Source of the DNA: Streptomyces sp. NBC_01241
GTDB lineage: Bacteria; Actinomycetota; Actinomycetes; Streptomycetales; Streptomycetaceae
Length of the DNA stretch: 64,000 nt
Assembly: GCF_041435435.1 (NCBI RefSeq)
Contig: NZ_CP108494.1
Coordinates: 4,498,501-4,562,500 of the forward strand
Direction of reading: 5' to 3'
Below the pieces are notes generated by a model. The model worked only from the letters and a program-made list of their open reading frames with translations, searched no databases and was not told the origin of the DNA. Both the position numbers and the translations under genes were made by a program. Below, piece after piece: positions 1 through 64,000 of this stretch. Positions within the stretch are counted from its first letter, which is position 1. Every line of letters starts with the position of its first letter.

Positions 1-719
1 GCCTGAACTTCGGTTCGCCCGAGGACCCGGACGTCATGTGGCAGTTCGCCGAGGTCACCCGTGGTCTGGCGGACGGGTGCCTGGAGCTGGGCACCCCGGT
101 CACCGGCGGCAATGTGTCGCTGTACAACCAGACCGGTGAGACGGCGATCCACCCGACCCCGGTCGTGGCCGTGCTCGGTGTGATCGACGATGTCACCCGG
201 CGTACGCCGGTCGCCTTCGCGGAAGAGGGCCAGCTCCTCTACCTGCTGGGCGACACGCGTGAGGAGTTCGGCGGCTCGGCCTGGTCCGAGGTCGTTCACG
301 GCCACCTGGGCGGCATGCCGCCCAAGGTCGACCTGGGCCGCGAGAAGCTGCTCGGCGAGATCCTGATCTCGGCCTCCCGCGACGGCATGATCGACGCGGC
401 GCACGACCTCTCCGACGGCGGCCTGATCCAGGCGGTCACCGAGTCCTGCCTGCGCGGCGGGAAGGGTGCCCGGCTGGTCGTGCCGGACGGTCTGGACGCG
501 TTCACCTTCCTCTTCTCCGAGTCGGCGGGGCGCGCGGTCGTCTCCGTTCCGCGGAGTGAGGAGCTTCGCTTCAACGACATGTGCGGGGCGCGGGGTCTGC
601 CCGTCACCCGCATCGGTGTCGTGGACGGCGAGGAGATCGAGATCCAGGGCGAGTTCAGCATTGCGCTGAGCGAGCTGCGCGCGGCGCACGAGGCGACCAT
701 TCCGGCTCTGCTGGCCTGA
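1..719 (+). CDS. purL: Phosphoribosylformylglycinamidine synthase subunit PurL, 3' end (partial)
   Basis: This is the C-terminal part of PurL, the ATP-dependent enzyme that converts FGAR and glutamine-derived ammonia to FGAM in purine synthesis. The reading frame is open from the window edge (codons start at base 3, NFGSPE) to the TGA at 717-719, so the start lies outside. Visible PurL/AIR-synthase-superfamily signatures are the TGGNVSLYN segment, AHDLSDGGL and the FSESAGRA stretch. A strong hairpin terminator follows 18 bases after the stop. purF and purM lie about 2 kb downstream in the same direction, separated by two unrelated genes. Confidence 0.95.
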
Positions 720-736
720 CACACCGGTCCCTGACG

Positions 737-780
737 AGGACGGCCCCGCCCGGTTCATTTTTCCCGGGCGGGGCCGTCCT
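737..780 (+). terminator. Intrinsic terminator after purL
   Basis: A 17-bp GC-rich inverted repeat (arms 737-753 and 764-780) with a T-rich loop lies directly after the purL stop. It probably ends the pur transcript before the TetR gene. Confidence 0.8.
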
Positions 781-870
781 GTGCCTACGGCGGTACGGGA
801 GATATGCGGGCGGTACGGAGAGGGTTCGGCCCCGGGCCACCACCCCCCAGGCAAATGTATTGAGTCAAGA

Positions 871-887
871 ATTGATCTGGGATCAAT
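871..887. promoter_or_regulatory. Palindrome, likely operator of the adjacent TetR gene
   Basis: ATTGATC-TGG-GATCAAT is a perfect 7-3-7 inverted repeat in a locally AT-rich stretch, ending 23 bases before the TetR start. Its size and position suit an autoregulatory TetR operator. That role is inferred, not demonstrated. Confidence 0.55.
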
Positions 888-910
888 CTTCATCCTGGTA
901 CAGTGAGGCC

Positions 911-1549
911 ATGACTGAGGGGATGAGTCTGCGCGAGCGCAAGAAGCTCCGGACGCGACACCGTCTGCTGACCGTCGCCACGAAGCTCTTCGCCGAGCGC
1001 GGCTTCGACAAGGTCTCGGTCGCCGAGATCGCCGAAGCGGGCGAGGTGTCGAAGATGACCGTCTTCAACTACTTCGCGAGCAAGGAAGACCTCGTCCTCG
1101 CTCCCATGGAGGAGCACGTCGGCGATGTCGCGCGGGTGGTCCGGGACCGGGCACCCGGTGAGTCCGCGGTGGCCGCGGTGCGGCGCCAGTTCCTGGCCGC
1201 CGTCGAGGCCCGTGACCCCTCGGCCGGAATGAGCGACGCGCCGTTGGTGCTCGGGCTGCGCCGGCTGATCCAGGAGACGCCGGCGCTGCTCATCCGGGCC
1301 CACGCCTTCTCGATGCGCTCCTTCGACCTGCTCGCCGACGTCCTGGTGAAGGAGGGGGAGGAGCCGTCCATCGCCCGGATCGCGGCCGCCCAGCTGATTG
1401 CCACCCGCAACTCCCTCATCGGCGCGAACCAACTGCGCCTGCTGGCGGGGGAGCCGGCGGACGCGGTCGCGCCGGATGCCGTCGCGCTCGCCGAGCGCGG
1501 CTTCGAGCTGCTGGACAAGGGACTCGGCGACTTCGCCACCCGGCGCTGA
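911..1549 (+). CDS. TetR/AcrR-family transcriptional regulator
   Basis: A 212-residue protein with a typical TetR N-terminal helix-turn-helix at about residues 10-55 (LFAERGFDKVSVAEIAE then SKMTVFNYFASKEDL). The helical C-terminal ligand-binding half has no recognisable specificity. The ATG at 911 was chosen because it places the HTH at the normal distance from the N-terminus; the frame is open further upstream through the purL terminator, which cannot be coding. No obvious efflux or enzyme target sits beside it. The flanking genes are purL and a DinB-type enzyme in the same direction. A perfect palindrome just upstream suggests self-repression. The ligand and regulon are unknown. Confidence 0.9.
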   Translation: MTEGMSLRERKKLRTRHRLLTVATKLFAERGFDKVSVAEIAEAGEVSKMTVFNYFASKEDLVLAPMEEHVGDVARVVRDRAPGESAVAAVRRQFLAAVEARDPSAGMSDAPLVLGLRRLIQETPALLIRAHAFSMRSFDLLADVLVKEGEEPSIARIAAAQLIATRNSLIGANQLRLLAGEPADAVAPDAVALAERGFELLDKGLGDFATRR

Positions 1550-1678
1550 TCCCCCGGCGGGCCGCGCCGGGCTCCGGGGCCGGGCTCAGGGCGTGTCCGT
1601 CCGGGCCCCGACCGGCCACAGGTCCGGTACGACCTGATCCGCTCTCTATCGCGGGTGAGGTCGTTAGGCTCGCGGACC

Positions 1679-2479
1679 ATGCCGCCTTCCCAGAAACGAG
1701 CCCGCCGCTACGACCCGGTCAGGACCCGCGCCGCGGTCCTGGCTCAGTTCGCCCATGTCCGGGAGGCCGTCCGCGCACTGACGCCCGAACAGCTCGCGCT
1801 GCCGACCCGGCTCGGCGACTGGACCGTGCGCGAATTGGCCGTACACCTGACCATGGGGCTCTCGCGCGTCACCCGGAGCCTGGAGCTGCCCGAACCCGCC
1901 GGGCCGAAGCCCGAGCTGACGCTCCTCGCGTGGCCGTTCTCGACCGCGGACCGGGCCGAGCGCATCGCCGACGGCACCAGGGCGCTCGCCGCGGACCGGC
2001 CGGATCTGGACGTGCTGTACGGGGAGACCGCCGCGGGGTTCGAGGAGCTGGTGCCCGGCGACCCCGGTGACCGGCTGCTGCCGACCCCGGCCGGCACGAT
2101 GCGGCTGGCCGACTTCCTGGTCACCCGTACCGTCGAACTCGTCGTGCACACCGACGATCTGAACGAGGCGGCCGGCCTCGGCATCCCGTACGACCGGCAG
2201 GCCCTCGCCGCCTGCACCCGGCTGCTCGCCGACGCCCTCGCCGAGAAGGCACCGGGCGGCTCGGTCGAGGTGCGCGTACCGCCGTTCGCCGTCGTCCAGT
2301 GCGTCCAGGGTCCCAAGCACACCCGGGGTACGCCGCCCAATGTCGTCGAGACCGATCCGCTGACCTGGATCCGTCTCGCCACCGGACGTACGGAGTGGAC
2401 GTCGGCGCTCGACGCGGCGAAGGTCGGCGCCAGCGGCGAGCGCGCCGATCTCGCCATGCTGCTGCCCCTGATGGGCTGA
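1679..2479 (+). CDS. Maleylpyruvate isomerase-family (DinB-like, mycothiol-dependent) protein
   Basis: A 266-residue cytosolic protein. The N-terminal half matches the actinobacterial maleylpyruvate isomerase/DinB four-helix domain (LGDWTVRELAVHL, then VVHTDDL supplying likely metal-binding histidines). The C-terminal part resembles the sterol-carrier-like domain that often follows. Family members are mycothiol-dependent transferases or isomerases, but the substrate cannot be read here. The ATG at 1679 is preferred over an in-frame ATG 24 bases upstream because a TAGGCT-like -10 box lies about 8 bases before it, suggesting a leaderless or near-leaderless transcript. It stands alone between the TetR gene and purF. 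Confidence 0.8.
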   Translation: MPPSQKRARRYDPVRTRAAVLAQFAHVREAVRALTPEQLALPTRLGDWTVRELAVHLTMGLSRVTRSLELPEPAGPKPELTLLAWPFSTADRAERIADGTRALAADRPDLDVLYGETAAGFEELVPGDPGDRLLPTPAGTMRLADFLVTRTVELVVHTDDLNEAAGLGIPYDRQALAACTRLLADALAEKAPGGSVEVRVPPFAVVQCVQGPKHTRGTPPNVVETDPLTWIRLATGRTEWTSALDAAKVGASGERADLAMLLPLMG

Positions 2480-2825
2480 GCACGGTCGTCCGTCCACGGC
2501 CCTCCGAGAAGCCGCATACCGGGCCCCCGGGTGTGAGGCTCACCACGAAACGGACGTTCGGCCGGACTCCGCGCCGGGGCGCCGACCGGTTCACCGAGCG
2601 CCACCGCCGGGCCCCGGTGACCGCCGCGCCCCGAGTGGCCGGAACCCATCGGTATATGGCCGCTGGTCCGGGCACCGACCGCCCTGTGGCCGGTCCGCAC
2701 CCCGTGCCGTGTCCCGTCCCGGACCTCGCCACACCCCGGAAGCGATCACTCCGAGTGACCGTCCGGAACGGTCCCCGAGCCACTCGTGGGAGCGCTTCCC
2801 CGGCGCTCGGGTCCGGTATCCCGAA

Positions 2826-2855
2826 TTCGGACCAGTGGTCGATCTCGCCTACACT
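2826..2855 (+). promoter_or_regulatory. Probable purF promoter (leaderless)
   Basis: TTCGGA (2826-2831) and TACACT (2850-2855) are separated by 18 bases. The GTG of purF begins 8 bases after the -10 box, so transcription would start at or next to the start codon. The rest of the 383-bp gap from 2480 holds no convincing gene. Confidence 0.6.
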
Positions 2856-2862
2856 CGGTGGC

Positions 2863-4389
2863 GTGCCCCGTGGTGATGGACGACTCAACCACGACCTGCT
2901 CCCCGGAGAGAAAGGCCCCCAGGACGCTTGCGGCGTCTTCGGTGTCTGGGCTCCGGGTGAAGAGGTCGCCAAGCTCACCTATTTCGGACTGTATGCCCTG
3001 CAGCACCGTGGACAGGAGTCCGCGGGTATTGCTGTGAGCAATGGGTCCCAGATCCTGGTCTTCAAGGACATGGGACTGGTCTCGCAAGTCTTCGACGAAA
3101 CGTCTCTGGGATCTCTCCAGGGCCATATCGCGGTCGGTCATGCCCGCTACTCCACCACCGGTGCCTCGGTGTGGGAGAACGCGCAGCCGACGTTCCGTGC
3201 GACCGCGCACGGCTCGATCGCCCTGGGTCACAACGGCAACCTGGTCAATACGGCCCAGCTCGCCGAGATGGTCGCCGACCTTCCCCGCAAGGACGGCCGC
3301 GCCACCCAGGTCGCCGCGACGAACGACACCGATCTGGTGACCGCGCTGCTCGCCGGCCAGACCGATGACGACGGCAAGCCGCTCACCATCGAGGAGGCCG
3401 CCGCCAAGGTGCTTCCCGATGTGAAGGGCGCCTTCTCGCTGGTCTTCATGGACGAGCACACCCTTTACGCCGCCCGTGACCCGCAGGGCATCCGGCCGCT
3501 GGTCCTCGGCCGGCTGGAGCGTGGCTGGGTGGTGGCCTCCGAGTCCGCCGCCCTCGACATCTGCGGTGCCAGCTTCGTCCGCGAGATCGAGCCGGGCGAA
3601 CTCGTCGCCATCGACGAGAACGGCCTGCGCACCTCGCGCTTCGCGGAAGCGAAGCCCAAGGGATGTGTCTTCGAGTACGTCTATCTGGCCCGCCCCGACA
3701 CCGACATCGCCGGGCGCAACGTCTACCTCTCCCGGGTGGAGATGGGCCGCAAGCTGGCCGCCGAGGCCCCCGTCGAGGCCGATCTGGTCATAGCGACACC
3801 GGAATCCGGCACCCCCGCCGCCATCGGATACGCGGAGGCCAGCGGCATCCCGTTCGGCGCCGGCCTGGTGAAGAACGCCTACGTCGGCCGGACCTTCATC
3901 CAGCCGTCCCAGACCATCCGCCAGCTGGGCATCCGCCTCAAGCTGAACCCGCTCAAGGAAGTCATCAAGGGCAAGCGCCTGGTGGTCGTCGACGACTCGA
4001 TCGTCCGCGGCAACACCCAGCGCGCACTGGTCCGGATGCTCCGCGAGGCCGGGGCCGCCGAGATCCACATCCGGATCTCGTCCCCGCCGGTGAAGTGGCC
4101 CTGCTTCTTCGGCATCGACTTCGCGACCCGCGCCGAGCTGATCGCCAACGGCATGTCGGTCGACGAGATCTGTACGTCGATGGGCGCCGACTCGCTCGCG
4201 TACATCTCGCTCGACGCGATGATCGAGGCGACGACGATCGCCAAGCCGAACCTGTGCCGGGCCTGCTTCGACGGTGAGTACCCGATGGAGCTGCCGGACC
4301 CGGAGCTGCTCGGCAAGCAGCTGCTGGAGACCGAGCTGGCGGCAGGCCCCGCGGCGACCGCGGCGTCCGACGCACTGCGTCGTCCGTGA
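2863..4389 (+). CDS. purF: Amidophosphoribosyltransferase PurF
   Basis: First committed step of purine synthesis: PRPP plus glutamine gives 5-phosphoribosylamine. The 508-residue product has a short N-terminal propeptide ending just before Cys-23 (DACGVFGV), the expected N-terminal nucleophile after processing. The class II glutaminase domain follows, then a phosphoribosyltransferase domain with the PRPP loop VVVDDSIVRGNT near residue 372. The GTG at 2863 is chosen because the protein then begins in the known actinobacterial form and a -10 box lies immediately upstream. The frame stays open some 560 bases further upstream without any family similarity. purM follows 60 bases downstream and is probably co-transcribed. 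Confidence 0.96.
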   Translation: MPRGDGRLNHDLLPGEKGPQDACGVFGVWAPGEEVAKLTYFGLYALQHRGQESAGIAVSNGSQILVFKDMGLVSQVFDETSLGSLQGHIAVGHARYSTTGASVWENAQPTFRATAHGSIALGHNGNLVNTAQLAEMVADLPRKDGRATQVAATNDTDLVTALLAGQTDDDGKPLTIEEAAAKVLPDVKGAFSLVFMDEHTLYAARDPQGIRPLVLGRLERGWVVASESAALDICGASFVREIEPGELVAIDENGLRTSRFAEAKPKGCVFEYVYLARPDTDIAGRNVYLSRVEMGRKLAAEAPVEADLVIATPESGTPAAIGYAEASGIPFGAGLVKNAYVGRTFIQPSQTIRQLGIRLKLNPLKEVIKGKRLVVVDDSIVRGNTQRALVRMLREAGAAEIHIRISSPPVKWPCFFGIDFATRAELIANGMSVDEICTSMGADSLAYISLDAMIEATTIAKPNLCRACFDGEYPMELPDPELLGKQLLETELAAGPAATAASDALRRP

Positions 4390-4449
4390 CGGTCCAGCCG
4401 TACCCCCCTGGCCACCAGCCCCGTATTTCCACACGAAAGATCCCAGGCA

Positions 4450-5517
4450 ATGTCTGAGACAACAGGTGCTTCCTACGCTGCAGCGGGCGTCGACATCGAG
4501 GCCGGCGACCGCGCTGTCGAGCTGATGAAGGAGTGGGTGAAGAAGACGCGCCGCCCCGAGGTCCTCGGTGGCCTGGGCGGTTTCGCCGGACTCTTCGACG
4601 CCTCGGCACTCAAGCGTTACGAGCGTCCGCTGCTCGCCTCCGCCACCGACGGCGTCGGCACGAAGGTCGACCTCGCCCGGAAGATGGGCGTGTACGACAC
4701 GATCGGCCACGACCTCGTCGGCATGGTCGTCGACGACCTGGTCGTCTGCGGGGCCGAGCCGCTCTTCATGACGGACTACATCTGCGTCGGCAAGGTGCAC
4801 CCCGAGCGTGTCGCGGCCATCGTGAGGGGCATCGCCGAAGGCTGTGTCCTCGCGGGCTGCGCCCTGGTCGGCGGCGAGACCGCCGAGCACCCGGGTCTCC
4901 TCGGGCCGGACGACTTCGATGTCGCGGGCGCCGGTACGGGCGTGGTCGAGGCCGACCACCTGCTCGGCCCGGAACGTATCCGTAAGGGTGACGCGGTGAT
5001 CGCCATGGCGTCGTCCGGTCTTCACTCCAACGGGTACTCGCTCGTCCGGCACGTGTTCTTCGACCGGGCCGGCTGGGCGCTGGACCGCGAGGTCGAGGAG
5101 TTCGGCCGGACGCTCGGCGAGGAGCTCCTGGAGCCCACCAAGATCTACTCGCTGGACTGCCTGGCCCTGATCCGTACGACCGAGGTGCACGGCTTCAGCC
5201 ATGTCACCGGCGGCGGCCTGGCCAACAACCTGGCCCGGGTCATCCCGGACGGGCTGCACGCCCGGGTCGACCGTTCCACCTGGACGCCCGGCGCGGTCTT
5301 CGACCTGGTCGGCAAGGCCGGTCAGGTCGAGCAGCTGGAGCTGGAGAAGACGCTCAACATGGGCGTCGGCATGATCGCGATCGTTCCGGCCGAGTCCGTG
5401 GACGTGGCCTTGACGACGCTGGCCGACCGTGGGGTCGACTCCTGGGTCGCGGGCGAGATCACGGAGCGCGGTGCACACGCCGCGGGCGCGGAGCTGGTGG
5501 GCGGATACGCGCGATAG
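4450..5517 (+). CDS. purM: Phosphoribosylformylglycinamidine cyclo-ligase (AIR synthetase) PurM
   Basis: Converts FGAM to aminoimidazole ribonucleotide using ATP, two steps after PurF. The product is 355 residues, normal for the family. Diagnostic motifs are ATDGVGTK near residue 65, GMVVDDLVVCGAEP, VGGETAEHPG and the SSGLHSNGYSLVR segment. It lies 60 bases after purF with no terminator between, so a purF-purM operon is likely. The Shine-Dalgarno is weak. A hairpin immediately after the stop closes the unit. Confidence 0.97.
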   Translation: MSETTGASYAAAGVDIEAGDRAVELMKEWVKKTRRPEVLGGLGGFAGLFDASALKRYERPLLASATDGVGTKVDLARKMGVYDTIGHDLVGMVVDDLVVCGAEPLFMTDYICVGKVHPERVAAIVRGIAEGCVLAGCALVGGETAEHPGLLGPDDFDVAGAGTGVVEADHLLGPERIRKGDAVIAMASSGLHSNGYSLVRHVFFDRAGWALDREVEEFGRTLGEELLEPTKIYSLDCLALIRTTEVHGFSHVTGGGLANNLARVIPDGLHARVDRSTWTPGAVFDLVGKAGQVEQLELEKTLNMGVGMIAIVPAESVDVALTTLADRGVDSWVAGEITERGAHAAGAELVGGYAR

Positions 5518-5523
5518 TCACGG

Positions 5524-5547
5524 GGCCACCGGGGACGCCCGGTGGCC
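5524..5547 (+). terminator. Hairpin after purM
   Basis: GGCCACCGGG and CCCGGTGGCC form a 10-bp stem with a 4-base loop 6 bases after the purM stop. There is no T-run, so termination is probable but not certain. Confidence 0.55.
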
Positions 5548-5720
5548 GTTCCGTACGCTCCGTACCCGAGCGAGGTATCCGAGAGATGTCCTTCAAGCCC
5601 TCATTCGTCGGACGGCTCGGGTCCTGCCGCACGGCATACGCCCGCATACGCCGGACCCAGCTCGGCCCATAACCAAAGCGGACCAGAGCAGTACGGAAGA
5701 ACCGGATCGGGGTAGCACAG

Positions 5721-5751
5721 AACCCGGTCCGGGACGGGCCCGGACCGGGTT
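5721..5751 (-). terminator. Terminator of the DUF3073 gene
   Basis: A 13-bp perfect stem (5721-5733 with 5739-5751, 5-base loop) lies 18 bases beyond the stop of the leftward DUF3073 gene. Confidence 0.65.
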
Positions 5752-5768
5752 GATGTGTCAGCGCGAGG

Positions 5769-6026
5769 TCAAGCGCCGCGGCGCTTGGACGACGGACCGG
5801 ACTTGTCGTCCTCGTCCTCGTCCTCGTCGTCGTTGTACAGATCCGCGTACTGTGCGTACGGGTCATCTTCCTCGTCGTCGTCCTCGAACGGCTCTGCGTT
5901 CGGTGGTTGACTCGAAGGCGATGCGCCCAGCTCATTGGCCAGACGCGACAGGTCAGTCCCGCCGCTGCTGTACTTCAGCTGGCGGGCGACCTTGGTCTGC
6001 TTGGCCTTTGCCCGGCCGCGCCCCAT
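5769..6026 (-). CDS. DUF3073 small acidic-tailed protein
   Basis: An 85-residue actinobacterial protein of unknown function. A basic N-terminus (MGRGRAKAKQTKVARQLKY) is followed by a conserved SGGTDLSRLANELG segment and a very acidic tail rich in D and E that ends in KRRGA. The ATG at 6026 has a good Shine-Dalgarno (GAGGGGGT) on the reverse strand; a longer in-frame start 57 bases upstream lacks one. Its place beside purM and near vdh is conserved in Streptomyces. No enzymatic motif is visible; the charged layout would fit a nucleic-acid or ribosome-associated protein, but that is speculation. Confidence 0.88.
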   Translation of the reverse strand: MGRGRAKAKQTKVARQLKYSSGGTDLSRLANELGASPSSQPPNAEPFEDDDEEDDPYAQYADLYNDDEDEDEDDKSGPSSKRRGA

Positions 6027-6250
6027 GGCTCGACCCCCTCGGTGACGGGGCTCGACGGCCCCAGAGTCTTGACACGCGTTCATGTTTCAGGACGGACTCT
6101 CGGTAGAGAGACCGTGCCCGTAGGGCTTTAACGGTACCTGCTTCCGCGGCCGTACGGTACGCCGCCCTCGTCACGCACCCCGGAAGAGAACCGGCGAGAA
6201 GCCCTGTCCTCGCTGGTCAACTGCGATTTTAACCTCTTCTCGGCGTGCGA

Positions 6251-6290
6251 CCCGCCGACCGACGTGAGTCTTGTCTCGCCGGTCGGCGGG
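6251..6290 (-). terminator. Probable terminator downstream of vdh
   Basis: CCCGCCGACC (6251-6260) and GGTCGGCGGG (6281-6290) pair across a 20-base loop, about 50 bases past the vdh stop. No clear T-run follows. Confidence 0.45.
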
Positions 6291-6342
6291 CGGACGGGCC
6301 GCCGACCGGCGAGGACGCCGAGTGAGGCTCCGCAACCGTCGG

Positions 6343-7440
6343 TTACGAACCGGTGCAGCGAGCTTCGGCCATGCGCTGCTCGGCGATCCGGTCGGCTGCG
6401 GCCGCCGGTGGAATGCCGTCTTCCTTCGCACGTGCGAATATGGCCAGCGTGGTGTCGAAGATCTTCGACGCCTTGGCCTTGCACCGGTCGAAGTCGAAGC
6501 CGTGCAGCTCGTCGGCGACCTGGATGACACCGCCCGCGTTCACCACGTAGTCGGGTGCGTACAGGATCGACCGGTCCGCGAGGTCCTTCTCGATGCCGGG
6601 GTGCGCGAGCTGGTTGTTGGCCGCGCCGCACACCACCTTGGCGGTGAGTACCGGCACGGAGCCGTCGTTCAGGGCGCCGCCGAGCGCGCACGGGGCGTAG
6701 ATGTCGAGGCCCTCGGTACGGATCAGCGCGTCGGTGTCCGCGGCGACGGCGACCTCGGGGTGCAGCCCGGTGACGCGGCGCACGGACTCGTCCCGCACAT
6801 CCGTGATCACGACCTCGGCACCGTCCGAGAGCAGATGCTCGACCAGGTGGTGACCGACCTTGCCGACTCCGGCGACCGCCACTTTTCGGCCACGCAGAGT
6901 CGGGTCGCCCCAGAGGTGCTGGGCGGAGGCCCGCATGCCCTGGAAGACACCGAACGCGGTGAGGACCGAGGAGTCGCCGGCGCCGCCGTTCTCGGGGGAG
7001 CGGCCGGTGGTCCAGCGGCACTCGCGGGCGACGACGTCCATGTCGGCGACATAGGTGCCGACGTCGCAGGCCGTGACGTAGCGGCCGCCGAGCGAGGCCA
7101 CGCACCGGCCGTAGGCCAGCAGCAGTTCCGTTCGTCGGTCGCCCTCGATCTGCGCAGAGTCGCCGATGATCACGGCCTTGCCGCCGCCGTGGTCGAGGCC
7201 GGCCATGGCGTTCTTGTACGACATACCGCGCGACAGGTTCAGCGCGTCCGCGACGGCCTCCTCCTCGGAGGCGTACGGGTAGAAGCGGGTACCGCCGAGG
7301 GCCGGGCCCAGGGCGGTGGAGTGGATGGCGATGACGGCCTTGAGTCCGCTGGCACGGTCCTGGCAGAGCACGACCTGCTCGTGCCCCCCCTGATCCGAGT
7401 GGAACAGGGTGTGCAGGATGCCGTCGGTCACATCGGTCAC
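6343..7440 (-). CDS. vdh: Valine (branched-chain amino acid) dehydrogenase
   Basis: A 365-residue NAD-dependent Glu/Leu/Phe/Val dehydrogenase that oxidatively deaminates valine and relatives to 2-oxo acids, feeding branched-chain precursors to fatty acids and polyketides. The N-terminal catalytic domain carries LGGTRFYPY and the lysine-containing [10 protein letters not shown] motif. The Rossmann domain has [11 protein letters not shown]. The C-terminus ends like known Streptomyces Vdh ([18 protein letters not shown]). The GTG at 7440 is selected because GGGAG lies 8 bases upstream; the longer frame to 7512 would run through leader hairpins. The gene sits in the conserved block next to bldC. 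Confidence 0.93.
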
Positions 7441-7471
7441 TGTGGTGACTCCCAAGTACGAAGCGGCGGAG

Positions 7472-7521
7472 GACCCTCCTGAAGGTGGGGAGGGTCGCGG
7501 ACCGGCCGGCACGGCCGGTCC
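7472..7521 (-). promoter_or_regulatory. Two hairpins in the vdh leader
   Basis: GACCCTCC/GGAGGGTC (7472-7479 with 7489-7496) and a perfect 10-3-10 repeat (7499-7508 with 7512-7521) lie in the 5' leader or promoter of vdh. They could be a regulator site or RNA structure. No known riboswitch is recognised. Confidence 0.4.
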
Positions 7522-7616
7522 GACTGGGCACGAGCGTAAGTCCTACGCGAACGTAGATCTGTTCCAGTGCCGAGGATCACCCCCCGGCGGAGTACGGGCA
7601 TGACACGATTTGCTGC

Positions 7617-8462
7617 ATGTCGGTGGCCTCTTCGGTGCTCGTCCCTTACGCGTCCTACCTCCGGGTGTACGAGCCGCTGGCCGCCTTCCCGGAGTCCGAA
7701 CGCGCCCACTGGGCCCGCTATGCCGGGCGCTCGCACATCCCCACGGCTCAGGACGAACTGCGCCGCTCGCTGGCCGACTTGGTGGCCACGCCGCCGGTCG
7801 TCGTGCCGGTGCACGAGAGCGGGGACGCGTTCGTCGCCGAGGCCGACGGTGTGGTGTGCGTCTGTCCGTGGCGGACCAGGCTGCGCGGCTGGCTGGCGCT
7901 GGACGAGCTGATGGACATGTTCCCGGGGCCGGTGCTGGACGTGGTGCTGCCGCCGGTGGTGCGCGGGCAGGCGGTCGCGGACCACGAGCGGTGGGCGGAG
8001 CGCAATCCGGACGCCAGGCCCTGGATCCTCTCCTCGGTGTGGCAGGTCCCGGTGCGCTGGTTCGTGCTCTTCTCCGACGAGGAGCGGGAGTACGCGGCGG
8101 CGGGCGAGGACGGTGAGCCGCCCGTGCTGCGTTACCGGACGCCGATGGTCCAGGCCCGGCGCCGGCTGGCCAGGACGCTGAAGACGCTGCGCGAGACCGT
8201 GGACGAGGGTCCGCTGACCGAGGGGCTCGTGGACGTGGGGCGCTGGCTGGAGGAGTTCCATCCGCGCGCACTGGTCGAACTGGACTACGGCGGTCTGGTG
8301 CACGCACTACCGGCGGAGCAGCTCGCCGGGGACCGGTCGGCGGCCGACGTGGCCGAGGGCATCGCAGCGCTGCGGGCCGGCGACGCCGAAGGGGCGAGTG
8401 AGGCGTACGGGCGGCTGGCGGAGCGCTGGCGAGCGGTGAAAGACCGTCAATTCGCGAACTGA
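7617..8462 (+). CDS. Conserved Streptomyces hypothetical protein (between vdh and bldC)
   Basis: A 281-residue soluble protein with no catalytic motif I can name. It has a Trp-rich central part (PDARPWILSSVWQVPVRWF), an Arg-rich helical stretch and a C-terminal tail with repeated helix-like segments (AAL, EAYGRLAERW). The ATG at 7617 is 7 bases after a CACGAT -10-like box, suggesting a leaderless transcript; no Shine-Dalgarno is seen. From memory the equivalent position in S. coelicolor is an uncharacterised gene. It is divergent from vdh, with both promoters in the 176-bp gap. Confidence 0.82.
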   Translation: MSVASSVLVPYASYLRVYEPLAAFPESERAHWARYAGRSHIPTAQDELRRSLADLVATPPVVVPVHESGDAFVAEADGVVCVCPWRTRLRGWLALDELMDMFPGPVLDVVLPPVVRGQAVADHERWAERNPDARPWILSSVWQVPVRWFVLFSDEEREYAAAGEDGEPPVLRYRTPMVQARRRLARTLKTLRETVDEGPLTEGLVDVGRWLEEFHPRALVELDYGGLVHALPAEQLAGDRSAADVAEGIAALRAGDAEGASEAYGRLAERWRAVKDRQFAN

Positions 8463-8727
8463 CAGGGTCTCGTCCGCGTCTGAACCTGTGCCCCGTGTGA
8501 CACGTGAGACTGAAGGGGCGGGAGCCTACCTCGGTGGTCGTAGGACCTACGTCCTGAACCGGGCCTTTGCCTCAAGCGTGACGGATAGCACTAACGGGGC
8601 TCTTGCGCCCTTCCCTACTCCTCGTGCCAAAATAGGACAAGGAGCCCGGGGAGGGCTCCATCCGTCCAACTATGGGCGGATCGCTCTGCATTGCACGCTA
8701 TGGGGGGTCTGGTGACTCCTGATCGCT

Positions 8728-8746
8728 CTGTGACTGATCGTCACAG
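8728..8746. promoter_or_regulatory. Perfect inverted repeat upstream of bldC
   Basis: CTGTGAC-TGATC-GTCACAG is a 7-5-7 perfect palindrome 240 bases before bldC, followed by a further GTGTGAC. It resembles a cyclic-nucleotide-receptor (CRP) half-site pair but with one extra spacer base. A smaller palindrome, CGTAGG-A-CCTACG, lies at 8539-8551 in the same 523-bp gap. No gene is seen in 8463-8985. Confidence 0.45.
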
Positions 8747-8947
8747 CGGTGTGACTGTCCGCTATGGCATGGTCCATCGGCTTCCGTCGCTGATGAACAC
8801 CTGGGAGGGCAATTCCATCGGTTTGGCCGACGTGGCTGGACGGATGGTGTAGTTGTAGTGCCGAGGACAAGCCGTTCGTCCTATAACCGACTCGGCCCGC
8901 GTCCGCCATTTCGGGCAACGTGGGTCAAGGTGCAGAATTTAGAGGAA

Positions 8948-8969
8948 AGAACCGAGATGGTTCGGTTCT
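8948..8969 (+). promoter_or_regulatory. Hairpin directly upstream of the bldC ribosome binding site
   Basis: AGAACCGA and TCGGTTCT form an 8-bp stem with a 6-base loop, ending 3 bases before the GAGGAGG Shine-Dalgarno (8973-8979). This position could affect ribosome access or mRNA stability. Confidence 0.5.
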
Positions 8970-8985
8970 CCCGAGGAGGCCGCTC

Positions 8986-9192
8986 ATGACCGCTCGCACC
9001 CCTGATGCCGAGCCGCTGCTGACCCCGGCTGAGGTTGCCACGATGTTCCGCGTGGACCCGAAGACGGTTACACGCTGGGCCAAGGCAGGCAAGCTCACGT
9101 CCATCCGCACGCTCGGTGGACATCGCCGGTACCGCGAGGCAGAGGTCCGCGCACTGCTTGCGGGTATTCCGCAGCAGCGCAGCGAGGCCTGA
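8986..9192 (+). CDS. bldC: Developmental transcriptional regulator BldC
   Basis: A 68-residue MerR-type winged-helix protein with only the DNA-binding domain: LTPAEVATMFRVDPKTVTRW, then the wing TLGGHRRYREAEV. In Streptomyces BldC binds cooperatively to head-to-tail direct repeats and holds back sporulation, keeping cells vegetative. The sequence appears essentially identical to the S. coelicolor protein as I remember it. The start has a textbook GAGGAGG 6 bases upstream. The gene is monocistronic, with a large regulatory gap before it and a canonical terminator after it. Confidence 0.98.
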   Translation: MTARTPDAEPLLTPAEVATMFRVDPKTVTRWAKAGKLTSIRTLGGHRRYREAEVRALLAGIPQQRSEA

Positions 9193-9269
9193 CACACCCC
9201 TGTCGCCGCGTCACAACTGGGAGTTCGGGTCCCCCAACCCGCACTGCCCACCCATAGCTCCAAATGACG

Positions 9270-9291
9270 GGCGCCCGCCCCAACGGGCGCC
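9270..9291 (+). terminator. First hairpin downstream of bldC
   Basis: GGCGCCCG and CGGGCGCC (8-bp stem, 6-base loop) lie about 80 bases after the bldC stop, upstream of a stronger terminator. Confidence 0.45.
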
Positions 9292-9317
9292 ATACCTGTG
9301 CCCTGGGTGCGTCATTC

Positions 9318-9357
9318 GATCGCGCTGGACTCCGCCGGGTCCAGCGCGATCTTTTTT
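9318..9357 (+). terminator. Canonical Rho-independent terminator of bldC
   Basis: A 13-bp perfect stem (9318-9330 with 9339-9351) is followed at once by six T residues. It is one of the cleanest intrinsic terminators in the window. Confidence 0.9.
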
Positions 9358-10101
9358 GTGCGCTCGCGGTCCTGGGATCCCCGTGATCGTCCCCGGGGCC
9401 GCCGACGGTCCCGCGGCCCTCGCCGTCCGTGCCCTCCGGGGTTCCGGGCGGCTCCGGCGCCGTTGAAAACCGGGCGTCCGGTTGGCTCCGGCCGGGAGCC
9501 GGGCGGGGTGCCGCGCGAGCTTGCGCGGGTCTGTGCGGGAGTGTTCCCGGCTGCCCCGCGGAAGCCGGGATGTGACGGTCCGGAAGGTCCCGCGACGCTT
9601 CCGTCCTCGGAGTGCAATTGCACATATTAAATTCGCTAGTTGTAGGACGGGCGTAAAGTCCCCCCTTCTTAAAACTCATTCGGTGACTCCCGTCACACTG
9701 CATGAGCCTTGCCAAGTGCGAGCCCGCCGCCTTCGGGAAGCGGGTTGCCCCGCGCTCGGTCACCCGGTCGAGGGGCTTTGGTTCCGGGCCCCTGAGGCCC
9801 CGTCCTGGCGCCGGGCGTGCCGGTCCGGCGGCTTGGACGGGAGAGCGGCCCGGGAGGCCGTCACAGGCCCCATGGCGAGCCGCAGAAGCCGATGGTGGGC
9901 CGGACGGTGGCGAGCGAGGTGATGGAAGCCGGAAGCGGCGGCCGGACGGGCGCGCGGGAGCGCGCGGATCTCGTGCCCGGCGGACGCCGGCATACCCCCC
10001 ACCTCCCGGCGGACCGCCGCCCCGCGCGCAGGAGCGCGGGGGAAGAGGGGCGGGCCTGCTGTCTGAGTACTCGCCGGCGGTTGTCGGAGTCAAGACGCGC
10101 G
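9358..10101. other. Gene-free interval between bldC and tRNA-Asp
   Basis: Several arginine/proline-rich open frames exist, but none has a good start signal with consistent third-position GC. The notable feature is an AT-rich island at about 9605-9690 that opens with the 12-bp palindrome GTGCAATTGCAC (9612-9623). An ATG at 9702 begins an open frame that would run into the tRNA-Asp gene, so I do not call it. Confidence 0.5.
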
Positions 10102-10131
10102 AAAGCCCGGATCCAGAAGGATCCGGGCTTT
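10102..10131 (-). terminator. Terminator of the isolated tRNA-Asp
   Basis: A perfect 13-bp stem with a 4-base loop (10102-10114 with 10119-10131), with A and T ends on both sides, lies 9 bases past the tRNA 3' end on the reverse strand. Confidence 0.8.
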
Positions 10132-10139
10132 CGTTATTG

Positions 10140-10214
10140 CGGTCCTGACGGGATTTGAACCCGCGGCCTCCACCTTGACAGGGTGGCGAGCACTCCAAAC
10201 TGCTCCACAGGACC
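10140..10214 (-). tRNA. tRNA-Asp (GTC)
   Basis: A complete cloverleaf on the reverse strand. Acceptor GGTCCTG pairs with CAGGACC, the anticodon stem CCACC/GGTGG holds loop CTGTCAA (anticodon GTC), and the T-arm has GGTTCAAAT. The discriminator is G and CCA is not encoded. A second identical copy lies at 16721-16795. Confidence 0.95.
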
Positions 10215-10329
10215 AGGTTTTCGCGGCTGCCTTGCGGCTGGCTGCGAAGACAGACTGTACAGCAGGTCAGAGGGTCCGGTCGACCTCACCGAAGGTGGTG
10301 ACTCCGTTACGGGCGCGGACGGGGCGCGC

Positions 10330-13300
10330 TCACGGTGCCGCCGCGTCGATCGCCTTCACGATCCGCTTGTCGGAGACGGGGTAGGCCGTCCCCAGGGCGT
10401 GCGCGAAATAGCTGACCCGGAGCTCCTCGATCATCCAGCGGATGTCCAGGACCTCCTGCGGCACGGGCCTGCCCTGCGGCAGCTGTTCGAGCAGCCAGGC
10501 GTACTCGTCCTGCATCTCGTGGACCTTCGCCATGCGCGTGGTGTCGCGCTGGACGGCCGTCGGCATCTGCTGGAGCCGGCGGTCCGCGGCGACCAGATAG
10601 CGCATCAGGTCGGGCAGCCTGCGCAGCCCGGTCGCGGTGACGAAGCCCGGTGGTACGAGGGCCGCGAGCTGGTCCCGCACATCGGTGACGTTGTCGGCCA
10701 GGACCAGGCTGTTGGTGGCCTTCAGGCGCCGCTCGCAGGACTGCCAGGCGGCCAGCACCTGCTGGACCTGCTTGACCGTGTGCTCGGTCAGGGCGACGAG
10801 GTCGGCGCGCACCTTGTCGTACAGCTTCCGGAACGACTCCTCGTCCCACGCCGGGCCGCCGTGCGCGCCGATCAGCCGGTCGGCGGCCGCCGTCGCGCAG
10901 TCCTCGAAGAGCGCCTGGATGGAGCCGTGCGGATTGCGGGACAGCGCCAGCTTCTGCTGGTTCGTCAGCTTGTCCGAGGCGAACTTCGCCGGATTCACCG
11001 GCACGTTCAGCATGATCAGCCTGCGGGTACCGAGCCACATCGCCCGCTGCTGCTCGGCCTCGGTGTCGAAGAGCCGCACGGCCACTGTCCCGCCCTGGTC
11101 GACGAGCGCCGGATACGCCTTGACCGGCTGCCCGGCCCTTCGGGTCTCGAAGACGCGGTTCAGCGTGCCGATCGTCCAGTCCGTGAGGCCCGAACGCTCG
11201 ATGGACTCGCCCGTGGGCCCCGCAGTGGCCGCGGCGGCCTTGGAGAGGGCCTGACGGGCCTTGGGGCGCAGCTGGAGCTTCAGCGCGTCCAGGTCCTTGT
11301 CCTCGGCCACCTTGCGGCGCCGCTCGTCGACGATCCGGAACGTGATCTTCAGGTGGTCCGGGACGCGGGTCAGGTCGAAGTCGTCGGCCGTGACCGGGAC
11401 GCCGACCATGCGCTGGAGCTCACGGGCGAGCGTGACCGGCAGCGGCTCCTGCAGCGGAACGGCCCGGTCGAGGAATTTGTCCGCGTAGTTCGGCGCGGGG
11501 ACGTAGTGCCGGCGGATCGGCTTGGGCAGCGAGCGGATCAGCTCGGTGACCACTTCCTCGCGCAGGCCCGGGATCTGCCAGTCGAAGCCCTCGGCGGTGA
11601 CCTGGTTGAGCACCTGGAGCGGCACGTGGACGGTCACACCGTCGGCGTCCGCGCCGGGCTCGAACTGGTACGTGACACGGAACTTGAGCTTCCCCTGCCG
11701 CCAGGAGTCCGGGTAGTCGTCCTTGGTGACGGCCCCGGCCTTCTCGTTGATGAGCATCGAGCGCTCGAAGTCCAGCGCGTCCGGCTCGTCGCGGCGCTTG
11801 TGCTTCCACCAGGAGTCGAAGTGCGCCCCGGAGACCACGTGCTCGGGGATGCGCTGGTCGTAGAAGTCGAAGAGCGTCTCGTCGTCCACGAGGATGTCGC
11901 GGCGCCGGGCGCGGTGCTCCAGCTCCTCGACCTCGCCGAGGAGTTTGCGGTTGTCGTGGAAGAACTGGTGGTGCGTCCGCCAGTCGCCCTCGACCAGAGC
12001 GTTGCGGATGAACAGATCGCGGGACGTCTCGGCGTCGATACGGCCGAAATTGATCTTGCGCTGAGCGACGATCGGCACCCCGTACAGCGTGACCCGCTCG
12101 TACGCCATCACCGCCGCCTGGTCCTTCTCCCAGTGCGGCTCGCTGTACGTGCGCTTCAGCAGATGCTGGGCCAGCGGCTCGATCCACTCCGGCTCGACCC
12201 TGGCGTTGACCCGCGCCCACAGCCGGGACGTCTCGACCAGCTCGGCCGACATCACGAACCGCGGCTGCTTCTTGAAGAGCGCCGAGCCGGGGAAGATCGC
12301 GAATTTGGCGCTGCGGGCCCCGAGGTACTCGTTCTTCTCGGTGTCCTTCAGTCCGATGTGCGAGAGCAGCCCGGCCAGCAGCGAGGTGTGCACCGACTGT
12401 TCGGGCGCGTCCTCCTCATTGAGGTGGATGCCCATCTGCTTGGCGACCGTACGCAGCTGCGCGTAGATGTCCTGCCATTCGCGGATGCGCAGGAAGTTCA
12501 GATACTCCTGCTTGCACATCCGGCGGAAGCTGGACGAGCCGCGCTCCTTCTGCTGCTCGCGGATGTACCGCCACAGATTCAGGAACGCCAGGAAGTCGGA
12601 GGTCTCGTCCTTGAAGCGGGCGTGCTGCTGATCGGCCTGCGTCTGCTTCTCCGAGGGCCGCTCGCGCGGGTCCTGGATGGAGAGCGCGGCTGCGATCACC
12701 ATGACCTCGCGGGCACAGCCGTTGCGCTCGGCCTCGATGACCATGCGGGCCAGACGCGGGTCGACGGGCAGCTGCGAGAGCTTCCGGCCGAGCTGGGTGA
12801 GCCGCTGCCCCTTCTTTCCCTCCCGGGGGGACTTCTCCTCCAGGTCCAGCGCGCCGAGCTCCTGGAGGAGCTGGATGCCGTCGCGGATGTTGCGGTGGTC
12901 CGGCGGATCGATGAAGGGGAACTTCTCGATGTCGCCGAGGCCGGCCGCGGTCATCTGCAGGATGACGGAGGCGAGGTTCGTACGCAGGATCTCGGGGTCG
13001 GTGAACTCCGGACGGGTCAGGAAGTCGTCCTCGGAGTACAGCCGGATGCAGATGCCGTCCGATGTACGGCCGCAGCGGCCCTTGCGCTGGTTGGCGCTGG
13101 CCTGCGAGATCCGCTCGATCGGCAGCCGCTGGACCTTGGTGCGGTGGCTGTAGCGGGAGATCCGGGCATTGCCCGGGTCGATCACGTACTTGATGCCGGG
13201 AACGGTCAGCGATGTCTCGGCGACGTTGGTCGCCAGCACGATCCTGCGTCCCGTGTGGCGCTGGAAGACCCGGTGCTGCTCGGCGTGCGACAGGCGGGCG

Positions 13301-14265
13301 TAGAGGGGGAGGACCTCGGTGTGGCGGAGGTTCTTCTTGTTCAGCGCGTCCGCGGTGTCGCGGATCTCGCGCTCACCGGAGAGGAAGACCAGGACATCGC
13401 CCGGACCCTCCGACTGGAGCTCGTCGACGGCGTCGCAGATCGCGGTGATCTGGTCGCGGTCGGAGTCGTCGCCCTCCTCTTCGAGCAGGGGGCGATAACG
13501 GACCTCCACAGGGTACGTACGTCCGCTGACCTCGACGATCGGCGCCTCGCCGAAGTGGCGCGCGAACCGCTCGGGGTCGATCGTCGCCGACGTGATGACG
13601 ATCTTCAGGTCCGGGCGCTCGGGCAGCAGCCTGGCCAGATAGCCGAGCAGGAAGTCGATGTTCAGCGACCGCTCGTGGGCCTCGTCGATGATGATCGTGT
13701 CGTACGCGCGCAGCTCGCGGTCCGTCTGGATCTCGGCGAGCAGGATGCCGTCCGTCATCAGCTTGACGAACGTCGCATCGGGGTTCACCTGGTCGGTGAA
13801 GCGGACCTTCCAGCCGACCGCCTCGCCCAGCGGGGTCTTCAGCTCGTCGGCGATGCGCTCGGCGACCGTACGGGCCGCGATCCGACGCGGCTGGGTGTGC
13901 CCGATCATGCCCCGGACCCCACGCCCCAGCTCCATACAGATCTTCGGGATCTGCGTGGTCTTGCCCGAGCCGGTCTCCCCGGCGACGATCACGACCTGGT
14001 GGTCGCGTATCGCCTCCAGGATCTCGTCCTTCTTCTGACTGACCGGGAGCTGTTCCGGGTAGGACACGACGGGCATGCGCTCGGCGCGCAGCGCGGTCCG
14101 CCCGGCTGCCTTTGCGGTCTCGGTGGCGATTTCGTCCAGCACGGACTGGCGGGCCTCGGGCTTACGGATACGGCGCGCCCCTTCGAGACGGCGGCCGAGC
14201 CGGTGCGCATCGCGGAGCGAGAGATGCCCGAGCTGTGACTGGAGATCAGCGAAGGAAGTAGACAT
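10330..14265 (-). CDS. hrpA: ATP-dependent RNA helicase HrpA
   Basis: A 1311-residue DEAH-box helicase of full family length. Helicase domain 1 carries Walker A GETGSGKTTQ near residue 95, the DEAH box in IIIDEAHERSLNIDFLL and SAT in ITSATIDPERF. Domain 2 has ATNVAETSLTVPGIKYV and QRKGRCGR. The helicase-associated domain and the long C-terminal DUF3418-type region typical of HrpA follow. HrpA acts on RNA, with proposed roles in mRNA processing and ribosome rescue. The ATG at 14265 gives the normal N-terminus (MSTSFADLQSQL). A very long antisense open frame over this gene is a codon-bias shadow. Confidence 0.96.
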   Translation of the reverse strand: MSTSFADLQSQLGHLSLRDAHRLGRRLEGARRIRKPEARQSVLDEIATETAKAAGRTALRAERMPVVSYPEQLPVSQKKDEILEAIRDHQVVIVAGETGSGKTTQIPKICMELGRGVRGMIGHTQPRRIAARTVAERIADELKTPLGEAVGWKVRFTDQVNPDATFVKLMTDGILLAEIQTDRELRAYDTIIIDEAHERSLNIDFLLGYLARLLPERPDLKIVITSATIDPERFARHFGEAPIVEVSGRTYPVEVRYRPLLEEEGDDSDRDQITAICDAVDELQSEGPGDVLVFLSGEREIRDTADALNKKNLRHTEVLPLYARLSHAEQHRVFQRHTGRRIVLATNVAETSLTVPGIKYVIDPGNARISRYSHRTKVQRLPIERISQASANQRKGRCGRTSDGICIRLYSEDDFLTRPEFTDPEILRTNLASVILQMTAAGLGDIEKFPFIDPPDHRNIRDGIQLLQELGALDLEEKSPREGKKGQRLTQLGRKLSQLPVDPRLARMVIEAERNGCAREVMVIAAALSIQDPRERPSEKQTQADQQHARFKDETSDFLAFLNLWRYIREQQKERGSSSFRRMCKQEYLNFLRIREWQDIYAQLRTVAKQMGIHLNEEDAPEQSVHTSLLAGLLSHIGLKDTEKNEYLGARSAKFAIFPGSALFKKQPRFVMSAELVETSRLWARVNARVEPEWIEPLAQHLLKRTYSEPHWEKDQAAVMAYERVTLYGVPIVAQRKINFGRIDAETSRDLFIRNALVEGDWRTHHQFFHDNRKLLGEVEELEHRARRRDILVDDETLFDFYDQRIPEHVVSGAHFDSWWKHKRRDEPDALDFERSMLINEKAGAVTKDDYPDSWRQGKLKFRVTYQFEPGADADGVTVHVPLQVLNQVTAEGFDWQIPGLREEVVTELIRSLPKPIRRHYVPAPNYADKFLDRAVPLQEPLPVTLARELQRMVGVPVTADDFDLTRVPDHLKITFRIVDERRRKVAEDKDLDALKLQLRPKARQALSKAAAATAGPTGESIERSGLTDWTIGTLNRVFETRRAGQPVKAYPALVDQGGTVAVRLFDTEAEQQRAMWLGTRRLIMLNVPVNPAKFASDKLTNQQKLALSRNPHGSIQALFEDCATAAADRLIGAHGGPAWDEESFRKLYDKVRADLVALTEHTVKQVQQVLAAWQSCERRLKATNSLVLADNVTDVRDQLAALVPPGFVTATGLRRLPDLMRYLVAADRRLQQMPTAVQRDTTRMAKVHEMQDEYAWLLEQLPQGRPVPQEVLDIRWMIEELRVSYFAHALGTAYPVSDKRIVKAIDAAAP

Positions 14266-14421
14266 ACGGGTCCCAGGATCGCACCCGGGCCCGATGAACG
14301 GCGAACGCATTTTGTGCGTTCCTGGTCACCGGACCGGCACTGCGCGGAGGCGAGGGATCACAGCACGTACCATTTCGGGCAGCTGATCAACCGTTGCCTC
14401 TGCCCGGAAAGGCCGGTCGCC

Positions 14422-14838
14422 GTGTCCGTGTCCCGTACGCAGTGGTGCTGTCTGGTGGCGGTGTTCGCGGTCGTACTGGGGCTGTTCTGCGGACCGGCGA
14501 CGGCCGTCGTGGGTGCCGGGGCCGACGGCAAAAGGCCGGTGGCCTCGGACGGCCCCGTCAAGGGCGCTGTTCCGGACGGTCCCGGGGCGATCGTCGCGTC
14601 GGCCCCGGACAGGCACGGGACTCCGGGGTGCGGCAAGAGCCGGAAGCGCGACGAGGGCGGCGAGCCGGCTCTGCCGGGCCGGTCCCGTGCGGCGCACGAC
14701 CAGGCGCCCGGCCTCGCCGTGTGGGGCCTGCCCGCCGCCACCGGACCGGGACCGGCCCACCCACCCGTACAGATAGGGCCGCGCGGTCCCGTGTCCGCCG
14801 CGCCCTCTCCGGTCGAGCTCTCCGTACTGCGGGTGTAG
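14422..14838 (+). CDS. Secreted or membrane-anchored Gly/Pro-rich small protein
   Basis: A 138-residue protein starting at GTG with GGAAAGG 9 bases upstream. The N-terminus has a hydrophobic stretch (CCLVAVFAVVLGLFCGPATA, residues about 7-26) that could be a signal peptide or anchor. The rest is low-complexity Gly/Pro/Ala/Asp with two cysteines. No family is recognised. It is 57 bases upstream of the DsbA-like gene in the same direction, so an envelope role is plausible only by position. Base composition is coding-like, but conservation cannot be judged here. Confidence 0.6.
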   Translation: MSVSRTQWCCLVAVFAVVLGLFCGPATAVVGAGADGKRPVASDGPVKGAVPDGPGAIVASAPDRHGTPGCGKSRKRDEGGEPALPGRSRAAHDQAPGLAVWGLPAATGPGPAHPPVQIGPRGPVSAAPSPVELSVLRV

Positions 14839-14895
14839 ACGGCCCCTCCCGCCCGGCCGTTCCTCATCCCCTGCATAGCCAGCACGGAGTCCCGC

Positions 14896-15738
14896 ATGTC
14901 CAAGCCCACATCCACACCCTCGTCCTCGTCCTCACGTGCGACGGCGTCACGTACAGCGGCGTCGTCGTCCAGGAAGCCGCTGATCTACGGCGCCGGAGTC
15001 GTCCTCGCCGCTTCGCTGCTCGGCCTCGTGTCCTACTGGGCCACCGCCCCCGACCACTCCGGTTCGTCCGCTCCCTCCTCCTCGTCGGTCGCCGATGCCA
15101 CCACCGACCCGGACGCCGGCGTCTATCCGGAGCTGGCCGGGCTCGCCCGGCGTGACGCCGGTGACAAGCTCGCGCAGGGCCGGGTGGACGCGCCTGTCGT
15201 CCTCATCGAGTACGCCGACTTCAAGTGCGGCTACTGCGCCAAGTTCGCCCGCGACACCGAACCCGCCCTGGTGAAGAAGTACGTCGGCGACGGCACCCTG
15301 CGCATCGAGTGGCGCAACTTCCCGATCTTCGGCGCCGAGTCCGAGGCCGCCGCCCGGGCCGCCTGGGCCGCCGGACAGCAGGGCCGCTTCTGGCAGTTCC
15401 ACCGTGCCGCGTACGCCGAGGGGGGCAAGGAGAAGGGATTCGGCAAGGACCGGCTGAAGGCGCTGGCCCAGCAGGCGGGCGTGCCGGATCTCGACCGGTT
15501 CGCGCGCGACGCGGACAGCTCCGCCGCCTCCGCCGCGGTGGGCAAGGACCAGGAACAGGGATACGGGATCGGGGTGACCTCCACCCCGTCGTTCCTGATC
15601 AACGGCCGCCCGATCGCCGGAGCCCAGCGGACGGAGACCTTCGCCCGGGTCATCGAGGCGGCCGCCGAGAAGGCACGCGGCACGGCGGACGCCAAGACCG
15701 GTGGCGGCACCCGGGGCACCGAGGACGGTGCGGAATGA
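14896..15738 (+). CDS. Membrane-anchored DsbA-like thioredoxin-fold protein
   Basis: A 280-residue extracytoplasmic thiol oxidoreductase. A Ser/Thr-rich cytosolic tail (residues 1-27) leads to one transmembrane helix (LIYGAGVVLAASLLGLVSYW), a Ser-rich linker and a DsbA-type thioredoxin fold with the CGYC active site at residues 111-114 (EYADFKCGYCAKF). The cis-Pro region is TSTPSFLINGRPI. The family forms or isomerises disulfides in exported proteins. Its last bases overlap the CcdA-type gene (ATGA), so the two are translationally coupled and probably form one redox pathway. Confidence 0.9.
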   Translation: MSKPTSTPSSSSSRATASRTAASSSRKPLIYGAGVVLAASLLGLVSYWATAPDHSGSSAPSSSSVADATTDPDAGVYPELAGLARRDAGDKLAQGRVDAPVVLIEYADFKCGYCAKFARDTEPALVKKYVGDGTLRIEWRNFPIFGAESEAAARAAWAAGQQGRFWQFHRAAYAEGGKEKGFGKDRLKALAQQAGVPDLDRFARDADSSAASAAVGKDQEQGYGIGVTSTPSFLINGRPIAGAQRTETFARVIEAAAEKARGTADAKTGGGTRGTEDGAE

Positions 15739-16583
15739 CGGCTGACATCGGCTACTTCGCGGCCTTCCTCGGCGGACTGCTCGCCCTGGTCAGCCCGTGC
15801 AGCGCCCTGCTGCTGCCGGCCTTCTTCGCGTACTCCATCGACTCCACCTCACGGCTCCTGGCCCGCACCGGCATCTTCTACGCCGGTCTGGCCACCACCC
15901 TGGTCCCGCTCGGCGCCGCGGGCTCGTACGCGGGACGGCTCTTCTACAGCCACCGCGACGCGCTCGTCCTCGGCGCCGGGTGGCTGATCATCGTGCTCGG
16001 CATCGCGCAGATCGTGGGTCTGGGCTTCGCCTCGCGCCGGATCGCCGCGCTGAGCGGCCGGATCCGCCCGACCACCGCCGTATCCGTCTATGCGCTGGGG
16101 GCCGTATACGGACTGGCCGGTTTCTGCGCGGGACCGATCCTCGGCAGCGTCCTCACCGTCGCGGCGGTCAGCGGCAGCCCGGTCTACGGCGGGCTGCTGC
16201 TCGCCGTCTACGCCCTGGGCATGGCCGTCCCGCTCTTTCTGCTCGCCCTGCTCTGGGAACGCTTCGACCTGGGCCGCCGGGCCTGGCTGCGCGGGCGCAC
16301 CTTCCGGCTCGGCCGTTTCGAGCTGCACACCACGACGCTGCTGTCGGGGCTCTTCTTCACCGGGCTCGGCGCGTTGTTCCTCGCGTACGACGGGACGACC
16401 GCGCTGCCCGGGCTTCTGAATGTGGACGATTCGTTCGCCGTCGAGCAGTGGGCCCAGCGCATCGGCGAGCACGTGCCGGACGCCATGGCGCTGGTGGCCG
16501 TGGTCGCGGTGGTGCTGCTGGTGCTGGCGGTACGGGCGTGGCGCGGCCGGGGCGTGAACTCGGCGGACCGGGAAGAGGCCTGA
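15735..16583 (+). CDS. CcdA/DsbD-type transmembrane thiol-redox protein
   Basis: A 282-residue polytopic membrane protein of the CcdA family, which moves electrons from cytosolic thioredoxin to extracytoplasmic thiol proteins. Cysteines sit in the expected places: LVSPCSALLLPAF in the first helix and LAGFCAGPILGSVL in a later one. About six to seven hydrophobic helices are visible. The ATG at 15735 overlaps the stop of the upstream DsbA-like gene by 4 bases. Together they form a DsbA/CcdA module, either reductive or oxidative; the direction cannot be told from sequence. Confidence 0.9.
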   Translation: MTADIGYFAAFLGGLLALVSPCSALLLPAFFAYSIDSTSRLLARTGIFYAGLATTLVPLGAAGSYAGRLFYSHRDALVLGAGWLIIVLGIAQIVGLGFASRRIAALSGRIRPTTAVSVYALGAVYGLAGFCAGPILGSVLTVAAVSGSPVYGGLLLAVYALGMAVPLFLLALLWERFDLGRRAWLRGRTFRLGRFELHTTTLLSGLFFTGLGALFLAYDGTTALPGLLNVDDSFAVEQWAQRIGEHVPDAMALVAVVAVVLLVLAVRAWRGRGVNSADREEA

Positions 16584-16588
16584 CACGG

Positions 16589-16619
16589 CGAAGGCCCCGT
16601 CCATCGGACGGGGCCTTCG
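16589..16619. terminator. Bidirectional-looking terminator between ccdA-type gene and tRNA cluster
   Basis: A 14-bp GC-rich stem with a 3-base loop (16589-16602 with 16606-16619) lies 6 bases after the CcdA-type stop and 3 bases beyond the encoded CCA of tRNA-Phe on the opposite strand. It can serve both converging units. Confidence 0.75.
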
Positions 16620-16621
16620 GG

Positions 16622-16698
16622 TGGTGGCTGGGGCCGGGATCGAACCGGCGACCTATCGCTTTTCAGGCGATCGCTCGTACCAACTGAGCTACCCAGCC
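16622..16698 (-). tRNA. tRNA-Phe (GAA)
   Basis: Reverse-strand cloverleaf: acceptor GGCTGGG with CCCAGCC, anticodon stem ATCGC/GCGAT with loop CTGAAAA (anticodon GAA), T-arm CCGGTTCGATCCCGG. The CCA end is encoded (16622-16624). It is the last gene of a Glu-Asp-Phe cluster. Confidence 0.95.
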
Positions 16699-16720
16699 AC
16701 GCAGCTCATAAGGGCTGCAG

Positions 16721-16795
16721 CGGTCCTGACGGGATTTGAACCCGCGGCCTCCACCTTGACAGGGTGGCGAGCACTCCAAACTGCTCCACAGGACC
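16721..16795 (-). tRNA. tRNA-Asp (GTC), second copy
   Basis: Identical in sequence to the tRNA-Asp at 10140-10214, here as the middle gene of the Glu-Asp-Phe cluster. Discriminator G; no encoded CCA. Confidence 0.95.
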
Positions 16796-16801
16796 AAGCT
16801 G

Positions 16802-16824
16802 TTGTGCGACTAAGTGTCGCACAA
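16802..16824 (-). other. Spacer hairpin between tRNA-Glu and tRNA-Asp
   Basis: TTGTGCGAC and GTCGCACAA form a 9-bp perfect stem with a 5-base loop in the tRNA spacer. It is probably a processing or folding element of the tRNA precursor. Confidence 0.5.
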
Positions 16825-16833
16825 GGTTGTGCG

Positions 16834-16906
16834 TGCCCCCAACGGGATTCGAACCCGTGCTACCGCCTTGAAAGGGCGGCGTCCTGGGCCACTAGACGAT
16901 GAGGGC
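16834..16906 (-). tRNA. tRNA-Glu (TTC)
   Basis: Reverse-strand cloverleaf: acceptor GCCCTCA with TGGGGGC, anticodon stem CCGCC/GGCGG with loop CTTTCAA (anticodon TTC), T-arm CGGGTTCGAATCCCG, discriminator A. First gene of the cluster. Confidence 0.95.
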
Positions 16907-17059
16907 AGAACTGCTGGTGCTGCTGCTTCTGTGTCTGTCGCCCTGGAGGGTGTCAGAAGCGTCTGAGCTCCGCTTCCCCTCAAGAGGTTCCACTTTTCCT
17001 TCAACCTCTGGGGTCTCAGAACGGTCAAGCCCTGACCGGCGCCCTTGGGCACGTCGGAG

Positions 17060-17089
17060 ACTGTACTACGGCGTTTCGGCGTCAGCCAA
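17060..17089 (-). promoter_or_regulatory. Probable promoter of the Glu-Asp-Phe tRNA cluster
   Basis: On the reverse strand TTGGCT (17084-17089) and TACAGT (17060-17065) are separated by 18 bases, about 150 bases upstream of tRNA-Glu. No other promoter-like pair stands out in 16907-17230. Confidence 0.5.
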
Positions 17090-17236
17090 ACCGAATAGGC
17101 GAAGGGGTCGCTCCGGCCGGAGTTTTCCCCCGCGGACGACGGCTGACCTGGGCCGCCGCCCGTGTCGGGCCGGGGCGGCACGCGGTGTGCGGTGCGGTCC
17201 GGGGCTCGCCGATCGGGCGTACGGGACAATGGCCGG

Positions 17237-17587
17237 GTGCTGGAGATGACGCGCGAAGAGTTCGAAGAACTGGTCGCCGAGGCGCTGGACCGGATCCCGC
17301 CGGAGCTGACGCGGCTGATGGACAACGTCGCGGTGTTCGTCGAGGACGAACCGGACCCGGGTGATCCGCAGCTGCTCGGGCTGTACGAGGGCACGCCGCT
17401 GACCGATCGCGGCGAGTGGTACGCGGGGGTGCTGCCGGACCGGATCACCATCTACCGCGGGCCGACGCTGCGGATGTGCGAGTCGCGCGAGGACGTCGTG
17501 GCCGAGACCGAGATCACGGTCGTTCACGAGATCGCCCACCATTTCGGCATCGATGACGAGAGGCTGCACGCGCTCGGCTACGGCTGA
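17237..17587 (+). CDS. Small zincin-like metallopeptidase-family protein
   Basis: A 116-residue actinobacterial protein whose C-terminus carries HEIAHHFGIDDERL, an HExxHxxGxxD zinc-binding signature of the metallopeptidase family formerly annotated as a domain of unknown function. The N-terminal half (MTREEFEELVAEALDRIP, then TRLMDNVAVFVEDEP) is characteristic of this group. GTG at 17237 is preferred; a GACAAT -10-like box ends 6 bases before it, so the message may be leaderless. An in-frame ATG 9 bases later is an alternative. Its substrate is unknown. It lacks a signal peptide, so it should act in the cytosol. Confidence 0.88.
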   Translation: MLEMTREEFEELVAEALDRIPPELTRLMDNVAVFVEDEPDPGDPQLLGLYEGTPLTDRGEWYAGVLPDRITIYRGPTLRMCESREDVVAETEITVVHEIAHHFGIDDERLHALGYG

Positions 17588-17735
17588 GCGCGCGGGCGCC
17601 GCGCGGGCGCCGCGTGGGTGGCGTGCGGGTGGCGTGCGGGGGCCGCGTGGGTGGCGTGCGGGGGCCGAGGGCGCCGTGCGGGTGGTACGCGGGAGGTGTG
17701 CGGGAGGTGTGCGGGCCGGCGGCGGGGCGTGTCCC
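17588..17735. repeat. Degenerate GTGCGGG-type tandem repeat tract
   Basis: A GC-rich run of imperfect units (GCGTGCGGGTG, GCGTGCGGGGGCC, GGAGGTGTGCGGG and variants) fills the gap after the zincin gene. It looks like slippage-prone noncoding DNA. There is no spacer structure that would suggest CRISPR. Confidence 0.6.
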
Positions 17736-17819
17736 CGGCGGGGCTAAGGGAGTTGGGCACAGCGTCCCCACTTTTTCCGTACCGCCCCGCCCCCTCTTCG
17801 TCCCCCGGAGGTGCCTCCC

Positions 17820-18410
17820 GTGCGCCAGTTCTCCGCCCCCGTCCGGTGGGCGTCCGTCATCGCAGTGACGGTCGCCGCGTCCACAGGCTGCATGAGCGTC
17901 GGCGACGACGGAGGGAAACCGTCGCCGTCGCGGTCGTCCGACTCGAAGGGCGGCGGGGCCGAGCCGGACGGCGGCACCGTGGCGGGCACGGGCAGCGGCC
18001 GCACCGGTGGTGGCCGTGCCGAGGCGCACTCCGAGCGTGAGGCGGCCGAGTCCCCGGAGCCGAGCGGCTCCGCCGAGCCGTCGGGCGAGCCCGGCGGCGT
18101 ACGCCCCGGCGCGGAGCCCGGTGAGCCGGGGGGTTCGGGGGCGGCGCCGGGTGGCGGGCTGCCCGCGCCCGCGGCCTCGCAGCCGGGGCCCGGCGCGCCG
18201 CAGCGGCCCGAATCCCTGCCGCCGTCCCGGCCCGCCACCCCCGAGCCGCCCGCTTCCTCGGAGCCGGACCCGGACCCGGAGCCCTCGGAACCGTCGCCGC
18301 AGCCTTCCGCTTCGTCGGGGGCTCAGCTCCGTAACGACGCGATGAGTGCGTCGGCGGAGCCGTCGTCGCTGCGGACGCCGGACGTATCGCCGCAGGTGGA
18401 GCCGGTGTAG
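17820..18410 (+). CDS. Putative lipoprotein with Pro/Ser/Glu-rich disordered tail
   Basis: A 196-residue exported protein. Residues 1-26 form a signal sequence ending in a lipobox (ASTGC), so Cys would be lipidated. Nearly all the rest is low complexity: Gly/Ser then Pro-Glu-Pro-Ser repeats resembling a wall-spanning linker. Only the last residues (AQLRNDAMSASAEPSS) look less repetitive. The GTG at 17820 is selected because GGAGGT sits 7 bases upstream; another GTG nine bases earlier overlaps that site. The function is unknown; a surface tether or cell-wall spacer is possible. Confidence 0.7.
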   Translation: MRQFSAPVRWASVIAVTVAASTGCMSVGDDGGKPSPSRSSDSKGGGAEPDGGTVAGTGSGRTGGGRAEAHSEREAAESPEPSGSAEPSGEPGGVRPGAEPGEPGGSGAAPGGGLPAPAASQPGPGAPQRPESLPPSRPATPEPPASSEPDPDPEPSEPSPQPSASSGAQLRNDAMSASAEPSSLRTPDVSPQVEPV

Positions 18411-18432
18411 CGGGGGGCCGGAGGAGGGCGGT

Positions 18433-18462
18433 TTGCGCGATGTGGGGGGGAGTGCGTATGGT
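18433..18462 (+). promoter_or_regulatory. Probable promoter of the DEAD-box helicase gene, long leader
   Basis: TTGCGC (18433-18438) and TATGGT (18457-18462) with an 18-base spacer predict a start near 18470 and an untranslated leader of about 150 bases. The leader contains a GCGCGCC/GGCGCGT hairpin. Confidence 0.5.
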
Positions 18463-18619
18463 AGTAGATCGTTTGATCCCATTGCCCGGCGCCGAAACAG
18501 AAGCGCGCCGTGTGGCGCGTACTCTCCCTTGCCGTGGCTGGACCGCATTGAGGCGGTCGAAATTGCGAATCACGGAGTTACGGGCGCGTGCCGAGACTCC
18601 GGAAGGTTTCGCATTTCGC

Positions 18620-20860
18620 ATGTCAATTTCCAGTTCTGACCACACCGTCATGCCCGAGAACGTCGAGAACATCGACAACGTCAACAACGACGAGCTCATC
18701 GAGGCCGCAGAGGCCGTCGTCGCCGAGGCCGTTGCCTCCGTCGAGGCCGACGCACCCCAGGCCGAGGAGGCCGGTACCGACTCCGCCGTCGACGCGGTCG
18801 ACGCGGTCGACGCCGAGCCGACCGTCACCTTCGGGGACCTGGGCCTGCCCGAGGGCATCGTCCGCAAGCTCGCGCAGAACGGTGTGACCGCGCCCTTCCC
18901 GATCCAGGCCGCGACCATCCCGGACGCCCTGGCCGGCAAGGACATCCTGGGCCGCGGCCGTACCGGCTCCGGCAAGACCCTCTCCTTCGGTCTGCCTACC
19001 CTGGCCACGCTGGCCGGCGGCCACACCGAGAAGAAGAAGCCCCGCGCGGTCATCCTCACCCCGACCCGTGAGCTCGCGATGCAGGTAGCGGACGCGCTGC
19101 AGCCGTACGGCGACGTCCTCGGCCTGAAGATGAAGGTCGTCTGCGGCGGTACGTCGATGGGCAACCAGATCTACGCGCTGGAGCGCGGTGTCGACATCCT
19201 CGTCGCCACCCCGGGCCGGCTGCGCGACATCATCAACCGGGGCGCCTGCTCCCTGGAGAACGTCCAGGTCGCCGTCCTCGACGAGGCCGACCAGATGTCC
19301 GACCTGGGCTTCCTGCCCGAGGTCACCGAGCTGCTCGACCAGGTTCCGGTCGGCGGTCAGCGCATGCTCTTCTCCGCCACGATGGAGAACGAGATCGGCA
19401 CGCTGGTCAAGCGCTACCTGAACAAGCCGGTGAGCCACGAGGTCGACAGCGCCCAGGGCAACGTCACGACCATGTCGCACCACGTCCTCGTCGTGAAGCC
19501 GAAGGACAAGGCGCCCGTCACCTCCGCCATCGCCGCCCGCAAGGGCCGCACGATCATCTTCGTCCGTACCCAGCTGGGAGCGGACCGCATCGCCGAGCAG
19601 CTCATCGAGTCGGGTGTGAAGGCGGACGCGCTGCACGGCGGTATGACGCAGGGCGCCCGTACCCGCGTTCTTGAGGACTTCAAGAAGGGTTACGTCAACG
19701 CGCTCGTCGCGACCGACGTCGCCGCCCGCGGTATCCACGTCGACGGCATCGACCTGGTCCTGAACGTGGACCCGGCCGGTGACCACAAGGACTACCTGCA
19801 CCGCTCGGGCCGTACCGCCCGGGCCGGCAAGTCCGGTGTCGTCGTCTCGCTGGCGCTGCCGCACCAGCGCCGCCAGATCTTCCGCCTGATGGAGGACGCG
19901 GGCGTCGACGCCTCCCGCCATATCGTGCAGGGCGCGGGCGTCTTCGAGCCGGAGGTCGCCGAGATCACCGGTGCCCGTTCGCTGACCGAGGTCCAGGCCG
20001 ACTCCGCGAGCAACGCCGCGAAGCAGGCCGAGCGCGAGGTCGCCGACCTGACCAAGCAGCTGGAGCGCGTCCAGCGCCGCGCCGGTGAGCTGCGCGAGGA
20101 GGCCGACCGCCTCGTCGCCCGTGCCGCGCGCGAGCGGGGCGACGACCCGGAGACCGCGGTGGCCGAGGCCGCCGCCGAGGCGGAGGCCGCGATCGAGGCC
20201 GCCGTCTCCGTACCGGAGCAGCCCTCCGCGCGTGACGACCGTCGTGACGACCGCGGCAACTTCGACCGCCGGGACAACCGTGGCGGCGACCGCGGCGGCT
20301 ACCGCGGTGGCAACGACCGCGGTGGCGACCGTGGTTTCCAGCGTCGTGACGACCGTCCGTCGGGTGGCTTCCGCCGCGACAACGACCGTCCGGCGTTCAA
20401 CCGTGACCGTCGTGACGACCGTCCGTCGGGCGGCTTCCGCTCCGGTGGCGGCGACCGTCGGGACGACCGTGGTGGCCGTTCCTTCGAGCGCCGCGACAAC
20501 GACCGTCCGGCGTTCAACCGTGACCGTCGTGACGACCGTCCCTCGGGCGGCTTCCGCTCCGGTGGCAGCGACCGTCGGGACGACCGTGGTGGCCGTTCCT
20601 TCGAGCGCCGCGACAACGACCGTCCGGCGTTCAACCGTGACCGTCGTGACGACCGTCCCTCGGGCGGCTTCCGCTCCGGCGGCAGCGACCGTCCGTTCAA
20701 CCGTGACCGTCGTGACGACCGTCCGTCGGGCGGCTTCCGCTCCGGTGGCAGCGACCGCCCGACCGGCCGCCGTGACGACCACCGTGGCACCGGCACCGGC
20801 ACCAACACCGGTTCCTTCGGCCGCCGCGACGACAAGCCGCGCTGGAAGCGCAACGGCTGA
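18620..20860 (+). CDS. DEAD-box RNA helicase with RGG/RDDR-rich repeat tail
   Basis: A 746-residue ATP-dependent RNA helicase. An acidic N-terminus (about 80 residues of E, A, V) precedes the two RecA domains: GRTGSGKT, PTRELA, LDEADQM, SAT, and later DVAARGIHV and HRSGRTARAG. A coiled-coil-like stretch (about residues 460-530) leads into an arginine/aspartate/glycine tail made of near-identical 39-residue units. Such tails bind RNA nonspecifically. The ATG at 18620 is a best choice; the Shine-Dalgarno (GGAAGG) is rather far (13 bases), and an in-frame ATG at 18650 lacks one. A related helicase occurs in the mobile region at 33643-35157. Confidence 0.92.
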   Translation: MSISSSDHTVMPENVENIDNVNNDELIEAAEAVVAEAVASVEADAPQAEEAGTDSAVDAVDAVDAEPTVTFGDLGLPEGIVRKLAQNGVTAPFPIQAATIPDALAGKDILGRGRTGSGKTLSFGLPTLATLAGGHTEKKKPRAVILTPTRELAMQVADALQPYGDVLGLKMKVVCGGTSMGNQIYALERGVDILVATPGRLRDIINRGACSLENVQVAVLDEADQMSDLGFLPEVTELLDQVPVGGQRMLFSATMENEIGTLVKRYLNKPVSHEVDSAQGNVTTMSHHVLVVKPKDKAPVTSAIAARKGRTIIFVRTQLGADRIAEQLIESGVKADALHGGMTQGARTRVLEDFKKGYVNALVATDVAARGIHVDGIDLVLNVDPAGDHKDYLHRSGRTARAGKSGVVVSLALPHQRRQIFRLMEDAGVDASRHIVQGAGVFEPEVAEITGARSLTEVQADSASNAAKQAEREVADLTKQLERVQRRAGELREEADRLVARAARERGDDPETAVAEAAAEAEAAIEAAVSVPEQPSARDDRRDDRGNFDRRDNRGGDRGGYRGGNDRGGDRGFQRRDDRPSGGFRRDNDRPAFNRDRRDDRPSGGFRSGGGDRRDDRGGRSFERRDNDRPAFNRDRRDDRPSGGFRSGGSDRRDDRGGRSFERRDNDRPAFNRDRRDDRPSGGFRSGGSDRPFNRDRRDDRPSGGFRSGGSDRPTGRRDDHRGTGTGTNTGSFGRRDDKPRWKRNG
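20381..20760 (+). repeat. 117-bp in-frame tandem repeats in the helicase tail
   Basis: Unit starts at 20381, 20498 and 20615, exactly 117 bases (39 codons) apart and nearly identical in DNA. The third copy is followed by a shorter repeat of its DRRDDRPSGGFRSGG part. The near-identity implies recent expansion or homogenisation. Confidence 0.9.
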
Positions 20861-20903
20861 ACGCCGTGAGGACCTGCTGAAGGTCCGCTGAAAGGTCCAC
20901 GGA

Positions 20904-20942
20904 AAGCGGGCCCGCTCTTTGCGAGCGGGCCCGCTTTTCTTT
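20904..20942 (+). terminator. Terminator of the DEAD-box helicase gene
   Basis: A 14-bp stem (20904-20917 with 20923-20936) is followed by a TTTTCTTTT-type tract. Confidence 0.88.
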
Positions 20943-21099
20943 TCGCTTCCCTCACATGAGTGACCACTGCTAGCATCCGGCCACTTGCACAGGGGCGGCC
21001 GGGGGGCTTTGCGAGCTCTACGTGATTCCTTTGCGGCGGGCCGCCGTCGATCACCTGTGCCCTTCATGCCTTCGGGCATTCCGGGGAGGACTGACCCTT

Positions 21100-23235
21100 T
21101 TGGCTCGCCTTGCCTTTCCACGCGGTCGTGGCGCCCGGCGCCGTGTTGCCGCGCTGGCCGCTCTCACCGTGGTCGCGGCCGGTCTCGGCACGGTGCCGGG
21201 CGCCGTCGCCGCGGACGCGCCGGCACCCATCGCGACGAACGGTGTCTGGGGCATCGACTTCGCCGGTGGAGTGCTGAACACGGTGGAAGTCGCCCCGAGC
21301 GGCTGGCAGTTCGCGTTCGCCCGTCAGGTCTCCCCGGGCGGGATGACGGTGGGCGCTCCCACCTCGATGGGATACGTGGACACCTACGCCACCGGTGCGC
21401 ATGCGAAGCGTGTGCCGTGCGACGCAGGTTCCTGCGTACTCCTGCGTGCCACCGGCAACGGCCATATGGGCCGCTTCTTCGTCAACAACAGCCGGGAAAC
21501 CGCCCAGATCTGGCTGACGGGGAACAGCTACCACAGCTCCGACGAACCCGCTGTGACCGGTGGTCAGTTCGTGGACGCGACCGGACGCTACTTCGTCTAC
21601 AACGCGACATCGACCGGCAAGCAGTACATCGACGACGTCGGGGTCCGCAGGTCGGATGTGCGGATGACCCGGTCCATCACCGCTGCCTCGGTATGGGGGG
21701 CGGTGCTGTGGACGGCTAGTTCCACCGCCGGAGCCGTCACCGCGATCGACCTCGAACAGAAGAAGGTCGTCCAGACCGTCGCCACCGGCGCCCCGTGCGT
21801 GATCAAGGAACTCCAGGCCATCGGCCGCTGGATCTACTGGAGCTGCGGCCCGAGCGGTGCCGCCGGGGTGTACGACCGTACGGCGAAGAAGAGCGTCACC
21901 GTGCCGTCCGGCGCCGCGCTCGTCGGCGACGGCTATCTCGTCCGGCACGACCGGACCGCCGGGAAACTGCTGCTCACCGACTTCCACACCGGGAAGGCCG
22001 CACCGCCCCGGGAGATCGCGGACCTGCCCGCGGGCGGCACCGCCGACCAGCGCCGGCTGACCTGGGCCGTGGACAAGTTCGGCGGCGACATCGCGTATGT
22101 CGGCCCGGACAAGTCGATCCGGATCGTGGAGAGCGGGGTGCCCGCGCAGCCACTCGCGAAGATCGAATCGGATCTCAACGACTGGTACATCGATCTCAAG
22201 AACAGCGGCGGCGGCCAGAACTGGGAGAGCACCTGGCAGCTCAACGCGCCCGCGACCTGGACGTTCGTGGTCAAGGACATCCGCGGGCGGGCGATCCGTA
22301 CCCTCTCCGGCGGTCCCGGTGCCGAGGTCGGGGTCAACTGGGACGGCCGGACAGACAAGGGCGGCTACCCGACCAACGGGGTCCACACCTGGACGCTGAC
22401 CGCCAGGGCCGCCAAGGGCGGCGGCACGTACACCACGAGCGGGAAGATCTCGGTCTCCGGCGGTGTCCAGGGCCATCACGACCAGGGCGGCTACGACTTC
22501 GGCGAGCTGGTCACGCTCAACTCCGCGGGCGCGCTGACCCTCCACTACACCGAAGGCAAGGGCAAGTTCGACTGGAAGCGCTCCGGCTCCGGCTGGCCCA
22601 AGGGCACGGTGGCCGTCCCGTTCGGGGACATGGGCAGCGACCGGTGCTCCGAGATGCTCGTACGGATGCCGAACGGGGAGCTGCGCCGGTACGCCGGAAA
22701 GTGCGGCGCCCCATACACCCCGAACAGCAGTCACACTTCGCTCGGCACGGGCTGGAACGCGTACAACGTCCTGACCGCGCCCGGCGATCTGACCGGTGAC
22801 GGACGCACCGATCTGCTCGCGCGCAAGGCGTCGACCGGCGACATCTACCTCTTCGCCAACGACGGCCACGGCAAGCTGAAGGCCGGCGTGAAGATCCGTT
22901 CGGCCTGGACCGCCTACACGAAGATCGTGGGCGCCGGAGACCTCAACGGCGACGGGTACGGCGATGTGCTGGCCCGTCACAAGGACGGCACGCTCTACCG
23001 CTACGACGGCACCGCCACCGGGAAGCTGAAGGAACGGGTGAAGGTCTTCTCCGCGTGGGGCGCCTCGTACAACACCATCGTCGGGGTGGGAGACATCACC
23101 GGTGACGGGAAGGCCGACCTCGTCGAGCGGGACAGCTCCGGCAATCTCTACCGCAACAACGGCAACGGCAAGGGATCGTTCGGCTCGCGTACGAAGATTG
23201 CCACGGGGTGGCAGGCCTACAAGGGGATCTTCTGA
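21100..23235 (+). CDS. Secreted FG-GAP/VCBS-repeat protein with FlgD-like Ig domain
   Basis: A 711-residue exported protein starting at TTG, chosen because GGGGAGGA lies 9 bases upstream and a signal peptide follows directly (RRRVAALAALTVVAAGLG to AVAA). The N-terminal half looks like a beta-propeller. A FlgD-type Ig domain lies at about residues 380-450 (WDGRTDKGGYPTNGVHTWTL). The C-terminus has three FG-GAP/VCBS-like units with calcium-loop motifs (GDLTGDGRTDLLAR, GDLNGDGYGDVLAR, GDITGDGKADLVER). It shares its stop with the start of the next gene (TGATG overlap). The pair is probably one secretion-linked operon. A TAGCAT -10-like box lies at 20971-20976. The partner or ligand is unknown. 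Confidence 0.85.
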   Translation: MARLAFPRGRGARRRVAALAALTVVAAGLGTVPGAVAADAPAPIATNGVWGIDFAGGVLNTVEVAPSGWQFAFARQVSPGGMTVGAPTSMGYVDTYATGAHAKRVPCDAGSCVLLRATGNGHMGRFFVNNSRETAQIWLTGNSYHSSDEPAVTGGQFVDATGRYFVYNATSTGKQYIDDVGVRRSDVRMTRSITAASVWGAVLWTASSTAGAVTAIDLEQKKVVQTVATGAPCVIKELQAIGRWIYWSCGPSGAAGVYDRTAKKSVTVPSGAALVGDGYLVRHDRTAGKLLLTDFHTGKAAPPREIADLPAGGTADQRRLTWAVDKFGGDIAYVGPDKSIRIVESGVPAQPLAKIESDLNDWYIDLKNSGGGQNWESTWQLNAPATWTFVVKDIRGRAIRTLSGGPGAEVGVNWDGRTDKGGYPTNGVHTWTLTARAAKGGGTYTTSGKISVSGGVQGHHDQGGYDFGELVTLNSAGALTLHYTEGKGKFDWKRSGSGWPKGTVAVPFGDMGSDRCSEMLVRMPNGELRRYAGKCGAPYTPNSSHTSLGTGWNAYNVLTAPGDLTGDGRTDLLARKASTGDIYLFANDGHGKLKAGVKIRSAWTAYTKIVGAGDLNGDGYGDVLARHKDGTLYRYDGTATGKLKERVKVFSAWGASYNTIVGVGDITGDGKADLVERDSSGNLYRNNGNGKGSFGSRTKIATGWQAYKGIF

Positions 23236-24788
23236 TGCGTATGAGGAAGCGGATACGACCGGGGAGCGGCCGGGCGCTCACCACCGTGACGGCAGCCGGT
23301 GCCGTACTCGCCGGGCTGCTGGGCTCCACACCACAGGCCCATGCGGCCACGACGGTTCCCTCGTGGCTCATACCGCTCCACTACTCCGACGACGCGGACG
23401 GCTCCCACCGGGCCTGCACGGGCATCACCCTGTCCAAGACCCGGACGCTGGCCACGCCCGACTGTTTCACCGGCCGCAGCCACGCGGACATGGAGTGGGA
23501 CCACGACCTGAAGAGCGGCCTGCTGCGGGGAGGTAGCAGCGATCCGCGCTACCGGAGCCATCCGACGTACGACGCCGCCACGCGGCGGGGCGCCGTCTCG
23601 GTGGCGATCCGGGCGACGCCGGCCTCGTACGGCAAGCCGGTGATGGCCTCGCCGAGCGACACGGCGTTGTACGCCACGGGCGCCAAGGCGACGTTCTACT
23701 CGTGGTCCGGCCTGGACCTGGACGACGCCCCGCGGGTCCGTCACACCGAGCAGGTCGTGCTCAAGTCGGCCGCGACCTGCGCCACCTTGCTCGGCCGCAC
23801 GCTGCCGGGCGGCACACTCTGCACCGTACCGGCGCCCGGCGCTCCCCCCGTCGCGGACGAGGACCAGTGCTTCGGCGACGCGGGCGGAGCGCTCGTCGGC
23901 GGTGGCAAGCTCATCGCCATATCGGCCACCAGGGCCACCGGCTGTGTCGCGGGCGGGGTACGCCTCTACACCCGGATCTCCTCCTACCGGTCCACGATCA
24001 CCGACTGGGCCCGTGACGTCGACCTCGACGAACGGATCAGCGGCTCGGTCCTGGCGCGGGAACCCAGCGACCTCATCGACCTCTGCACCACGAACCAGCA
24101 GGGCAAGCTGGACGGTTGTTACGTCGACAGAATGGGCTCGATGCTCGACTGGGACGACGATTTCGACTTCCTCACGCAACTGGGCGATCTGGGCGGCGAC
24201 GGCAAGGGCGACCTGCTCGCCCGTACACCGGGCGGCACGCTCTACCGCATTCCCAACCCGCTCGCGTACGGCGAGGTCGGCGACGCCCCGAAGGTGAAAC
24301 TGGGCACCGGCTGGTCCAAGTACAACAAGATCGTCGCCGCCCGCGACCTCAGCGGAGACGGCCTTCCCGACATCCTCGCCCGTGACACCTCGGGTGTGGT
24401 CTGGCTCCACCGCGGCAGGAGCGACGGCAGCCTGGCCGGCCGTACGAAGGTCACCACCTGGAAGAGCTACACCGCCATCGCGGGACGCGGGGACCTGTCG
24501 GGCGACGGCCGCGCGGACATCGTGACGCGGGACGGCGCCGGGGTGCTCTGGCTCTACCGCGGCAACGGCAAGGGCGGCTTCTCCCCACGTACGAAGATCG
24601 GATCGGGCTGGGGCAAGTACAACGCGATCGTCGGCAGCGGCGACATGGACCACAACGGGCGTCAGGACATCCTCGCGCGGACGCCCGCGGGCGCGGTGTA
24701 CCTCTACAACGCGAACCACACGGGGGGCTTCTCGGCGCCGAAGAAGCTGGCCGACACCCGCTGGAAGAAGTACGCGCGGATCAGCTGA
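23235..24788 (+). CDS. Secreted trypsin-fold pseudoprotease with FG-GAP repeats
   Basis: A 517-residue protein with a signal peptide (ALTTVTAAGAVLAGLLGS to AHAA), an S1-trypsin-like domain (about residues 45-260) and four C-terminal FG-GAP units (GDLGGDGKGDLLAR, RDLSGDGLPDILAR, GDLSGDGRADIVTR, GDMDHNGRQDILAR). The catalytic positions look lost. The usual TAAHC site reads LATPDC, GDSGG reads GDAGG (Ser to Ala), and the segment that normally holds the Asp reads RGAVSVAIRA. The fold probably serves as a binding module. Its ATG overlaps the stop of the upstream FG-GAP gene by one base, so the two are coupled. Confidence 0.85.
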   Translation: MRMRKRIRPGSGRALTTVTAAGAVLAGLLGSTPQAHAATTVPSWLIPLHYSDDADGSHRACTGITLSKTRTLATPDCFTGRSHADMEWDHDLKSGLLRGGSSDPRYRSHPTYDAATRRGAVSVAIRATPASYGKPVMASPSDTALYATGAKATFYSWSGLDLDDAPRVRHTEQVVLKSAATCATLLGRTLPGGTLCTVPAPGAPPVADEDQCFGDAGGALVGGGKLIAISATRATGCVAGGVRLYTRISSYRSTITDWARDVDLDERISGSVLAREPSDLIDLCTTNQQGKLDGCYVDRMGSMLDWDDDFDFLTQLGDLGGDGKGDLLARTPGGTLYRIPNPLAYGEVGDAPKVKLGTGWSKYNKIVAARDLSGDGLPDILARDTSGVVWLHRGRSDGSLAGRTKVTTWKSYTAIAGRGDLSGDGRADIVTRDGAGVLWLYRGNGKGGFSPRTKIGSGWGKYNAIVGSGDMDHNGRQDILARTPAGAVYLYNANHTGGFSAPKKLADTRWKKYARIS

Positions 24789-24873
24789 GGCGCGGGACGC
24801 ACGACTCGGCTGAGGCGCGGGACATACGGATCAGCCGATCCGGCGAGAGCCGAAGAAGAGGCGGTGGGAGCTC

Positions 24874-24907
24874 AGGAAGGGCGCGGCCTGCGGGTCGCGC
24901 CCTTCCT
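24874..24907 (+). terminator. Terminator after the FG-GAP operon
   Basis: A 12-bp stem (24874-24885 with 24896-24907) with a 10-base loop is followed by GTTG rather than a T-run. Confidence 0.55.
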
Positions 24908-25010
24908 GTTGCCGTGAAGTCCGTCGCGGGGCATGTCTGCCGGTGGTGTTTTCCCAGTCGTGACCACGGCGACCGCATGTGTCCTCCGCAGCGGGGGCAT
25001 CGCTGGGGGC

Positions 25011-26540
25011 ATGACAACAGACACCGGCGAGGACAGGCCGCCCACGGGCGTCTCCGACGAGGAGCGTCTCGCGCAGCTCGGGTACACGCAGACGCTGGCC
25101 CGGCGTATGTCGGCATTCTCCAACTACGCCGTCTCGTTCACGATCATCTCGGTGCTCTCCGGCTGCCTGACGCTGTATCTGTTCGGCATGAACACCGGCG
25201 GCCCCGCCGTCATCACCTGGGGCTGGGTCGGCGTCGGCCTGATGACGCTGTTCGTCGGCCTGGCGATGGCCGAGATCTGTTCGGCGTACCCGACCTCCGC
25301 CGGCCTCTACTTCTGGGCCCACCGGCTGGCCCCGCCGCGTTCGGCGGCGGCCTGGGCCTGGTTCACGGGCTGGTTCAACGTCCTCGGCCAGGTCGCCGTC
25401 ACGGCCGGGATCGACTTCGGGGCGGCGTCGTTCCTCGGCGCGTATCTGAACCTCCAGTTCGGTTTCGAGGTCACCCCCACCCGTACGATCCTGCTCTTCG
25501 CCGCGATCCTGCTGCTGCACGGCCTGCTCAACACCTTCGGCGTCCGCATCGTCGCGATCCTGAACAGCGTGAGCGTGTGGTGGCATGTGATCGGTGTCGC
25601 CGTCATCGTCGGCGCGCTGACCTTCGTGCCGGACTCGCACCAGTCGGCGTCGTTCGTCTTCACCGAGTTCGTGAACAACACCGGCTGGGGCAGCGGCTTC
25701 TACGTCGTGATGATCGGTCTGCTGATGGCGCAGTACACCTTCACCGGCTACGACGCCTCCGCCCACATGACGGAGGAAACCCATGACGCGGCGACAGCGG
25801 GCCCGCGCGGCATCGTCCGGTCCATCTGGACCTCCTGGATCGCCGGCTTCGTCCTGCTCCTCGGCTTCACGTTCGCCATCCAGTCGTACGACGGCGCGCT
25901 GAACTCCCCGACCGACGCCCCGCCCGCCCAGATCCTTCTGGACGCCCTCGGCGCCACCACCGGCAAGCTCCTGCTGCTGGTCGTGATCGGCGCCCAGCTC
26001 TTCTGCGGCATGGCGTCCGTCACCGCCAACAGCCGCATGATCTACGCCTTCTCCCGCGACGGGGCCCTGCCCTGGTCCCGCGTCTGGCACACCGTCAGCC
26101 CGCGCACCCGCACCCCCGTCGCCGCGGTCTGGCTCGCCGCGATCGGTGCTCTGGCCCTGGGCCTCCCGTACCTGATCAACGTCACGGCCTACGCGGCGGT
26201 GACCTCGATCGCGGTGATCGGCCTGTACATCGCCTACGTCATCCCCACCCTGCTCCGCCTGCTCCGGGGCGACGACTTCACCCCGGGCCCCTGGCACCTG
26301 GGCCGCTGGTCCCGTCCGATCGGCATCATCGCGGTGACCTGGGTCGTGATCATCACGGTGCTCTTCATGCTGCCGCAGGTCTCACCGGTCACCTGGGAGA
26401 CGTTCAACTACGCCCCCATCGCGGTCCTGGTGGTCCTCGGCTTCGCGACGACGTGGTGGCTGGCGTCGGCCCGGCACTGGTTCCTCACGCCGGATCACAA
26501 ACGCACAACCACCCCTGAGGCCCCTGTCCGTACCCCGTGA
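25011..26540 (+). CDS. APC-family amino acid permease
   Basis: A 509-residue membrane transporter with about twelve hydrophobic helices in the amino acid-polyamine-organocation fold. Typical segments are the soluble N-terminus LAQLGYTQTLARRMSAFSN, the first unwound helix region FTIISVLSGC, and FTGYDASAHMTEET, a motif of the GABA/choline-type APC subgroup. The short C-terminus is cytosolic. The ATG at 25011 keeps the normal N-terminal length; an upstream frame to 24933 is open but unlike the family. Substrate likely an amino acid or related amine, not determinable here. It is the last core gene before tRNA-Lys. Confidence 0.9.
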   Translation: MTTDTGEDRPPTGVSDEERLAQLGYTQTLARRMSAFSNYAVSFTIISVLSGCLTLYLFGMNTGGPAVITWGWVGVGLMTLFVGLAMAEICSAYPTSAGLYFWAHRLAPPRSAAAWAWFTGWFNVLGQVAVTAGIDFGAASFLGAYLNLQFGFEVTPTRTILLFAAILLLHGLLNTFGVRIVAILNSVSVWWHVIGVAVIVGALTFVPDSHQSASFVFTEFVNNTGWGSGFYVVMIGLLMAQYTFTGYDASAHMTEETHDAATAGPRGIVRSIWTSWIAGFVLLLGFTFAIQSYDGALNSPTDAPPAQILLDALGATTGKLLLLVVIGAQLFCGMASVTANSRMIYAFSRDGALPWSRVWHTVSPRTRTPVAAVWLAAIGALALGLPYLINVTAYAAVTSIAVIGLYIAYVIPTLLRLLRGDDFTPGPWHLGRWSRPIGIIAVTWVVIITVLFMLPQVSPVTWETFNYAPIAVLVVLGFATTWWLASARHWFLTPDHKRTTTPEAPVRTP

Positions 26541-26654
26541 GCCCCCGCACATTTCCTGCAGAACCCACGCGGATCCCACCGTGACAGGGCCCGGTAACCG
26601 ATACCCGATCGGCGGCCGGGCCCCGGCGGGCTATGCTCAGGGGTGATTCGCCGG

Positions 26655-26727
26655 GGGCCGTTAGCTCAATTGGCAGAGCAGCGGACTTTTAATCCGTTGG
26701 TTGTGGGTTCGAGTCCCACACGGCCTA
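26655..26727 (+). tRNA. tRNA-Lys (TTT)
   Basis: Cloverleaf with acceptor GGGCCGT/ACGGCCT (first pair G-U), anticodon stem GCGGA/TCCGT with loop CTTTTAA (anticodon TTT), T-arm GTGGGTTCGAGTCCCAC and discriminator A. CCA is not encoded. A TATGCT -10-like box lies at 26632-26637. The 3' half serves as the attachment core of the integrative elements that follow. Confidence 0.95.
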
Positions 26728-26728
26728 C
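26683..26728 (+). repeat. Left attachment core (attL) inside tRNA-Lys
   Basis: Perfect 46-bp match to 38241-38286. It contains the anticodon loop, T-arm and 3' acceptor strand. The last 19 bases also occur at 44911-44929. Confidence 0.9.
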
Positions 26729-26761
26729 GCGAAGCAGGGAGGGGAAACCCCATCTGACCTG

Positions 26762-27490
26762 CTACTTAGCGCCTCGATCGGCTTCGTCCGGTCGGGGCGC
26801 TTCGTCGTTCCCGGCCTCTTGCGTGAGCGATGCGTGAGCGGACGGTCCGACAGCAGGGGCTACGGCGGGGGCCTTACGGGCACGTGGCACCAGCGCGGCG
26901 GCGGCTTCTGCCGCGGCTTTGTCGACCTCGGGCAGCAGGCTCGTGTACGTGTCCGACGTGAGCGTGATGGTGGAGTGACGCAGTGTCTCCTTGATCGTGT
27001 GGAGATCACCACCCCCGCCGTGGGTGAGAGTGGCCGCGACGTGACGCAGGTCGCGCAGGGTGATCGGCGGCAGGTCGGTGGTGGCGAGGATGCGGCGGAA
27101 CGTCTCGGAGACCGTCTCCGGGTGCAGCCAGGAGCCGTCCTCGCGAGTGAAGACCTTGCCGGTCTCGTTCCAGGCGTCGCCCCACTTCTCCCGGGCGCTC
27201 AGCATCGCCTTGTGGTGCTCGCGCAGAAGAGCGACGTTGACGCTGTCCAACGCGATCGTGCTGGCGCTGCCGTCGGTCTTGGGGGCGGACTCGTAGGTGT
27301 CCCAGCCGTCGACGACGATTTCCTTGGCCGGGGTGATGAGGCCGGCGTTCAGGTCGACGTCGGTCCAGCTCTGGCCAACGGCCTCGCCCCTGCGAAGGCC
27401 ACGGGTGCCGACGAGGTGGAAGAGGGCGTAGAGCCGATCGGATTCGGCCGCGTCCAGGAACGTGCCGAACTGCGCCGGTGTCCAGACCAC
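26762..27490 (-). pseudogene. Truncated tyrosine recombinase (integrase), C-terminal domain
   Basis: About 242 residues of an actinobacterial element integrase. The catalytic domain is recognisable: HLVGTRGLRRGEAVG (first Arg box), ITLRDLRHVAATL (HxxR-type box) and DTYTSLLPEVDKAAA after the HSTITLTSDTY tyrosine segment. The N-terminal arm- and core-binding domains (roughly 150 residues) are missing; upstream sequence shows no continuation. The last codons (SAHASLTQEAG) are encoded by the direct repeat TGCGTGAGCG, a likely arm-type site. It ends 34 bases from the attL core. Without its N-terminus it should be unable to integrate or excise. Confidence 0.85.
26821..26845. repeat. TGCGTGAGCG direct-repeat pair (left copy)
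   Basis: TGCGTGAGCG, one base, TGCGTGAGCG then GACG. The same 25 bases recur at 38107-38131 near attR, and a single unit recurs near 45016. Placed near each core, these are candidate integrase arm-binding sites. Confidence 0.6.
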
Positions 27491-28287
27491 TGAAGGGGTA
27501 GTGACCCTGGAGAGGGCGATGAGGCGGGCGCCGCACCGTCCTCCCCGTCTGGGTGGCGTGTGGGTCAGGCAAGCAGGGGCTGGCCGGCGGGGCGGTCAGG
27601 CTTCCAGTTACGGACCCATCTCGTTTCCGCCGACGCCCTGCTCTTTCAGTACTTGATTAACCGCGATAGCGGCTTCGTGTGCGTCTGCTGATTCACCGGC
27701 GTTGAGTGCCGCGAGGTAGTGCTCGCCGTGCTTTTCAGAGCGGCTCCGAGGACAACGCGCCGCACGTGATAAGCCAAGCGGCCCAGTCGGCCAGGGGGCC
27801 GCTCCCCCGCGGCCTCGTCGGGGGCGAACGGTTGTCCGCCGAGAGGCGAGACGCTGACCAGACGATCCCAACCGACAGGCTGGATCTCCGCAGGGGGCGG
27901 AAATCTGCCCAGATCGGAATCCACGGGGAGTGCCCGGTGCCACGCCTCGGGAGCCGACACCCGCCCCCACTCACGCCCCACCCGACGCAGCAGCCGCAGC
28001 TGCTCCTTGTCGAGCCCCGGCAGGACGGCCGACGTGCTCAGCGCGCCACACCGACCCCCCACCATTACTCTGCGCATGCGCCACATAGCAGAGTGTCTCC
28101 TATGGGTGCCTGTCCAAGCCGCAGCTTCGCGGCAACCTGCATCCCCCTCACCGAAGGAGCGTCGAAGCCTCGACGGCTGCCTCGCCGCTCACCGCGTTCG
28201 CGGCCCGTCGCCGTTACTCGTGGAGTTCCGGAGGAACAACCCATCCGGCCGTTAGCGCTCAGGCTCCGCGACGGGTACCGGTGAACC
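27491..28287. other. Degenerate coding region in element A
   Basis: On the reverse strand two overlapping frames look like one broken gene. The first (about 27730-28030) reads GLDKEQLRLLRRVGREWGRV and ends near HVRRVVLGAALKS. The sense then continues in another frame to 27608 (EHYLAALNAGESADAHEAAI). The product is not recognised. No intact gene is called in this interval. Confidence 0.4.
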
Positions 28288-28710
28288 ATGACTGGCACCT
28301 TCACCACCCGCACGATCAACATCACAACCGGCTCCACCGAGACCCTGCACGACCTCACGAACGCATGCTCCGCGTTCCTCCGAGAGGTGGCTCACGGGCG
28401 AAACGGACTGCTGAACATCTTCACCCCTCACGCGACGTCCGGCCTGGCCATCATCGAGACCGGCGCGGGCAGCGACGATGACCTGTTGGCGGCCCTCCGT
28501 GACGTTCTTCCCGCGGACGACCGCTGGCAACACCGCCACGGCAGTCCTGGCCACAGCAGCGCGCACATGCTCCCGGCTCTGGTCCCACCACACGCCACGT
28601 TGCCCGTAGTCGACGGTGAGCTGGAGCTGGGGACCTCGCAGTCCGTCGTACTCGTGAACACCGACCGGGACAACCCAGAACGCCAAGTCCGGCTGTCTTT
28701 CCTCAGCTGA
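28288..28710 (+). CDS. YjbQ/UPF0047 family protein
   Basis: A 140-residue single-domain protein of the YjbQ (secondary thiamine-phosphate synthase-like) family. Conserved features are the N-terminal beta strands, FTPHATSGLAIIE with the family His, a second cluster HGSPGHSSAHMLPALV, and the C-terminal GTSQSVVLVNTDRDNPERQ. Members weakly replace ThiE in thiamine synthesis, but their true role is unclear. It appears full length with an ATG in a modest context. It stands alone between broken genes inside element A, so it may be a passenger. Confidence 0.9.
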   Translation: MTGTFTTRTINITTGSTETLHDLTNACSAFLREVAHGRNGLLNIFTPHATSGLAIIETGAGSDDDLLAALRDVLPADDRWQHRHGSPGHSSAHMLPALVPPHATLPVVDGELELGTSQSVVLVNTDRDNPERQVRLSFLS

Positions 28711-29185
28711 CCACACGACCCTGCACCTGGTCTTGGCCCCCTTGACGAGGCAATTCTTCAGCCGTCCACCCCAAGGTCTCCTGCGCCCAGATCGAACGTC
28801 TCGAAGAGCATGACCTTGGCCTCGCTCAGCGGGAGCCGCAGGGCCAGTTCCTCGGCCAAGCAGCTCAGCGACGGGAAGGCCCCTGGGTGAAGCGCGTGGT
28901 CATACCTCGCAGCTCTCCACGGTCCATTCGGACAGGAACTCCGAGCGCTCCAACAACTCCCCGACGACCGAGCCAGCCGTCCTCTGGCCAGGACCGCACT
29001 CAGACGGGCGAAGTCTGAAGCGATGCCCCGGGGCGGGTGCGGCATGGCACGCGACTGGCGGGGCGCTGAGCCCTTTCCGACCAGGAGCTCGCGCAGATAG
29101 GCGGCGTGGGCGGCCCCGGCAACAAGGTGGGCACAGGTCCCGGTGATCATGGAGTTGCGACGCTCTGTGACCACTGGGGAGATCT
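28711..29185. other. No confident gene; degenerate reverse-strand frame
   Basis: A reverse-strand frame from about 29240 to 28758 contains fragments with protein-like character in alternating frames (LVAGAAHAAYLRELLVG; in another frame VGELLERSEFLSEWTVES), suggesting a frameshifted relic. Nothing intact is visible. Confidence 0.4.
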
Positions 29186-29617
29186 GTGCCCGTCCTTCCA
29201 TCATGGCTGACCGACCCGCTCTGGGATCAATTCGTGGCACTGCTGCCCAAGCGCCCTGCGGTCGATCCGGCCCACCCGCTGGGTTGCCACCGCACCCGTA
29301 TCAGCGACCGGATCGTGTTCGACAAGCTGCTCCAGCTCCTGCGGTTCGGCTGCTCCTGCCAGGCGGTCTCCGACACGACCTGCTCGGCGACCACGATCCG
29401 CAACCGCCGCAACGAGTGGATCCGGCTCGGCGTCTTCGCCCGGCTCAAACAGATCGCGCACGTCTGGCAGAACGCCTTCCACCGGCTCCGATCGGCGGTG
29501 GGCTCGGAAAGGGAGGCATGCTTCACCGGGCCCGGCGGCGTCGGCGTGGCGGAGACGGGAGCCCCGCCGAGCCGGGGGGCCTTTGGTGTCAGCGGCCGTG
29601 TTGTTGAGGCCGGATGA
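29186..29617 (+). pseudogene. IS5-family transposase remnant with internal deletion
   Basis: The first ~95 residues match the N-terminal helix-turn-helix region of IS5-group transposases common in Streptomyces (WLTDPLWDQFVALLPKRP, DPAHPLGCHRTRISDRIVFD). After IRLGVFARLKQIA the sequence jumps to HVWQNAFHRL, which belongs near the C-terminus of the same protein (compare HAWQNAFYRLARCYERR at 32329-32545). The whole DDE catalytic core is therefore deleted. The remaining codons to the stop at 29617 are unrelated and overlap the 3' end of the PP2C gene. Confidence 0.75.
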
Positions 29618-32171
29618 GGAGCAGGGCGATGTCGTCGTTGCGGGGGGCGGACCGTTGGGCGTGGTGGATGAGGGTGTCGGCGAGGGCGTCCAGGGTCTGG
29701 CCCTGGGCCTGTGCGAGCTGGGCGGCGAGGTCGGCGGTGGCGTCCTCGATGTCGATGCCGGGGGTTTCGACGAGCCCATCGGTGTACAGGGCAAGCACGG
29801 CCCCGGGCGGTAGGGGGATGTCGGTCTCCGGGTAGTCGGCGGCGGGGTCAATGCCGAGCAGGAGCCCGGGCGTCAGCGGAAGGATCTCAGTGTGTAGGTC
29901 GGGGTGGCGCAGGAGTGGGGGCGGGTGGCCGGCGGTGGCCAGGCAGGCGCGGTGGCGTGCCAGGTCGAGCTGGACGTAGAGGCAACTGGTGAACAGGCCG
30001 GGGTCAAGGTCGGTGAGCAGGCGGTTGGTGCGGGCGAGGACTTGGCCGGGCGATGCGCCGGCGGTGGCGTGGACGGCGGTGCGGACCTGCCCCATGAGGG
30101 CGGCGGCGTTCACATTGTGGCCTTGGACGTCGCCGATTGCTGCGGCGGCGAGGTCGGTGTCGAGATGAATGAGGTCGTAGAAGTCCCCGCCGACGTCGAT
30201 GCCGTGAGCGGTGGGGAGGTAGCGGGTGGCGACGTCCAGGCCGGGGACGCGGGGCAGTGCTTGGGGCAGCAGGCTGGCTTGCAAGCTGTGGGCGAGAGCC
30301 TGATTGGCGTCGTAGAGGCGGGCGCGGTCCAGGGCCTGGGCGATCAGCCCGGCGGTCGCGGTGAGGACAGCTCGTTCCTCGGGCGTGAAGGAATGCGGCC
30401 GGTCGTACGCGAGGACCAGCGAGCCGACGGGGCGGCCGGAGGTGATCAGGGGCAGGAAGGCCCAGGCGGCCTTGCCGTCCTGCAGGACGGCGGGGGGATG
30501 AGCGCGCTTGAGGTCCGCGAAGGTGGCGTAGAAGCTGGGGACGCCGCTGGTCAGGACACGCACGGCAGGGGTGTTGGAGGCCAGGGGGGTGCCGTCGAAG
30601 CGGTCCATGAGTTCGGCGGGGTAGCCGCGGTAGCCGATGATTCGCAGCCGGCCCTCCTCGGCGATCATCAGGGCAAGGGCTTGGGCCTCGAAGGCGGTCG
30701 GGACCAGGTCATCGATCCGGGCGATCACGTCCATGACCCCGACGGCCTCGGTCAGCGTGGCGGCGAGGTGCATCAGGAGGTGGTGGGCGGTCGACCGACC
30801 CGGTGCGGCCGACGGTGCGGGGTGCAGAACCTCTGACGTCTCCGAGGCAGGGGACGGGGAAGCCGGGGCGATGCGGACGCTGATGCCGGAGACGTCTGGG
30901 TAGAGGTGGAAGGCCAGCCACCGGTCCGGTGGGCGCAGGGCGGTGAAGGAGGTGGCCTTCTGGCTGAGCACCGCAGCCCGGTAGCGGTCTTCGACGACTG
31001 GGTCGTCCAGCCACGGCAGGACCTGCCGTGGCAGGACGCCCAGCAGGTCGACGGCGCTGGCGCCGAGGAGGTCGGCGGCGGTGGTTGTGATGAAGGTGAT
31101 CCGGCCGTCAAGGTCCAAGGTGCAGCATCCTCCGGGCAGGCGCTCGGCGAAGTCCGCCGCTGCCGCCTCCTGGGTCGGCCCGCGAGCGCGGGCACGCAGG
31201 GGGGCCAGGACCTGCGGCTCGGACCCGGGCAGCATCGGGTGGCCGCTGTCGGCGGCCTGCCGCAGGAGAAGGCCCAGGCGGCGGCAGGAGGTACGGACCG
31301 CGTTGCGTTCGTGTCGGGTCAGCGGCGATGGATGCGAGCTGGGCCACCGCACCACCAGGGCGCCCCAAGCGGTGGTGCCGGTGGTGATCGGGGCAGCGGC
31401 CGCCGAGAAGGGGTAGGGGAGCGCGAGTGCCATCTGCGGGTAGTGGCGCGCCATCTCTTCCTGGCCGCCTATCCACACCAGACGCCGCTCGCGCACGGCG
31501 TCGGTCGCCGGGGTGCGGGCCGCAAGCGGCACCTGCGTCCAGTGCGCGGCGATCTGCCGGGGAACCCCCCTCAGCACCGCCAGCCGCAGCACCCGCTCGC
31601 CTGGCGGCAGCAGGTATACCAGGGCCCCGGAAGCGTCTGTCTCCCGCATGAACTGGTCCAAAGCGGCGCAGAGTAGATGCATGTCCGAGCCTGTGCCAGT
31701 GCCGGAGCCGACAAGGTCCCTCATGCTCTCACCCTCCCGAGCGGCACCAGGCAGGAATCCCTCCAGGCGCCTGAAGCGGCATCTGGCCGCCTCCGCGCTG
31801 ATGCCCAGGCCAGCACCGATCTGCGCCCAGCTCGCCCCGGTTCGTCGGTCCGCCAACACCGCACAGCGCACCAGCTGCCCGGCCAACCCGGGCACCTCCG
31901 CCACGGCGGCAACATGGCAGCCCTCCGCTCCTCGCCCCGGGCGCGAGTCGCTCGCCTGCTGGGTTGCGGCCTGCACCTGCGTCAGGAGATCCGCTTCCGC
32001 GAACACCAGCGCCTGCCGCGCCTCCGCCGTCGCCTGCCAGCGACGCCTGGCTCGCCAGGCCGCCTGCCGATGCGCCTGACGGCAATACCGCCGACCCGGG
32101 CCTGCCGACTCCGGCAGTGGAGCTCCGCACCAGCCACACCGATCGTCATCCACATACCGATCGTCGCCCAT
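29589..32171 (-). CDS. Multidomain PP2C (SpoIIE-type) phosphatase regulator with Zn-finger, HTH, GAF and PAS
   Basis: An 860-residue cytosolic signalling protein. In order: an N-terminal CxxC...C zinc-finger-like motif (CGWCGAPLPESAGPGRRYC) with an Arg-rich helix; a helix-turn-helix-like segment near residues 110-140 (SWAQIGAGLGISAEAARCRF); a first GAF-like domain (about 160-310); a PAS-like domain (about 350-440, LDLDGRITFITTTAADLLG); a second GAF (about 470-630); and a complete SpoIIE/RsbU phosphatase domain at the C-terminus with GGDFYDL, GDVQGHN, AGHPPPLL, LYTDGLVE and NDDIALLL. Such proteins dephosphorylate anti-anti-sigma factors. No partner gene is adjacent. The ATG at 32171 preserves the zinc finger. 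Confidence 0.9.
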   Translation of the reverse strand: MGDDRYVDDDRCGWCGAPLPESAGPGRRYCRQAHRQAAWRARRRWQATAEARQALVFAEADLLTQVQAATQQASDSRPGRGAEGCHVAAVAEVPGLAGQLVRCAVLADRRTGASWAQIGAGLGISAEAARCRFRRLEGFLPGAAREGESMRDLVGSGTGTGSDMHLLCAALDQFMRETDASGALVYLLPPGERVLRLAVLRGVPRQIAAHWTQVPLAARTPATDAVRERRLVWIGGQEEMARHYPQMALALPYPFSAAAAPITTGTTAWGALVVRWPSSHPSPLTRHERNAVRTSCRRLGLLLRQAADSGHPMLPGSEPQVLAPLRARARGPTQEAAAADFAERLPGGCCTLDLDGRITFITTTAADLLGASAVDLLGVLPRQVLPWLDDPVVEDRYRAAVLSQKATSFTALRPPDRWLAFHLYPDVSGISVRIAPASPSPASETSEVLHPAPSAAPGRSTAHHLLMHLAATLTEAVGVMDVIARIDDLVPTAFEAQALALMIAEEGRLRIIGYRGYPAELMDRFDGTPLASNTPAVRVLTSGVPSFYATFADLKRAHPPAVLQDGKAAWAFLPLITSGRPVGSLVLAYDRPHSFTPEERAVLTATAGLIAQALDRARLYDANQALAHSLQASLLPQALPRVPGLDVATRYLPTAHGIDVGGDFYDLIHLDTDLAAAAIGDVQGHNVNAAALMGQVRTAVHATAGASPGQVLARTNRLLTDLDPGLFTSCLYVQLDLARHRACLATAGHPPPLLRHPDLHTEILPLTPGLLLGIDPAADYPETDIPLPPGAVLALYTDGLVETPGIDIEDATADLAAQLAQAQGQTLDALADTLIHHAQRSAPRNDDIALLLIRPQQHGR

Positions 32172-32328
32172 ATAGGGGCAATATGCTCTACTGCCGTGAC
32201 GACGTGCTGCACACGTCCACCGGGGCGGTGGCGGCCGTACCTATACGCCGGCAGGCATACGTACCGATCATGTCGGCATCAAGATGCCCAAACTGCTGCA
32301 CTCGGACGCTGCGTAGATCGGCACTCGC

Positions 32329-32545
32329 TCATGGGCGGCGGTGCGGGCGGTTGTCCCAGCGGTGGGTCGTCCACGCCCTGCGGAGCAGGCTACGGACGGT
32401 GATGATCGTATCGGCGAGGTCGAAGAACGCGTCGATGACCGCGACACGGCGTTCGTAGCATCGGGCGAGCCGGTAGAAGGCGTTCTGCCAGGCGTGGGTG
32501 TGCTCGACGTGCCACCGCTGACTCGCCTGGATCGGCGCCTTCTCG
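32329..32545 (-). pseudogene. IS5-family transposase C-terminal fragment
   Basis: A reverse-strand frame reads WHVEHTHAWQNAFYRL, then CYERRVAVIDAFFDLADTII and ends RWDNRPHRRP-stop, the conserved C-terminus of Streptomyces IS5-type transposases. The rest of the gene is absent; no terminal repeats were found. With the 29.2-kb remnant it brackets the PP2C regulator gene. Confidence 0.75.
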
Positions 32546-32569
32546 ATTCTCCGCCGCCTTCACCGCTAC

Positions 32570-32717
32570 GGCGCGTGAGGAGGAGCCGCCTACGCATCTG
32601 TATTTCCATGTGGCGCGGATTCTGCAGGGCACGGTGGGAATCCCGGAGACGGGCGGGATATACCGCGTGGCGATCGATGACGTCAGCGCTTGGACCATGG
32701 GCGACTCCGACCACTGA
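32570..32717 (+). pseudogene. 3' fragment of an unrecognised gene
   Basis: An in-frame stretch ending at TGA 32715-32717 encodes HLYFHVARILQGTVGIPETG and VAIDDVSAWTMGDSDH with coding-like base use. It begins abruptly next to the IS5 fragment, so the 5' part was probably lost by insertion. The family is not recognised. Confidence 0.4.
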
Positions 32718-32827
32718 ATCCACTGCTGCGCGCTGAGGAAGCTCCCGGCGCGCGGTGAGGGTCCGACCGGCGCCTGCCGGTCGAACCCTCGCTGTTGTTT
32801 TGGTGGCGGTTTGCGCCTGCCCGTCGG

Positions 32828-33139
32828 TCAGACGGCGGCAGGGGCGCCGAGCATCGCGGAAGCCTGTTGGAACGGGCTGAGGGCCCGCCTAGGCGCGGTG
32901 GTGTGGGGAGGGCCGGGGCAGGTGAAGCCGAGTTGGGTCATGGCCCGGAGGATTTCGCCGGCGCTGAAATCGCGGCGGTCCTGGCGTGTGATGACCTGCC
33001 CGACCTGCTTGACGGGGTAGGTGCGGCGGCCGATGATCACGGACTCGCCGATGACCTGTTCGGGCTTGATGCCCTTCATGGATTCCAGGACGCCGCTCTT
33101 GGTGAGGTCGAACGGGAAGCGGGCGATGACACAGCGCAT
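32828..33139 (-). CDS. Small conserved protein of the cold-shock/DEAD-box cassette
   Basis: A 103-residue protein (MRCVIARFPFDLTKSGVLES, then KPEQVIGESVIIGRRTYPVK and QVGQVITRQDRRDFSAGEIL). I recall close relatives in Streptomyces lying beside cold-shock and DEAD-box genes, but no function. The strand-rich middle and basic character suggest a small nucleic-acid- or protein-binding fold; that is inference. It is the last gene of a leftward series: csp, helicase, CBS protein, this gene. Confidence 0.75.
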   Translation of the reverse strand: MRCVIARFPFDLTKSGVLESMKGIKPEQVIGESVIIGRRTYPVKQVGQVITRQDRRDFSAGEILRAMTQLGFTCPGPPHTTAPRRALSPFQQASAMLGAPAAV

Positions 33140-33193
33140 GATGCCTCACAGGGAGAAGAATGAAGGGGAATGGTTTCGCCGCGGTGAGGCGGT

Positions 33194-33598
33194 TCAGTGG
33201 GCAAGGGCGAGGACGCCCGGAGCGCTGCCCTGCTCGTCGACGACCGGCAGGGCACCGGGCCGGCGGCCGCGAATCGCGTGCTGGGCTTCGGCGATCGTGG
33301 TAGCGGGTGAGGTGAACGGCCCGCGGTTGTCGAGAATGTCGCGTAGCTGGACCCGGTCCGTGTACGCGGGGCTGTCACGGACCGCGGCGAGCTGGGCCTG
33401 GGTGACCAGTTGGGTGCACAGGCCGTCGTTGTCGCAGACGAGCAGGTGCTCGGTGCGGGCACTGGTCATGACGGCCAGGGCGACTTCGATGGTCATGTCG
33501 TCGCAGACCTGCGGTCCGGCCGTGTCCATGGTGTCGGCCACTGTCCTGTGCGCGGGGGTGGCGCTCGCCGGGCGGGGTTGCATCTGAACCAGTGCCAA
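33194..33598 (-). CDS. CBS-domain protein in the cold-shock cassette
   Basis: A 134-residue protein made of one CBS pair: TVADTMDTAGPQVCDDMTIE to EHLLVCDNDGLCTQLV, then RDILDNRGPFTSPATTIAEA to GALPVVDEQG. CBS pairs usually bind adenine nucleotides and regulate partners. The TTG at 33598 is chosen because AGGAGG lies 6 bases upstream; the frame is open to 33637 without a site. It begins 44 bases after the DEAD-box gene stop, so the two are likely co-transcribed. An energy-sensing role for the helicase is a reasonable guess. Confidence 0.8.
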   Translation of the reverse strand: MALVQMQPRPASATPAHRTVADTMDTAGPQVCDDMTIEVALAVMTSARTEHLLVCDNDGLCTQLVTQAQLAAVRDSPAYTDRVQLRDILDNRGPFTSPATTIAEAQHAIRGRRPGALPVVDEQGSAPGVLALAH

Positions 33599-33642
33599 GA
33601 TGTGCCTCCTGCAGAGATGGGCCAGTTTCCTGATCAAGGGTT

Positions 33643-35157
33643 CTAGGCCGCCGCGTCGAAGGAGGACTGCCGCACGATCGTGCGCCGGGCAGTCGAAGCG
33701 GGGCTGCGTCGACCGCGGGAGGCCGCGCTGCGGCTGCGCTGACGTCGCTCGGCCACCGGCGTGGTGATCGTCACGGGAATGCCGGAGGGGGTCTGGGCGC
33801 CGGTGATCCGGCTGAGTGCCTCCTCGCCCGAGCGGACCTGAGTGGTCTGCGGCACGATGCCGGCGGCTGCCATGAGGCGGCTCATGTCGCGGCGCTGGTT
33901 GGGGGTGACCAGAGTGACGACGCTGCCGGACTCGCCGGCCCGCGCGGTACGGCCGCCGCGGTGGAGGTAGTCCTTGTGGTCGGTCGGCGGGTCGACGTTG
34001 ACAACGAGGTCGAGATTGTCGACGTGAATACCGCGCGCCGCGACGTTCGTCGCGACGAGCACAGTGACATGCCCGGTCTTGAACTGGGCCAGGGTCAGGG
34101 TGCGCTGCGGCTGCGACTTCCCGCCGTGCAGGGCGACGGCCCGCACCCCGCTGTTCAGCAGGTCCTGCGTCAGCCGGTCGACGGCGTGCTTGGTGTCCAG
34201 GAACATGATCACCCGGCCTTCGCGGGCCGCGATCTCGGTCGTCGTACGGTGCTTGTCGGCGCCGTGGACATGCAGTACGTGGTGCTCCATCGTGGTGACC
34301 GCCCCTGCGGACGGGTCGACGGAGTGGACGACCGGGTCGGTGAGGTAGCGGCGGACCAGGAGGTCGACGTTGCGGTCGAGGGTGGCGGAGAACAGCATCC
34401 GCTGGCCCTCGGGGCGGACCTGGTCCAGGAGTGCGGTGACCTGGGGCATGAAGCCCATGTCGGCCATCTGGTCGGCCTCGTCCAGGACGGTGATCGCGAC
34501 CTGGTTCAGCCGGCAGTCTCCCCGGTCGATGAGGTCCTTGAGGCGGCCCGGCGTCGCGACGACGACTTCGGCGCCACTGCGCAGTGCACTGACCTGCCTG
34601 CGGATCGGCATTCCGCCGACGACGGTGGCCAGGCGCAGCCTCACCGAGCGGGCGTAGGGGGTGAGAGCGGCGGTCACCTGCTGTGCCAGTTCACGCGTCG
34701 GCACGAGGATCAGGGCCAGCGGCTGGCGGGGCTCGGCGCGCTGTCCGGCGGTGCGGGCCAGCAGGGCCAGGCCGAAGGCGAGGGTCTTGCCTGAGCCGGT
34801 GCGCCCGCGACCGAGGACGTCGCGGCCCGCGAGGGTATTGGGCAGGGTCGCGCCCTGGATCGGGAATGGGACGCGCATGCCTTGCGCGGTGAGCGAGGCC
34901 AGCAGCTGCTCGGGCATGTCGAGGTCGGCGAAAGCCTCGACGGCGGGCAGCGCGGGAGTGATCGTCTTGGGCAGGGCGAACTCGCCCGAGGCCGCCGCGG
35001 GCCGCCGGCCGCGGCCGCCTGGGCGGCTCGGCCCTCCGGAACGGCTCGGGGCGGGCGTGCCGAAGCGGTTGGCCCGGTGCGAACCGGCGCCGGAGCCGAA
35101 GGCGGGACCGCCGGTACGGCTGCGGGAGGAGCGGTTGTTCGTACGTGAGGGGTTCAT
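33643..35157 (-). CDS. DEAD-box RNA helicase (element-borne, cold-shock associated)
   Basis: A 504-residue helicase with a basic Arg/Ser/Gly N-terminal extension (about 60 residues) and a complete two-domain core: GRTGSGKTLAFG, PTRELAQQ, LDEADQMADMG, SAT, then VATNVAARGIHV and HRGGRTARAG. A short basic C-tail follows. It is related to the chromosomal helicase at 18620-20860 but lacks the long repeat tail. The ATG has GGAAGG 6 bases upstream; this Shine-Dalgarno is partly inside a perfect 12-bp inverted repeat. Downstream genes are the CBS and small conserved proteins; a CspA gene lies upstream. The set resembles a cold-adaptation unit. Confidence 0.93.
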   Translation of the reverse strand: MNPSRTNNRSSRSRTGGPAFGSGAGSHRANRFGTPAPSRSGGPSRPGGRGRRPAAASGEFALPKTITPALPAVEAFADLDMPEQLLASLTAQGMRVPFPIQGATLPNTLAGRDVLGRGRTGSGKTLAFGLALLARTAGQRAEPRQPLALILVPTRELAQQVTAALTPYARSVRLRLATVVGGMPIRRQVSALRSGAEVVVATPGRLKDLIDRGDCRLNQVAITVLDEADQMADMGFMPQVTALLDQVRPEGQRMLFSATLDRNVDLLVRRYLTDPVVHSVDPSAGAVTTMEHHVLHVHGADKHRTTTEIAAREGRVIMFLDTKHAVDRLTQDLLNSGVRAVALHGGKSQPQRTLTLAQFKTGHVTVLVATNVAARGIHVDNLDLVVNVDPPTDHKDYLHRGGRTARAGESGSVVTLVTPNQRRDMSRLMAAAGIVPQTTQVRSGEEALSRITGAQTPSGIPVTITTPVAERRQRSRSAASRGRRSPASTARRTIVRQSSFDAAA

Positions 35158-35165
35158 TCAGAACC

Positions 35166-35192
35166 TTCCTTGATACGGCACGTATCAAGGAA
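35166..35192 (-). promoter_or_regulatory. Perfect 12-3-12 inverted repeat over the helicase ribosome binding site
   Basis: TTCCTTGATACG and CGTATCAAGGAA pair perfectly across a 3-base loop. In the mRNA the 3' arm includes AAGGAA of the Shine-Dalgarno, 8 bases before the ATG window. It may be an RNA switch sequestering the site or a dimeric repressor operator. It has no T-run and so is not a terminator. Confidence 0.65.
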
Positions 35193-35418
35193 TTCTCGCA
35201 GCAGAAGAACAGCGCGGGGAATCACAAGAACGAGCCGAACGAAATGCGAAAGCAGATCTGGCCCGCGGTGAATCCGGTGCAAGTGCAGGCGATGAAATGG
35301 GTGACGTCATGCGGACGTGAGATCCCGGACGTCTACGGGTGCATCTTCAAAGAGGTCCGCATTCCTGGAGAGGGATCTGCGGGCGTCGTTGCCCCACAGG
35401 GAAGCCCCGGGGAATGCC

Positions 35419-35462
35419 CGTAGCTGGGGCCCGCACCCCGAGGGATGCGGGCCCCAGCTACG
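35419..35462 (-). terminator. Strong terminator of the cold-shock gene
   Basis: A 17-bp perfect stem (35419-35435 with 35446-35462) lies 16 bases beyond the cold-shock gene stop. It separates csp from the DEAD-box gene, so the helicase needs its own promoter or read-through. Confidence 0.85.
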
Positions 35463-35477
35463 AAGTGCGCGTCAGCG

Positions 35478-35681
35478 TCAGGCGGGAACGATGTTCTCGG
35501 CCGTCGGGCCCTTCTGGCCCTGCGCGATGTCGAAGGTGACCTTCTGACCTTCGAGCAGCTCACGGAAGCCCTGAGCGGCGATGTTCGAGAAGTGGGCGAA
35601 CACGTCAGCGCCGCCACCGTCCTGCTCGATGAAGCCGAAACCCTTGGCCGCGTTGAACCACTTCACAGTGCCAGACGCCAT
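35478..35681 (-). CDS. CspA-family cold-shock protein
   Basis: A 67-residue single OB-fold RNA chaperone. The RNP1 motif KGFGFIEQ and RNP2 DVFAHFS are intact, and the length is normal. AAGGAGA lies close upstream of the ATG. More than 200 bases of gene-free sequence precede it, which may hold a long cold-sensitive leader as in other csp genes. It sits upstream of the DEAD-box helicase but is separated from it by a strong terminator. Confidence 0.95.
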
Positions 35682-35699
35682 GTCATATCTCCTTGTGGG

Positions 35700-36130
35700 G
35701 CAGTACGCCGGAACCCGCAATCCACGGATACCGGGTCGCCGCGATGATGCCCCGCCCGGAGATGACCGGAAATACAAAACGCTCCCCGCGGCTAAAAATG
35801 CCGACGAAAGGCGTTGAAGTTTTTGGGAACCACGACTGCAACTGAGATCGACAGTAGCATGCGGTAGCGGCCTGCGTACGGTAAATAATTCCGCTCTGCC
35901 CGTTGCAGTAAACACACTGTCCGCGCGGCACATTAAACTCTCGTCTCGCGGTCATAGATATTGATCCACCCGGAACGCGGCGTTCCAGGAAGAGCGGTCG
36001 TCGTTTATACGGCGGCCCATCAGCCCGTATAAGGGTCCCGACGCAGATCAGCGCAGCGCTGCTGCGCGGCGCTCTCACGAGTGCCCCAGATCCCACCACC
36101 ATGGACTGAGACTGAAGGCGGCCGACGCCC
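35700..36130. other. Gene-free stretch upstream of csp
   Basis: AT content is higher than in the surroundings around 35820-36000. It should contain the csp promoter and leader. No open frame with coding character was found; I cannot fix the promoter by eye. Confidence 0.4.
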
Positions 36131-36134
36131 ACCG

Positions 36135-36301
36135 TTCGTGCGAACCAGTCGGACAGCAGGACCTGCCCGGGGCAGCAGTGCGCTCCGCGCGCGGGCTGAT
36201 CGCCGTACGGTGGGCGAACACGTCCGAGCCGCCACTGTCCGGGCGGTGAAGCCGCAGCCGTTCTGCGCGTCAAACCACTTCACAGTTCCCGCGGCCCTTG
36301 C
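36135..36301 (-). pseudogene. Frameshifted second CspA-family gene
   Basis: The reverse strand reads AGTVKWFDAQNGCGFTA in one frame, then SGGSDVFAHRTAISPRAE in the next. This is a cold-shock protein with a frameshift after the RNP1 region and a replaced RNP1 residue (KGFGF to NGCGF). No start codon with a ribosome binding site lies in frame. It is a decayed duplicate of the intact csp gene. Confidence 0.75.
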
Positions 36302-36448
36302 CTCACACCTTCCTGCCGATGAAGCGTCCTACGATATGCGGCAGACGGAGGCGATCACCCTGGCTCCTCCGCCGCAGCAGAACGCCCACGACGAAGATGT
36401 GGGCGAAGGGAACATCCTGGTCAAGGCAGTTGACCCAGAAGCCACGCG

Positions 36449-36787
36449 TCAGCCCGCGGTCGTCGGGTTCTCTGATTCGGCGGCGTGGCGGTATTCGGCG
36501 TTGATGCGCTGGGCTTCTTCGAGCTGGTCCTCGAGGATGATGATGCGGCAGGCGGCCTCGATGGGGGTGCCCTGGTCGACGAGTTCGCGGGCGCGTGCGG
36601 CGATGCGCAGCTGGTAGCGGGAGTAGCGCCGGTGGCCGCCCTCGGAACGCAGCGGGGTGATCAGGCGGGCTTCTCCGATGGCGCGGAGGAAACCTTGTGT
36701 GGTACCGAGCATCTCGGCGGCCCGGCCCATCGTGTAGGCAGGGTAGTCGTCGTCGTTGAGACGGCCGAACGAGTCGTCTGCTGTCAT
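36449..36787 (-). CDS. MerR-family transcriptional regulator
   Basis: A 112-residue regulator with the MerR winged helix at residues about 18-60 (YTMGRAAEMLGTTQGFLRAI, wing SEGGHRRYSRYQL), then a dimerisation helix (ELVDQGTPIEAACRIIILED). It lacks a large ligand-binding domain. The ATG at 36787 is preferred, as GAGAGG lies 5 bases upstream; a GTG two codons earlier overlaps that site. Genes of this type accompany cold-shock/DEAD-box clusters in Streptomyces as far as I recall, so it may regulate them. A 32-bp palindrome sits 26 bases upstream. Confidence 0.9.
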   Translation of the reverse strand: MTADDSFGRLNDDDYPAYTMGRAAEMLGTTQGFLRAIGEARLITPLRSEGGHRRYSRYQLRIAARARELVDQGTPIEAACRIIILEDQLEEAQRINAEYRHAAESENPTTAG

Positions 36788-36813
36788 TTGCACCTCTCTG
36801 TGGAACGCGTGGA

Positions 36814-36845
36814 GGGGCTCGGGTGCCGTACGGCACCCGAGCCCC
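36814..36845. promoter_or_regulatory. 32-bp perfect palindrome upstream of merR
   Basis: An uninterrupted palindrome (arms 36814-36829 and 36830-36845, centre GTAC). It could be a transcription barrier, an operator, or a leader hairpin of the MerR gene. No T-run on either side. Confidence 0.6.
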
Positions 36846-37062
36846 GAAGGAACTGCTACACCATCTGCCGACCCTGATACTGCGCCGGCCTTCTATTTCC
36901 GCTGACCCGACCTGGAAGTTGTCGGGGGTGCGGGGATCGCGGTTGCTTGACCGGAGACCACCTCGCTATCGATGTCCTGCGGTACCCGGGCTCAAAACTT
37001 CCACCCGGGCGATCCTGATGGCGCCTGGCTCCTCCGTTCTTCCCTCTGGGATCGTCACTTAC

Positions 37063-37269
37063 CTACTGCTGGTACTGCTCTCCTGCGTACTGCTCTGTGG
37101 CCTGTGCCAGCGCCACTTTTCGACAGCCAGCCCCGTCGCCCGTCCTGCATCTGCTCTGGCTTAGAACCCCACTGTCGAACCTCCCGGTGCGCGCGTCCGC
37201 AGCCGACGCCTTCACCGAGGTGCTGCTCACTGACTTCACTGCTGCGTACTGCACTTGCGGGTACTGCTC
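37063..37269. repeat. Phased GTACTGC repeats
   Basis: GTACTGCTC occurs at 37072 and 37087 and, 174 bases on, GTACTGCAC at 37246 and GTACTGCTC at 37261. Each pair is exactly 15 bases apart. Further TACTGCT copies lie nearby (37064; another near 37387). On the reverse strand an open frame would repeat EQY/QY, but no start or homology supports coding. Confidence 0.5.
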
Positions 37270-38220
37270 ACGGCGGCCCCTGATCACTGCGGGCCACCCG
37301 GTCCGGTCGCCAGTCCCGTCGCCGTCCTGCAACAACCCTGGCTTCGGAACTCCACCACCGCACCGTCCTGCGAACTGCAACTGCGGTTACTGCTGCCCGG
37401 CAGTTCGTCTCTGCCGGGCCCTGCTGTCTCTCTGGGCTACGAGAGAAACCATAGCCACACCACCACCCAATGTCTACTCCGGCTGACATAGATTTCCGTA
37501 CCCGGGCGGAGAGATAGTCGGCCTCGGTCACGGAACGGGTGTGCGGCGGCCCCGCTCCAGCCAGGCTCGCCCGCTCCGACCAGCGCCGTTACGCGCAGCC
37601 TCGACGCCGCGAACACCGCATTCGCCACGTCTGGCCATGCGGATGATCGCTCAGGACACGCGCGGGCTCGTGCGGTTGACACACCGCAGGCCGGGCACAA
37701 GCGCCGCCAGATAGGACCTGCGTGACGATCCAGAGACCAGGGTGGCCTGATGAACACAATGAGCGTCAACGTGGCAACTGCCCTCTCCACGGCATGCATT
37801 GCCAGCGCGCGCCGGAGCGCCCGGGATTTCCTCGCAGGTCACGATCTTCGCCGAACCTCATTTGGGACAAAGGGGCCGCTGGTTCAAACTCGAACCCGCC
37901 ACGGCTGACTGCTGTCTGCTCTTGACCGGCAAGGCTCCGGCCGCGCCGCGGTCTCAGTTCTGGTCCCATCCACCGGTGTCCGGGATCGTTGAGGAACCCA
38001 CCTGCCGACCTCTCCGCTCCAGGCCGGCACGCCCACCGACCCACCTCGGATCCCTGATGAACATTTGGAAGGTGTGTTGGCTCGGCCGTCTTCGATGGGG
38101 CCTGGATGCGTGAGCGATGCGTGAGCGGACGTGCTGACATGGCGCACACAACCTTGGACCGGCCAGCATGCGACATGCCTCTGACTAGGCATTTCTGGAC
38201 CAGCGTGGAAGCTGGCGGAA
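37270..38220. other. No supported gene; right end of element A
   Basis: Only low-quality frames on both strands. One reverse-strand frame (about 37799 downward) begins MHAVERAVATLTLIVFIRPP and may be a relic. Near the right end the integrase-arm-like repeat TGCGTGAGCG pair occurs at 38107-38131. Confidence 0.4.
38107..38131. repeat. TGCGTGAGCG direct-repeat pair (right copy)
   Basis: Identical over 25 bases to 26821-26845 and similarly close to an attachment core (110 bases). Confidence 0.6.
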
Positions 38221-38248
38221 GTCCCGGCAGGGCCCTGCCGGGACTTTT
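38221..38248 (+). terminator. 24-bp palindrome fused to the attR core, terminator-like
   Basis: GTCCCGGCAGGG and its exact complement CCCTGCCGGGAC form a 24-bp palindrome whose last four bases are the first four of the att core. The core's own TTTT (anticodon loop) follows, giving a full intrinsic-terminator shape created at the junction. Confidence 0.6.
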
Positions 38249-38286
38249 AATCCGTTGGTTGTGGGTTCGAGTCCCACACGGCCTAC
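38241..38286 (+). repeat. Right attachment core (attR), copy of tRNA-Lys 3' half
   Basis: Exact 46-bp duplicate of 26683-26728. Only the 3' half of the tRNA is present, so it is not a functional tRNA gene. Confidence 0.9.
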
Positions 38287-38330
38287 TCCTGGCAAGAGGG
38301 GGGTTGTGCCCCCCCTGACCTGCTAAATCA

Positions 38331-38360
38331 GAGAAGCCCCCGATCGTTCGGGGGCTTCTC
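38331..38360. terminator. Terminator downstream of the attR core
   Basis: GAGAAGCCCCCGA and TCGGGGGCTTCTC form a 13-bp stem with a 4-base loop. It is probably the original tRNA-Lys terminator displaced by integration. Confidence 0.7.
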
Positions 38361-38539
38361 TCGTTGTCCGTCATGTCCGTTTCTTCGCTCGTGGCTCGCC
38401 CGAAGTGCGAGCGCACTGTTCTGGCGGCCCGACGGTGCCGAACGGGACGTGTCGGGGAAGGTCCTTCTCGGCGGCGCCGCGAACGGGAGCGGCTGATCGT
38501 CTCGGCGACTACGATCTGTTGCCGCCGTAGCAACGAACG

Positions 38540-39020
38540 TCGACCGCCCGTGGATGCGGTGCAACGTCGACCGGTACGCCCTCGACCCGAAGACCGGCGC
38601 CGTCGTCGCCCCTGTCGAACTGAAGAATCGCAACTGAGCGAGACCCTGATCGACGTGTGCGGTCGCTGGTACCAGCGGCACGTGATCGAGGGCTTTCCGC
38701 CGCCCGCCGACGGGCTGGAGACGACGAAGGAACTCCTCGGCCGCCTCTGGAAGGCGAAGCCGGACGAGGTCGTCGAGGTGCCCAGCACCAAGGCGGAGAA
38801 GCTGCGCAAGCGGCGCGCGTCGCTGATTGAGCAGATCAAGGAGCTGGATCAGCAGCGGACCTTGATCGAGAACGAGATGCGGCTGACCTCGGAGACCTCC
38901 GAGGTCGCGAAGTGCGGCAAGAGCACCGCCTGGTCGTGGAAGCAGAACGGCCCCTTCGCGGCGAAGCGGTTCCAGGAAGAGAACCCCGAACTCGCCGCCC
39001 AGTACGCGACCACCGAGTGA
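38540..39020 (+). pseudogene. YqaJ-family phage recombinase remnant
   Basis: An upstream frame ends with CNVDRYALDPKTGAVV and VELKNRN-stop, the nuclease-core strand region of YqaJ exonucleases. The following frame carries a long C-terminal part (SETLIDVCGRWYQRHVIEGF, then PPADGLETTKELLGRLW and a charged coiled coil), typical of the YqaJ tail. The middle is deleted and the frame changed. It shows that the interval after attR came from a phage or integrative plasmid. Confidence 0.65.
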
Positions 39021-39092
39021 TGTGCCCAACGTCGCGAATTGTCAACGGCCCTCTGCGTCTACCTCTGATCTTGGCCAGTGCTCCGCCCTTCA

Positions 39093-40864
39093 GGACTCTG
39101 CTGAGGAATGCGTGATTCGGGTGGTCAGGCCGCGAGCATCAGAGCTTCGAGGCGGGAGGTGCGGGTGCCGCCGAGTGGGGTGCCGGTCAGCCATCGGTCG
39201 ATGCGGATGAGGTTGAGTGCGGTGGAGGCGAAGACGTGGCCGAGGCGGGTCGCGGGTAGATCGCGGTAGCGGGTACGGCGCAGGCCGGTGACACGGACGG
39301 CCCGGGAGATCGTGCCTTCGACCCCGGCCCGGATCGCGTAACGGTTCTTCCAATTGTCGGTCTCCTGGGCCTGGCGGACGGCTTCGAGGGCCTCGTGCCG
39401 TTCGCGGGGCAGGAAGGTGATGCCCCTGCCCCGGCGGCCGGACGGGGGCTTGGTGCATGCCGTCTGCTTCGGGCAGGGGCGGCAGTGCTCGGCGGAGAAG
39501 AACACCTTGAGGACCGGAGTGCCGTTGCGGTGGTGTTTCTGTTCCCACCACTCGAAACTTCGGTGCCCGCCGGGACAGATGGCGCTCTCGTTGTCCCAGT
39601 CGATGGTGAAGTCGGCGCGGGAGAAGCCCTGATCCTCTCGGGACTGGCGGCTGCTGTCGTGCGGGGCCGGGCCGAGCAGTTCCATACCCCGCTCGGTCGC
39701 GGACAGGAACAGGGCGGCAGTGGTGTAGCCGGCATCCACGACATGCACGTGCGGCAGCAACTCCCGTTCTGCGAGCGTTTGGTGGACCGGTTCGGTCATC
39801 TCCGTGTCGGCCACCACGGCATCGGTGGTGGCCACCTGCGTGATCACGTGCGGCGCATCCGGCTCGCAGGTCTCGGTCAGATGCGCCTTGTAGCCGGTCC
39901 AGCCCGAGCCGCGCTTGATCCCGTAACGGGCATCGGTGTCATAGGGCGAGCACAACCGGTGATGAACCGGCGGGAGATCCTTGCCCTCCCGCCAGCGCAC
40001 CCCTCTCGTCGCGGTGGTACTGCTGGACCCAGGAGACCCGCAGGACCTGCACCGCCTCGATCTCGCGCAGCCAGTCCGGAGCCGCGGGGGCGTAGACCGC
40101 GTCCAGCAGGACGAACCCGTCCCGTCCGACCTGCTCAGACCACTGTTCACGGACCTCTTCGCCCTTGGGGAAGCGGTAGGCGTCCACGCGCGGCCCGTAG
40201 CGCTCGGCCCACTCGGGTGTGACCAGGCCGGACAGCCATGCCGGGGCGGCGACCGCCAGCGCTTCCAGTGCGGCCCGCAGCGTCTCGCCGACGAACTCCA
40301 TCCTGTTCAGCGTCCGCACCGCCGCCAGCACGTGCGTGGAATCGGTCCGCTGCCGGCCACCGGCCTTCAGCAGGTCCAGCCCGCGCAGGCGTTCCAGCAC
40401 CAGCTCCAGCGTCGTCTGTTCCAGTCCGTGCTCGATGAGACGGGAACGGAACAGGCTCAGCACGGAGGCTTCGAACCCGGGATCGTCCAGCTCCAGGCCG
40501 AGCAGAAACTTCCAGTCCATCCGGGCCCGCACCTGGTCAGTGGCCTGCCGATCGGTCAGCCCCTCCGCGTACTGCAACACCGACACCAAAGCCAACGCCC
40601 CCGGCGAGACAGCCGGGCGTCCCCGGACGGCAAACGCCCCTGCGAACGCCTCGTCCTCAAACAGCGGGCCCAACGCCTCCCGGATCCGCACCGCCATCGT
40701 CCCCTTCGGGAACGCTGCCCGCACCACCCGGGCCGTCAGCTCCGGCACCCCATGATCAGCCCGTGGCTCCAGTGACATCTCTCGGCCCTCCCGCTCACGC
40801 CATAACAATCGTGGAGGACCAACGACCCAGCCCTGCTCGAATCACGCATTCCTCAGCAGAGTCC
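39093..40864 (-). mobile_element. IS1182-family insertion sequence
   Basis: A 1772-bp element with perfect 27-bp terminal inverted repeats (39093-39119 and 40838-40864) flanked by a 4-bp TTCA direct repeat (39089-39092 and 40865-40868). It carries one transposase gene with a single frameshift. The target duplication is precisely the loop of a hairpin belonging to the neighbouring IS200/IS605 element. Confidence 0.88.
39125..40778 (-). pseudogene. IS1182-family DDE transposase, one frameshift
   Basis: The N-terminal frame (start ATG 40778 with GGGAGG upstream) carries VPELTARVVRAAFPKGTMAV, FAVRGRPAVSPGALALV and DWKFLLGLELDDPGF, characteristic of the family. At a run of four G's on the coding strand (40000-40003) the sense shifts to the next frame, which continues VRWREGKDLPP, SPYDTDARYGIKRGSGWTGY, HVVDAGYTTAALFLSA and the C-terminal GLRRTRYR region to the stop at 39125. 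Otherwise it is full length, about 550 codons. A one-base indel, real or from sequencing, is the simplest reading. Confidence 0.85.
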
Positions 40865-40939
40865 TTCAGGGCGGGGGTGAAGGCCATCTTTGGCCCGGAG
40901 GCGCGGAGTGCCGGAGTGCTCTTCGTCTCCGGGGTGAGG

Positions 40940-41377
40940 TCAGACGGGACGCTGTTGGTTTTCGATGTACTGCTTGACGACGGTCAGGGGTGCGCCGCCG
41001 CATGATCCTGCGAAGTAGGAGCCGGACCAGAAGTGTCCGCCCCACAGGTACCGGCGGACATGCGTGGTGTACTCCTGGCGGAGCCGCCGGGAGCTGACGC
41101 CCTTGAGGGAGTTGACCAGCTTGGAGAGCTGGACTTTCGGCGGGTAGTGCACGAGCAGGTGGACGTGGTCCTGTTCTCCGTTGAACTGCTTCAGTTCGGC
41201 CTCGAAGTCGGCGCAGACCTCCCGCATGATCTCCTCGGTGCGGGTCAGCATGGCGTCGGTAAACGCGTTCCGCCTGTACTTCGTAACAAAAACCAAGTGA
41301 ACGTGCAGGTTGTAGACAACATGGCGACCGGTTCTGACATCGGGATGTGTGGGTTCCAGCGTGGCGACATAATCCAA
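40940..41377 (-). CDS. tnpA: IS200/IS605 transposase TnpA (Y1 HUH)
   Basis: A 145-residue single-strand transposase. The HUH motif is HVHLLVHY. The catalytic tyrosine lies in VVKQYIENQ near the C-terminus. The N-terminal VRTGRHVVYNLHVHLVFVTK is typical. The TTG at 41377 gives the usual length and leaves a 33-base gap to divergent tnpB; the frame stays open to 41431, which would overlap tnpB. No Shine-Dalgarno is obvious, so the start is tentative. All key residues are present, so the protein is probably active. Confidence 0.85.
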   Translation of the reverse strand: MDYVATLEPTHPDVRTGRHVVYNLHVHLVFVTKYRRNAFTDAMLTRTEEIMREVCADFEAELKQFNGEQDHVHLLVHYPPKVQLSKLVNSLKGVSSRRLRQEYTTHVRRYLWGGHFWSGSYFAGSCGGAPLTVVKQYIENQQRPV

Positions 41378-41410
41378 TGTTAGGTTTCGATCGCGAGTCA
41401 AGACACCCTG

Positions 41411-42673
41411 GTGAAGCGGCAGTTCGGGCACCGTGCCCGGCTTGCACTGTCACACGCCGAAGTGTTGAAGACCGATGACCAGGCGCACGCGGCCCGCACC
41501 CTGTGGAACCTGCTGCACGCCTGGTGGCAGATGCTGCCGAAGGAGAAGCGGACTCTCGCCAACGCGGATGCCGCGATCCGGCAGGCCCGCGAGGACATCG
41601 ACTTCCTGGCCGTCCTTCCCGCGCAGGCCGCGCAAGCGGTGCTCAAGACGTATGTCCGGGCGTGGAAGAACTGCTGGGAGGGCCGCGCCGACGCCCCGAA
41701 CTTCAAGGGCCGTCTCCGCACCGTGATGTCCGTGGACATCCCGCAGGGCCGCGACCTGAACATCACCCGCGTGCATCGCCGGTGGGGGCAGGTCAACCTT
41801 CCCAAGGTGGGCCGGGTCCGCTTCCGCTGGACCAAGGACCTGCCCGTGGGCAAGCACGCCACCACGGAGAACCGGATTACCGGGGCCCGACTGGTCAAGG
41901 ACGTGCTCGGCTGGCACATCACCTTCCGTGTCCAGACCTTGGAGGCCGGGCCCGAGCCCCACCAGGGGCCGGAAGTCGGCATCGACGTGGGCGTCAACGT
42001 GCCCATCGCCCTGTCGGACGGGCAGACGTATGAGCACGGCGAGTGGCTGACGGAGAAGGAGAAGGCCAAGCTCCTGCATCTGGATCAGCGCGCCGCCCGG
42101 CGTAAGCAGCACCGCAAGCCCGGCGAGCGCACCAGCCGCCGGCTGCACCGCACCTACGACCAGATCGCAGGACTCCGCGCGAAAGCCAAGCGCCGGGCCC
42201 TGGACTGGCAGCACCGGACGACCACCGCCATCGCCCGCACCTACGGCACGGTCGTGGTCGAAGCACTCACCATCACGAACATGGTCAAATCCGCCAGAGG
42301 AACCATCGAAGAGCCGGGGAAGAACGTCGCCCAGAAATCTGGGCTGAACCGCTCCATCAGCGGGGAGGCGTGGGGCCGGACGGTCACCATGCTGACGTAC
42401 AAGACCGCCAGGCTGGGGGGCACCCTGCACAAGGTTCCCGCCCCCGGAACTTCCCAACGCTGCTCGGCGTGCGGCATCACCACGCCCGGCAGCCGGGAGA
42501 GCCAGGCCGTGTTCGTGTGTAAGAACCCGGACTGCGGCTGGTCGGGTAACGCCGACCACAACGCAGCCTGCAACGTCTTGCACCTGTACCGGATGGGCCT
42601 CGCGCTCATCCCGGCTGCCGGGAGGGCAGTCGTCAGGCGCGCGCAGCGCGTCAAGCCCGCTACCGCAAGGTAA
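41411..42673 (+). CDS. tnpB: IS605-family TnpB RNA-guided nuclease
   Basis: A 420-residue TnpB, ancestor-type of Cas12. The RuvC catalytic residues appear intact: Asp in GIDVGVNVP near residue 190, Glu in VVVEALTITNM near 282, and Asp in NADHNAACN near 381. The zinc finger has CSACG and CKNPDCGW. Such proteins use an RNA from the element's right end (omega RNA) to cut the empty site and favour element retention. The GTG at 41411 gives a normal start. The gene ends 9 bases before the right-end hairpin. Confidence 0.9.
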   Translation: MKRQFGHRARLALSHAEVLKTDDQAHAARTLWNLLHAWWQMLPKEKRTLANADAAIRQAREDIDFLAVLPAQAAQAVLKTYVRAWKNCWEGRADAPNFKGRLRTVMSVDIPQGRDLNITRVHRRWGQVNLPKVGRVRFRWTKDLPVGKHATTENRITGARLVKDVLGWHITFRVQTLEAGPEPHQGPEVGIDVGVNVPIALSDGQTYEHGEWLTEKEKAKLLHLDQRAARRKQHRKPGERTSRRLHRTYDQIAGLRAKAKRRALDWQHRTTTAIARTYGTVVVEALTITNMVKSARGTIEEPGKNVAQKSGLNRSISGEAWGRTVTMLTYKTARLGGTLHKVPAPGTSQRCSACGITTPGSRESQAVFVCKNPDCGWSGNADHNAACNVLHLYRMGLALIPAAGRAVVRRAQRVKPATAR

Positions 42674-42713
42674 GCAGGAATCTCCCGGCTTCAGCCGGGA
42701 GAGCACTTCAACA
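42540..42713 (+). ncRNA. Predicted omega RNA at the tnpB 3' end
   Basis: By analogy with characterised IS605 elements, the guide RNA scaffold overlaps the tnpB 3' end and runs to the right tip, with the guide lying beyond the element. Here the CTCCCGGC-TTCA-GCCGGGAG hairpin (42682-42701) lies in the expected place. The limits are guesses. Confidence 0.45.
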
Positions 42714-42767
42714 GCCGCATCTCACGTTGCTGCCGCCGTTCGCGTACCGGCCCTCGTGCCCGGCTGG

Positions 42768-42896
42768 TGTGTGGACGTCACCACCACCCAGACCTGCCGG
42801 ACCATCTCCCAGAGGCTCAAGATCGCCACGGTGAAAGTCGCCGAGGACGGCGACAGGGAGAAGGTCTCGTTGCAGCTCACCCCGGCAGGAGTGTGA
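42768..42896 (+). pseudogene. 3' fragment of an unrecognised gene
   Basis: A short in-frame coding-like segment (VDVTTTQTCRTISQRLKIAT, then DREKVSLQLTPAGV-stop) begins abruptly next to the IS605 right end. It is probably the tail of an element gene cut by the insertion. The family is unknown. Confidence 0.4.
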
Positions 42897-43328
42897 CCAC
42901 GGCATTGCGAGGCTCCGCCGCCAGGCGCTCACCGGGCAACCCCCTCGGGGGCGTACTCCACGACCTTGACCGGCGTACCCGGTCCATCGAGCACCAGCCC
43001 AAGCCACGCCCCGTGGCGGGCCGAAGCGACCACGGCCCGCCGGGTCCGGAAGGGCAGCCAGGTCCCGCCCCGGCCGCCGTGGTGGTCGTCACCGACCACC
43101 ACGGCCGCGCCACATGGCTCCTCGACCCCCCCGCTGCCGGCACCGCCTGTCATCAGTGCCATCGCGGTCGACCGTGAGCGGGGTGAGGACGGGCCGCTGA
43201 CCGTCACCGGCGCCACTGTGACGGTGCGGGTGTGGCGTACCCGGCCGGTCCTCGGTCTTGGGGCTGCTGCCCGCCGTACCCGCTGCCGGCGTCGACGTCC
43301 ACCTCACAGCAACTTTGGCGGATCGAGG
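42897..43328. other. No confident gene
   Basis: A reverse-strand frame 42929-43216 contains one protein-like segment (WLPFRTRRAVVASARHGAWL, then KVVEYAPEGVA), without a recognisable start or family. It is probably another relic. Confidence 0.4.
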
Positions 43329-44048
43329 CTAAATCCTGGTGTTGCCGCCTTTGTTGACGACGCTCGCATTCTTGCAGTGGCCCCAGGTGACCTTATTCTT
43401 CTTGGTCCAGCCGCCCCACTTGATCAGTGAGACCTTGCCTGAGTATCCGGTTCCGTACTTGTTGTTCTTGAAGATGTTGCCGCTCCCGCAGGCCTCGCCT
43501 TTTGACGGGTCGTACCACTCGCTGAACATGGCGTAGGTGCCGGACTTGGTGAAGGTGTTTCCGCTCACCGTGTTTTTGCTGCTTCGGTCTCTGATCCGTA
43601 CGGGGTCACCGCTGATGGATGAGAATTTGTTGCTGGTGACGATGCTGCCCGAGGTCCTGACCAGGTAGACCCCGTGCATCTTTCCCTTGTTGCTCAGATT
43701 GGAGAAGTTGTTCTTCTTGATCACGATTTTGGAGGAGTTCAGAACGTGGACCCCGCCGAAGCCGTCGGAGCCCCTGAGATTCTTGAACGTGTTCCCGGTG
43801 ATCGTGACGTTCGAGACGTTCTTGAGACGGATCGCGTTCTGATGGCCGGAGAAGGTCTTACCACTGATGGTGAATCCACCGGGACCGCCATCGATGCAGA
43901 GCTGGTAGTCGCCCTTGGGGCATTTGACCTGCCCCGGATACTTGGCAGCAGCTGCCGTACCGGCGGCGGCCGGGGTCGTCCCCGCGGTCCCCAGAGCGGC
44001 CACTATGGTGACGGCCGCGAGAGTAGTGCGAGCAGCCTCTATGCGCAT
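43329..44048 (-). CDS. Secreted right-handed beta-helix (NosD-like) protein
   Basis: A 239-residue exported protein. The signal peptide (TTLAAVTIVAALGTAGTTPA) is followed by a short Cys-bracketed start (CPKGDYQLC), then parallel beta-helix coils with Asn ladders (NAIRLKNVSNVTITGNTFKN, KIVIKKNNFSNLSN, GSIVTSNKFSSIS, KNTVSGNTFTKSG). A basic C-terminal segment with two further cysteines ends it. The fold is shared by polysaccharide-binding and lyase proteins and phage tailspikes. GAAGGG lies 9 bases before the ATG at 44048. Codon use is less GC3-extreme than the neighbours, fitting acquired DNA. Confidence 0.85.
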   Translation of the reverse strand: MRIEAARTTLAAVTIVAALGTAGTTPAAAGTAAAAKYPGQVKCPKGDYQLCIDGGPGGFTISGKTFSGHQNAIRLKNVSNVTITGNTFKNLRGSDGFGGVHVLNSSKIVIKKNNFSNLSNKGKMHGVYLVRTSGSIVTSNKFSSISGDPVRIRDRSSKNTVSGNTFTKSGTYAMFSEWYDPSKGEACGSGNIFKNNKYGTGYSGKVSLIKWGGWTKKNKVTWGHCKNASVVNKGGNTRI

Positions 44049-44264
44049 GATCAGCATCCCTTCACGGTTCGTGTTTCAGGCAGGCCCGTACGCCCGGAGG
44101 TTTCACCGAGAAGCAGCCGGGTGTCCATGCTGTGCGTGTCGCTCCGTACAGATCCTGGCCGCAGGGCCGGGGAAGCTCAAGCCCCAAGGCGCCTTGCCTT
44201 AGGCTCAATGCAGTTGCTGGTTATGGGCCGGGCTTCACTGCGACCTCTTGGAAGGGGTCAGGTC

Positions 44265-44754
44265 ATGGCTGCGGTCTGCGCATGCGGCGAGTACTTCAAC
44301 GTCGATGACACCGGCGAACTCTGCTTGAACCCGGGCACGATGGGCCTCCGGAAGGTCGTCCAGTTCAGTACGCCCGGGACCTTTAAGTTCACGAAAACGG
44401 ATTCCCCCTGGCCGGCCCGCGTATCGGAAGACGGGTCCTGGATACATCCGGATGTCGTGTCTCGTGAGTTCGACCGGATCATGCGCTGGACCGACCTGCC
44501 GCATCACGGGCTGGACCGACCGGCCGCCGATCAACCTCCGCGACCTCCGGCACTGTGCGGCCGGCCTCGTCAAGGCGGGTGGAGGCGACATCCATGACGC
44601 GATGGTGAAGTTGCGGCACTCCAAGGTGGTGCTCACCGCGGACACTTACACGCCCTTGTTCACCGAGTACGCACAGTCACTGGTGGAACGGTCGGCGGCT
44701 GCTGTTCCCCGGGCGCGGAGGCGTATGGCCGCGCCGGAACCGGCCGAGGAATAG
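44265..44754 (+). pseudogene. Phage tail-protein start fused to a frameshifted integrase C-terminus
   Basis: After GGAAGGGG and an ATG, about 50 codons read like the start of an actinophage tail-fibre-type protein (GELCLNPGTMGLRKVVQFST, PGTFKFTKTDSPWPARV). The frame then passes into tyrosine-recombinase sequence (SEDGSWIHPDVVSREFDRIM). A 12-base duplication (GCTGGACCGACC at 44484 and again 25 bases later) shifts the frame. The recombinase then resumes as PPINLRDLRHCAAGLVKAGG and VVLTADTYTPLFTEYAQS to the stop at 44754. Confidence 0.7.
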
Positions 44755-44910
44755 CGTGGTCATCCGGGCGGGAGAAGGGTTCTGGCTCGCCCGTGGCTCG
44801 CCCGTACGTCCTGGCAGTGCCTGACACAGAGCGGCAGCATCTGACAGGACGGGCAAGGTGAGGGCGCGTCAATCACGTGGCTGACCTGCATATCCTGACA
44901 GGCGTCGGCA

Positions 44911-44929
44911 CGAGTCCCACACGGCCTAC
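44911..44929 (+). repeat. Third, partial tRNA-Lys attachment core
   Basis: The 19 bases CGAGTCCCACACGGCCTAC match the right part of the 46-bp core exactly. Sequence to the right resembles the sequence right of the first core (integrase tail). Confidence 0.75.
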
Positions 44930-44932
44930 CGA

Positions 44933-45035
44933 TCACAGGTCGAGGAGGAATCCTCTGACCTGCGGCTTAGCGCCTCGGGTGGCTTCGGCCGACCGAGGCG
45001 CTTCGCCGTACCCGGCCTCTTGCGTGAGCGGATGG
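44933..45035 (-). pseudogene. Integrase C-terminal tail remnant
   Basis: The reverse strand encodes LTQEAGYGEAPRSAEATRGAK, colinear with the tail of the first integrase (LTQEAGNDEAPRPDEADRGAK, 26762-26835), and it occupies the same position next to a core. The rest of that integrase is missing. This marks the left end of a third, mostly deleted element. Confidence 0.7.
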
Positions 45036-45084
45036 TTCCGCAGCAGGTGCTGTGGACGCCCCGCCGCCCTCCCCGTCTGGGTGG

Positions 45085-45339
45085 CGTGTGCTCGGCGAGG
45101 ATGTCGCGGCCGGCCTCGCTCTTGTGGATCTCGTCGACGCTGCCGAACCGGGCCTCGGAGTAGTCGAGTTCCAGGAAGGCGGCGGCCTGCCGTACCGACG
45201 TCTCGTCGGGACCCTCGATCTCCAGGAACGCGGGGAGGTCGGGCCGGGTGTCGAAGTTGAAGGCGACCTCGCCCAGGCGTCGCCCCTCGCGGTAGTTCTC
45301 CTGGTAGCGGACCTCGGTGAGGCAGGGGGGATCGTCCAA
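45085..45339 (-). pseudogene. CYTH-domain (class IV adenylate cyclase-like) fragment
   Basis: Reads RYQENYREGRRLGEVAFNFD, then PAFLEIEGPDETSVRQAAAF and FGSVDEIHKSEAGRDIL, the C-terminal half of a CyaB/CYTH domain. The N-terminal half with the ExExK motif is absent, and the frame then runs into the integrase tail remnant. It is a deletion fusion, not a working gene. Confidence 0.75.
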
Positions 45340-45384
45340 GCGAGAGCCCCTACCTCCACGGCTCGTGTCGGTGGGCGTCCCTGG

Positions 45385-45801
45385 TTACAGCCCGCAGGAG
45401 CCGCGGTCGAGGTGGAAGTATCGGGCGTTGGCCCAGCGGCACAGCCGGATACCGACGATGACTCCGACGATTGTGACCAGGGCGGGCAGGTATCCGCTGG
45501 CGACCTGGATGATCGGGATTGCAGGGCACCCACCTGAGATCGCCCAGCCCGTACCGAACAGCACCGCGCCGGGGATCACGCCCCTGTGGATACGCCCTGG
45601 CGTGCGGCGGACCCGCAGCAGAGCGAACGCGCACACGATGATCACCACGGCGCCGGCGAAGGAGAGGAGCATGCGCAGGTCCTGGAAGGTGAACATGTGG
45701 TTCAGCTCGGCGTAGTCGCCGAAGCCGATGTTGGTGACGGTATAACCGAGGGCCAGTCCGGTGATGATGTTGGCCAGCAGAATCGCGCCCCGGGTACGCA
45801 T
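45385..45801 (-). CDS. YeeE/YedE-type sulfur transport protein, second half (DUF6691-like)
   Basis: A 138-residue membrane protein with four hydrophobic helices. GTGWAISGGCPAIPIIQVAS contains the conserved Cys of YeeE/YedE proteins, which move thiosulfate or related sulfur species by cysteine relay. Its ATG overlaps the upstream stop by one base, so it is translationally coupled to the larger YeeE/YedE half. In split systems both halves are needed. Confidence 0.87.
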   Translation of the reverse strand: MRTRGAILLANIITGLALGYTVTNIGFGDYAELNHMFTFQDLRMLLSFAGAVVIIVCAFALLRVRRTPGRIHRGVIPGAVLFGTGWAISGGCPAIPIIQVASGYLPALVTIVGVIVGIRLCRWANARYFHLDRGSCGL

Positions 45802-46451
45802 CAGATCACCTTCCACAGGAGGAACGACACCAGGATGGCGGTGCCGAAGAACACGGCGGTCGCGACGATGCTGACCGGGCGTAGACGGCCGCAGCCGTTG
45901 AGACCGTGGCCGGAGCTGCACCCACCGGCCAGCCGAGTGCCAAAGCCGACCAGCACGCCTCCCACGAACAGCAGGGCGATCATGGTGGTCGGATTGGCGG
46001 TGACCAGGTTCCGGAAACCCGGGCCCATGTCGTAGCGGAGGTGGAACCGCCCGGAGGTGACCGCGGCGATCAATCCGCCGAGGAAGATCGATATCAGCAG
46101 GGCAGCCTGGGTGGCCAGTGGGGCCGGGCGCAGGCTCGTGGCCGCGGGGCTCTCGCTCACCGCTGGTTCGGTATCCGCTTCGAGTGGCTGTGAATTCCCG
46201 TGCGGAACCTGCGGCAGGGCGGACGCGCCGGTGCCGAAGTGCTCCGCCGTAGCTGCGGCGAGCGCCTCAACGAGAGCTTGATCGTCGGCGAACTCCTCGT
46301 CCATCTCCTCGAGGTGGCGTTCGCGGCGCCAGTGCAACACGCGATCCCACGCGGACGACACCCCGAAAGACCGATCGGTGATGAGGGTGTAGTTGATGGT
46401 GACCAGAGCGAGCCCGATAGCGCCCGCCCACCAGGGCCAGTAGGTACTCAT
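45801..46451 (-). CDS. YeeE/YedE-type sulfur transport protein, first half
   Basis: A 216-residue membrane protein. One N-terminal helix (YWPWWAGAIGLALVTINYTL) is followed by a cytosolic charged linker (about residues 35-95) and then three or more helices with GTRLAGGCSSGHGLNGCG, the Cys-containing core motif of the YeeE/YedE family. ATG at 46451 has GAGAGG 6 bases upstream. It overlaps the preceding Cys-containing gene (ATGA) and the following half, forming a tight three-gene operon. Confidence 0.88.
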   Translation of the reverse strand: MSTYWPWWAGAIGLALVTINYTLITDRSFGVSSAWDRVLHWRRERHLEEMDEEFADDQALVEALAAATAEHFGTGASALPQVPHGNSQPLEADTEPAVSESPAATSLRPAPLATQAALLISIFLGGLIAAVTSGRFHLRYDMGPGFRNLVTANPTTMIALLFVGGVLVGFGTRLAGGCSSGHGLNGCGRLRPVSIVATAVFFGTAILVSFLLWKVI

Positions 46452-46978
46452 GCGGGTCCTCTCATCCAATCGGCGAATCGAGCCAACCAGCCGCGCTTCG
46501 AGCTGGGGGCTTGCCGCGCTCGTCGAGCGAGGCTGGTTGAAGGTTCGGGAATTTGTGGGGGCGGTGACGGTTGGTGATGCCAGGCAGGTGCTGGCGGAGA
46601 TGTCGCCCCGAAGTGTGCCGTGGCCCCCGGTGTCACGGTTCCGGTTTCTGACTGCTCATATGGGTGGGGCGGCGCTGGCTGGGACCAGGGCGCGGCCTCC
46701 GGTGACCACGGATCGGACTGTGGTGGCGGGGCCTGCCGGGGTACCTCCCCTGGGTTGGCGGCGCCGGACCGGTCCGCCTCGGCGACGTCTTCGAGGTGTC
46801 GCGCGCGGGCTCCGTTGGGCAGCAAGCTGATTGGCACGCGCTCGCCGGTGAGTGACACCTGGTAGCGCGCACAGTCGAGCCACCGATCGTCGCTGTCGCA
46901 GTAATATTCGCGCCAACCTCGCAAGCTCGCCCTAAGTAGGGGGAAAAGGGGGCATCCTGCGGCGTGTGAGCAACTCAC
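46448..46978 (-). CDS. Cys-containing hypothetical protein coupled to the YeeE/YedE operon
   Basis: A 176-residue protein starting at GTG with GGAGGG 6 bases upstream. The N-terminal ~70 residues carry four cysteines (CSHAAGCPLFPLL, then WREYYCDSDDRWLDCARYQ) and look like a small folded domain, perhaps metal- or cluster-binding. The middle is Pro/Gln-rich and disordered. The C-terminus ends RGWLARFADWMRGPA, an amphipathic tail also found in the divergent Cys-rich protein at 47422. It overlaps the transporter start by 4 bases. No function is known to me; a sulfur- or redox-linked role is inferred from position. Confidence 0.75.
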   Translation of the reverse strand: MSCSHAAGCPLFPLLRASLRGWREYYCDSDDRWLDCARYQVSLTGERVPISLLPNGARARHLEDVAEADRSGAANPGEVPRQAPPPQSDPWSPEAAPWSQPAPPHPYEQSETGTVTPGATAHFGATSPPAPAWHHQPSPPPQIPEPSTSLARRARQAPSSKRGWLARFADWMRGPA

Positions 46979-47421
46979 GTTGCTCCCTCCTGATCGGCGC
47001 ACACCACTCCGTTCGGGGAGAGCGGTTGCCGTTCTCGATTCTTGCCCTCGCCGCGCTCGGTCGACGATCTGCAAAGCAACGCGGTGACGGGCCGTGACAA
47101 TGAGGCTCTGTGCCTCCATTCCGCGACCGGGCGTGATGCAATCACTGTTTCGATGTCCCGAGCAAATTCAGGGTATTTTTCAATCGGGCGACTTGACACT
47201 ACGTGGTGAGATATTCCGCGCAACGGACATGTGGCTTCTGTCCCTCTTGTCTGGATACTTACAACCGGCAATTAGGTCACTTGGATCACTATTCGACCCC
47301 ATGGCCGCAGTCCGTACTGATGCAAGTCAGCTGTTTGCGGAGAGGGTGAAAATACTGGAGCCCCTTGTGATGGTGGCGTGGATATCGTGGATCTCAAATG
47401 AAGAGCTAATGGAGAAGAATT
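46979..47421. other. Divergent promoter region, AT-richer than surroundings
   Basis: A 443-bp gap between the YeeE operon and the small Cys-rich gene. It includes TTGACA near 47192 and several AT-rich blocks. A forward open frame (47094-47468) lacks coding base use and is not called. Confidence 0.45.
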
Positions 47422-47715
47422 ATGTGCCAGCGTGCTGTCTGTCGGTCGTGCCGGAAGATGACCTATGAGGGCTGCGGGAGGCATGTGGACCAAGTCCTCA
47501 TGGGTGTGCCGACGGCTCAGCGGTGCATCTGTGAGTCTGCGGAGCGCAGGGGGGCGCGCGCAGTGGAGGCGGCGACTCGATCGGAATCGGTGCCGGCTCG
47601 ACAGGGCGAGTCGCTGCGACACGCAGAGGTCCCTCGGCGCCCGGAGAGTTCACCAAGCCGGTCGAGGGGTGGCTGGTGGGCCCGGCTCATCAATTGGGCG
47701 AAAAGCCCGGCATGA
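47422..47715 (+). CDS. Small Cys-rich (zinc-ribbon-like) protein
   Basis: A 97-residue protein. The N-terminal MCQRAVCRSCRKMTYEGCGR and QRCICES give six or seven cysteines in CxxC-like spacing with a conserved His (GRHVDQV), typical of a widespread small actinobacterial family of unknown role. A basic disordered linker leads to RGGWWARLINWAKSPA, an amphipathic tail resembling that of the protein encoded divergently at 46448-46978. GGAGAAG precedes the ATG. Confidence 0.8.
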   Translation: MCQRAVCRSCRKMTYEGCGRHVDQVLMGVPTAQRCICESAERRGARAVEAATRSESVPARQGESLRHAEVPRRPESSPSRSRGGWWARLINWAKSPA

Positions 47716-48297
47716 GAAAATCAGTCGACTATGCGCCCTTCGGGCTCTATGGGTCGAAGGCGTTGGTTATTGCACCATGAAGAACCCGGATTTCGAACTC
47801 CAGGGTGGCAAGCGATGCCGAGCCCGAAGCCTGCAGCGACACCGCGTCTTGCGACGAACGTCATCGGCGCTGGTCGCCAAACTGCACGGCACGTGCACGA
47901 CAGCGTGTATTTCTTCCTGAGCGGAAGCGGCGGCCTGACCCTGGCCTCGACGGACCGGACGCCCGGCGACCAGTCACAGGCGGCACAGGGCCGAAGGGCC
48001 CGGGCTCCGGCGCCGTCCAGGAACTGGTGGCGCAGGGCACCCGCCCGACATCGGCACTTCCTGCCCGACACGCTCCGTTCTTCACCCACGCCGCCCACGC
48101 CTGACCTCACGCGTCTGCAGTACGCCACCGCCTCCGCTCCACACCACGCCGCCGGGGGCTCAGCCGGACGCCGTCGCCCCGCTTCGTACGACGGCGATGT
48201 CGGATCCGCAACCGCAGGCCACCGCGCTGCCCTCCGCACGAACGACGTCGATGTGCCCGGGCTCGTGCTCGCGATCCCGTACCGGCTGTAGCTGCCC
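47716..48297. other. No supported gene
   Basis: Forward and reverse open frames exist but show no coding signature. The right part may hold the destroyed 5' portion of the exporter fragment that follows. Confidence 0.4.
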
Positions 48298-48702
48298 ATG
48301 CTGGTTCTCGTCCACGTCACGGTGGGCGTGCCGTTGCTCGCCACCGAGCTGATCGGTGAGACCGGTGGGACGTTCGTCGCCGCGGTGAACCTCGCGGCGG
48401 CGGCGAACGTACTGGCACGCAGCCCGCGACGGCCGCCTCGGCTCGTGCTGCTGCCCGGGTTCTTCACGCTGACCGTGGGCTCGCTCGGCATGCGCGGACT
48501 GACGGCGCTGTCGGGCTGTTACGTCGTGGGCGGGTTCGGCGACTTGCTGAAGATGGTCACGACCGTCACCGCCATCGCCGCCGGCATGCTCCTGGGAGTC
48601 GCCCTCACGGAAGAAGTTGCCGGGGCACGAGGACGCGCGGGTGAGGCCCGACGCGGTTACGACGGCTGGGCGGTGTTCCTGTGCTCCTGCACGTTGGCGT
48701 AG
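48298..48702 (+). pseudogene. Threonine/serine exporter (ThrE-type) fragment
   Basis: 134 codons with four hydrophobic helices, including LLPGFFTLTVGSLGMRGLTA, which matches the C-terminal ThrE-type membrane domain. The N-terminal half expected for a complete exporter is missing, and no ribosome binding site precedes the ATG. The 3' end overlaps the convergent DUF347 gene by 46 bases. It is probably a relic; a short stand-alone subunit cannot be excluded. Confidence 0.5.
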
Positions 48703-49514
48703 GCCATGAGGCCGAGGAGGACGACCAGGAGCACAGCCGAAGAGCCCAATGTGCCGAGATCGAGGCCGCCCTTGGCGGCAGGCTTCGTGAGGAAGTCACC
48801 GGCGGTGGCGCCCAGGGGCCGGGTGAGGACGAAGGCGATCCAGAACAGTACGACGTTCGGGACGGCCGGCACCCGCATCAGGACGGCCAGTACGGCCAGC
48901 AGAGCCGTGACGAGCAGGGCGCCGCCGGCATAGCCGAGACCGGAACTGTCGGAGAGGAAATCGCCCATGGATGTGCCGAGTGTGTTCGACACCAGGATCG
49001 CGGACCAGAAGAGGGCCTCGCCGCGGAAGGTGACGATGTCTTGGGTGGCGAAGGTCTGTCCGGTGAGCTTCCAGACGATGAAGATGGCGATCAGCAGGGA
49101 GATCAGGATCGCGGCGCCCGCGGGGTACCCCAGGCCCAGGCCCTGCGGGCCCCGGCCCAGCGAGGACGTGCCCGCCGTGAGGTACTCGGCACTGGCGTCC
49201 CGGTTCATGAAGTCCGACATCGTGGTGCCGGCCATGCTCGTGGACAGGATGACCGTCCAGTAGAAGAACGGGTTGTAGCGCCGGGACCGCAGTTGCACCA
49301 CCAGCGTCAGCACGAACACCAGGAACAGCGCGATCGTGGTGAGGAAGTAGCCCAGCCGCAGCGTCTGGGAGAACAGGTCCCCGGCCGTCTCACCGAGGGT
49401 GGTGGCGGCGATCTTCATGACCCAGAAGGCCAGAGTGACCTCGGGGAGCTTCTTCATCACGGAACGGCGCTCACTGGCCACATCCACCGAGGTGAGGAAT
49501 TCCGACTGTCCCAA
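48657..49514 (-). CDS. DUF347 (COG4705-type) repeat membrane protein
   Basis: A 285-residue membrane protein with about eight helices arranged as four repeats. Each repeat contains a polar helix motif: TTLGETAGDLFS, TSMAGTTMSDFMN, NTLGTSMGDFLS and RPLGATAGDFLT. This four-fold (T/S)xxGxxxxD(F/L) pattern is the DUF347 signature; the conserved acidic residues suggest cation transport, but the substrate is not established. The TTG at 49514 has AGGAG 6-7 bases upstream. It appears monocistronic. Confidence 0.85.
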   Translation of the reverse strand: MGQSEFLTSVDVASERRSVMKKLPEVTLAFWVMKIAATTLGETAGDLFSQTLRLGYFLTTIALFLVFVLTLVVQLRSRRYNPFFYWTVILSTSMAGTTMSDFMNRDASAEYLTAGTSSLGRGPQGLGLGYPAGAAILISLLIAIFIVWKLTGQTFATQDIVTFRGEALFWSAILVSNTLGTSMGDFLSDSSGLGYAGGALLVTALLAVLAVLMRVPAVPNVVLFWIAFVLTRPLGATAGDFLTKPAAKGGLDLGTLGSSAVLLVVLLGLMAYANVQEHRNTAQPS

Positions 49515-49635
49515 AACGCACTCCTGGTCACGAGCGCGCCTGCGCGCCGGCCTGTTGCCGCATTCTTGCGTCTACGCAAGGTAGGTCGTCTACACGGATG
49601 TAGACGGTCCGACACTCCGGCGGGGTGCGCTCCGC

Positions 49636-50049
49636 TCAGACGAGGAGCTTCGTCTTCGCTCGCTGGTACTCCTCCTCGGTGATGGCGCCCCGGTCCTTGA
49701 GCTCGGCGAGTTTCGCCAGGTCGTCGACGTGCTTGCCCTCCCTCGGGGCCTTCGCGTCGGAGCCGCCCGCGGCGGCCTCCCGTACGTACGCCTTGAAAGC
49801 GGCGTCGCGTTCCTGCGCTTCCTTGAGGTCCCGCTTCCCCATGGATTTACCGCGCACGATCACGTACACCAGGACGCCGAGGTACGGCAGCAGCAGCGCC
49901 AGGATGAGCCAGCCGGCCTTGCCCCAGCCGCCGAGGTCGTCGCTGCGGAAGATGTCCCCGATGACCTTGAAGAGCAGGAACAGCCACATGATCCAGAGGA
50001 AGAACCAGAGCATGGTCCAGAAGAGGTCGAGCAGGGGGTAATGGTCCAC
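49636..50049 (-). CDS. SHOCT-domain membrane protein with PLDc_N-like helices
   Basis: A 137-residue protein. Two transmembrane helices (LFWTMLWFFLWIMWLFLLFK and GKAGWLILALLLPYLGVLVY) form the PLDc_N-type membrane hairpin, and a charged linker leads to a C-terminal SHOCT motif (LAKLAELKDRGAITEEEYQR). GTG at 50049 is chosen because AGGGAG lies 6 bases upstream; an ATG six codons earlier (50067) is an alternative. The family is common in actinomycetes; its role is unknown, probably oligomerisation at the membrane. Confidence 0.85.
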   Translation of the reverse strand: MDHYPLLDLFWTMLWFFLWIMWLFLLFKVIGDIFRSDDLGGWGKAGWLILALLLPYLGVLVYVIVRGKSMGKRDLKEAQERDAAFKAYVREAAAGGSDAKAPREGKHVDDLAKLAELKDRGAITEEEYQRAKTKLLV

Positions 50050-50318
50050 GGTCGGCTCCCTGATCATCGCGAGTTCGTTACGTCGACTGGCTGAACGGTA
50101 AATCAGTCATATCACCGCATATCCGAGCTTGCCTCCCGGCGTTCTCCAGGCTCCTCCCCGGCCGTCCTTCGGGCCGTCCTCCGTCGCGGGTGCGGAGTAC
50201 CGTGGAGATGTCGAGGGAGGCTCGGGACGTCCTGGCCTCCAGGAGGCGGGCCTTGTGTTCATGAAGCGGCGTGAGCGGCGGTGTGAGCAGGCGTACGCAT
50301 GGACGCTCGCGAGGGCGC

Positions 50319-50540
50319 ATGCACACGGCAGATGAGTCCGCCCGGAGCCCGGTCGGAGCGATCGGCCGTGTCACCGTGCCGATTCCGTCCGATGGCCCGG
50401 GCGAAGTACTGGTGGCCGTACGGGGTGGGTCGGAGGCCTACACCGCATGGTCGACGACGTCGATCGACAAGGACGTACGCGTCGTTGTCGTCGACTCGGT
50501 CTCGGCGCGCGGCGTGATCGTGGAACGCCTGCCGCCCTGA
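50319..50540 (+). CDS. Small NfeD-like (OB-fold) protein upstream of flotillin
   Basis: A 73-residue protein matching the C-terminal OB domain of NfeD-type proteins: GAIGRVTVPIPSDGPGEVLV, AWSTTSIDKDVRVVVVDSVS and ending GVIVERLPP. The usual NfeD membrane part is absent, so this is the minimal soluble version. The start at 50319 is plausible (GAGGG close upstream); an earlier GTG at 50271 is possible. It lies 54 bases before the flotillin gene, the standard NfeD-flotillin pairing. Confidence 0.78.
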   Translation: MHTADESARSPVGAIGRVTVPIPSDGPGEVLVAVRGGSEAYTAWSTTSIDKDVRVVVVDSVSARGVIVERLPP

Positions 50541-50594
50541 GCCGAAGCAACGGTGCACCCACTCCGAGCAGAAACGTACGGCAGGAGTCTTCCG

Positions 50595-51794
50595 ATGTTC
50601 TTCTGGCACGTTCCCGCCCCCAACGAGGCGATGCTCATATCCGGTTCCAAGGGACAGACGCTGGACACCCAGTTCCGGATCGTCACCGGTCACGGCAGTT
50701 TCGTGCTCCCGGTGAAACAGAAGGCACGCATGCTCTCCCTGGCGCTGCGCGAGGCGGAGATCACCGAGGACTGCGTGACGCAGCAGGGCATCCGCCTCAA
50801 CGTCCGGGCCGTCGCCGTCTTCAAGGTCGGCGACGATGCCGTGTCCATTGCCAACGCGGCGCGTCGCTTCCTGACCGAGCAGGAACAGATGGAGGAGCTC
50901 GCCGGCCGGATCTTCGCGGGCCACCTGCGTTCCATCGTCGGCGGACTGACCGTGGAGCAGATCATCCGCGAGCGCAACCGGGTCTCCCAGGAGGTCATCG
51001 CGGGCAGCCACGGCGAGATGGAGAAGCTCGGCATCGTGGTGGACGCCCTCCAGATCCAGGAGATCGACGACGCCACCGGCTACATCAAGAACCTCGCAGC
51101 CCCGCACGCCGCCGCGGTCGCCAGCCAGGCCCGGATCGCCGAGGCCAAGGCCGACCAGGAGGCCAGCCAGCGCGAACAGCAGGCCGCCGCGCTCAAGGCG
51201 GAGTACGAACGGGACACCGCGATCAAGCGGGCCGGCTTCCTCGCCGAGACCGAGCAGTACAACGCCCGCGCCGCGCAGGCCGGACCGCTCGCCCAGGCCA
51301 GGGCTTCGCACGAGGTCATCGAGGAGCAGACCTCACTGGCCGAGCGGCAGGCCGCACTCGCCGCGCAACGGCTCGAAGGGGAGGTACGGCGCCCGGCGGA
51401 CGCCGAGGCGTACCGCCAGCGCACCCTCGCGGAGGCGGCCCGGGACCGGGTGAAGTTCGAGGCCGACGGCAACGCGTACGCCGAGCGGACCATCGCCCAG
51501 GCGCAGGCCGACGCCAACAGTGCGCGCGCCGCTTCGCTGCGCGACGGCAACCAGGAGCTGATCGCGGCCAACCGCATCGTCGAGAACCTGCCCGCCCTGG
51601 CCGACGCGGCCGCCCGGGGCATGTCGGGTGCGGACCTGACCGTTCTGAACGGCACCGACGGCGTCAATGAGATGGCGGCGGGCGTGGTCGGCCAGGGGCT
51701 GGCGATCCTCCGCTCCCTGCAGCGCGGCGCGAATCCGATGAAGCCCCCGGCGGTCAACGGGAAGGCCGCTCCCCGTATCACCGACACGAATTGA
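50595..51794 (+). CDS. Flotillin/SPFH-domain protein
   Basis: A 399-residue flotillin-like protein. The N-terminal SPFH/band-7 domain spans about residues 1-180 (PAPNEAMLISGSKGQTLDTQ, FAGHLRSIVGGLTVEQIIRE). A long Ala/Glu/Gln-rich coiled coil (about 185-320, with EAKADQEASQREQQAA and similar) follows. Flotillins scaffold functional membrane microdomains. AGGAG lies 7 bases before the ATG at 50595. Coupling with the NfeD-like gene is by position. Confidence 0.92.
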   Translation: MFFWHVPAPNEAMLISGSKGQTLDTQFRIVTGHGSFVLPVKQKARMLSLALREAEITEDCVTQQGIRLNVRAVAVFKVGDDAVSIANAARRFLTEQEQMEELAGRIFAGHLRSIVGGLTVEQIIRERNRVSQEVIAGSHGEMEKLGIVVDALQIQEIDDATGYIKNLAAPHAAAVASQARIAEAKADQEASQREQQAAALKAEYERDTAIKRAGFLAETEQYNARAAQAGPLAQARASHEVIEEQTSLAERQAALAAQRLEGEVRRPADAEAYRQRTLAEAARDRVKFEADGNAYAERTIAQAQADANSARAASLRDGNQELIAANRIVENLPALADAAARGMSGADLTVLNGTDGVNEMAAGVVGQGLAILRSLQRGANPMKPPAVNGKAAPRITDTN

Positions 51795-51874
51795 GGCGGC
51801 GGGGTGCGGGGACGCGGGCTGGTCGCCGGGCGCATGGCCGGAGTACCGAGCGAGCGGCGGACGGGTGCCGAGCG

Positions 51875-51950
51875 GTCGGTGATTCGCTCAGCGGTTCACT
51901 CAGTGGCTCAGCGGTTCGCCCGGTGATTCGCCCAGTGATTCGCTCAGTGG
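51875..51950. repeat. Short degenerate tandem repeats before tRNA-fMet
   Basis: Units of about 15-16 bases built on GATTCGCTCAGTG and GGTTCGCCCGGTG alternate here. They lie directly upstream of the tRNA promoter region and look like noncoding slippage repeats. Confidence 0.55.
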
Positions 51951-51990
51951 TCATGAGCCCGCCGCGCATGCCGTACAGTTGTGTTTACCG

Positions 51991-52064
51991 ACGCGGGGTG
52001 GAGCAGCTCGGTAGCTCGCTGGGCTCATAACCCAGAGGTCGCAGGTTCAAATCCTGTCCCCGCT
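51991..52064 (+). tRNA. Initiator tRNA-Met (CAT)
   Basis: Acceptor CGCGGGG/CCCCGCT leaves the first base pair mismatched (C1 with T72), and the anticodon stem has three consecutive G-C pairs (CTGGG/CCCAG, loop CTCATAA). Both are initiator hallmarks. A TACAGT -10-like box lies at 51973-51978. Confidence 0.93.
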
Positions 52065-52070
52065 ACTGAA

Positions 52071-52109
52071 AAACCAGGCCCGGCACGCATGCAGCGTGCC
52101 GGGCCTGGT
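52071..52109 (+). terminator. Terminator of the initiator tRNA
   Basis: A 17-bp perfect stem (52071-52087 with 52093-52109) with a 5-base loop lies 6 bases after the tRNA. Confidence 0.85.
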
Positions 52110-52279
52110 TCGTTCCCGCCATGGACTCCCGAAGGGGCAGGTCCGGGCGGTGTGCGAGCTGTGCCACGTACGTACCCCCATCGGCCGACGAGGAGTCGCC
52201 GCGCGACTCCGCTCCGGCGAGCCTGGGGTGGGGCGCGGTACCGTCCGCAGCCGTGCGCGTACCGGGCAGGAGACCACAG

Positions 52280-53440
52280 GTGTGGAAGCGGCTGAAGGGG
52301 CGCGGCAGACATGCCGAGGGCGGCACCCGTACCCGGCGGTTCGTCCGTGCGATGCCCGCCGTGATGATTCTCGGCGGGCTGGTGTTCGACTTCCTCACCC
52401 CGCCGACCTTCACCGCCATTCCGCTGTTCGTGGCGGCGCCGCTGATCGCCGCGCCGTTCTTCTCGCTGTCCAGGACCATCTGCACCGGCGTCGCCTCGAT
52501 GCTGGCCGTTGTCGTGCTGCGGCTGTACAGCAACACGCTGCCGGACATCGTGCCGCTGATCGAGCTGCTCACTCTGGCCACCGTCTCGGTCCTCGCGGTC
52601 GTGATCAACGGGGTCGTGCGGCGCAGCAGTGAGCAGCTGGCGTCCGCGCGGGTCATCGCGGAGACCGCCATGCGGGCGGTGCTGCCGAAGCCGTCCGACC
52701 GGATCGGCGGGCTGCACGTGGCGGCGCGGTACGAGGCGGCGCAGGCGGACGAGTTCGTCGGCGGTGACCTGTTCGCCGTGACGGACTCCCCGTACGGGGT
52801 GCGGTTGGTGGTCGGGGACGTACGGGGGAAGGGGCTCGACGCCGTGGAGTCGGTGGCGGTGATCATCGGGGCGTTCCGGGAGGCGGCCGAGCAGGAGCGT
52901 TCGCTGGAGGGCGTGGCGCAGCGGCTGGAGCGGGCGCTGGCGCGGGAGGGGACGCGGCGGGGCGGGCTCGACGCGGTCGAGGGCTTCATCACCGCCGTGC
53001 TGGCCGAGATCCCGGCCGGGCTGTCCCGGGTGCGGGTCGTCAACCGCGGCCACCCCGAACCGATCCTGCTGCACCCCGACGGGGCGCTGGATGTGCTGGG
53101 GCCGACGGTGCCCGCGCTGCCGCTCGGGATGGACCTGGGAGCGTGGCCCGACAGGTCGGACGAGTGGGACCTGCCGGCGGGGGCGACCCTGCTCCTGTAC
53201 ACGGACGGCCTCTCCGAGGCGCGGAACACTGACGGGGTCTTCTACGACCCGGCGGCCCGGCTGCGCGGGCGGATCTTCCCGGGGCCCGAGGAGCTGCTGT
53301 CCGCACTGACCGATGACGTACGGCTGCACACGGGGGGTGAGACGACCGACGACATGGCGCTGCTCGCGGTCGTACGTCCCGCGGAGGGGCAGCCGGACCG
53401 GCGCAGGACCGTGAAGATCGTCGGTCGCGAAGGGGTGTGA
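52280..53440 (+). CDS. Membrane-bound SpoIIE/PP2C-type protein phosphatase
   Basis: A 386-residue protein. Residues about 20-115 contain three to four transmembrane helices (FVRAMPAVMILGGLVFDFLT and following). The rest is a SpoIIE-type phosphatase domain with FVGGDLFAV, VVGDVRGKGLDAV, VNRGHPEPIL, LLLYTDGLSEAR and TTDDMALLAVV, all metal-binding aspartates present. GTG at 52280 has AGGAG 7 bases upstream; the longer frame to 52121 would begin in the tRNA terminator region. It likely dephosphorylates anti-sigma-antagonist proteins; partners are not adjacent. Confidence 0.9.
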   Translation: MWKRLKGRGRHAEGGTRTRRFVRAMPAVMILGGLVFDFLTPPTFTAIPLFVAAPLIAAPFFSLSRTICTGVASMLAVVVLRLYSNTLPDIVPLIELLTLATVSVLAVVINGVVRRSSEQLASARVIAETAMRAVLPKPSDRIGGLHVAARYEAAQADEFVGGDLFAVTDSPYGVRLVVGDVRGKGLDAVESVAVIIGAFREAAEQERSLEGVAQRLERALAREGTRRGGLDAVEGFITAVLAEIPAGLSRVRVVNRGHPEPILLHPDGALDVLGPTVPALPLGMDLGAWPDRSDEWDLPAGATLLLYTDGLSEARNTDGVFYDPAARLRGRIFPGPEELLSALTDDVRLHTGGETTDDMALLAVVRPAEGQPDRRRTVKIVGREGV

Positions 53441-53714
53441 CGGGTGGGGCGGGGGCTTCGTGCGAGCCGGGTCGACCTTGGGTGCGGGATACCACCGTAC
53501 GTAACCGAAGCGCGTCGCTCCGCATAACATTTGACGCAACGTCAGAAATCTGGTGGCCGCTGAGGGTCGATCAACTCATCCCATTCCGCCCGGTTGTGCA
53601 CCGTAAAGTCCAGGCCAAAGACGTGAACGATCAGTGGGAACAGCTTGGAATCAGGCCCCGGTGTCTATTAACGTTCGATAACGCAGCGCGGTCGTCCCAG
53701 CCGTCGTCAGTGGC

Positions 53715-53870
53715 GGCACCGCGCGCGAGCGCCGAATTCCGCAAGGGAACCGGGGAACCACCTACATGGGGTGAATCGGACACCTGTGTCTCGTGAGAGG
53801 CAGAGGAGCCCGTAGGAGACCTTCCTGCTCCGAACCCGTCAGCTAACCCGGTAGGCGAGAAGGAAGGAAA
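53715..53870 (+). promoter_or_regulatory. ydaO/yuaA-type c-di-AMP riboswitch
   Basis: The 5' untranslated region of the M23 gene shows the conserved ydaO blocks in order: GCCGAATTCCGC, AAGGGAACCGGGGAACCACC, GGGGTGAATCGG, then CCGAACCCGTCAGCTAACCC and GGTAGGCGAGAAGGA. In actinomycetes this riboswitch controls cell-wall hydrolase genes, generally lowering expression when c-di-AMP is high. The region 53441-53714 upstream holds the promoter and no gene. Confidence 0.85.
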
Positions 53871-53883
53871 GGAGTGCGCCCCC

Positions 53884-55131
53884 GTGGCGTCCAACAAGCC
53901 TGCCCCCGAGGCTCCCTCTCGGTTCAACCCCGACTTCGGTTCCGACTTCGGCACCGAGTTCGGATCCGGTTCCCACTCCGGCTTCGCTTCCGACTCCCCC
54001 TTCGCTTCCGACTCCGGCTTCGGCCCCGACTACGGGACCGCCTCCGACTACGGGACCGGTGGGACGGGAGCGGCGTACGGCACCGAGCCGGGCGGTGACT
54101 TCGCCGGTGACTTCGGTGGCGAATTCCGCGTCAACGGCGACGGTGAGCCCGAACGCAGCTGGGACGAGTGGAACCCCACCGAGGAGTCCGTCCGCCCCGT
54201 ACGCGGCAGGCACCGCGTCGCCAAGCAGCGCAACGGACTTGCCCGTAGCTCCACGGTGCTCGGGGTCGGTGTCATCGCGGCGGTCGGTGCAGGGGGCATG
54301 GCCACCGCGCAGAGCAAGCCGCCGGTCTCCATCTCCCTTCCCGATTCCATCGCGGACAAGCTTCCCGACGCCAAGTCCCTTCCCGGCGTGGGTGCTCTGT
54401 TCTCCGCGGAGCCCGAAGCCGACAACACCGCTGTCGCCGCCGCTGCCGCACCGCTGACCACCGCCGGCCTCACCACCACCGAGGCCGAGCAGGGCACGGC
54501 GGACGCGGGCGAGGCGCTCCGCGCGCGCATCCTCCAGCAGGCGGAGCAGCAGCAGGACGCCGCCGACGCCGAGGCCAAGGCCGCACAGGAGAAGGAGGCC
54601 GCGGAGAAGGCCGCCGCCGAGGCCAAGAAGCAGCAGGACGCGGCCGAGGCCAAGGCCGCCGCCGAGAAGAAGAAGGCGGAGGAGGAAGCCAAGGCGAAGG
54701 CCGAGGCCCTGCGGCTCGCCAAGCTCGCCGCCAGCTACGCCATCCCGACCTCCTCGTACACGATCACCTCGACCTTCGGCCAGGCCGGCTCGATGTGGTC
54801 CTCCGGCTACCACACCGGCCTCGACTTCGCGGCGCCGACGGGTACGCCGATCAAGGCCATACACGGCGGCACCATCAAGTCGGCCGGCTGGTCCGGTTCG
54901 TACGGCTACCGCACGGTGCTGGAGCTCGACGACGGTACGGAGCTGTGGTTCTGCCACCAGTCCTCGATCGGCGTGAGCGTCGGCCAGCAGGTCACCACCG
55001 GTGAGACCATCGGCCGGGTCGGCGCGACCGGCAACGTGACGGGCCCGCACCTCCACCTGGAGGTCCACACCCCCTCCGGTACGGGCATCGACCCGATGGC
55101 CTGGCTGCGCGACAAGGGCCTCACCCCCTGA
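53884..55131 (+). CDS. M23 family peptidoglycan endopeptidase
   Basis: A 415-residue cell-wall hydrolase. A disordered N-terminal part with FGSDFG-type repeats precedes a hydrophobic segment at about 124-140 (VLGVGVIAAVGAGGMATA) that acts as signal or anchor. A long Ala/Glu/Lys coiled coil (about 205-285) follows, then the LytM/M23 domain with HTGLDFAAP near residue 310 and HLHLEVH near 390 (zinc ligands and catalytic His present). The GTG start follows the riboswitch, with GGAAAGGAG 9 bases upstream. Expression is therefore probably tied to c-di-AMP. Confidence 0.93.
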   Translation: MASNKPAPEAPSRFNPDFGSDFGTEFGSGSHSGFASDSPFASDSGFGPDYGTASDYGTGGTGAAYGTEPGGDFAGDFGGEFRVNGDGEPERSWDEWNPTEESVRPVRGRHRVAKQRNGLARSSTVLGVGVIAAVGAGGMATAQSKPPVSISLPDSIADKLPDAKSLPGVGALFSAEPEADNTAVAAAAAPLTTAGLTTTEAEQGTADAGEALRARILQQAEQQQDAADAEAKAAQEKEAAEKAAAEAKKQQDAAEAKAAAEKKKAEEEAKAKAEALRLAKLAASYAIPTSSYTITSTFGQAGSMWSSGYHTGLDFAAPTGTPIKAIHGGTIKSAGWSGSYGYRTVLELDDGTELWFCHQSSIGVSVGQQVTTGETIGRVGATGNVTGPHLHLEVHTPSGTGIDPMAWLRDKGLTP

Positions 55132-55226
55132 TCCGCAGGCCGCCCTCCCGGTTCTTCCGGGCCGTGTGACCGGAGCGCTCCGCTGCTCCGAGCGATCCCG
55201 TGATCCGGTGGACCCGCCGCTGAACT

Positions 55227-55267
55227 CCGGCAGCCCTGACGCTCCCCCCCGACGTCAGGGCTGCCGG
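55227..55267 (+). terminator. Terminator after the M23 gene
   Basis: A perfect 15-bp stem (55227-55241 with 55253-55267) with an 11-base C-rich loop. No T-run. Confidence 0.7.
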
Positions 55268-55309
55268 TCCGTCGGAATAGCGGGCGTGCCGGAATCCGTT
55301 GATCCATTT

Positions 55310-56254
55310 ATGACTTCTCTTCGTAAGCTGGGCCCTTCCGACCTCCAGGTCTTCCCGCTCGCCCTCGGCGGCAACGTCTTCGGCTGGACCGCCGACGAGG
55401 CGCAGTCGTTCGCCGTGCTGGACGCTTACGCCGCGGCGGGCGGCAATTTCATCGACACCGCCGACGCCTACTCCGCCTGGGTCCCGGGCAACGAGGGCGG
55501 CGAGTCGGAGACCGTCATCGGAAAGTGGCTCGCGGCCCGCTCCAACCGTTCCGACATCGTCGTCGCGACCAAGGTCGGCGCGCACCCCTCGTACAAGGGG
55601 CTCTCCGCCACGAACATCAAGGCCGCGGCCGAGGAGTCGCTGCGCCGGCTCGGCACCGACCACATCGATCTGTACTACACACACTTCGATGACGAGACCG
55701 TCCCGGTCGAGGAGATCATCACCGCCCTCGACGAACTCGTGAAGGAAGGCAAGGTCCGGGAGATCGCCGCCTCCAACATCGGCCCCGAGCGGCTCCAGGC
55801 GTCCCTGGACTTCTCGGAGCGCGAGGGGCTGGCCCGGTACGTCGCCCTTCAGCCGCACTACAACCTGGTCTCGCGGGACACCTACGAGGGTGAGCTCCAG
55901 GACACGGCCGCCCGGGCCGGGCTCGCCGCCGTCCCGTACTTCGCCCTGGCCTCCGGCTTCCTCACCGGCAAGTACCGTCCGGGGGCTTCGGTGGAGAGCG
56001 CCCGCGCCGAGAAGGCCGGTGAGTACCTGGCGTCGGAGCGGGGGCAGAAGGTCCTGGCCGCACTCGACAAGGTAGCCAAGGAGCGCGACGCCGAGGTCGC
56101 GACCGTCGCCCTGGCCTGGCTCGCGTCCCGGCCGACGGTCGCCGCGCCGATCGCCTCGGCCCGTACGGTCGAGCAGTTGCCCGCGCTGCTGGCCGTCGCC
56201 GACCTCCGGCTGACCGAGCAGGAACTGGCGGAGCTCACCGAGGCATCCGCCTGA
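55310..56254 (+). CDS. Aldo/keto reductase
   Basis: A 314-residue NADPH-dependent oxidoreductase with a TIM-barrel AKR fold. Catalytic elements visible: FIDTADAYSAW (Asp and Tyr), VATKVG (Lys) and YYTHFDD. The cofactor region lies near the C-terminus (PTVAAPIASARTVEQL). The substrate is unknown. The ATG at 55310 gives a normal N-terminus (LRKLGPSDLQVFPLALGGN); no good Shine-Dalgarno precedes it. It is a single-gene unit, convergent with the PrsW-type gene and sharing a terminator with it. Confidence 0.92.
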   Translation: MTSLRKLGPSDLQVFPLALGGNVFGWTADEAQSFAVLDAYAAAGGNFIDTADAYSAWVPGNEGGESETVIGKWLAARSNRSDIVVATKVGAHPSYKGLSATNIKAAAEESLRRLGTDHIDLYYTHFDDETVPVEEIITALDELVKEGKVREIAASNIGPERLQASLDFSEREGLARYVALQPHYNLVSRDTYEGELQDTAARAGLAAVPYFALASGFLTGKYRPGASVESARAEKAGEYLASERGQKVLAALDKVAKERDAEVATVALAWLASRPTVAAPIASARTVEQLPALLAVADLRLTEQELAELTEASA

Positions 56255-56303
56255 CGGGCGCGGTGCGCCGGAGCCCCGGTGGCCCGGTGCTGAACCGGCC
56301 CGT

Positions 56304-56336
56304 CCGTACCGGCTACCGCGGCGGTAGCCGGTACGG
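56304..56336. terminator. Shared terminator between aldo/keto reductase and PrsW genes
   Basis: A near-continuous inverted repeat (CCGTACCGGCTACCGC and its complement) that overlaps the stop codon of the leftward PrsW gene and lies 50 bases after the reductase stop. Confidence 0.75.
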
Positions 56337-57959
56337 ATTGTGGCCCCTGTCGTAGGACTGGTACAGCGGTGGAGCCCCCGGGACCGGGGACATGTACGGG
56401 GGACGCAGGCGGCCTGTCGCCTGCGCGGCGTACGTCAGGGCGGGGGCGGCCACGTCCCTGCGTTGCCAGAGGTGGTGCAGCAGCTCCAGCTCCCGTTCGG
56501 CGAAGTCCGGGCCCGCTGCCCCGCGGCGGGCCTGCCGGCGCAGCGAGGCCAGTGAGGTCGCGAACGATTCGTACTCGGCGACGGTGCGGGCGGCAGCCCT
56601 GCCATGGGCCTTGGCCTGTGCTGTGGCATGGGCCCTGACCTGCGCCGCCGGCCCGCGCCCCGGGGTACGCGCCGACGTGTATCCGGGCGCGTATGCGGGA
56701 GCGTATCCCGGTCCGGGGCCCGGCCCTGGCGCGTATCCGGGGTCGTACGGCGGCCTGTACCCAGGCCCGTATCCGGGGTCGTACGGCGGCCCATGCCCCG
56801 GGGCGTACGGCGGTGGCCAGGATGCCGGTCCGTACGGGCTGTTCCAGCTTCCCCCGGACGCGGCGGCGTGCCGCTGGCGTGCCGCGTCGCGGGCCATGCC
56901 GCGCGCCCGCATCGAGGAGAGGGCGAACGGCTCGGCCGGGGTCAGCCAGCCGGCCGCCGCATAGGCGGACAGCTCGGCGGAAAGCGTACGCAGCTCCCGC
57001 TGGCGCGACCAGATCGCCAGCCAGGTGACCAGGCCGAAGACCGGGACCATGAACACCCCGTACACGGCGTAGAAGCCGTACGGGCCGAAGGTCGCCGACC
57101 CGTTCCACAGGGCGTGCATGCCCATGGCGAGGACGAGACCGAGCAGTGGCAGCGCAACGCGGCGGAACCGGCGGCGCCGCGCGCTGGCCGCGGCGAGCCC
57201 GAAGCCTATGCCCGTCAGCACCGTGAAGAGCGGATGCGCGAACGGCGACATCACCGCCCGTACGAAGAACGTCGCGGCGGTCACCGAGACGACGCCCGAG
57301 GTACCGATCTGCTGGTCCTCACCGAAGGCGTTGCCCAGGTACAGGATGTTCTCGGTGAACGCGAAGCCGCTCGCGGTGAAGCCGGCGACGACGATGCCGT
57401 CGACGATCCCGTTGAACTCCCGTTTTCGGAAAAGGAAGATGAGCAGGACGGCCGCGGCCTTGGCGCTCTCCTCGATGACCGGCGCTATGACCGTGGCTCC
57501 GAGGGTGTCGGCGTTCGACGGGTCGGCGGTGGCCGTGGCTATCCAGCGGGTCGCGAACGAATTCGCCAGGATCGCGACGAGGGCGGCTGCGAACGCGCCC
57601 CAGGCGAGGGCGAACAGCAGATTCCGCCACGGCGCCGGTTCGACCCGGTCCAGCCAGCGGAACGTCGCCATGAGGAGCGGGACGGGCAGCACGGCGAGCC
57701 CCAGCCCGACGAGAAATCCCTCGCTGCCCGTCTGATCGCGGACCAGGGCCAGGATCGCCAGTCCGCACAGTGCGAGCACCGTGCACACGGTCGCGATGCG
57801 GAACGTCCTGCTGCGCCACACCATGCCGACGCGGCGCGGCCGGTAACGCCAGTGCCTGCGCTCCGGCACGGCAGCCAGGATCTCGCCGACCCGCTGCTCC
57901 TCAAGAAGCGGGACGGCCGGCTGTGAGTGCCGCTGCTGGACAGACCCGTCGGAGACCAC
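56313..57959 (-). CDS. PrsW-family intramembrane metalloprotease
   Basis: A 548-residue membrane protein with eight or more helices in residues about 50-330. The PrsW/CAAX-protease-like motifs are present: PVIEESAKAAAVL (EExxK), ASGFAFTENILY, SPFAHPLFTVLTG and GMHALWNGSA. A cytosolic C-terminal region has Pro/Tyr/Gly repeats (YDPGYGPGYRPPYDPGY-type) and a helical end. In Bacillus PrsW cleaves an anti-sigma factor; the target here is unknown. The GTG at 57959 is 6 bases after a TAGGGT box, suggesting a leaderless message. Confidence 0.9.
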   Translation of the reverse strand: MVSDGSVQQRHSQPAVPLLEEQRVGEILAAVPERRHWRYRPRRVGMVWRSRTFRIATVCTVLALCGLAILALVRDQTGSEGFLVGLGLAVLPVPLLMATFRWLDRVEPAPWRNLLFALAWGAFAAALVAILANSFATRWIATATADPSNADTLGATVIAPVIEESAKAAAVLLIFLFRKREFNGIVDGIVVAGFTASGFAFTENILYLGNAFGEDQQIGTSGVVSVTAATFFVRAVMSPFAHPLFTVLTGIGFGLAAASARRRRFRRVALPLLGLVLAMGMHALWNGSATFGPYGFYAVYGVFMVPVFGLVTWLAIWSRQRELRTLSAELSAYAAAGWLTPAEPFALSSMRARGMARDAARQRHAAASGGSWNSPYGPASWPPPYAPGHGPPYDPGYGPGYRPPYDPGYAPGPGPGPGYAPAYAPGYTSARTPGRGPAAQVRAHATAQAKAHGRAAARTVAEYESFATSLASLRRQARRGAAGPDFAERELELLHHLWQRRDVAAPALTYAAQATGRLRPPYMSPVPGAPPLYQSYDRGHNPYRLPPR

Positions 57960-58113
57960 CCAATGACCCTAACGAGCAGCACTGACACTGGCCATGGGGC
58001 ACCGGGCCCGGGGAAGGTTCCGGCACCGGACCCGGTCCGGGCTCCAGTTCCTTCCTCCGGCTCCGGTTCCTTCCTCCGGTTCCGGCTCCGTACGTGGGTC
58101 TCGGCGGCGGGTC

Positions 58114-58926
58114 TCAGCGGCGGGCGAAGAGCAGGTCGTGCACGACGTGGCCCTTGTCGAGGCCCTGTCCCTCGAACCGGGTCAGCGGCCGGAACGCCGG
58201 CCGCAGCGCATAGCCGCCGTCCGCCTGGGTGTTCTCGAACAGCGGGTGCGCGGTCAGCACCTCCAGCATCTGCTCGGCGTACGGCTCCCAGTCGGTCGCG
58301 CAGTGGATCACGGCCCCCGGCTTCAGCCGCTGCGCCGCCAGATCGAGGAACTCCGGCTGGATCAGCCGCCGCTTGTGGTGGCGCTTCTTGGGCCAGGGAT
58401 CGGGGAAGTACACCCGCAGCCCGTCCAACGAGTCCGGCTTCAGCATCTCGCGCAGCAGGATGATCGCGTCACCATTGGCGACCCGGATGTTGGACAGTCC
58501 GTTCCGGTCCGCGAGTCCGAGCAGATTGCCCTGGCCGGGAGTGTGCACATCCACGGCGAGAATGCCCGTGCCCGGGTCGTCGGCCGCCATCTGCGCGGTG
58601 GCCTCTCCCATGCCGAAACCGATCTCCAGCACGACCGGGAGCCCGTCGAACAGCTCGGGCAGATCGAGGACGCGCTGCCCGTCGATGTCCAGGCCCCACT
58701 GCGGCCAGAGCCGCAGCAGCGCGTCCTCCTGGCCGGGCGTGACGCGGCTGCGGCGCGGCTGGAAGCTGCGGATCCGGCGTTCGTGGTGCGATCCGGCCGG
58801 ATCGATTGCGGGTCCGCCGGGGAAGCGCGGCTCCTGGCGCAGCCTGCGCTGCCGCTCGAAGGAGGCGGCGCGCAGATCGTCCGGAATCCCGGCAGCCGAC
58901 GAGGAGGGGTTCAAGGGCTCAGACAC
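58114..58926 (-). CDS. trmB: tRNA (guanine-N7-)-methyltransferase TrmB
   Basis: A 270-residue SAM-dependent enzyme that methylates G46 in the tRNA variable loop. Motifs: SAM site VLEIGFGMGEATAQMA, and the family signature FPDPWPKKRHHKRRLI. An N-terminal extension of about 50 residues is common in Streptomyces. The GTG start overlaps the 3' end of the lhgO gene by 8 bases, so the two are co-transcribed and translationally coupled. Confidence 0.95.
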   Translation of the reverse strand: MSEPLNPSSSAAGIPDDLRAASFERQRRLRQEPRFPGGPAIDPAGSHHERRIRSFQPRRSRVTPGQEDALLRLWPQWGLDIDGQRVLDLPELFDGLPVVLEIGFGMGEATAQMAADDPGTGILAVDVHTPGQGNLLGLADRNGLSNIRVANGDAIILLREMLKPDSLDGLRVYFPDPWPKKRHHKRRLIQPEFLDLAAQRLKPGAVIHCATDWEPYAEQMLEVLTAHPLFENTQADGGYALRPAFRPLTRFEGQGLDKGHVVHDLLFARR

Positions 58927-60175
58927 AATGCCCCGATTCTACGGCGGGCGGCTTCCACCCCGTCCCCCCAGCCCGGAGCAGCGCCCTGCGTGCCACCTCC
59001 CGCCCGATGGGCAGGGAAGCCGTCGCGGCGGGCGACGGAGCGTTCAGTACATGGACGGTGTGCGGCGCCTCGCGGATCAGGAAGTCGTCGACCAGGGTGC
59101 CGTCCCGGAGTACGGCCTGGGCCCTGACCCCGGCCGGGGCCGGCCGCAGATCGGCCTCCGTGACCTCGGGCAGCAGTCGCTGTACGGCTGTCGTGAACGC
59201 GTGCTTCGACAGCGACCGGTGCACTTCGCCCGCCCCGTACCGCCAGTGTCTGCGCGCGATCCGCCAGGTGCCCGGCCAGGTCAGGGTGTCCGCCAGCTCA
59301 CGGGGGCGTACGACGGGCCAGCCGTACCCCTCGCGGGCCAGCGCCGGCACCGCGTTCGGCCCGACGTGGACGCTGCCGTCGTGGCCCCGGGTCAGATGCA
59401 CGCCGAGGAAGGGGAACGCCGGATCGGGCACCGGATAGACCAGGCCGCGCACCAGCTCCGGCCGCGCCAGCTCGTAGTACTCCCCCCGGAAGGGCACGAT
59501 CCGCACCCCCGGGTCGTCGCCCGCGAGCCGCGCCACCCGGTCGCAGTGCAGCCCCGCGCAGTTGACCAGGACCCGGGCCCGCACCACCGGGCCGTCCGCC
59601 GTACGCACCGCCACGCCCCAGGGGCGGCGGTCGATCGCCGTGACCTCCGCCCCGTAACGGATCACCCCGCCCGCCCCGCTCACCTCGGCTGCGAACCGTG
59701 CCGCGACCGCCCCGAAGTCGCACACCCCGGTCGTCCCGACGCGGATCGCGGCGAGCCCGCGCACCTGCGGCTCGTACTCCGCGATCTGGGCGGGCCCCAG
59801 CTCGCGCACCGGCAGCCCGTGCTGCCGGCCGCGCTGGACCAGGGCGTGCAGCCGGGGCAGCTCGGACCGCTCGGTCGCGACGATCAGCTTGCCGGTCACC
59901 GCGTGCGCGATGCCGTGCTCGGCGCAGAAGCCGACCATTTCCGCGGCGCCGCGCACGGCGTAGCGGGCCTTGAGCGAACCCGGGCGGTAGTAGATTCCGC
60001 TGTGGATCACTCCGCTGTTGCGCCCGGTCTGGTGACGGGCGGGGCCCGACTCCTTCTCCAGCACCGTCACCCGGGTGCCCGGAGCGGTGCGCGTGATCGC
60101 ATACGCCGTCGACAGGCCGACGATCCCGCCGCCGATCACCAGCACATCGCAGTCGTACGCCGCGCGCGTCATCAT
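58919..60175 (-). CDS. lhgO: L-2-hydroxyglutarate oxidase (LhgO-type FAD oxidoreductase)
   Basis: A 418-residue FAD-dependent oxidase of the DAO superfamily, expected to oxidise L-2-hydroxyglutarate to 2-oxoglutarate. N-terminal Rossmann motif CDVLVIGGGIVGLSTAYAI, then HQTGRNSGVIHSGIYY, a strong LhgO signature, and the C-terminal VHVLNAPSPAATASLPIG. ATG at 60175 (a second ATG follows directly) has GGGAGG 7 bases upstream; the open frame to 60346 has no family match. It precedes trmB with overlap. Confidence 0.9.
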   Translation of the reverse strand: MMTRAAYDCDVLVIGGGIVGLSTAYAITRTAPGTRVTVLEKESGPARHQTGRNSGVIHSGIYYRPGSLKARYAVRGAAEMVGFCAEHGIAHAVTGKLIVATERSELPRLHALVQRGRQHGLPVRELGPAQIAEYEPQVRGLAAIRVGTTGVCDFGAVAARFAAEVSGAGGVIRYGAEVTAIDRRPWGVAVRTADGPVVRARVLVNCAGLHCDRVARLAGDDPGVRIVPFRGEYYELARPELVRGLVYPVPDPAFPFLGVHLTRGHDGSVHVGPNAVPALAREGYGWPVVRPRELADTLTWPGTWRIARRHWRYGAGEVHRSLSKHAFTTAVQRLLPEVTEADLRPAPAGVRAQAVLRDGTLVDDFLIREAPHTVHVLNAPSPAATASLPIGREVARRALLRAGGTGWKPPAVESGHCV

Positions 60176-60309
60176 CACGCCACCTCCCACCCCGATAGTG
60201 CACTGACCCACTGACAACGCACTCAAACCAGCGCGGCCCAGCGTGGCGCCGGATCTTTTACGCCCGGCGGCGACAGGGGCGCGCGCCGGATGCCGCCCGG
60301 ACACCGTTC

Positions 60310-60400
60310 GGATGCCGCAGGGACATCCACGATGCCGTAGGGACACCCGCTAGGACATCCACGATGCCGCCAGGACATTCGCAAGGACATCCTGGCGACG
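60310..60400. repeat. 32-bp-spaced GGACATCCACGATGCCG repeats
   Basis: GGACATCCACGATGCCG occurs at 60321 and 60353, with partial copies (GGACACCCGC, AGGACATTCGC, GGACATCCTGG) around them. It lies in the gap between lhgO and the regulator gene, noncoding and probably slippage-derived. Confidence 0.6.
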
Positions 60401-60454
60401 CTGTGCGGAGGTGTGCGGAGGTGTGGCGGAGGCCGGTCGTCCGGGTCGGTAGGG

Positions 60455-62200
60455 CTACACGGGCGCCACCAGCAGCGGTCGCGCCCGCTCGCGGAGCTCG
60501 GCGACGCGCGGCTCGTGCCCGTACGGTTCGAGCCGGTGCAGCAGGTCCCGTACGTACTCCGTGGTCCGCGCCGAAGAGATGCGGCCCGCCACCTCCACCG
60601 CCCGGGTGCCCGCCGCGCAGGCCGCGTCCAGATTCCCGGACTCCAGCTCGGCCACCGCCGACACCACCAGCCGCAGCCCGTGCGAACGGACGAACTCCTC
60701 GGTGGGTCTGGACAGGGCCTGCTCGGTGAAGCGCCGCACCTGCCGGGGCGCCTTCAGATCGAGGTGGCACTCCGCGGCATCCGCGGCGAATCTGTCGTAC
60801 GAGTAGAAGCCCAGCCACGACGGGTCCGCGTCGCCGTCCCGGGAACGCTCCAGCCAGCCCTCGGCGGCCTTCAGCGCGGCCCCCGCGGCCGCTGCGTCGC
60901 TCGCCTTTGCATGGGCGCGCGCCTCCACCAGACGGAAGAAGCTCATGGTGCGGGCCGTGGCGAGCCCCCGGTTGCGCTCGACCGCGGCCTGCGCGAGGTC
61001 GACCCCCTCGTCGGCGAAACCGCGGTAGGTCGCCTGCAGCGACATCGAGGCGAGGACGTAGCCGCCGAGCGGTACGTCGGCCGCGGCCCGCGCGAGCCTC
61101 AGCGCCTGGATGTAGTAACGCTGTGCGGCTTCCTGCTGGCCGGTGTCGAAGGCCATCCACCCGGCGAGTCTGGTCAGCTCGGCTGCCGCGCCGAAGAGCG
61201 CCCGGCCCACCTCGTCGCTGTACGAGCCGAGCAGCAGTGGTGCGGCGTCGACCCGTAAGCACTCCGGGACCATGGAGGAACGCCAGTCCCCGCCGCCGTA
61301 CTTGGAGTCCCAGCGGCGGGCGTCCTGGGCGGCCTCGCGCAGTTTGGAGACATCGCTGTGGCCGACCCGCAGTGGGGAGATGTCGCTCGTGACCGGGCCG
61401 ACCGGTGCGGCGGGGGAGACGGCGGCGGGGGACGTGAAGGACGGCGTGGACGTGGATTCCGGGCCGGGCTGGGCGGGGATGGACGGTGTCTGCTTCGTCC
61501 CCATCGCTCCCAGGGTTCCCAGTGCCGCTTGAGCCGCCCGTGCGTTCAGCGCTGTCTGCGTGACGGGAGCACCCGCCATGCCGGGCACGGCTGTGGTGCC
61601 GGGAATGCCGGGTTCCGCCTCCGCGCTCTCTCCCGTCGCGGCCGGTGCCCTCTGCGCCCCTGCGCCGGTACGTGCGCCTCTTGCACCCGGGGTGCCGAGG
61701 ACGGCTGCCTCGGCGGCTGTCGAGTCGCGTTCCACCGACGGGTCGGCGGGGGATATCAGCCAGCGGGACGCGGGCGTCGCGTACGCGCTCACCGAGAACG
61801 AGCCCGCCAGCGACTGCCAGATCCCGCCGCTGCCGGCCCGCCGCCCGGCCAGATCCAGCCGGTACAGCTCGGTCGCCGAGCGGACCGCCTCGGCCACATC
61901 GCGCGGAAACGCCAGTCCGACCTCCGGTGCCGGATCGGCGTCCGCGAGCCCGATCTCGTGCAGCGGGACCGGCCGGCCGAGTTTGGCGCCGATCGCCGCC
62001 GCGATGAGATGGGGCGCGGCGCCCTGCGGCACCATGCCCTTGGAGACCCACCGGGCCACCGAGGTCTTGTCGTACCGAAGTGTCAGTCCGCGCTGCGCCC
62101 CGAGGTCATTGACCCGCCGGGCGAGCCCGGCGTTGCTGATTCCCGCGAGGGCGAGAACGGTTCCGAGCTTCTCGTTCGGTCCGCGTTGCTCCCTGGACAT
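60455..62200 (-). CDS. Sporulation-associated TPR-type regulator (NsdA-like)
   Basis: A 581-residue protein resembling Streptomyces NsdA-like or sporulation-associated regulators. The N-terminal ~100 residues have a divergent helix-turn-helix ([38 protein letters not shown]). A Pro/Ala/Thr-rich linker spans about 150-270, and the C-terminal half is alpha-helical with TPR-like units ([40 protein letters not shown]). From memory, an equivalent gene (SCO4114) occupies this position in S. coelicolor. ATG has GAGGGG upstream. A role in developmental control is inferred from family. Confidence 0.82.
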
Positions 62201-62357
62201 GCGTCACCCCTCGACACACAGACGGCCGCCGCGTCACCGTTGCGGCGCGCGGCATTCGTACCGTGTCCTCCCCAGGGACGAGCCCCGGCACTCCGCCGCA
62301 CACGCATATGGCCGAGCCCCGAGGAATATGCCTCCTGCCGAGAACCTCAGTAAACAC

Positions 62358-62386
62358 AGGGTAGTTCGCCGCATCCCTACCGTTAA
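62358..62386 (-). promoter_or_regulatory. Probable promoter of the TPR regulator
   Basis: On the reverse strand TTAACG (62381-62386) and TACCCT (62358-62363) are separated by 17 bases, giving a leader of about 150 bases. Confidence 0.5.
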
Positions 62387-63447
62387 GGGGCAGACGTCCG
62401 TATGGCGGGATTGTTGTCCGTGCGTTCGCGGTCGGCTGTGGGGCGTAGCTCCGGTCGCGGGCGCGGTGCCGCTCCGTCGTCGCGCGGAGCGGCCCGGACC
62501 CGGCCCGGACCCGGCCCGGACCTGGTCGGCGACCCGGCTTCGAACCCCGTGCGAGGGACCGCTCGGACGGGATGGCGGCGCCCGTCCGTCGGGCTCCGTA
62601 CGTGCTCCTGGTGTGTGGCCGTGCGCCCGGCCGTGCGCTCTCGTCCGGCCGTTTCGGAGGCGCTTCCATGGTTGCTGCGTGGGTCGGCCCACTGCGTTGG
62701 ACTCAGTGGGCTGGGGGACACTGCCGCCTCATTCCCCGCAGGCGGCGGACCGGTCCGGGAGGTGAACCGCGCCTCCCGGACTGAGCATCGGACGGTGCAT
62801 CGGACGGTGCGCCGGGCTGTGCGTCGAAGCCGGCATGCGACCCGCACACGGCCCGGACGCGACCGGCAGGCGATCGGCGCCCGGCCGGCATCGGGCCGTC
62901 CCGAGTCCACGAAGCGGGGAGTGGGCGGGGATTGAAGCAGGACGAAAGGGGACTTCTGGTGCGGTGAGGTCCTTGCCGTCGCGTTGCTCCGCACTCGGAG
63001 AATGGCCGAATATCATCGGTCGACCGAGGTTGGGGCGGCCGATTCGCGGACATCTCGTCGACCGTCCGGTGATCGTCCGTCATCGGTCAGTTCGCTGACG
63101 GCATCCGTCCGTGGGTGGTTCGGGCCGTGGCCGGATTTCGCCCGGTGGATCTCGCTCGTACGAGGTACGCAACACGCCCGACCCATAAGCGCGTTGGCGC
63201 CTGACCCGCCTCGCGCACGCCGGGCGCCGGTCATTCCCGCGGGAGACCCGGCGCAGGTTGCCGCCCGACGTGCGCCCGTAGGCGCCCGGCCCGGTTCGGT
63301 CTTTGCCAGGGGCGCATGCCCTTCCGACGTGCGCCGTCCGTAGCCCCTCCTGCGCGCGTTTGTCGTGGCAGCATGTTCGCAACGGCGCCGCAGGCCGGCG
63401 GAGTTCTCCCGATAATGTCCTGCTGCGCCGATTTGTCCACAGCCTGT
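62387..63447. other. Long gene-poor interval
   Basis: Just over 1 kb of GC-rich sequence with only Arg-rich open frames. It contains the short repeat GCATCGGACGGT (twice, near 62784-62807) and repeated CGGCCCGGACC-type runs near 62500. No precursor-peptide-like small gene was found, although the next gene belongs to a family used in peptide cyclisation. Confidence 0.4.
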
Positions 63448-63457
63448 GGAGGCGGCG

Positions 63458-64000
63458 ATGCGTTGGTTGGTGGGGTGGAGCAGTATCGCCGCGCGCTTCG
63501 GCACGGCCGGCGCCGTCGGCGACGCCGACGAGGGGCGCACGATGCACCCCGTCGGATCCCAACTCCTGTGGGGCGACCCGGATCCGCTCTGGGCCGTCGG
63601 CGACTGGCGCCCCGACGAGATCCGTACGAGCAAGGCCGAGACCGCCGAAGGCGCGCCCACCGCCCGGCTCGCCGTCCTCGGCTGCTGCAGTGCCACCGAC
63701 GAACAGCTGCGCGTCGGGCTCCTCGCCGCCCGCGGCGGAGCCCTGCGCCACCTCACCTCCTGGCCCGGCAGCTACACGGCCGTCGTCCAGGTCGGCCGCC
63801 GCATCACCGTCATCGGAGACCTCGCCGGAGCTCGCCCGGTCTTCTACACCCCCTGGGCCGGCGGCACGGCGTACGCCACCGCCGCACTCCCGCTCGCCGA
63901 CCTCATCGAAGCCCAGCTCGACATCGGTCATCTGGCCGCCCTGCTCGCCTGCCCCGAAACCCCGGAGGCGCTGCGCGACGGCACCCCGTACGAGGGAGTG
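63458..64000 (+). CDS. Asparagine synthase-related protein, 5' part (partial)
   Basis: 181 codons run to the window edge without a stop. ATG follows GGAGG by 5 bases. The sequence MRWLVGWSS... PVGSQLLWGDPDPLWAVGDW and SYTAVVQVGRRITVIGDLAG, ARPVFYTPWAGGTAYAT matches the N-terminal (glutaminase-like) half of AsnB homologues. The nucleophile Cys-2 of true asparagine synthetases is replaced (Met-Arg), so it cannot use glutamine. Such proteins include lasso-peptide macrolactam synthetases and other amide-forming enzymes; the C-terminal ATP-binding half needed to decide lies outside. Confidence 0.8.
   Translation, partial: MRWLVGWSSIAARFGTAGAVGDADEGRTMHPVGSQLLWGDPDPLWAVGDWRPDEIRTSKAETAEGAPTARLAVLGCCSATDEQLRVGLLAARGGALRHLTSWPGSYTAVVQVGRRITVIGDLAGARPVFYTPWAGGTAYATAALPLADLIEAQLDIGHLAALLACPETPEALRDGTPYEGV

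Follow-up and report, generated by a model that had tools for sequence, protein, structure and literature searches.

A split YeeE-type transporter and two small Cys-rich proteins with a shared C-terminal tail in Streptomyces

The closest described systems are three. PmpA and PmpB are reported as a split YeeE/YedE transporter encoded by separate short genes (PMC11582611). In TsuA/TsuB (YeeE/YeeD) thiosulfate uptake, as summarized in PMC11073785, a membrane transporter and a small soluble Cys protein are encoded in one operon. In Streptomyces coelicolor, a four-gene circuit comprises CsoR, a persulfide dioxygenase, a rhodanese and a TauE-type sulfite transporter; the outline of the circuit given in PMC7533328 describes no gene like that of protein B introduced below, and reports that sulfane sulfur increases the production of actinorhodin and accelerates sporulation.

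The window analysed here is a stretch of 64,000 nucleotides from Streptomyces sp. NBC_01241 (NZ_CP108494.1, positions 4,498,501 to 4,562,500), and coordinates are those of the window unless a locus handle precedes them. A first-pass annotation made from the letters alone knew of no published system like the one it noticed in this window, and no description was found in the open-access PMC literature.

Gene order and the transporter halves

Four genes, with their overlaps, stand as they had been annotated at the first pass, three on the minus strand and the fourth divergent:

45385..45801, minus strand: PmpB-like transporter half, 138 aa, matching the N-terminal half of PF04143
45801..46451, minus strand: PmpA-like transporter half, 216 aa, matching the C-terminal half of PF04143
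46448..46978, minus strand: protein A, 176 aa, GTG start, with an N-terminal four-Cys domain, a long Pro-rich linker and a C-terminal tail
46979..47421, no strand: A-B intergenic region, 443 bp, with conserved blocks
47422..47715, plus strand: protein B, 97 aa, with a Cys/His domain, a variable linker and a C-terminal tail

The A stop and the PmpA-like start overlap in ATGA, and the junction of the two transporter genes reads TGATG. With starts set by alignment, these overlaps are retained in 55/58 (A/PmpA-like) and 57/58 (PmpA-like/PmpB-like) loci. The better start for A is the GTG at 46978, preceded by GGAGGGAG, which gives a protein of 176 aa; a similar purine-rich site is found in 10 of 12 relatives and is not clear in L065 and L066. 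Comparison of 30 sequences shows conserved blocks in the A-B intergenic region, most strongly directly upstream of A and around gaAACA.TGgTT.CATC. It has no Rfam match, no promoter or terminator was found between A and B, and a palindrome of the form TACCC-N4-GGGTA is absent from its 443 bp. Downstream of the operon, a minus-strand frame (44926-45339) presumably resembles part of a CYTH-type domain.

One transporter half matches PF04143 positions 225-309 and the other positions 11-100; since the C-terminal and N-terminal halves of the family are matched separately, we take the PmpA-like and PmpB-like proteins as the halves of a split YeeE. At E 0.001, PF04143 matches nothing else in the source genome. 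In a profile alignment to 6leo, Cys178 of the PmpA-like half aligns with Cys293 of S. thermophila YeeE. In the PmpB-like half, GGC92P is unchanged over nine aligned rows and is placed at Cys91 by the Pfam half only; a profile search of the PDB with this protein gave no YeeE match. Its second cysteine, Cys136 (45394-45396), near the C-terminus, is also invariant in the nine aligned relatives. PmpA and PmpB are expected to have about 130 aa and four membrane helices each; hydropathy gives four segments in the 138 aa of the PmpB-like half, and three in the 216 aa of the PmpA-like half plus a helix at 7-25 in a weak AlphaFold model (mean pLDDT 52.8).

Two features had gone unnoticed at the first pass: the persulfide context of B relatives, treated below, and an extra loop in the PmpA-like half with a tail-like motif:

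46122..46361, minus strand: extra loop within the PmpA-like half (residues 31-110), conserved over 31-72 and variable beyond
46329..46349, minus strand: WDRVLHW motif at the start of the loop, resembling the core of the tails

From the GxSx motif after helix 1 to the Cys293-type cysteine, A-linked PmpA-like halves span 134-195 residues, mostly 150, whereas ordinary actinobacterial PmpA halves span 39-99, mostly 66-85 (24 of 25 measured, L192 not being measurable, and the lowest distances coming from a mis-picked motif). The extra loop amounts to about 65-80 residues and was not seen in ordinary halves; short stretches around the 25 ordinary halves contain no A or B domain. The loop opens with AW(D/E)RVxHWR (I for V in one row), and column identity is 0.82 in its conserved, probably helical part and 0.46 in the variable stretch; two helices are predicted in the loop at low confidence. 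WxR-hydrophobic-xxW occurs in 58/58 A-linked PmpA-like halves, 0/58 PmpB-like halves and 0/24 ordinary halves. The background is five occurrences in 785,821 residues of open frames at the loci, or 0.0014 per 216 residues, a rough figure because many of these frames are not genes; the 58 halves are all one family and therefore count as one evolutionary event. At the level of sequence, three proteins of the module (A, B and the PmpA-like half) have this core motif in common. The loop motif is not notably amphipathic, its hydrophobic moment being reached by 34% of shuffles. As to the side of the loop, arginines follow helix 1, yet residues 1-115 of the PmpA-like half are acidic overall, and we assume a cytosolic placing.

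Distribution of the module and of the shared tail

The A domain was scanned for in 84,980 species genomes with two short peptide patterns, which detect rather close relatives. The scan gave 63 A loci, 53 titled Streptomyces and 10 from Saccharopolyspora, Pseudonocardia, actinobacterial MAGs and one acidimicrobial MAG; A is intact at 61 and cut by contig ends at two. A PmpA-like gene adjoins A at 61/63 loci and a PmpB-like gene at 58/63, all misses being contig ends, while B is found at 31/63 and is undecayed and tailed at 29. The module, a split transporter plus one or two tailed Cys-rich proteins, is found in Streptomyces and some relatives; S. viridochromogenes DSM 40736 (L078) is one species with all four genes.

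Among 246 Streptomyces genomes, 16 matched A, of which three (G062, G091, G200) were dropped (28-40% identity, lacking A's conserved start); all 13 that hold A have PmpA-like and PmpB-like genes adjacent. A tailed B lies at the locus in 10 of the 13, nine divergent and one (G141) downstream on the same strand, and there is no B at the A locus in G003, G125 and G235. The B search matched 17 of the 246 genomes. The two sets share genomes (for example L084 and G191) and are not independent. Co-occurrence, which had been proposed as the check on the first-pass annotation, is borne out: A adjoins the transporter wherever the contig continues, and, a weak match in G080 left aside, intact tailed B was found in the 246 genomes only at A loci. 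An orphan, frame-broken B with a pmp-type tail (L067:6257-6747) lies in genome G237, in which the A search found nothing; it looks like the relic of a lost locus.

On the operon tree (59 rows), the distribution of tailed B needs at least seven changes, three of them forced by well-supported branches; B thus comes and goes, and A keeps its tail. No other neighbour is shared by the A loci, the large clusters by position overlapping the four genes. The largest non-overlapping cluster is a protein-kinase-like frame (L079:1575-3317), a few kb from A at 13/63 loci.

The tails are:

46451..46492, minus strand: A tail GWLARFADWMRGPA, residues 163-176, with the ribosome-binding site and the overlapping start of the next gene lying within its last codons
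47671..47712, plus strand: B tail GWWARLINWAKSPA, residues 84-97

The pattern GW(L/W)AR(F/L)xxWxxxPA is, as first noticed, common to the ends of A and B, the rest of the two proteins being unlike domains. The strict tail is present in 58/61 intact A proteins (L096 and L123 deviate by one or two residues, and in L139 the second Trp is missing), and a recognisable one in 60/61. B tails at the 31 loci comprise 28 strict, one near match (L100) and two decayed (L112 and L121). W(-6) is found in 60/61 intact A and 29/29 undecayed B, a residue also used to sort B, and R(-10) in 59/61 and 27/29. Mean column identity is 0.83 in the domain, 0.42 in the linker and 0.76 in the tail for A (46 rows), and 0.85, 0.45 and 0.79 for B (27 rows). 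Domain and tail are conserved and the linker is not, which places function in the domain and the tail.

In the source genome (8.98 Mb) the tail pattern occurs at two sites, A and B, and the reversed-pattern control at none. Across the 246 Streptomyces genomes, 20 have between them 31 sites of a wider pattern, and the reversed control gave 26 (hand count). Of the 31, 19 are A or B genes at pmp loci, one is the orphan broken B of G237, nine end in TGG, and the two others are a noise frame and the end of a protein in which a NUDIX-like motif was noted by eye. The nine are false ends, because the stop code TRR also admits TGG, which is no stop. The raw count is therefore not above control, but of the 22 sites that end in a true stop, 20 belong to A or B genes, which makes the tail specific. 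This search for other bearers, suggested at the first pass, indicates that the tail in this exact form is not common at Streptomyces C-termini. A general Streptomyces C-terminus is accordingly rejected for the exact form; B relatives often have another short tail.

The same figures bear on whether the likeness of the tails is chance, or an artefact of the overlap fixing A's last codons. The MRGPA codons of A do hold the ribosome-binding site and the ATGA of the next gene, and the raw sites do not exceed the reversed control (31 against 26). However, GWWARF..W lies outside the overlap constraint, B has no overlapping gene, and both tails are conserved across dozens of species; with the true-stop sites, this conservation leads us to reject an origin by chance or codon overlap, which we consider highly improbable. 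Nor do the codons suggest that tail DNA was copied recently: where the two tails have the same residue, 52% of codons are identical within genomes versus 48% between them.

The tails are amphipathic, with hydrophobic moments of 0.63-0.73 reached by 2-8% of shuffles, and residues 160-172 of A are predicted as a helix (pLDDT about 70) within an otherwise unusable AlphaFold model. Such moments would suit a mere amphipathic anchor in the inner leaflet that has no specific receptor, the sharing then reflecting a common need or a copied tail. B relatives away from A loci point the same way in that a different short tail, for example GFLSRLFGR, is frequent at their ends; a strict pattern for it is present in 22/51 versus 0.3% of shuffled ends; many of the remaining ends are aromatic and basic by eye. 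W(-6) and R(-10) are, however, stricter than a lipid anchor needs, and tail type follows the locus, the A-type tail being found in 0/51 B relatives elsewhere. The main reason to favour a protein receptor over a lipid anchor is that B tails end in PA free of overlap constraint: PA ends 22/28 strict B tails (Pro in 26, Ala in 24), and no gene overlaps the end of B. We regard the anchor as possible, ranking it close behind docking to a protein.

Tails might also bind one another, in A-B or A-A pairs, to form a heteromer or homomer that does not dock to the transporter. Within-genome identity of A and B tails is 0.599 versus 0.576 when permuted (29 pairs), a value reached by 0.15% of permutations, although plain phylogeny may account for the excess. 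A keeps its tail at many loci that lack B, so that the tail must serve A alone too and A-B pairing cannot be its main use. Pairing is for us improbable, and less likely than the anchor. Docking of both tails to one partner, as the first-pass annotation had suggested, is a reasonable but conjectural interpretation of these sequences.

The Cys-rich domains and the relatives of B

The domain of A is defined as follows:

46790..46978, minus strand: A domain, residues 1-63, with C3, H5, C9-P-L-F, Y26-C27, C36-A-R-Y and VP..LLPNG

In an alignment of 46 rows, these motif columns are invariant or nearly so. Protein A has no Pfam or NCBIfam family match up to E 1, its domain matched no solved structure, and its AlphaFold model is poor (mean pLDDT 46.8). 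Membership of YeeD (TusA-like) was considered and rejected: A has CPLF in place of the CPxP motif, with C9, P10 and F12 invariant in the 46 rows. No TusA/SirA-like domain was found in A among Pfam or NCBIfam matches up to E 1, and the model is too poor for a fold comparison. Plasmids were searched for copies of A and none was found.

A profile search with the A domain matched 8/396 genomes of the phylum, the source genome included. Distant relatives are small stand-alone proteins or a C-terminal extension of uracil-DNA glycosylases. Two such fusions carry a C-terminal A-type four-Cys domain, L150:1398-2216 (family 4 uracil-DNA glycosylase by NCBIfam) and L149:717-1451 (uracil-DNA glycosylase by Pfam only). 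The pattern C-x5-CP ... YC-x8-C is retained in six of seven other A-domain matches, the seventh being partial. Because distant relatives retain it, two of them fused to uracil-DNA glycosylases, the four Cys of A may be structural, and the pattern suggests a structural metal or Fe-S site.

The Cys/His domain of B comprises C2, C7, C10, C18, H21, C35 and C37. Protein B has no Pfam or NCBIfam family match, and comparison of its domain with solved structures gave two chance-level matches (E 0.16 and 0.31). A B-domain profile matched 36/296 actinobacterial genomes, the source genome included; a tree of the domain has too few columns to resolve. Around 38 other B places, 37 neighbouring regions were taken, each spanning about 12 kb except for a few that contig ends shortened. 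As persulfide-type genes we counted CstR/CsoR, metallo-beta-lactamase-rhodanese (persulfide dioxygenase), rhodanese, TauE, DUF302 and CoA-disulfide-reductase-like genes, with bait profiles derived from plasmid loci, several of which cross-match via the rhodanese domain. At least one such gene lies in 18/37 regions, 16 of the 18 with CstR, and none in the other 19; displaced control regions, drawn from part of this genome set, contained none (0/19; Fisher p 1.4e-4, the genomes not being independent).

B also matched 40 plasmid records, of which six were examined. A CsoR-family regulator lies within 5 kb of the B relative on all six, and rhodanese, metallo-hydrolase or TauE genes are present on five. 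On the sixth, L248, DUF302 and copper-protein genes take their place, and a copper gene is present on L253 too, so that a metal-response reading is possible for some B relatives. At the B-family plasmid loci, no listed gene underlies the 20 matches listed, the plasmid gene table being incomplete.

Tailless B relatives are found elsewhere in six Streptomyces genomes (G003, G106, G110, G148, G191, G198). A dioxygenase or CstR gene lies near five of them (in L073 at 5.5-9 kb), and L072 has only DUF302. The gene order in L070 and L071 is dioxygenase, B relative, CsoR, with the genes of L070 confirmed by Pfam. This small Cys/His family in or beside CsoR/CstR operons (L070:9914-10066, L071:9963-10115, L249-L253) has no family name.

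The A loci differ in setting. None of the 63 has CstR, dioxygenase, rhodanese, TauE or DUF302 within up to 6 kb on each side, and over the same span one has a CoA-disulfide-reductase-like match. Palindromes like TACCC-N4-GGGTA, which we take to be the CstR operator, occur in 8/9 B-relative loci, which were scanned from end to end, and loose forms occur in 1/61 A upstream regions (L112) of up to 700 bp; the lengths scanned are thus unequal, being greater for the B relatives. By descent, though not by its present neighbours, the B of the window is a member of a family that often occurs in persulfide-response operons.

Proposed role and comparison with known systems

We propose that A and B are Cys-rich partners that reach the split sulfur transporter via their shared C-terminal helix, a reading which, taken whole, we see as evenly balanced between holding and failing. 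What is observed is the order of the genes, their conservation, a tail specific to A and B, the added loop, and a persulfide setting for many B relatives. A and B would be soluble, cytosolic, probably metal- or sulfur-binding proteins, and their flexible linker and amphipathic helix would bring them to the same site on the transporter, for which the added PmpA-like loop or the adjoining membrane surface is the likeliest candidate. Tethered at the inner mouth of PmpAB, they may take over the transported sulfane sulfur or thiosulfate, hand it on, or sense it. A would be the core partner, and B a recruit from the persulfide-response gene pool that carries an A-type tail. For helix docking, the cytosolic side of the loop, the substrate and the handling of sulfur, this is what we infer.

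Several results count against this proposal. The weakest point is the possible structural role of the Cys of A, which speaks against simple sulfur-carrier chemistry there. The poor AlphaFold models, the not notably amphipathic loop motif and the uncertain side of the loop weigh against docking; so do, for the proposal as a whole, the lack of CstR, dioxygenase, rhodanese, TauE and DUF302 genes within up to 6 kb of A and of a clear CstR palindrome at A loci, the 19/37 B regions elsewhere that show no persulfide-type gene, and the presence of undecayed B at 29/63 only. Thiosulfate uptake, to which the first-pass annotation had looked, gains no specific support, B relatives pointing to sulfane sulfur or persulfide and A lacking the CPxP of YeeD.

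More tentatively, the WxR-hydrophobic-xxW...PA helix might act as a portable docking tag, a plug whose socket is the added loop, itself with the same motif. Unrelated Cys proteins, one of them from a persulfide regulon, would acquire the tag and serve interchangeably to accept or sense sulfur at the exit of the pore. We think this version possible, though doubtful.

Conserved gene order and the tail in common tie two unnamed protein families to a split sulfur transporter, and one of them, B, is also tied to persulfide control. The case bears on how YeeE-type transporters hand over sulfur to the cell and on whether split PmpAB needs a partner.

Compared with CsoR/CstR-persulfide dioxygenase operons, the likeness is that many B relatives sit in such operons; the B of the window lies outside that setting (0/63 A loci have CstR or the dioxygenase within up to 6 kb) and its tail differs. 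Like TsuA/TsuB, the operon pairs a membrane transporter with a small soluble Cys protein, but A lacks CPxP and a Pfam match and has a linker and a helical tail, and the transporter is split. The likeness to PmpA/PmpB is in the transporter itself, where PF04143 is divided between two proteins, one half in each, and Cys178 is at the Cys293 position. It differs from PmpA/PmpB in that the PmpA-like half has 216 aa and not about 130, because of the extra loop, and in that it is accompanied by a constant neighbour, A, and an optional one, B.
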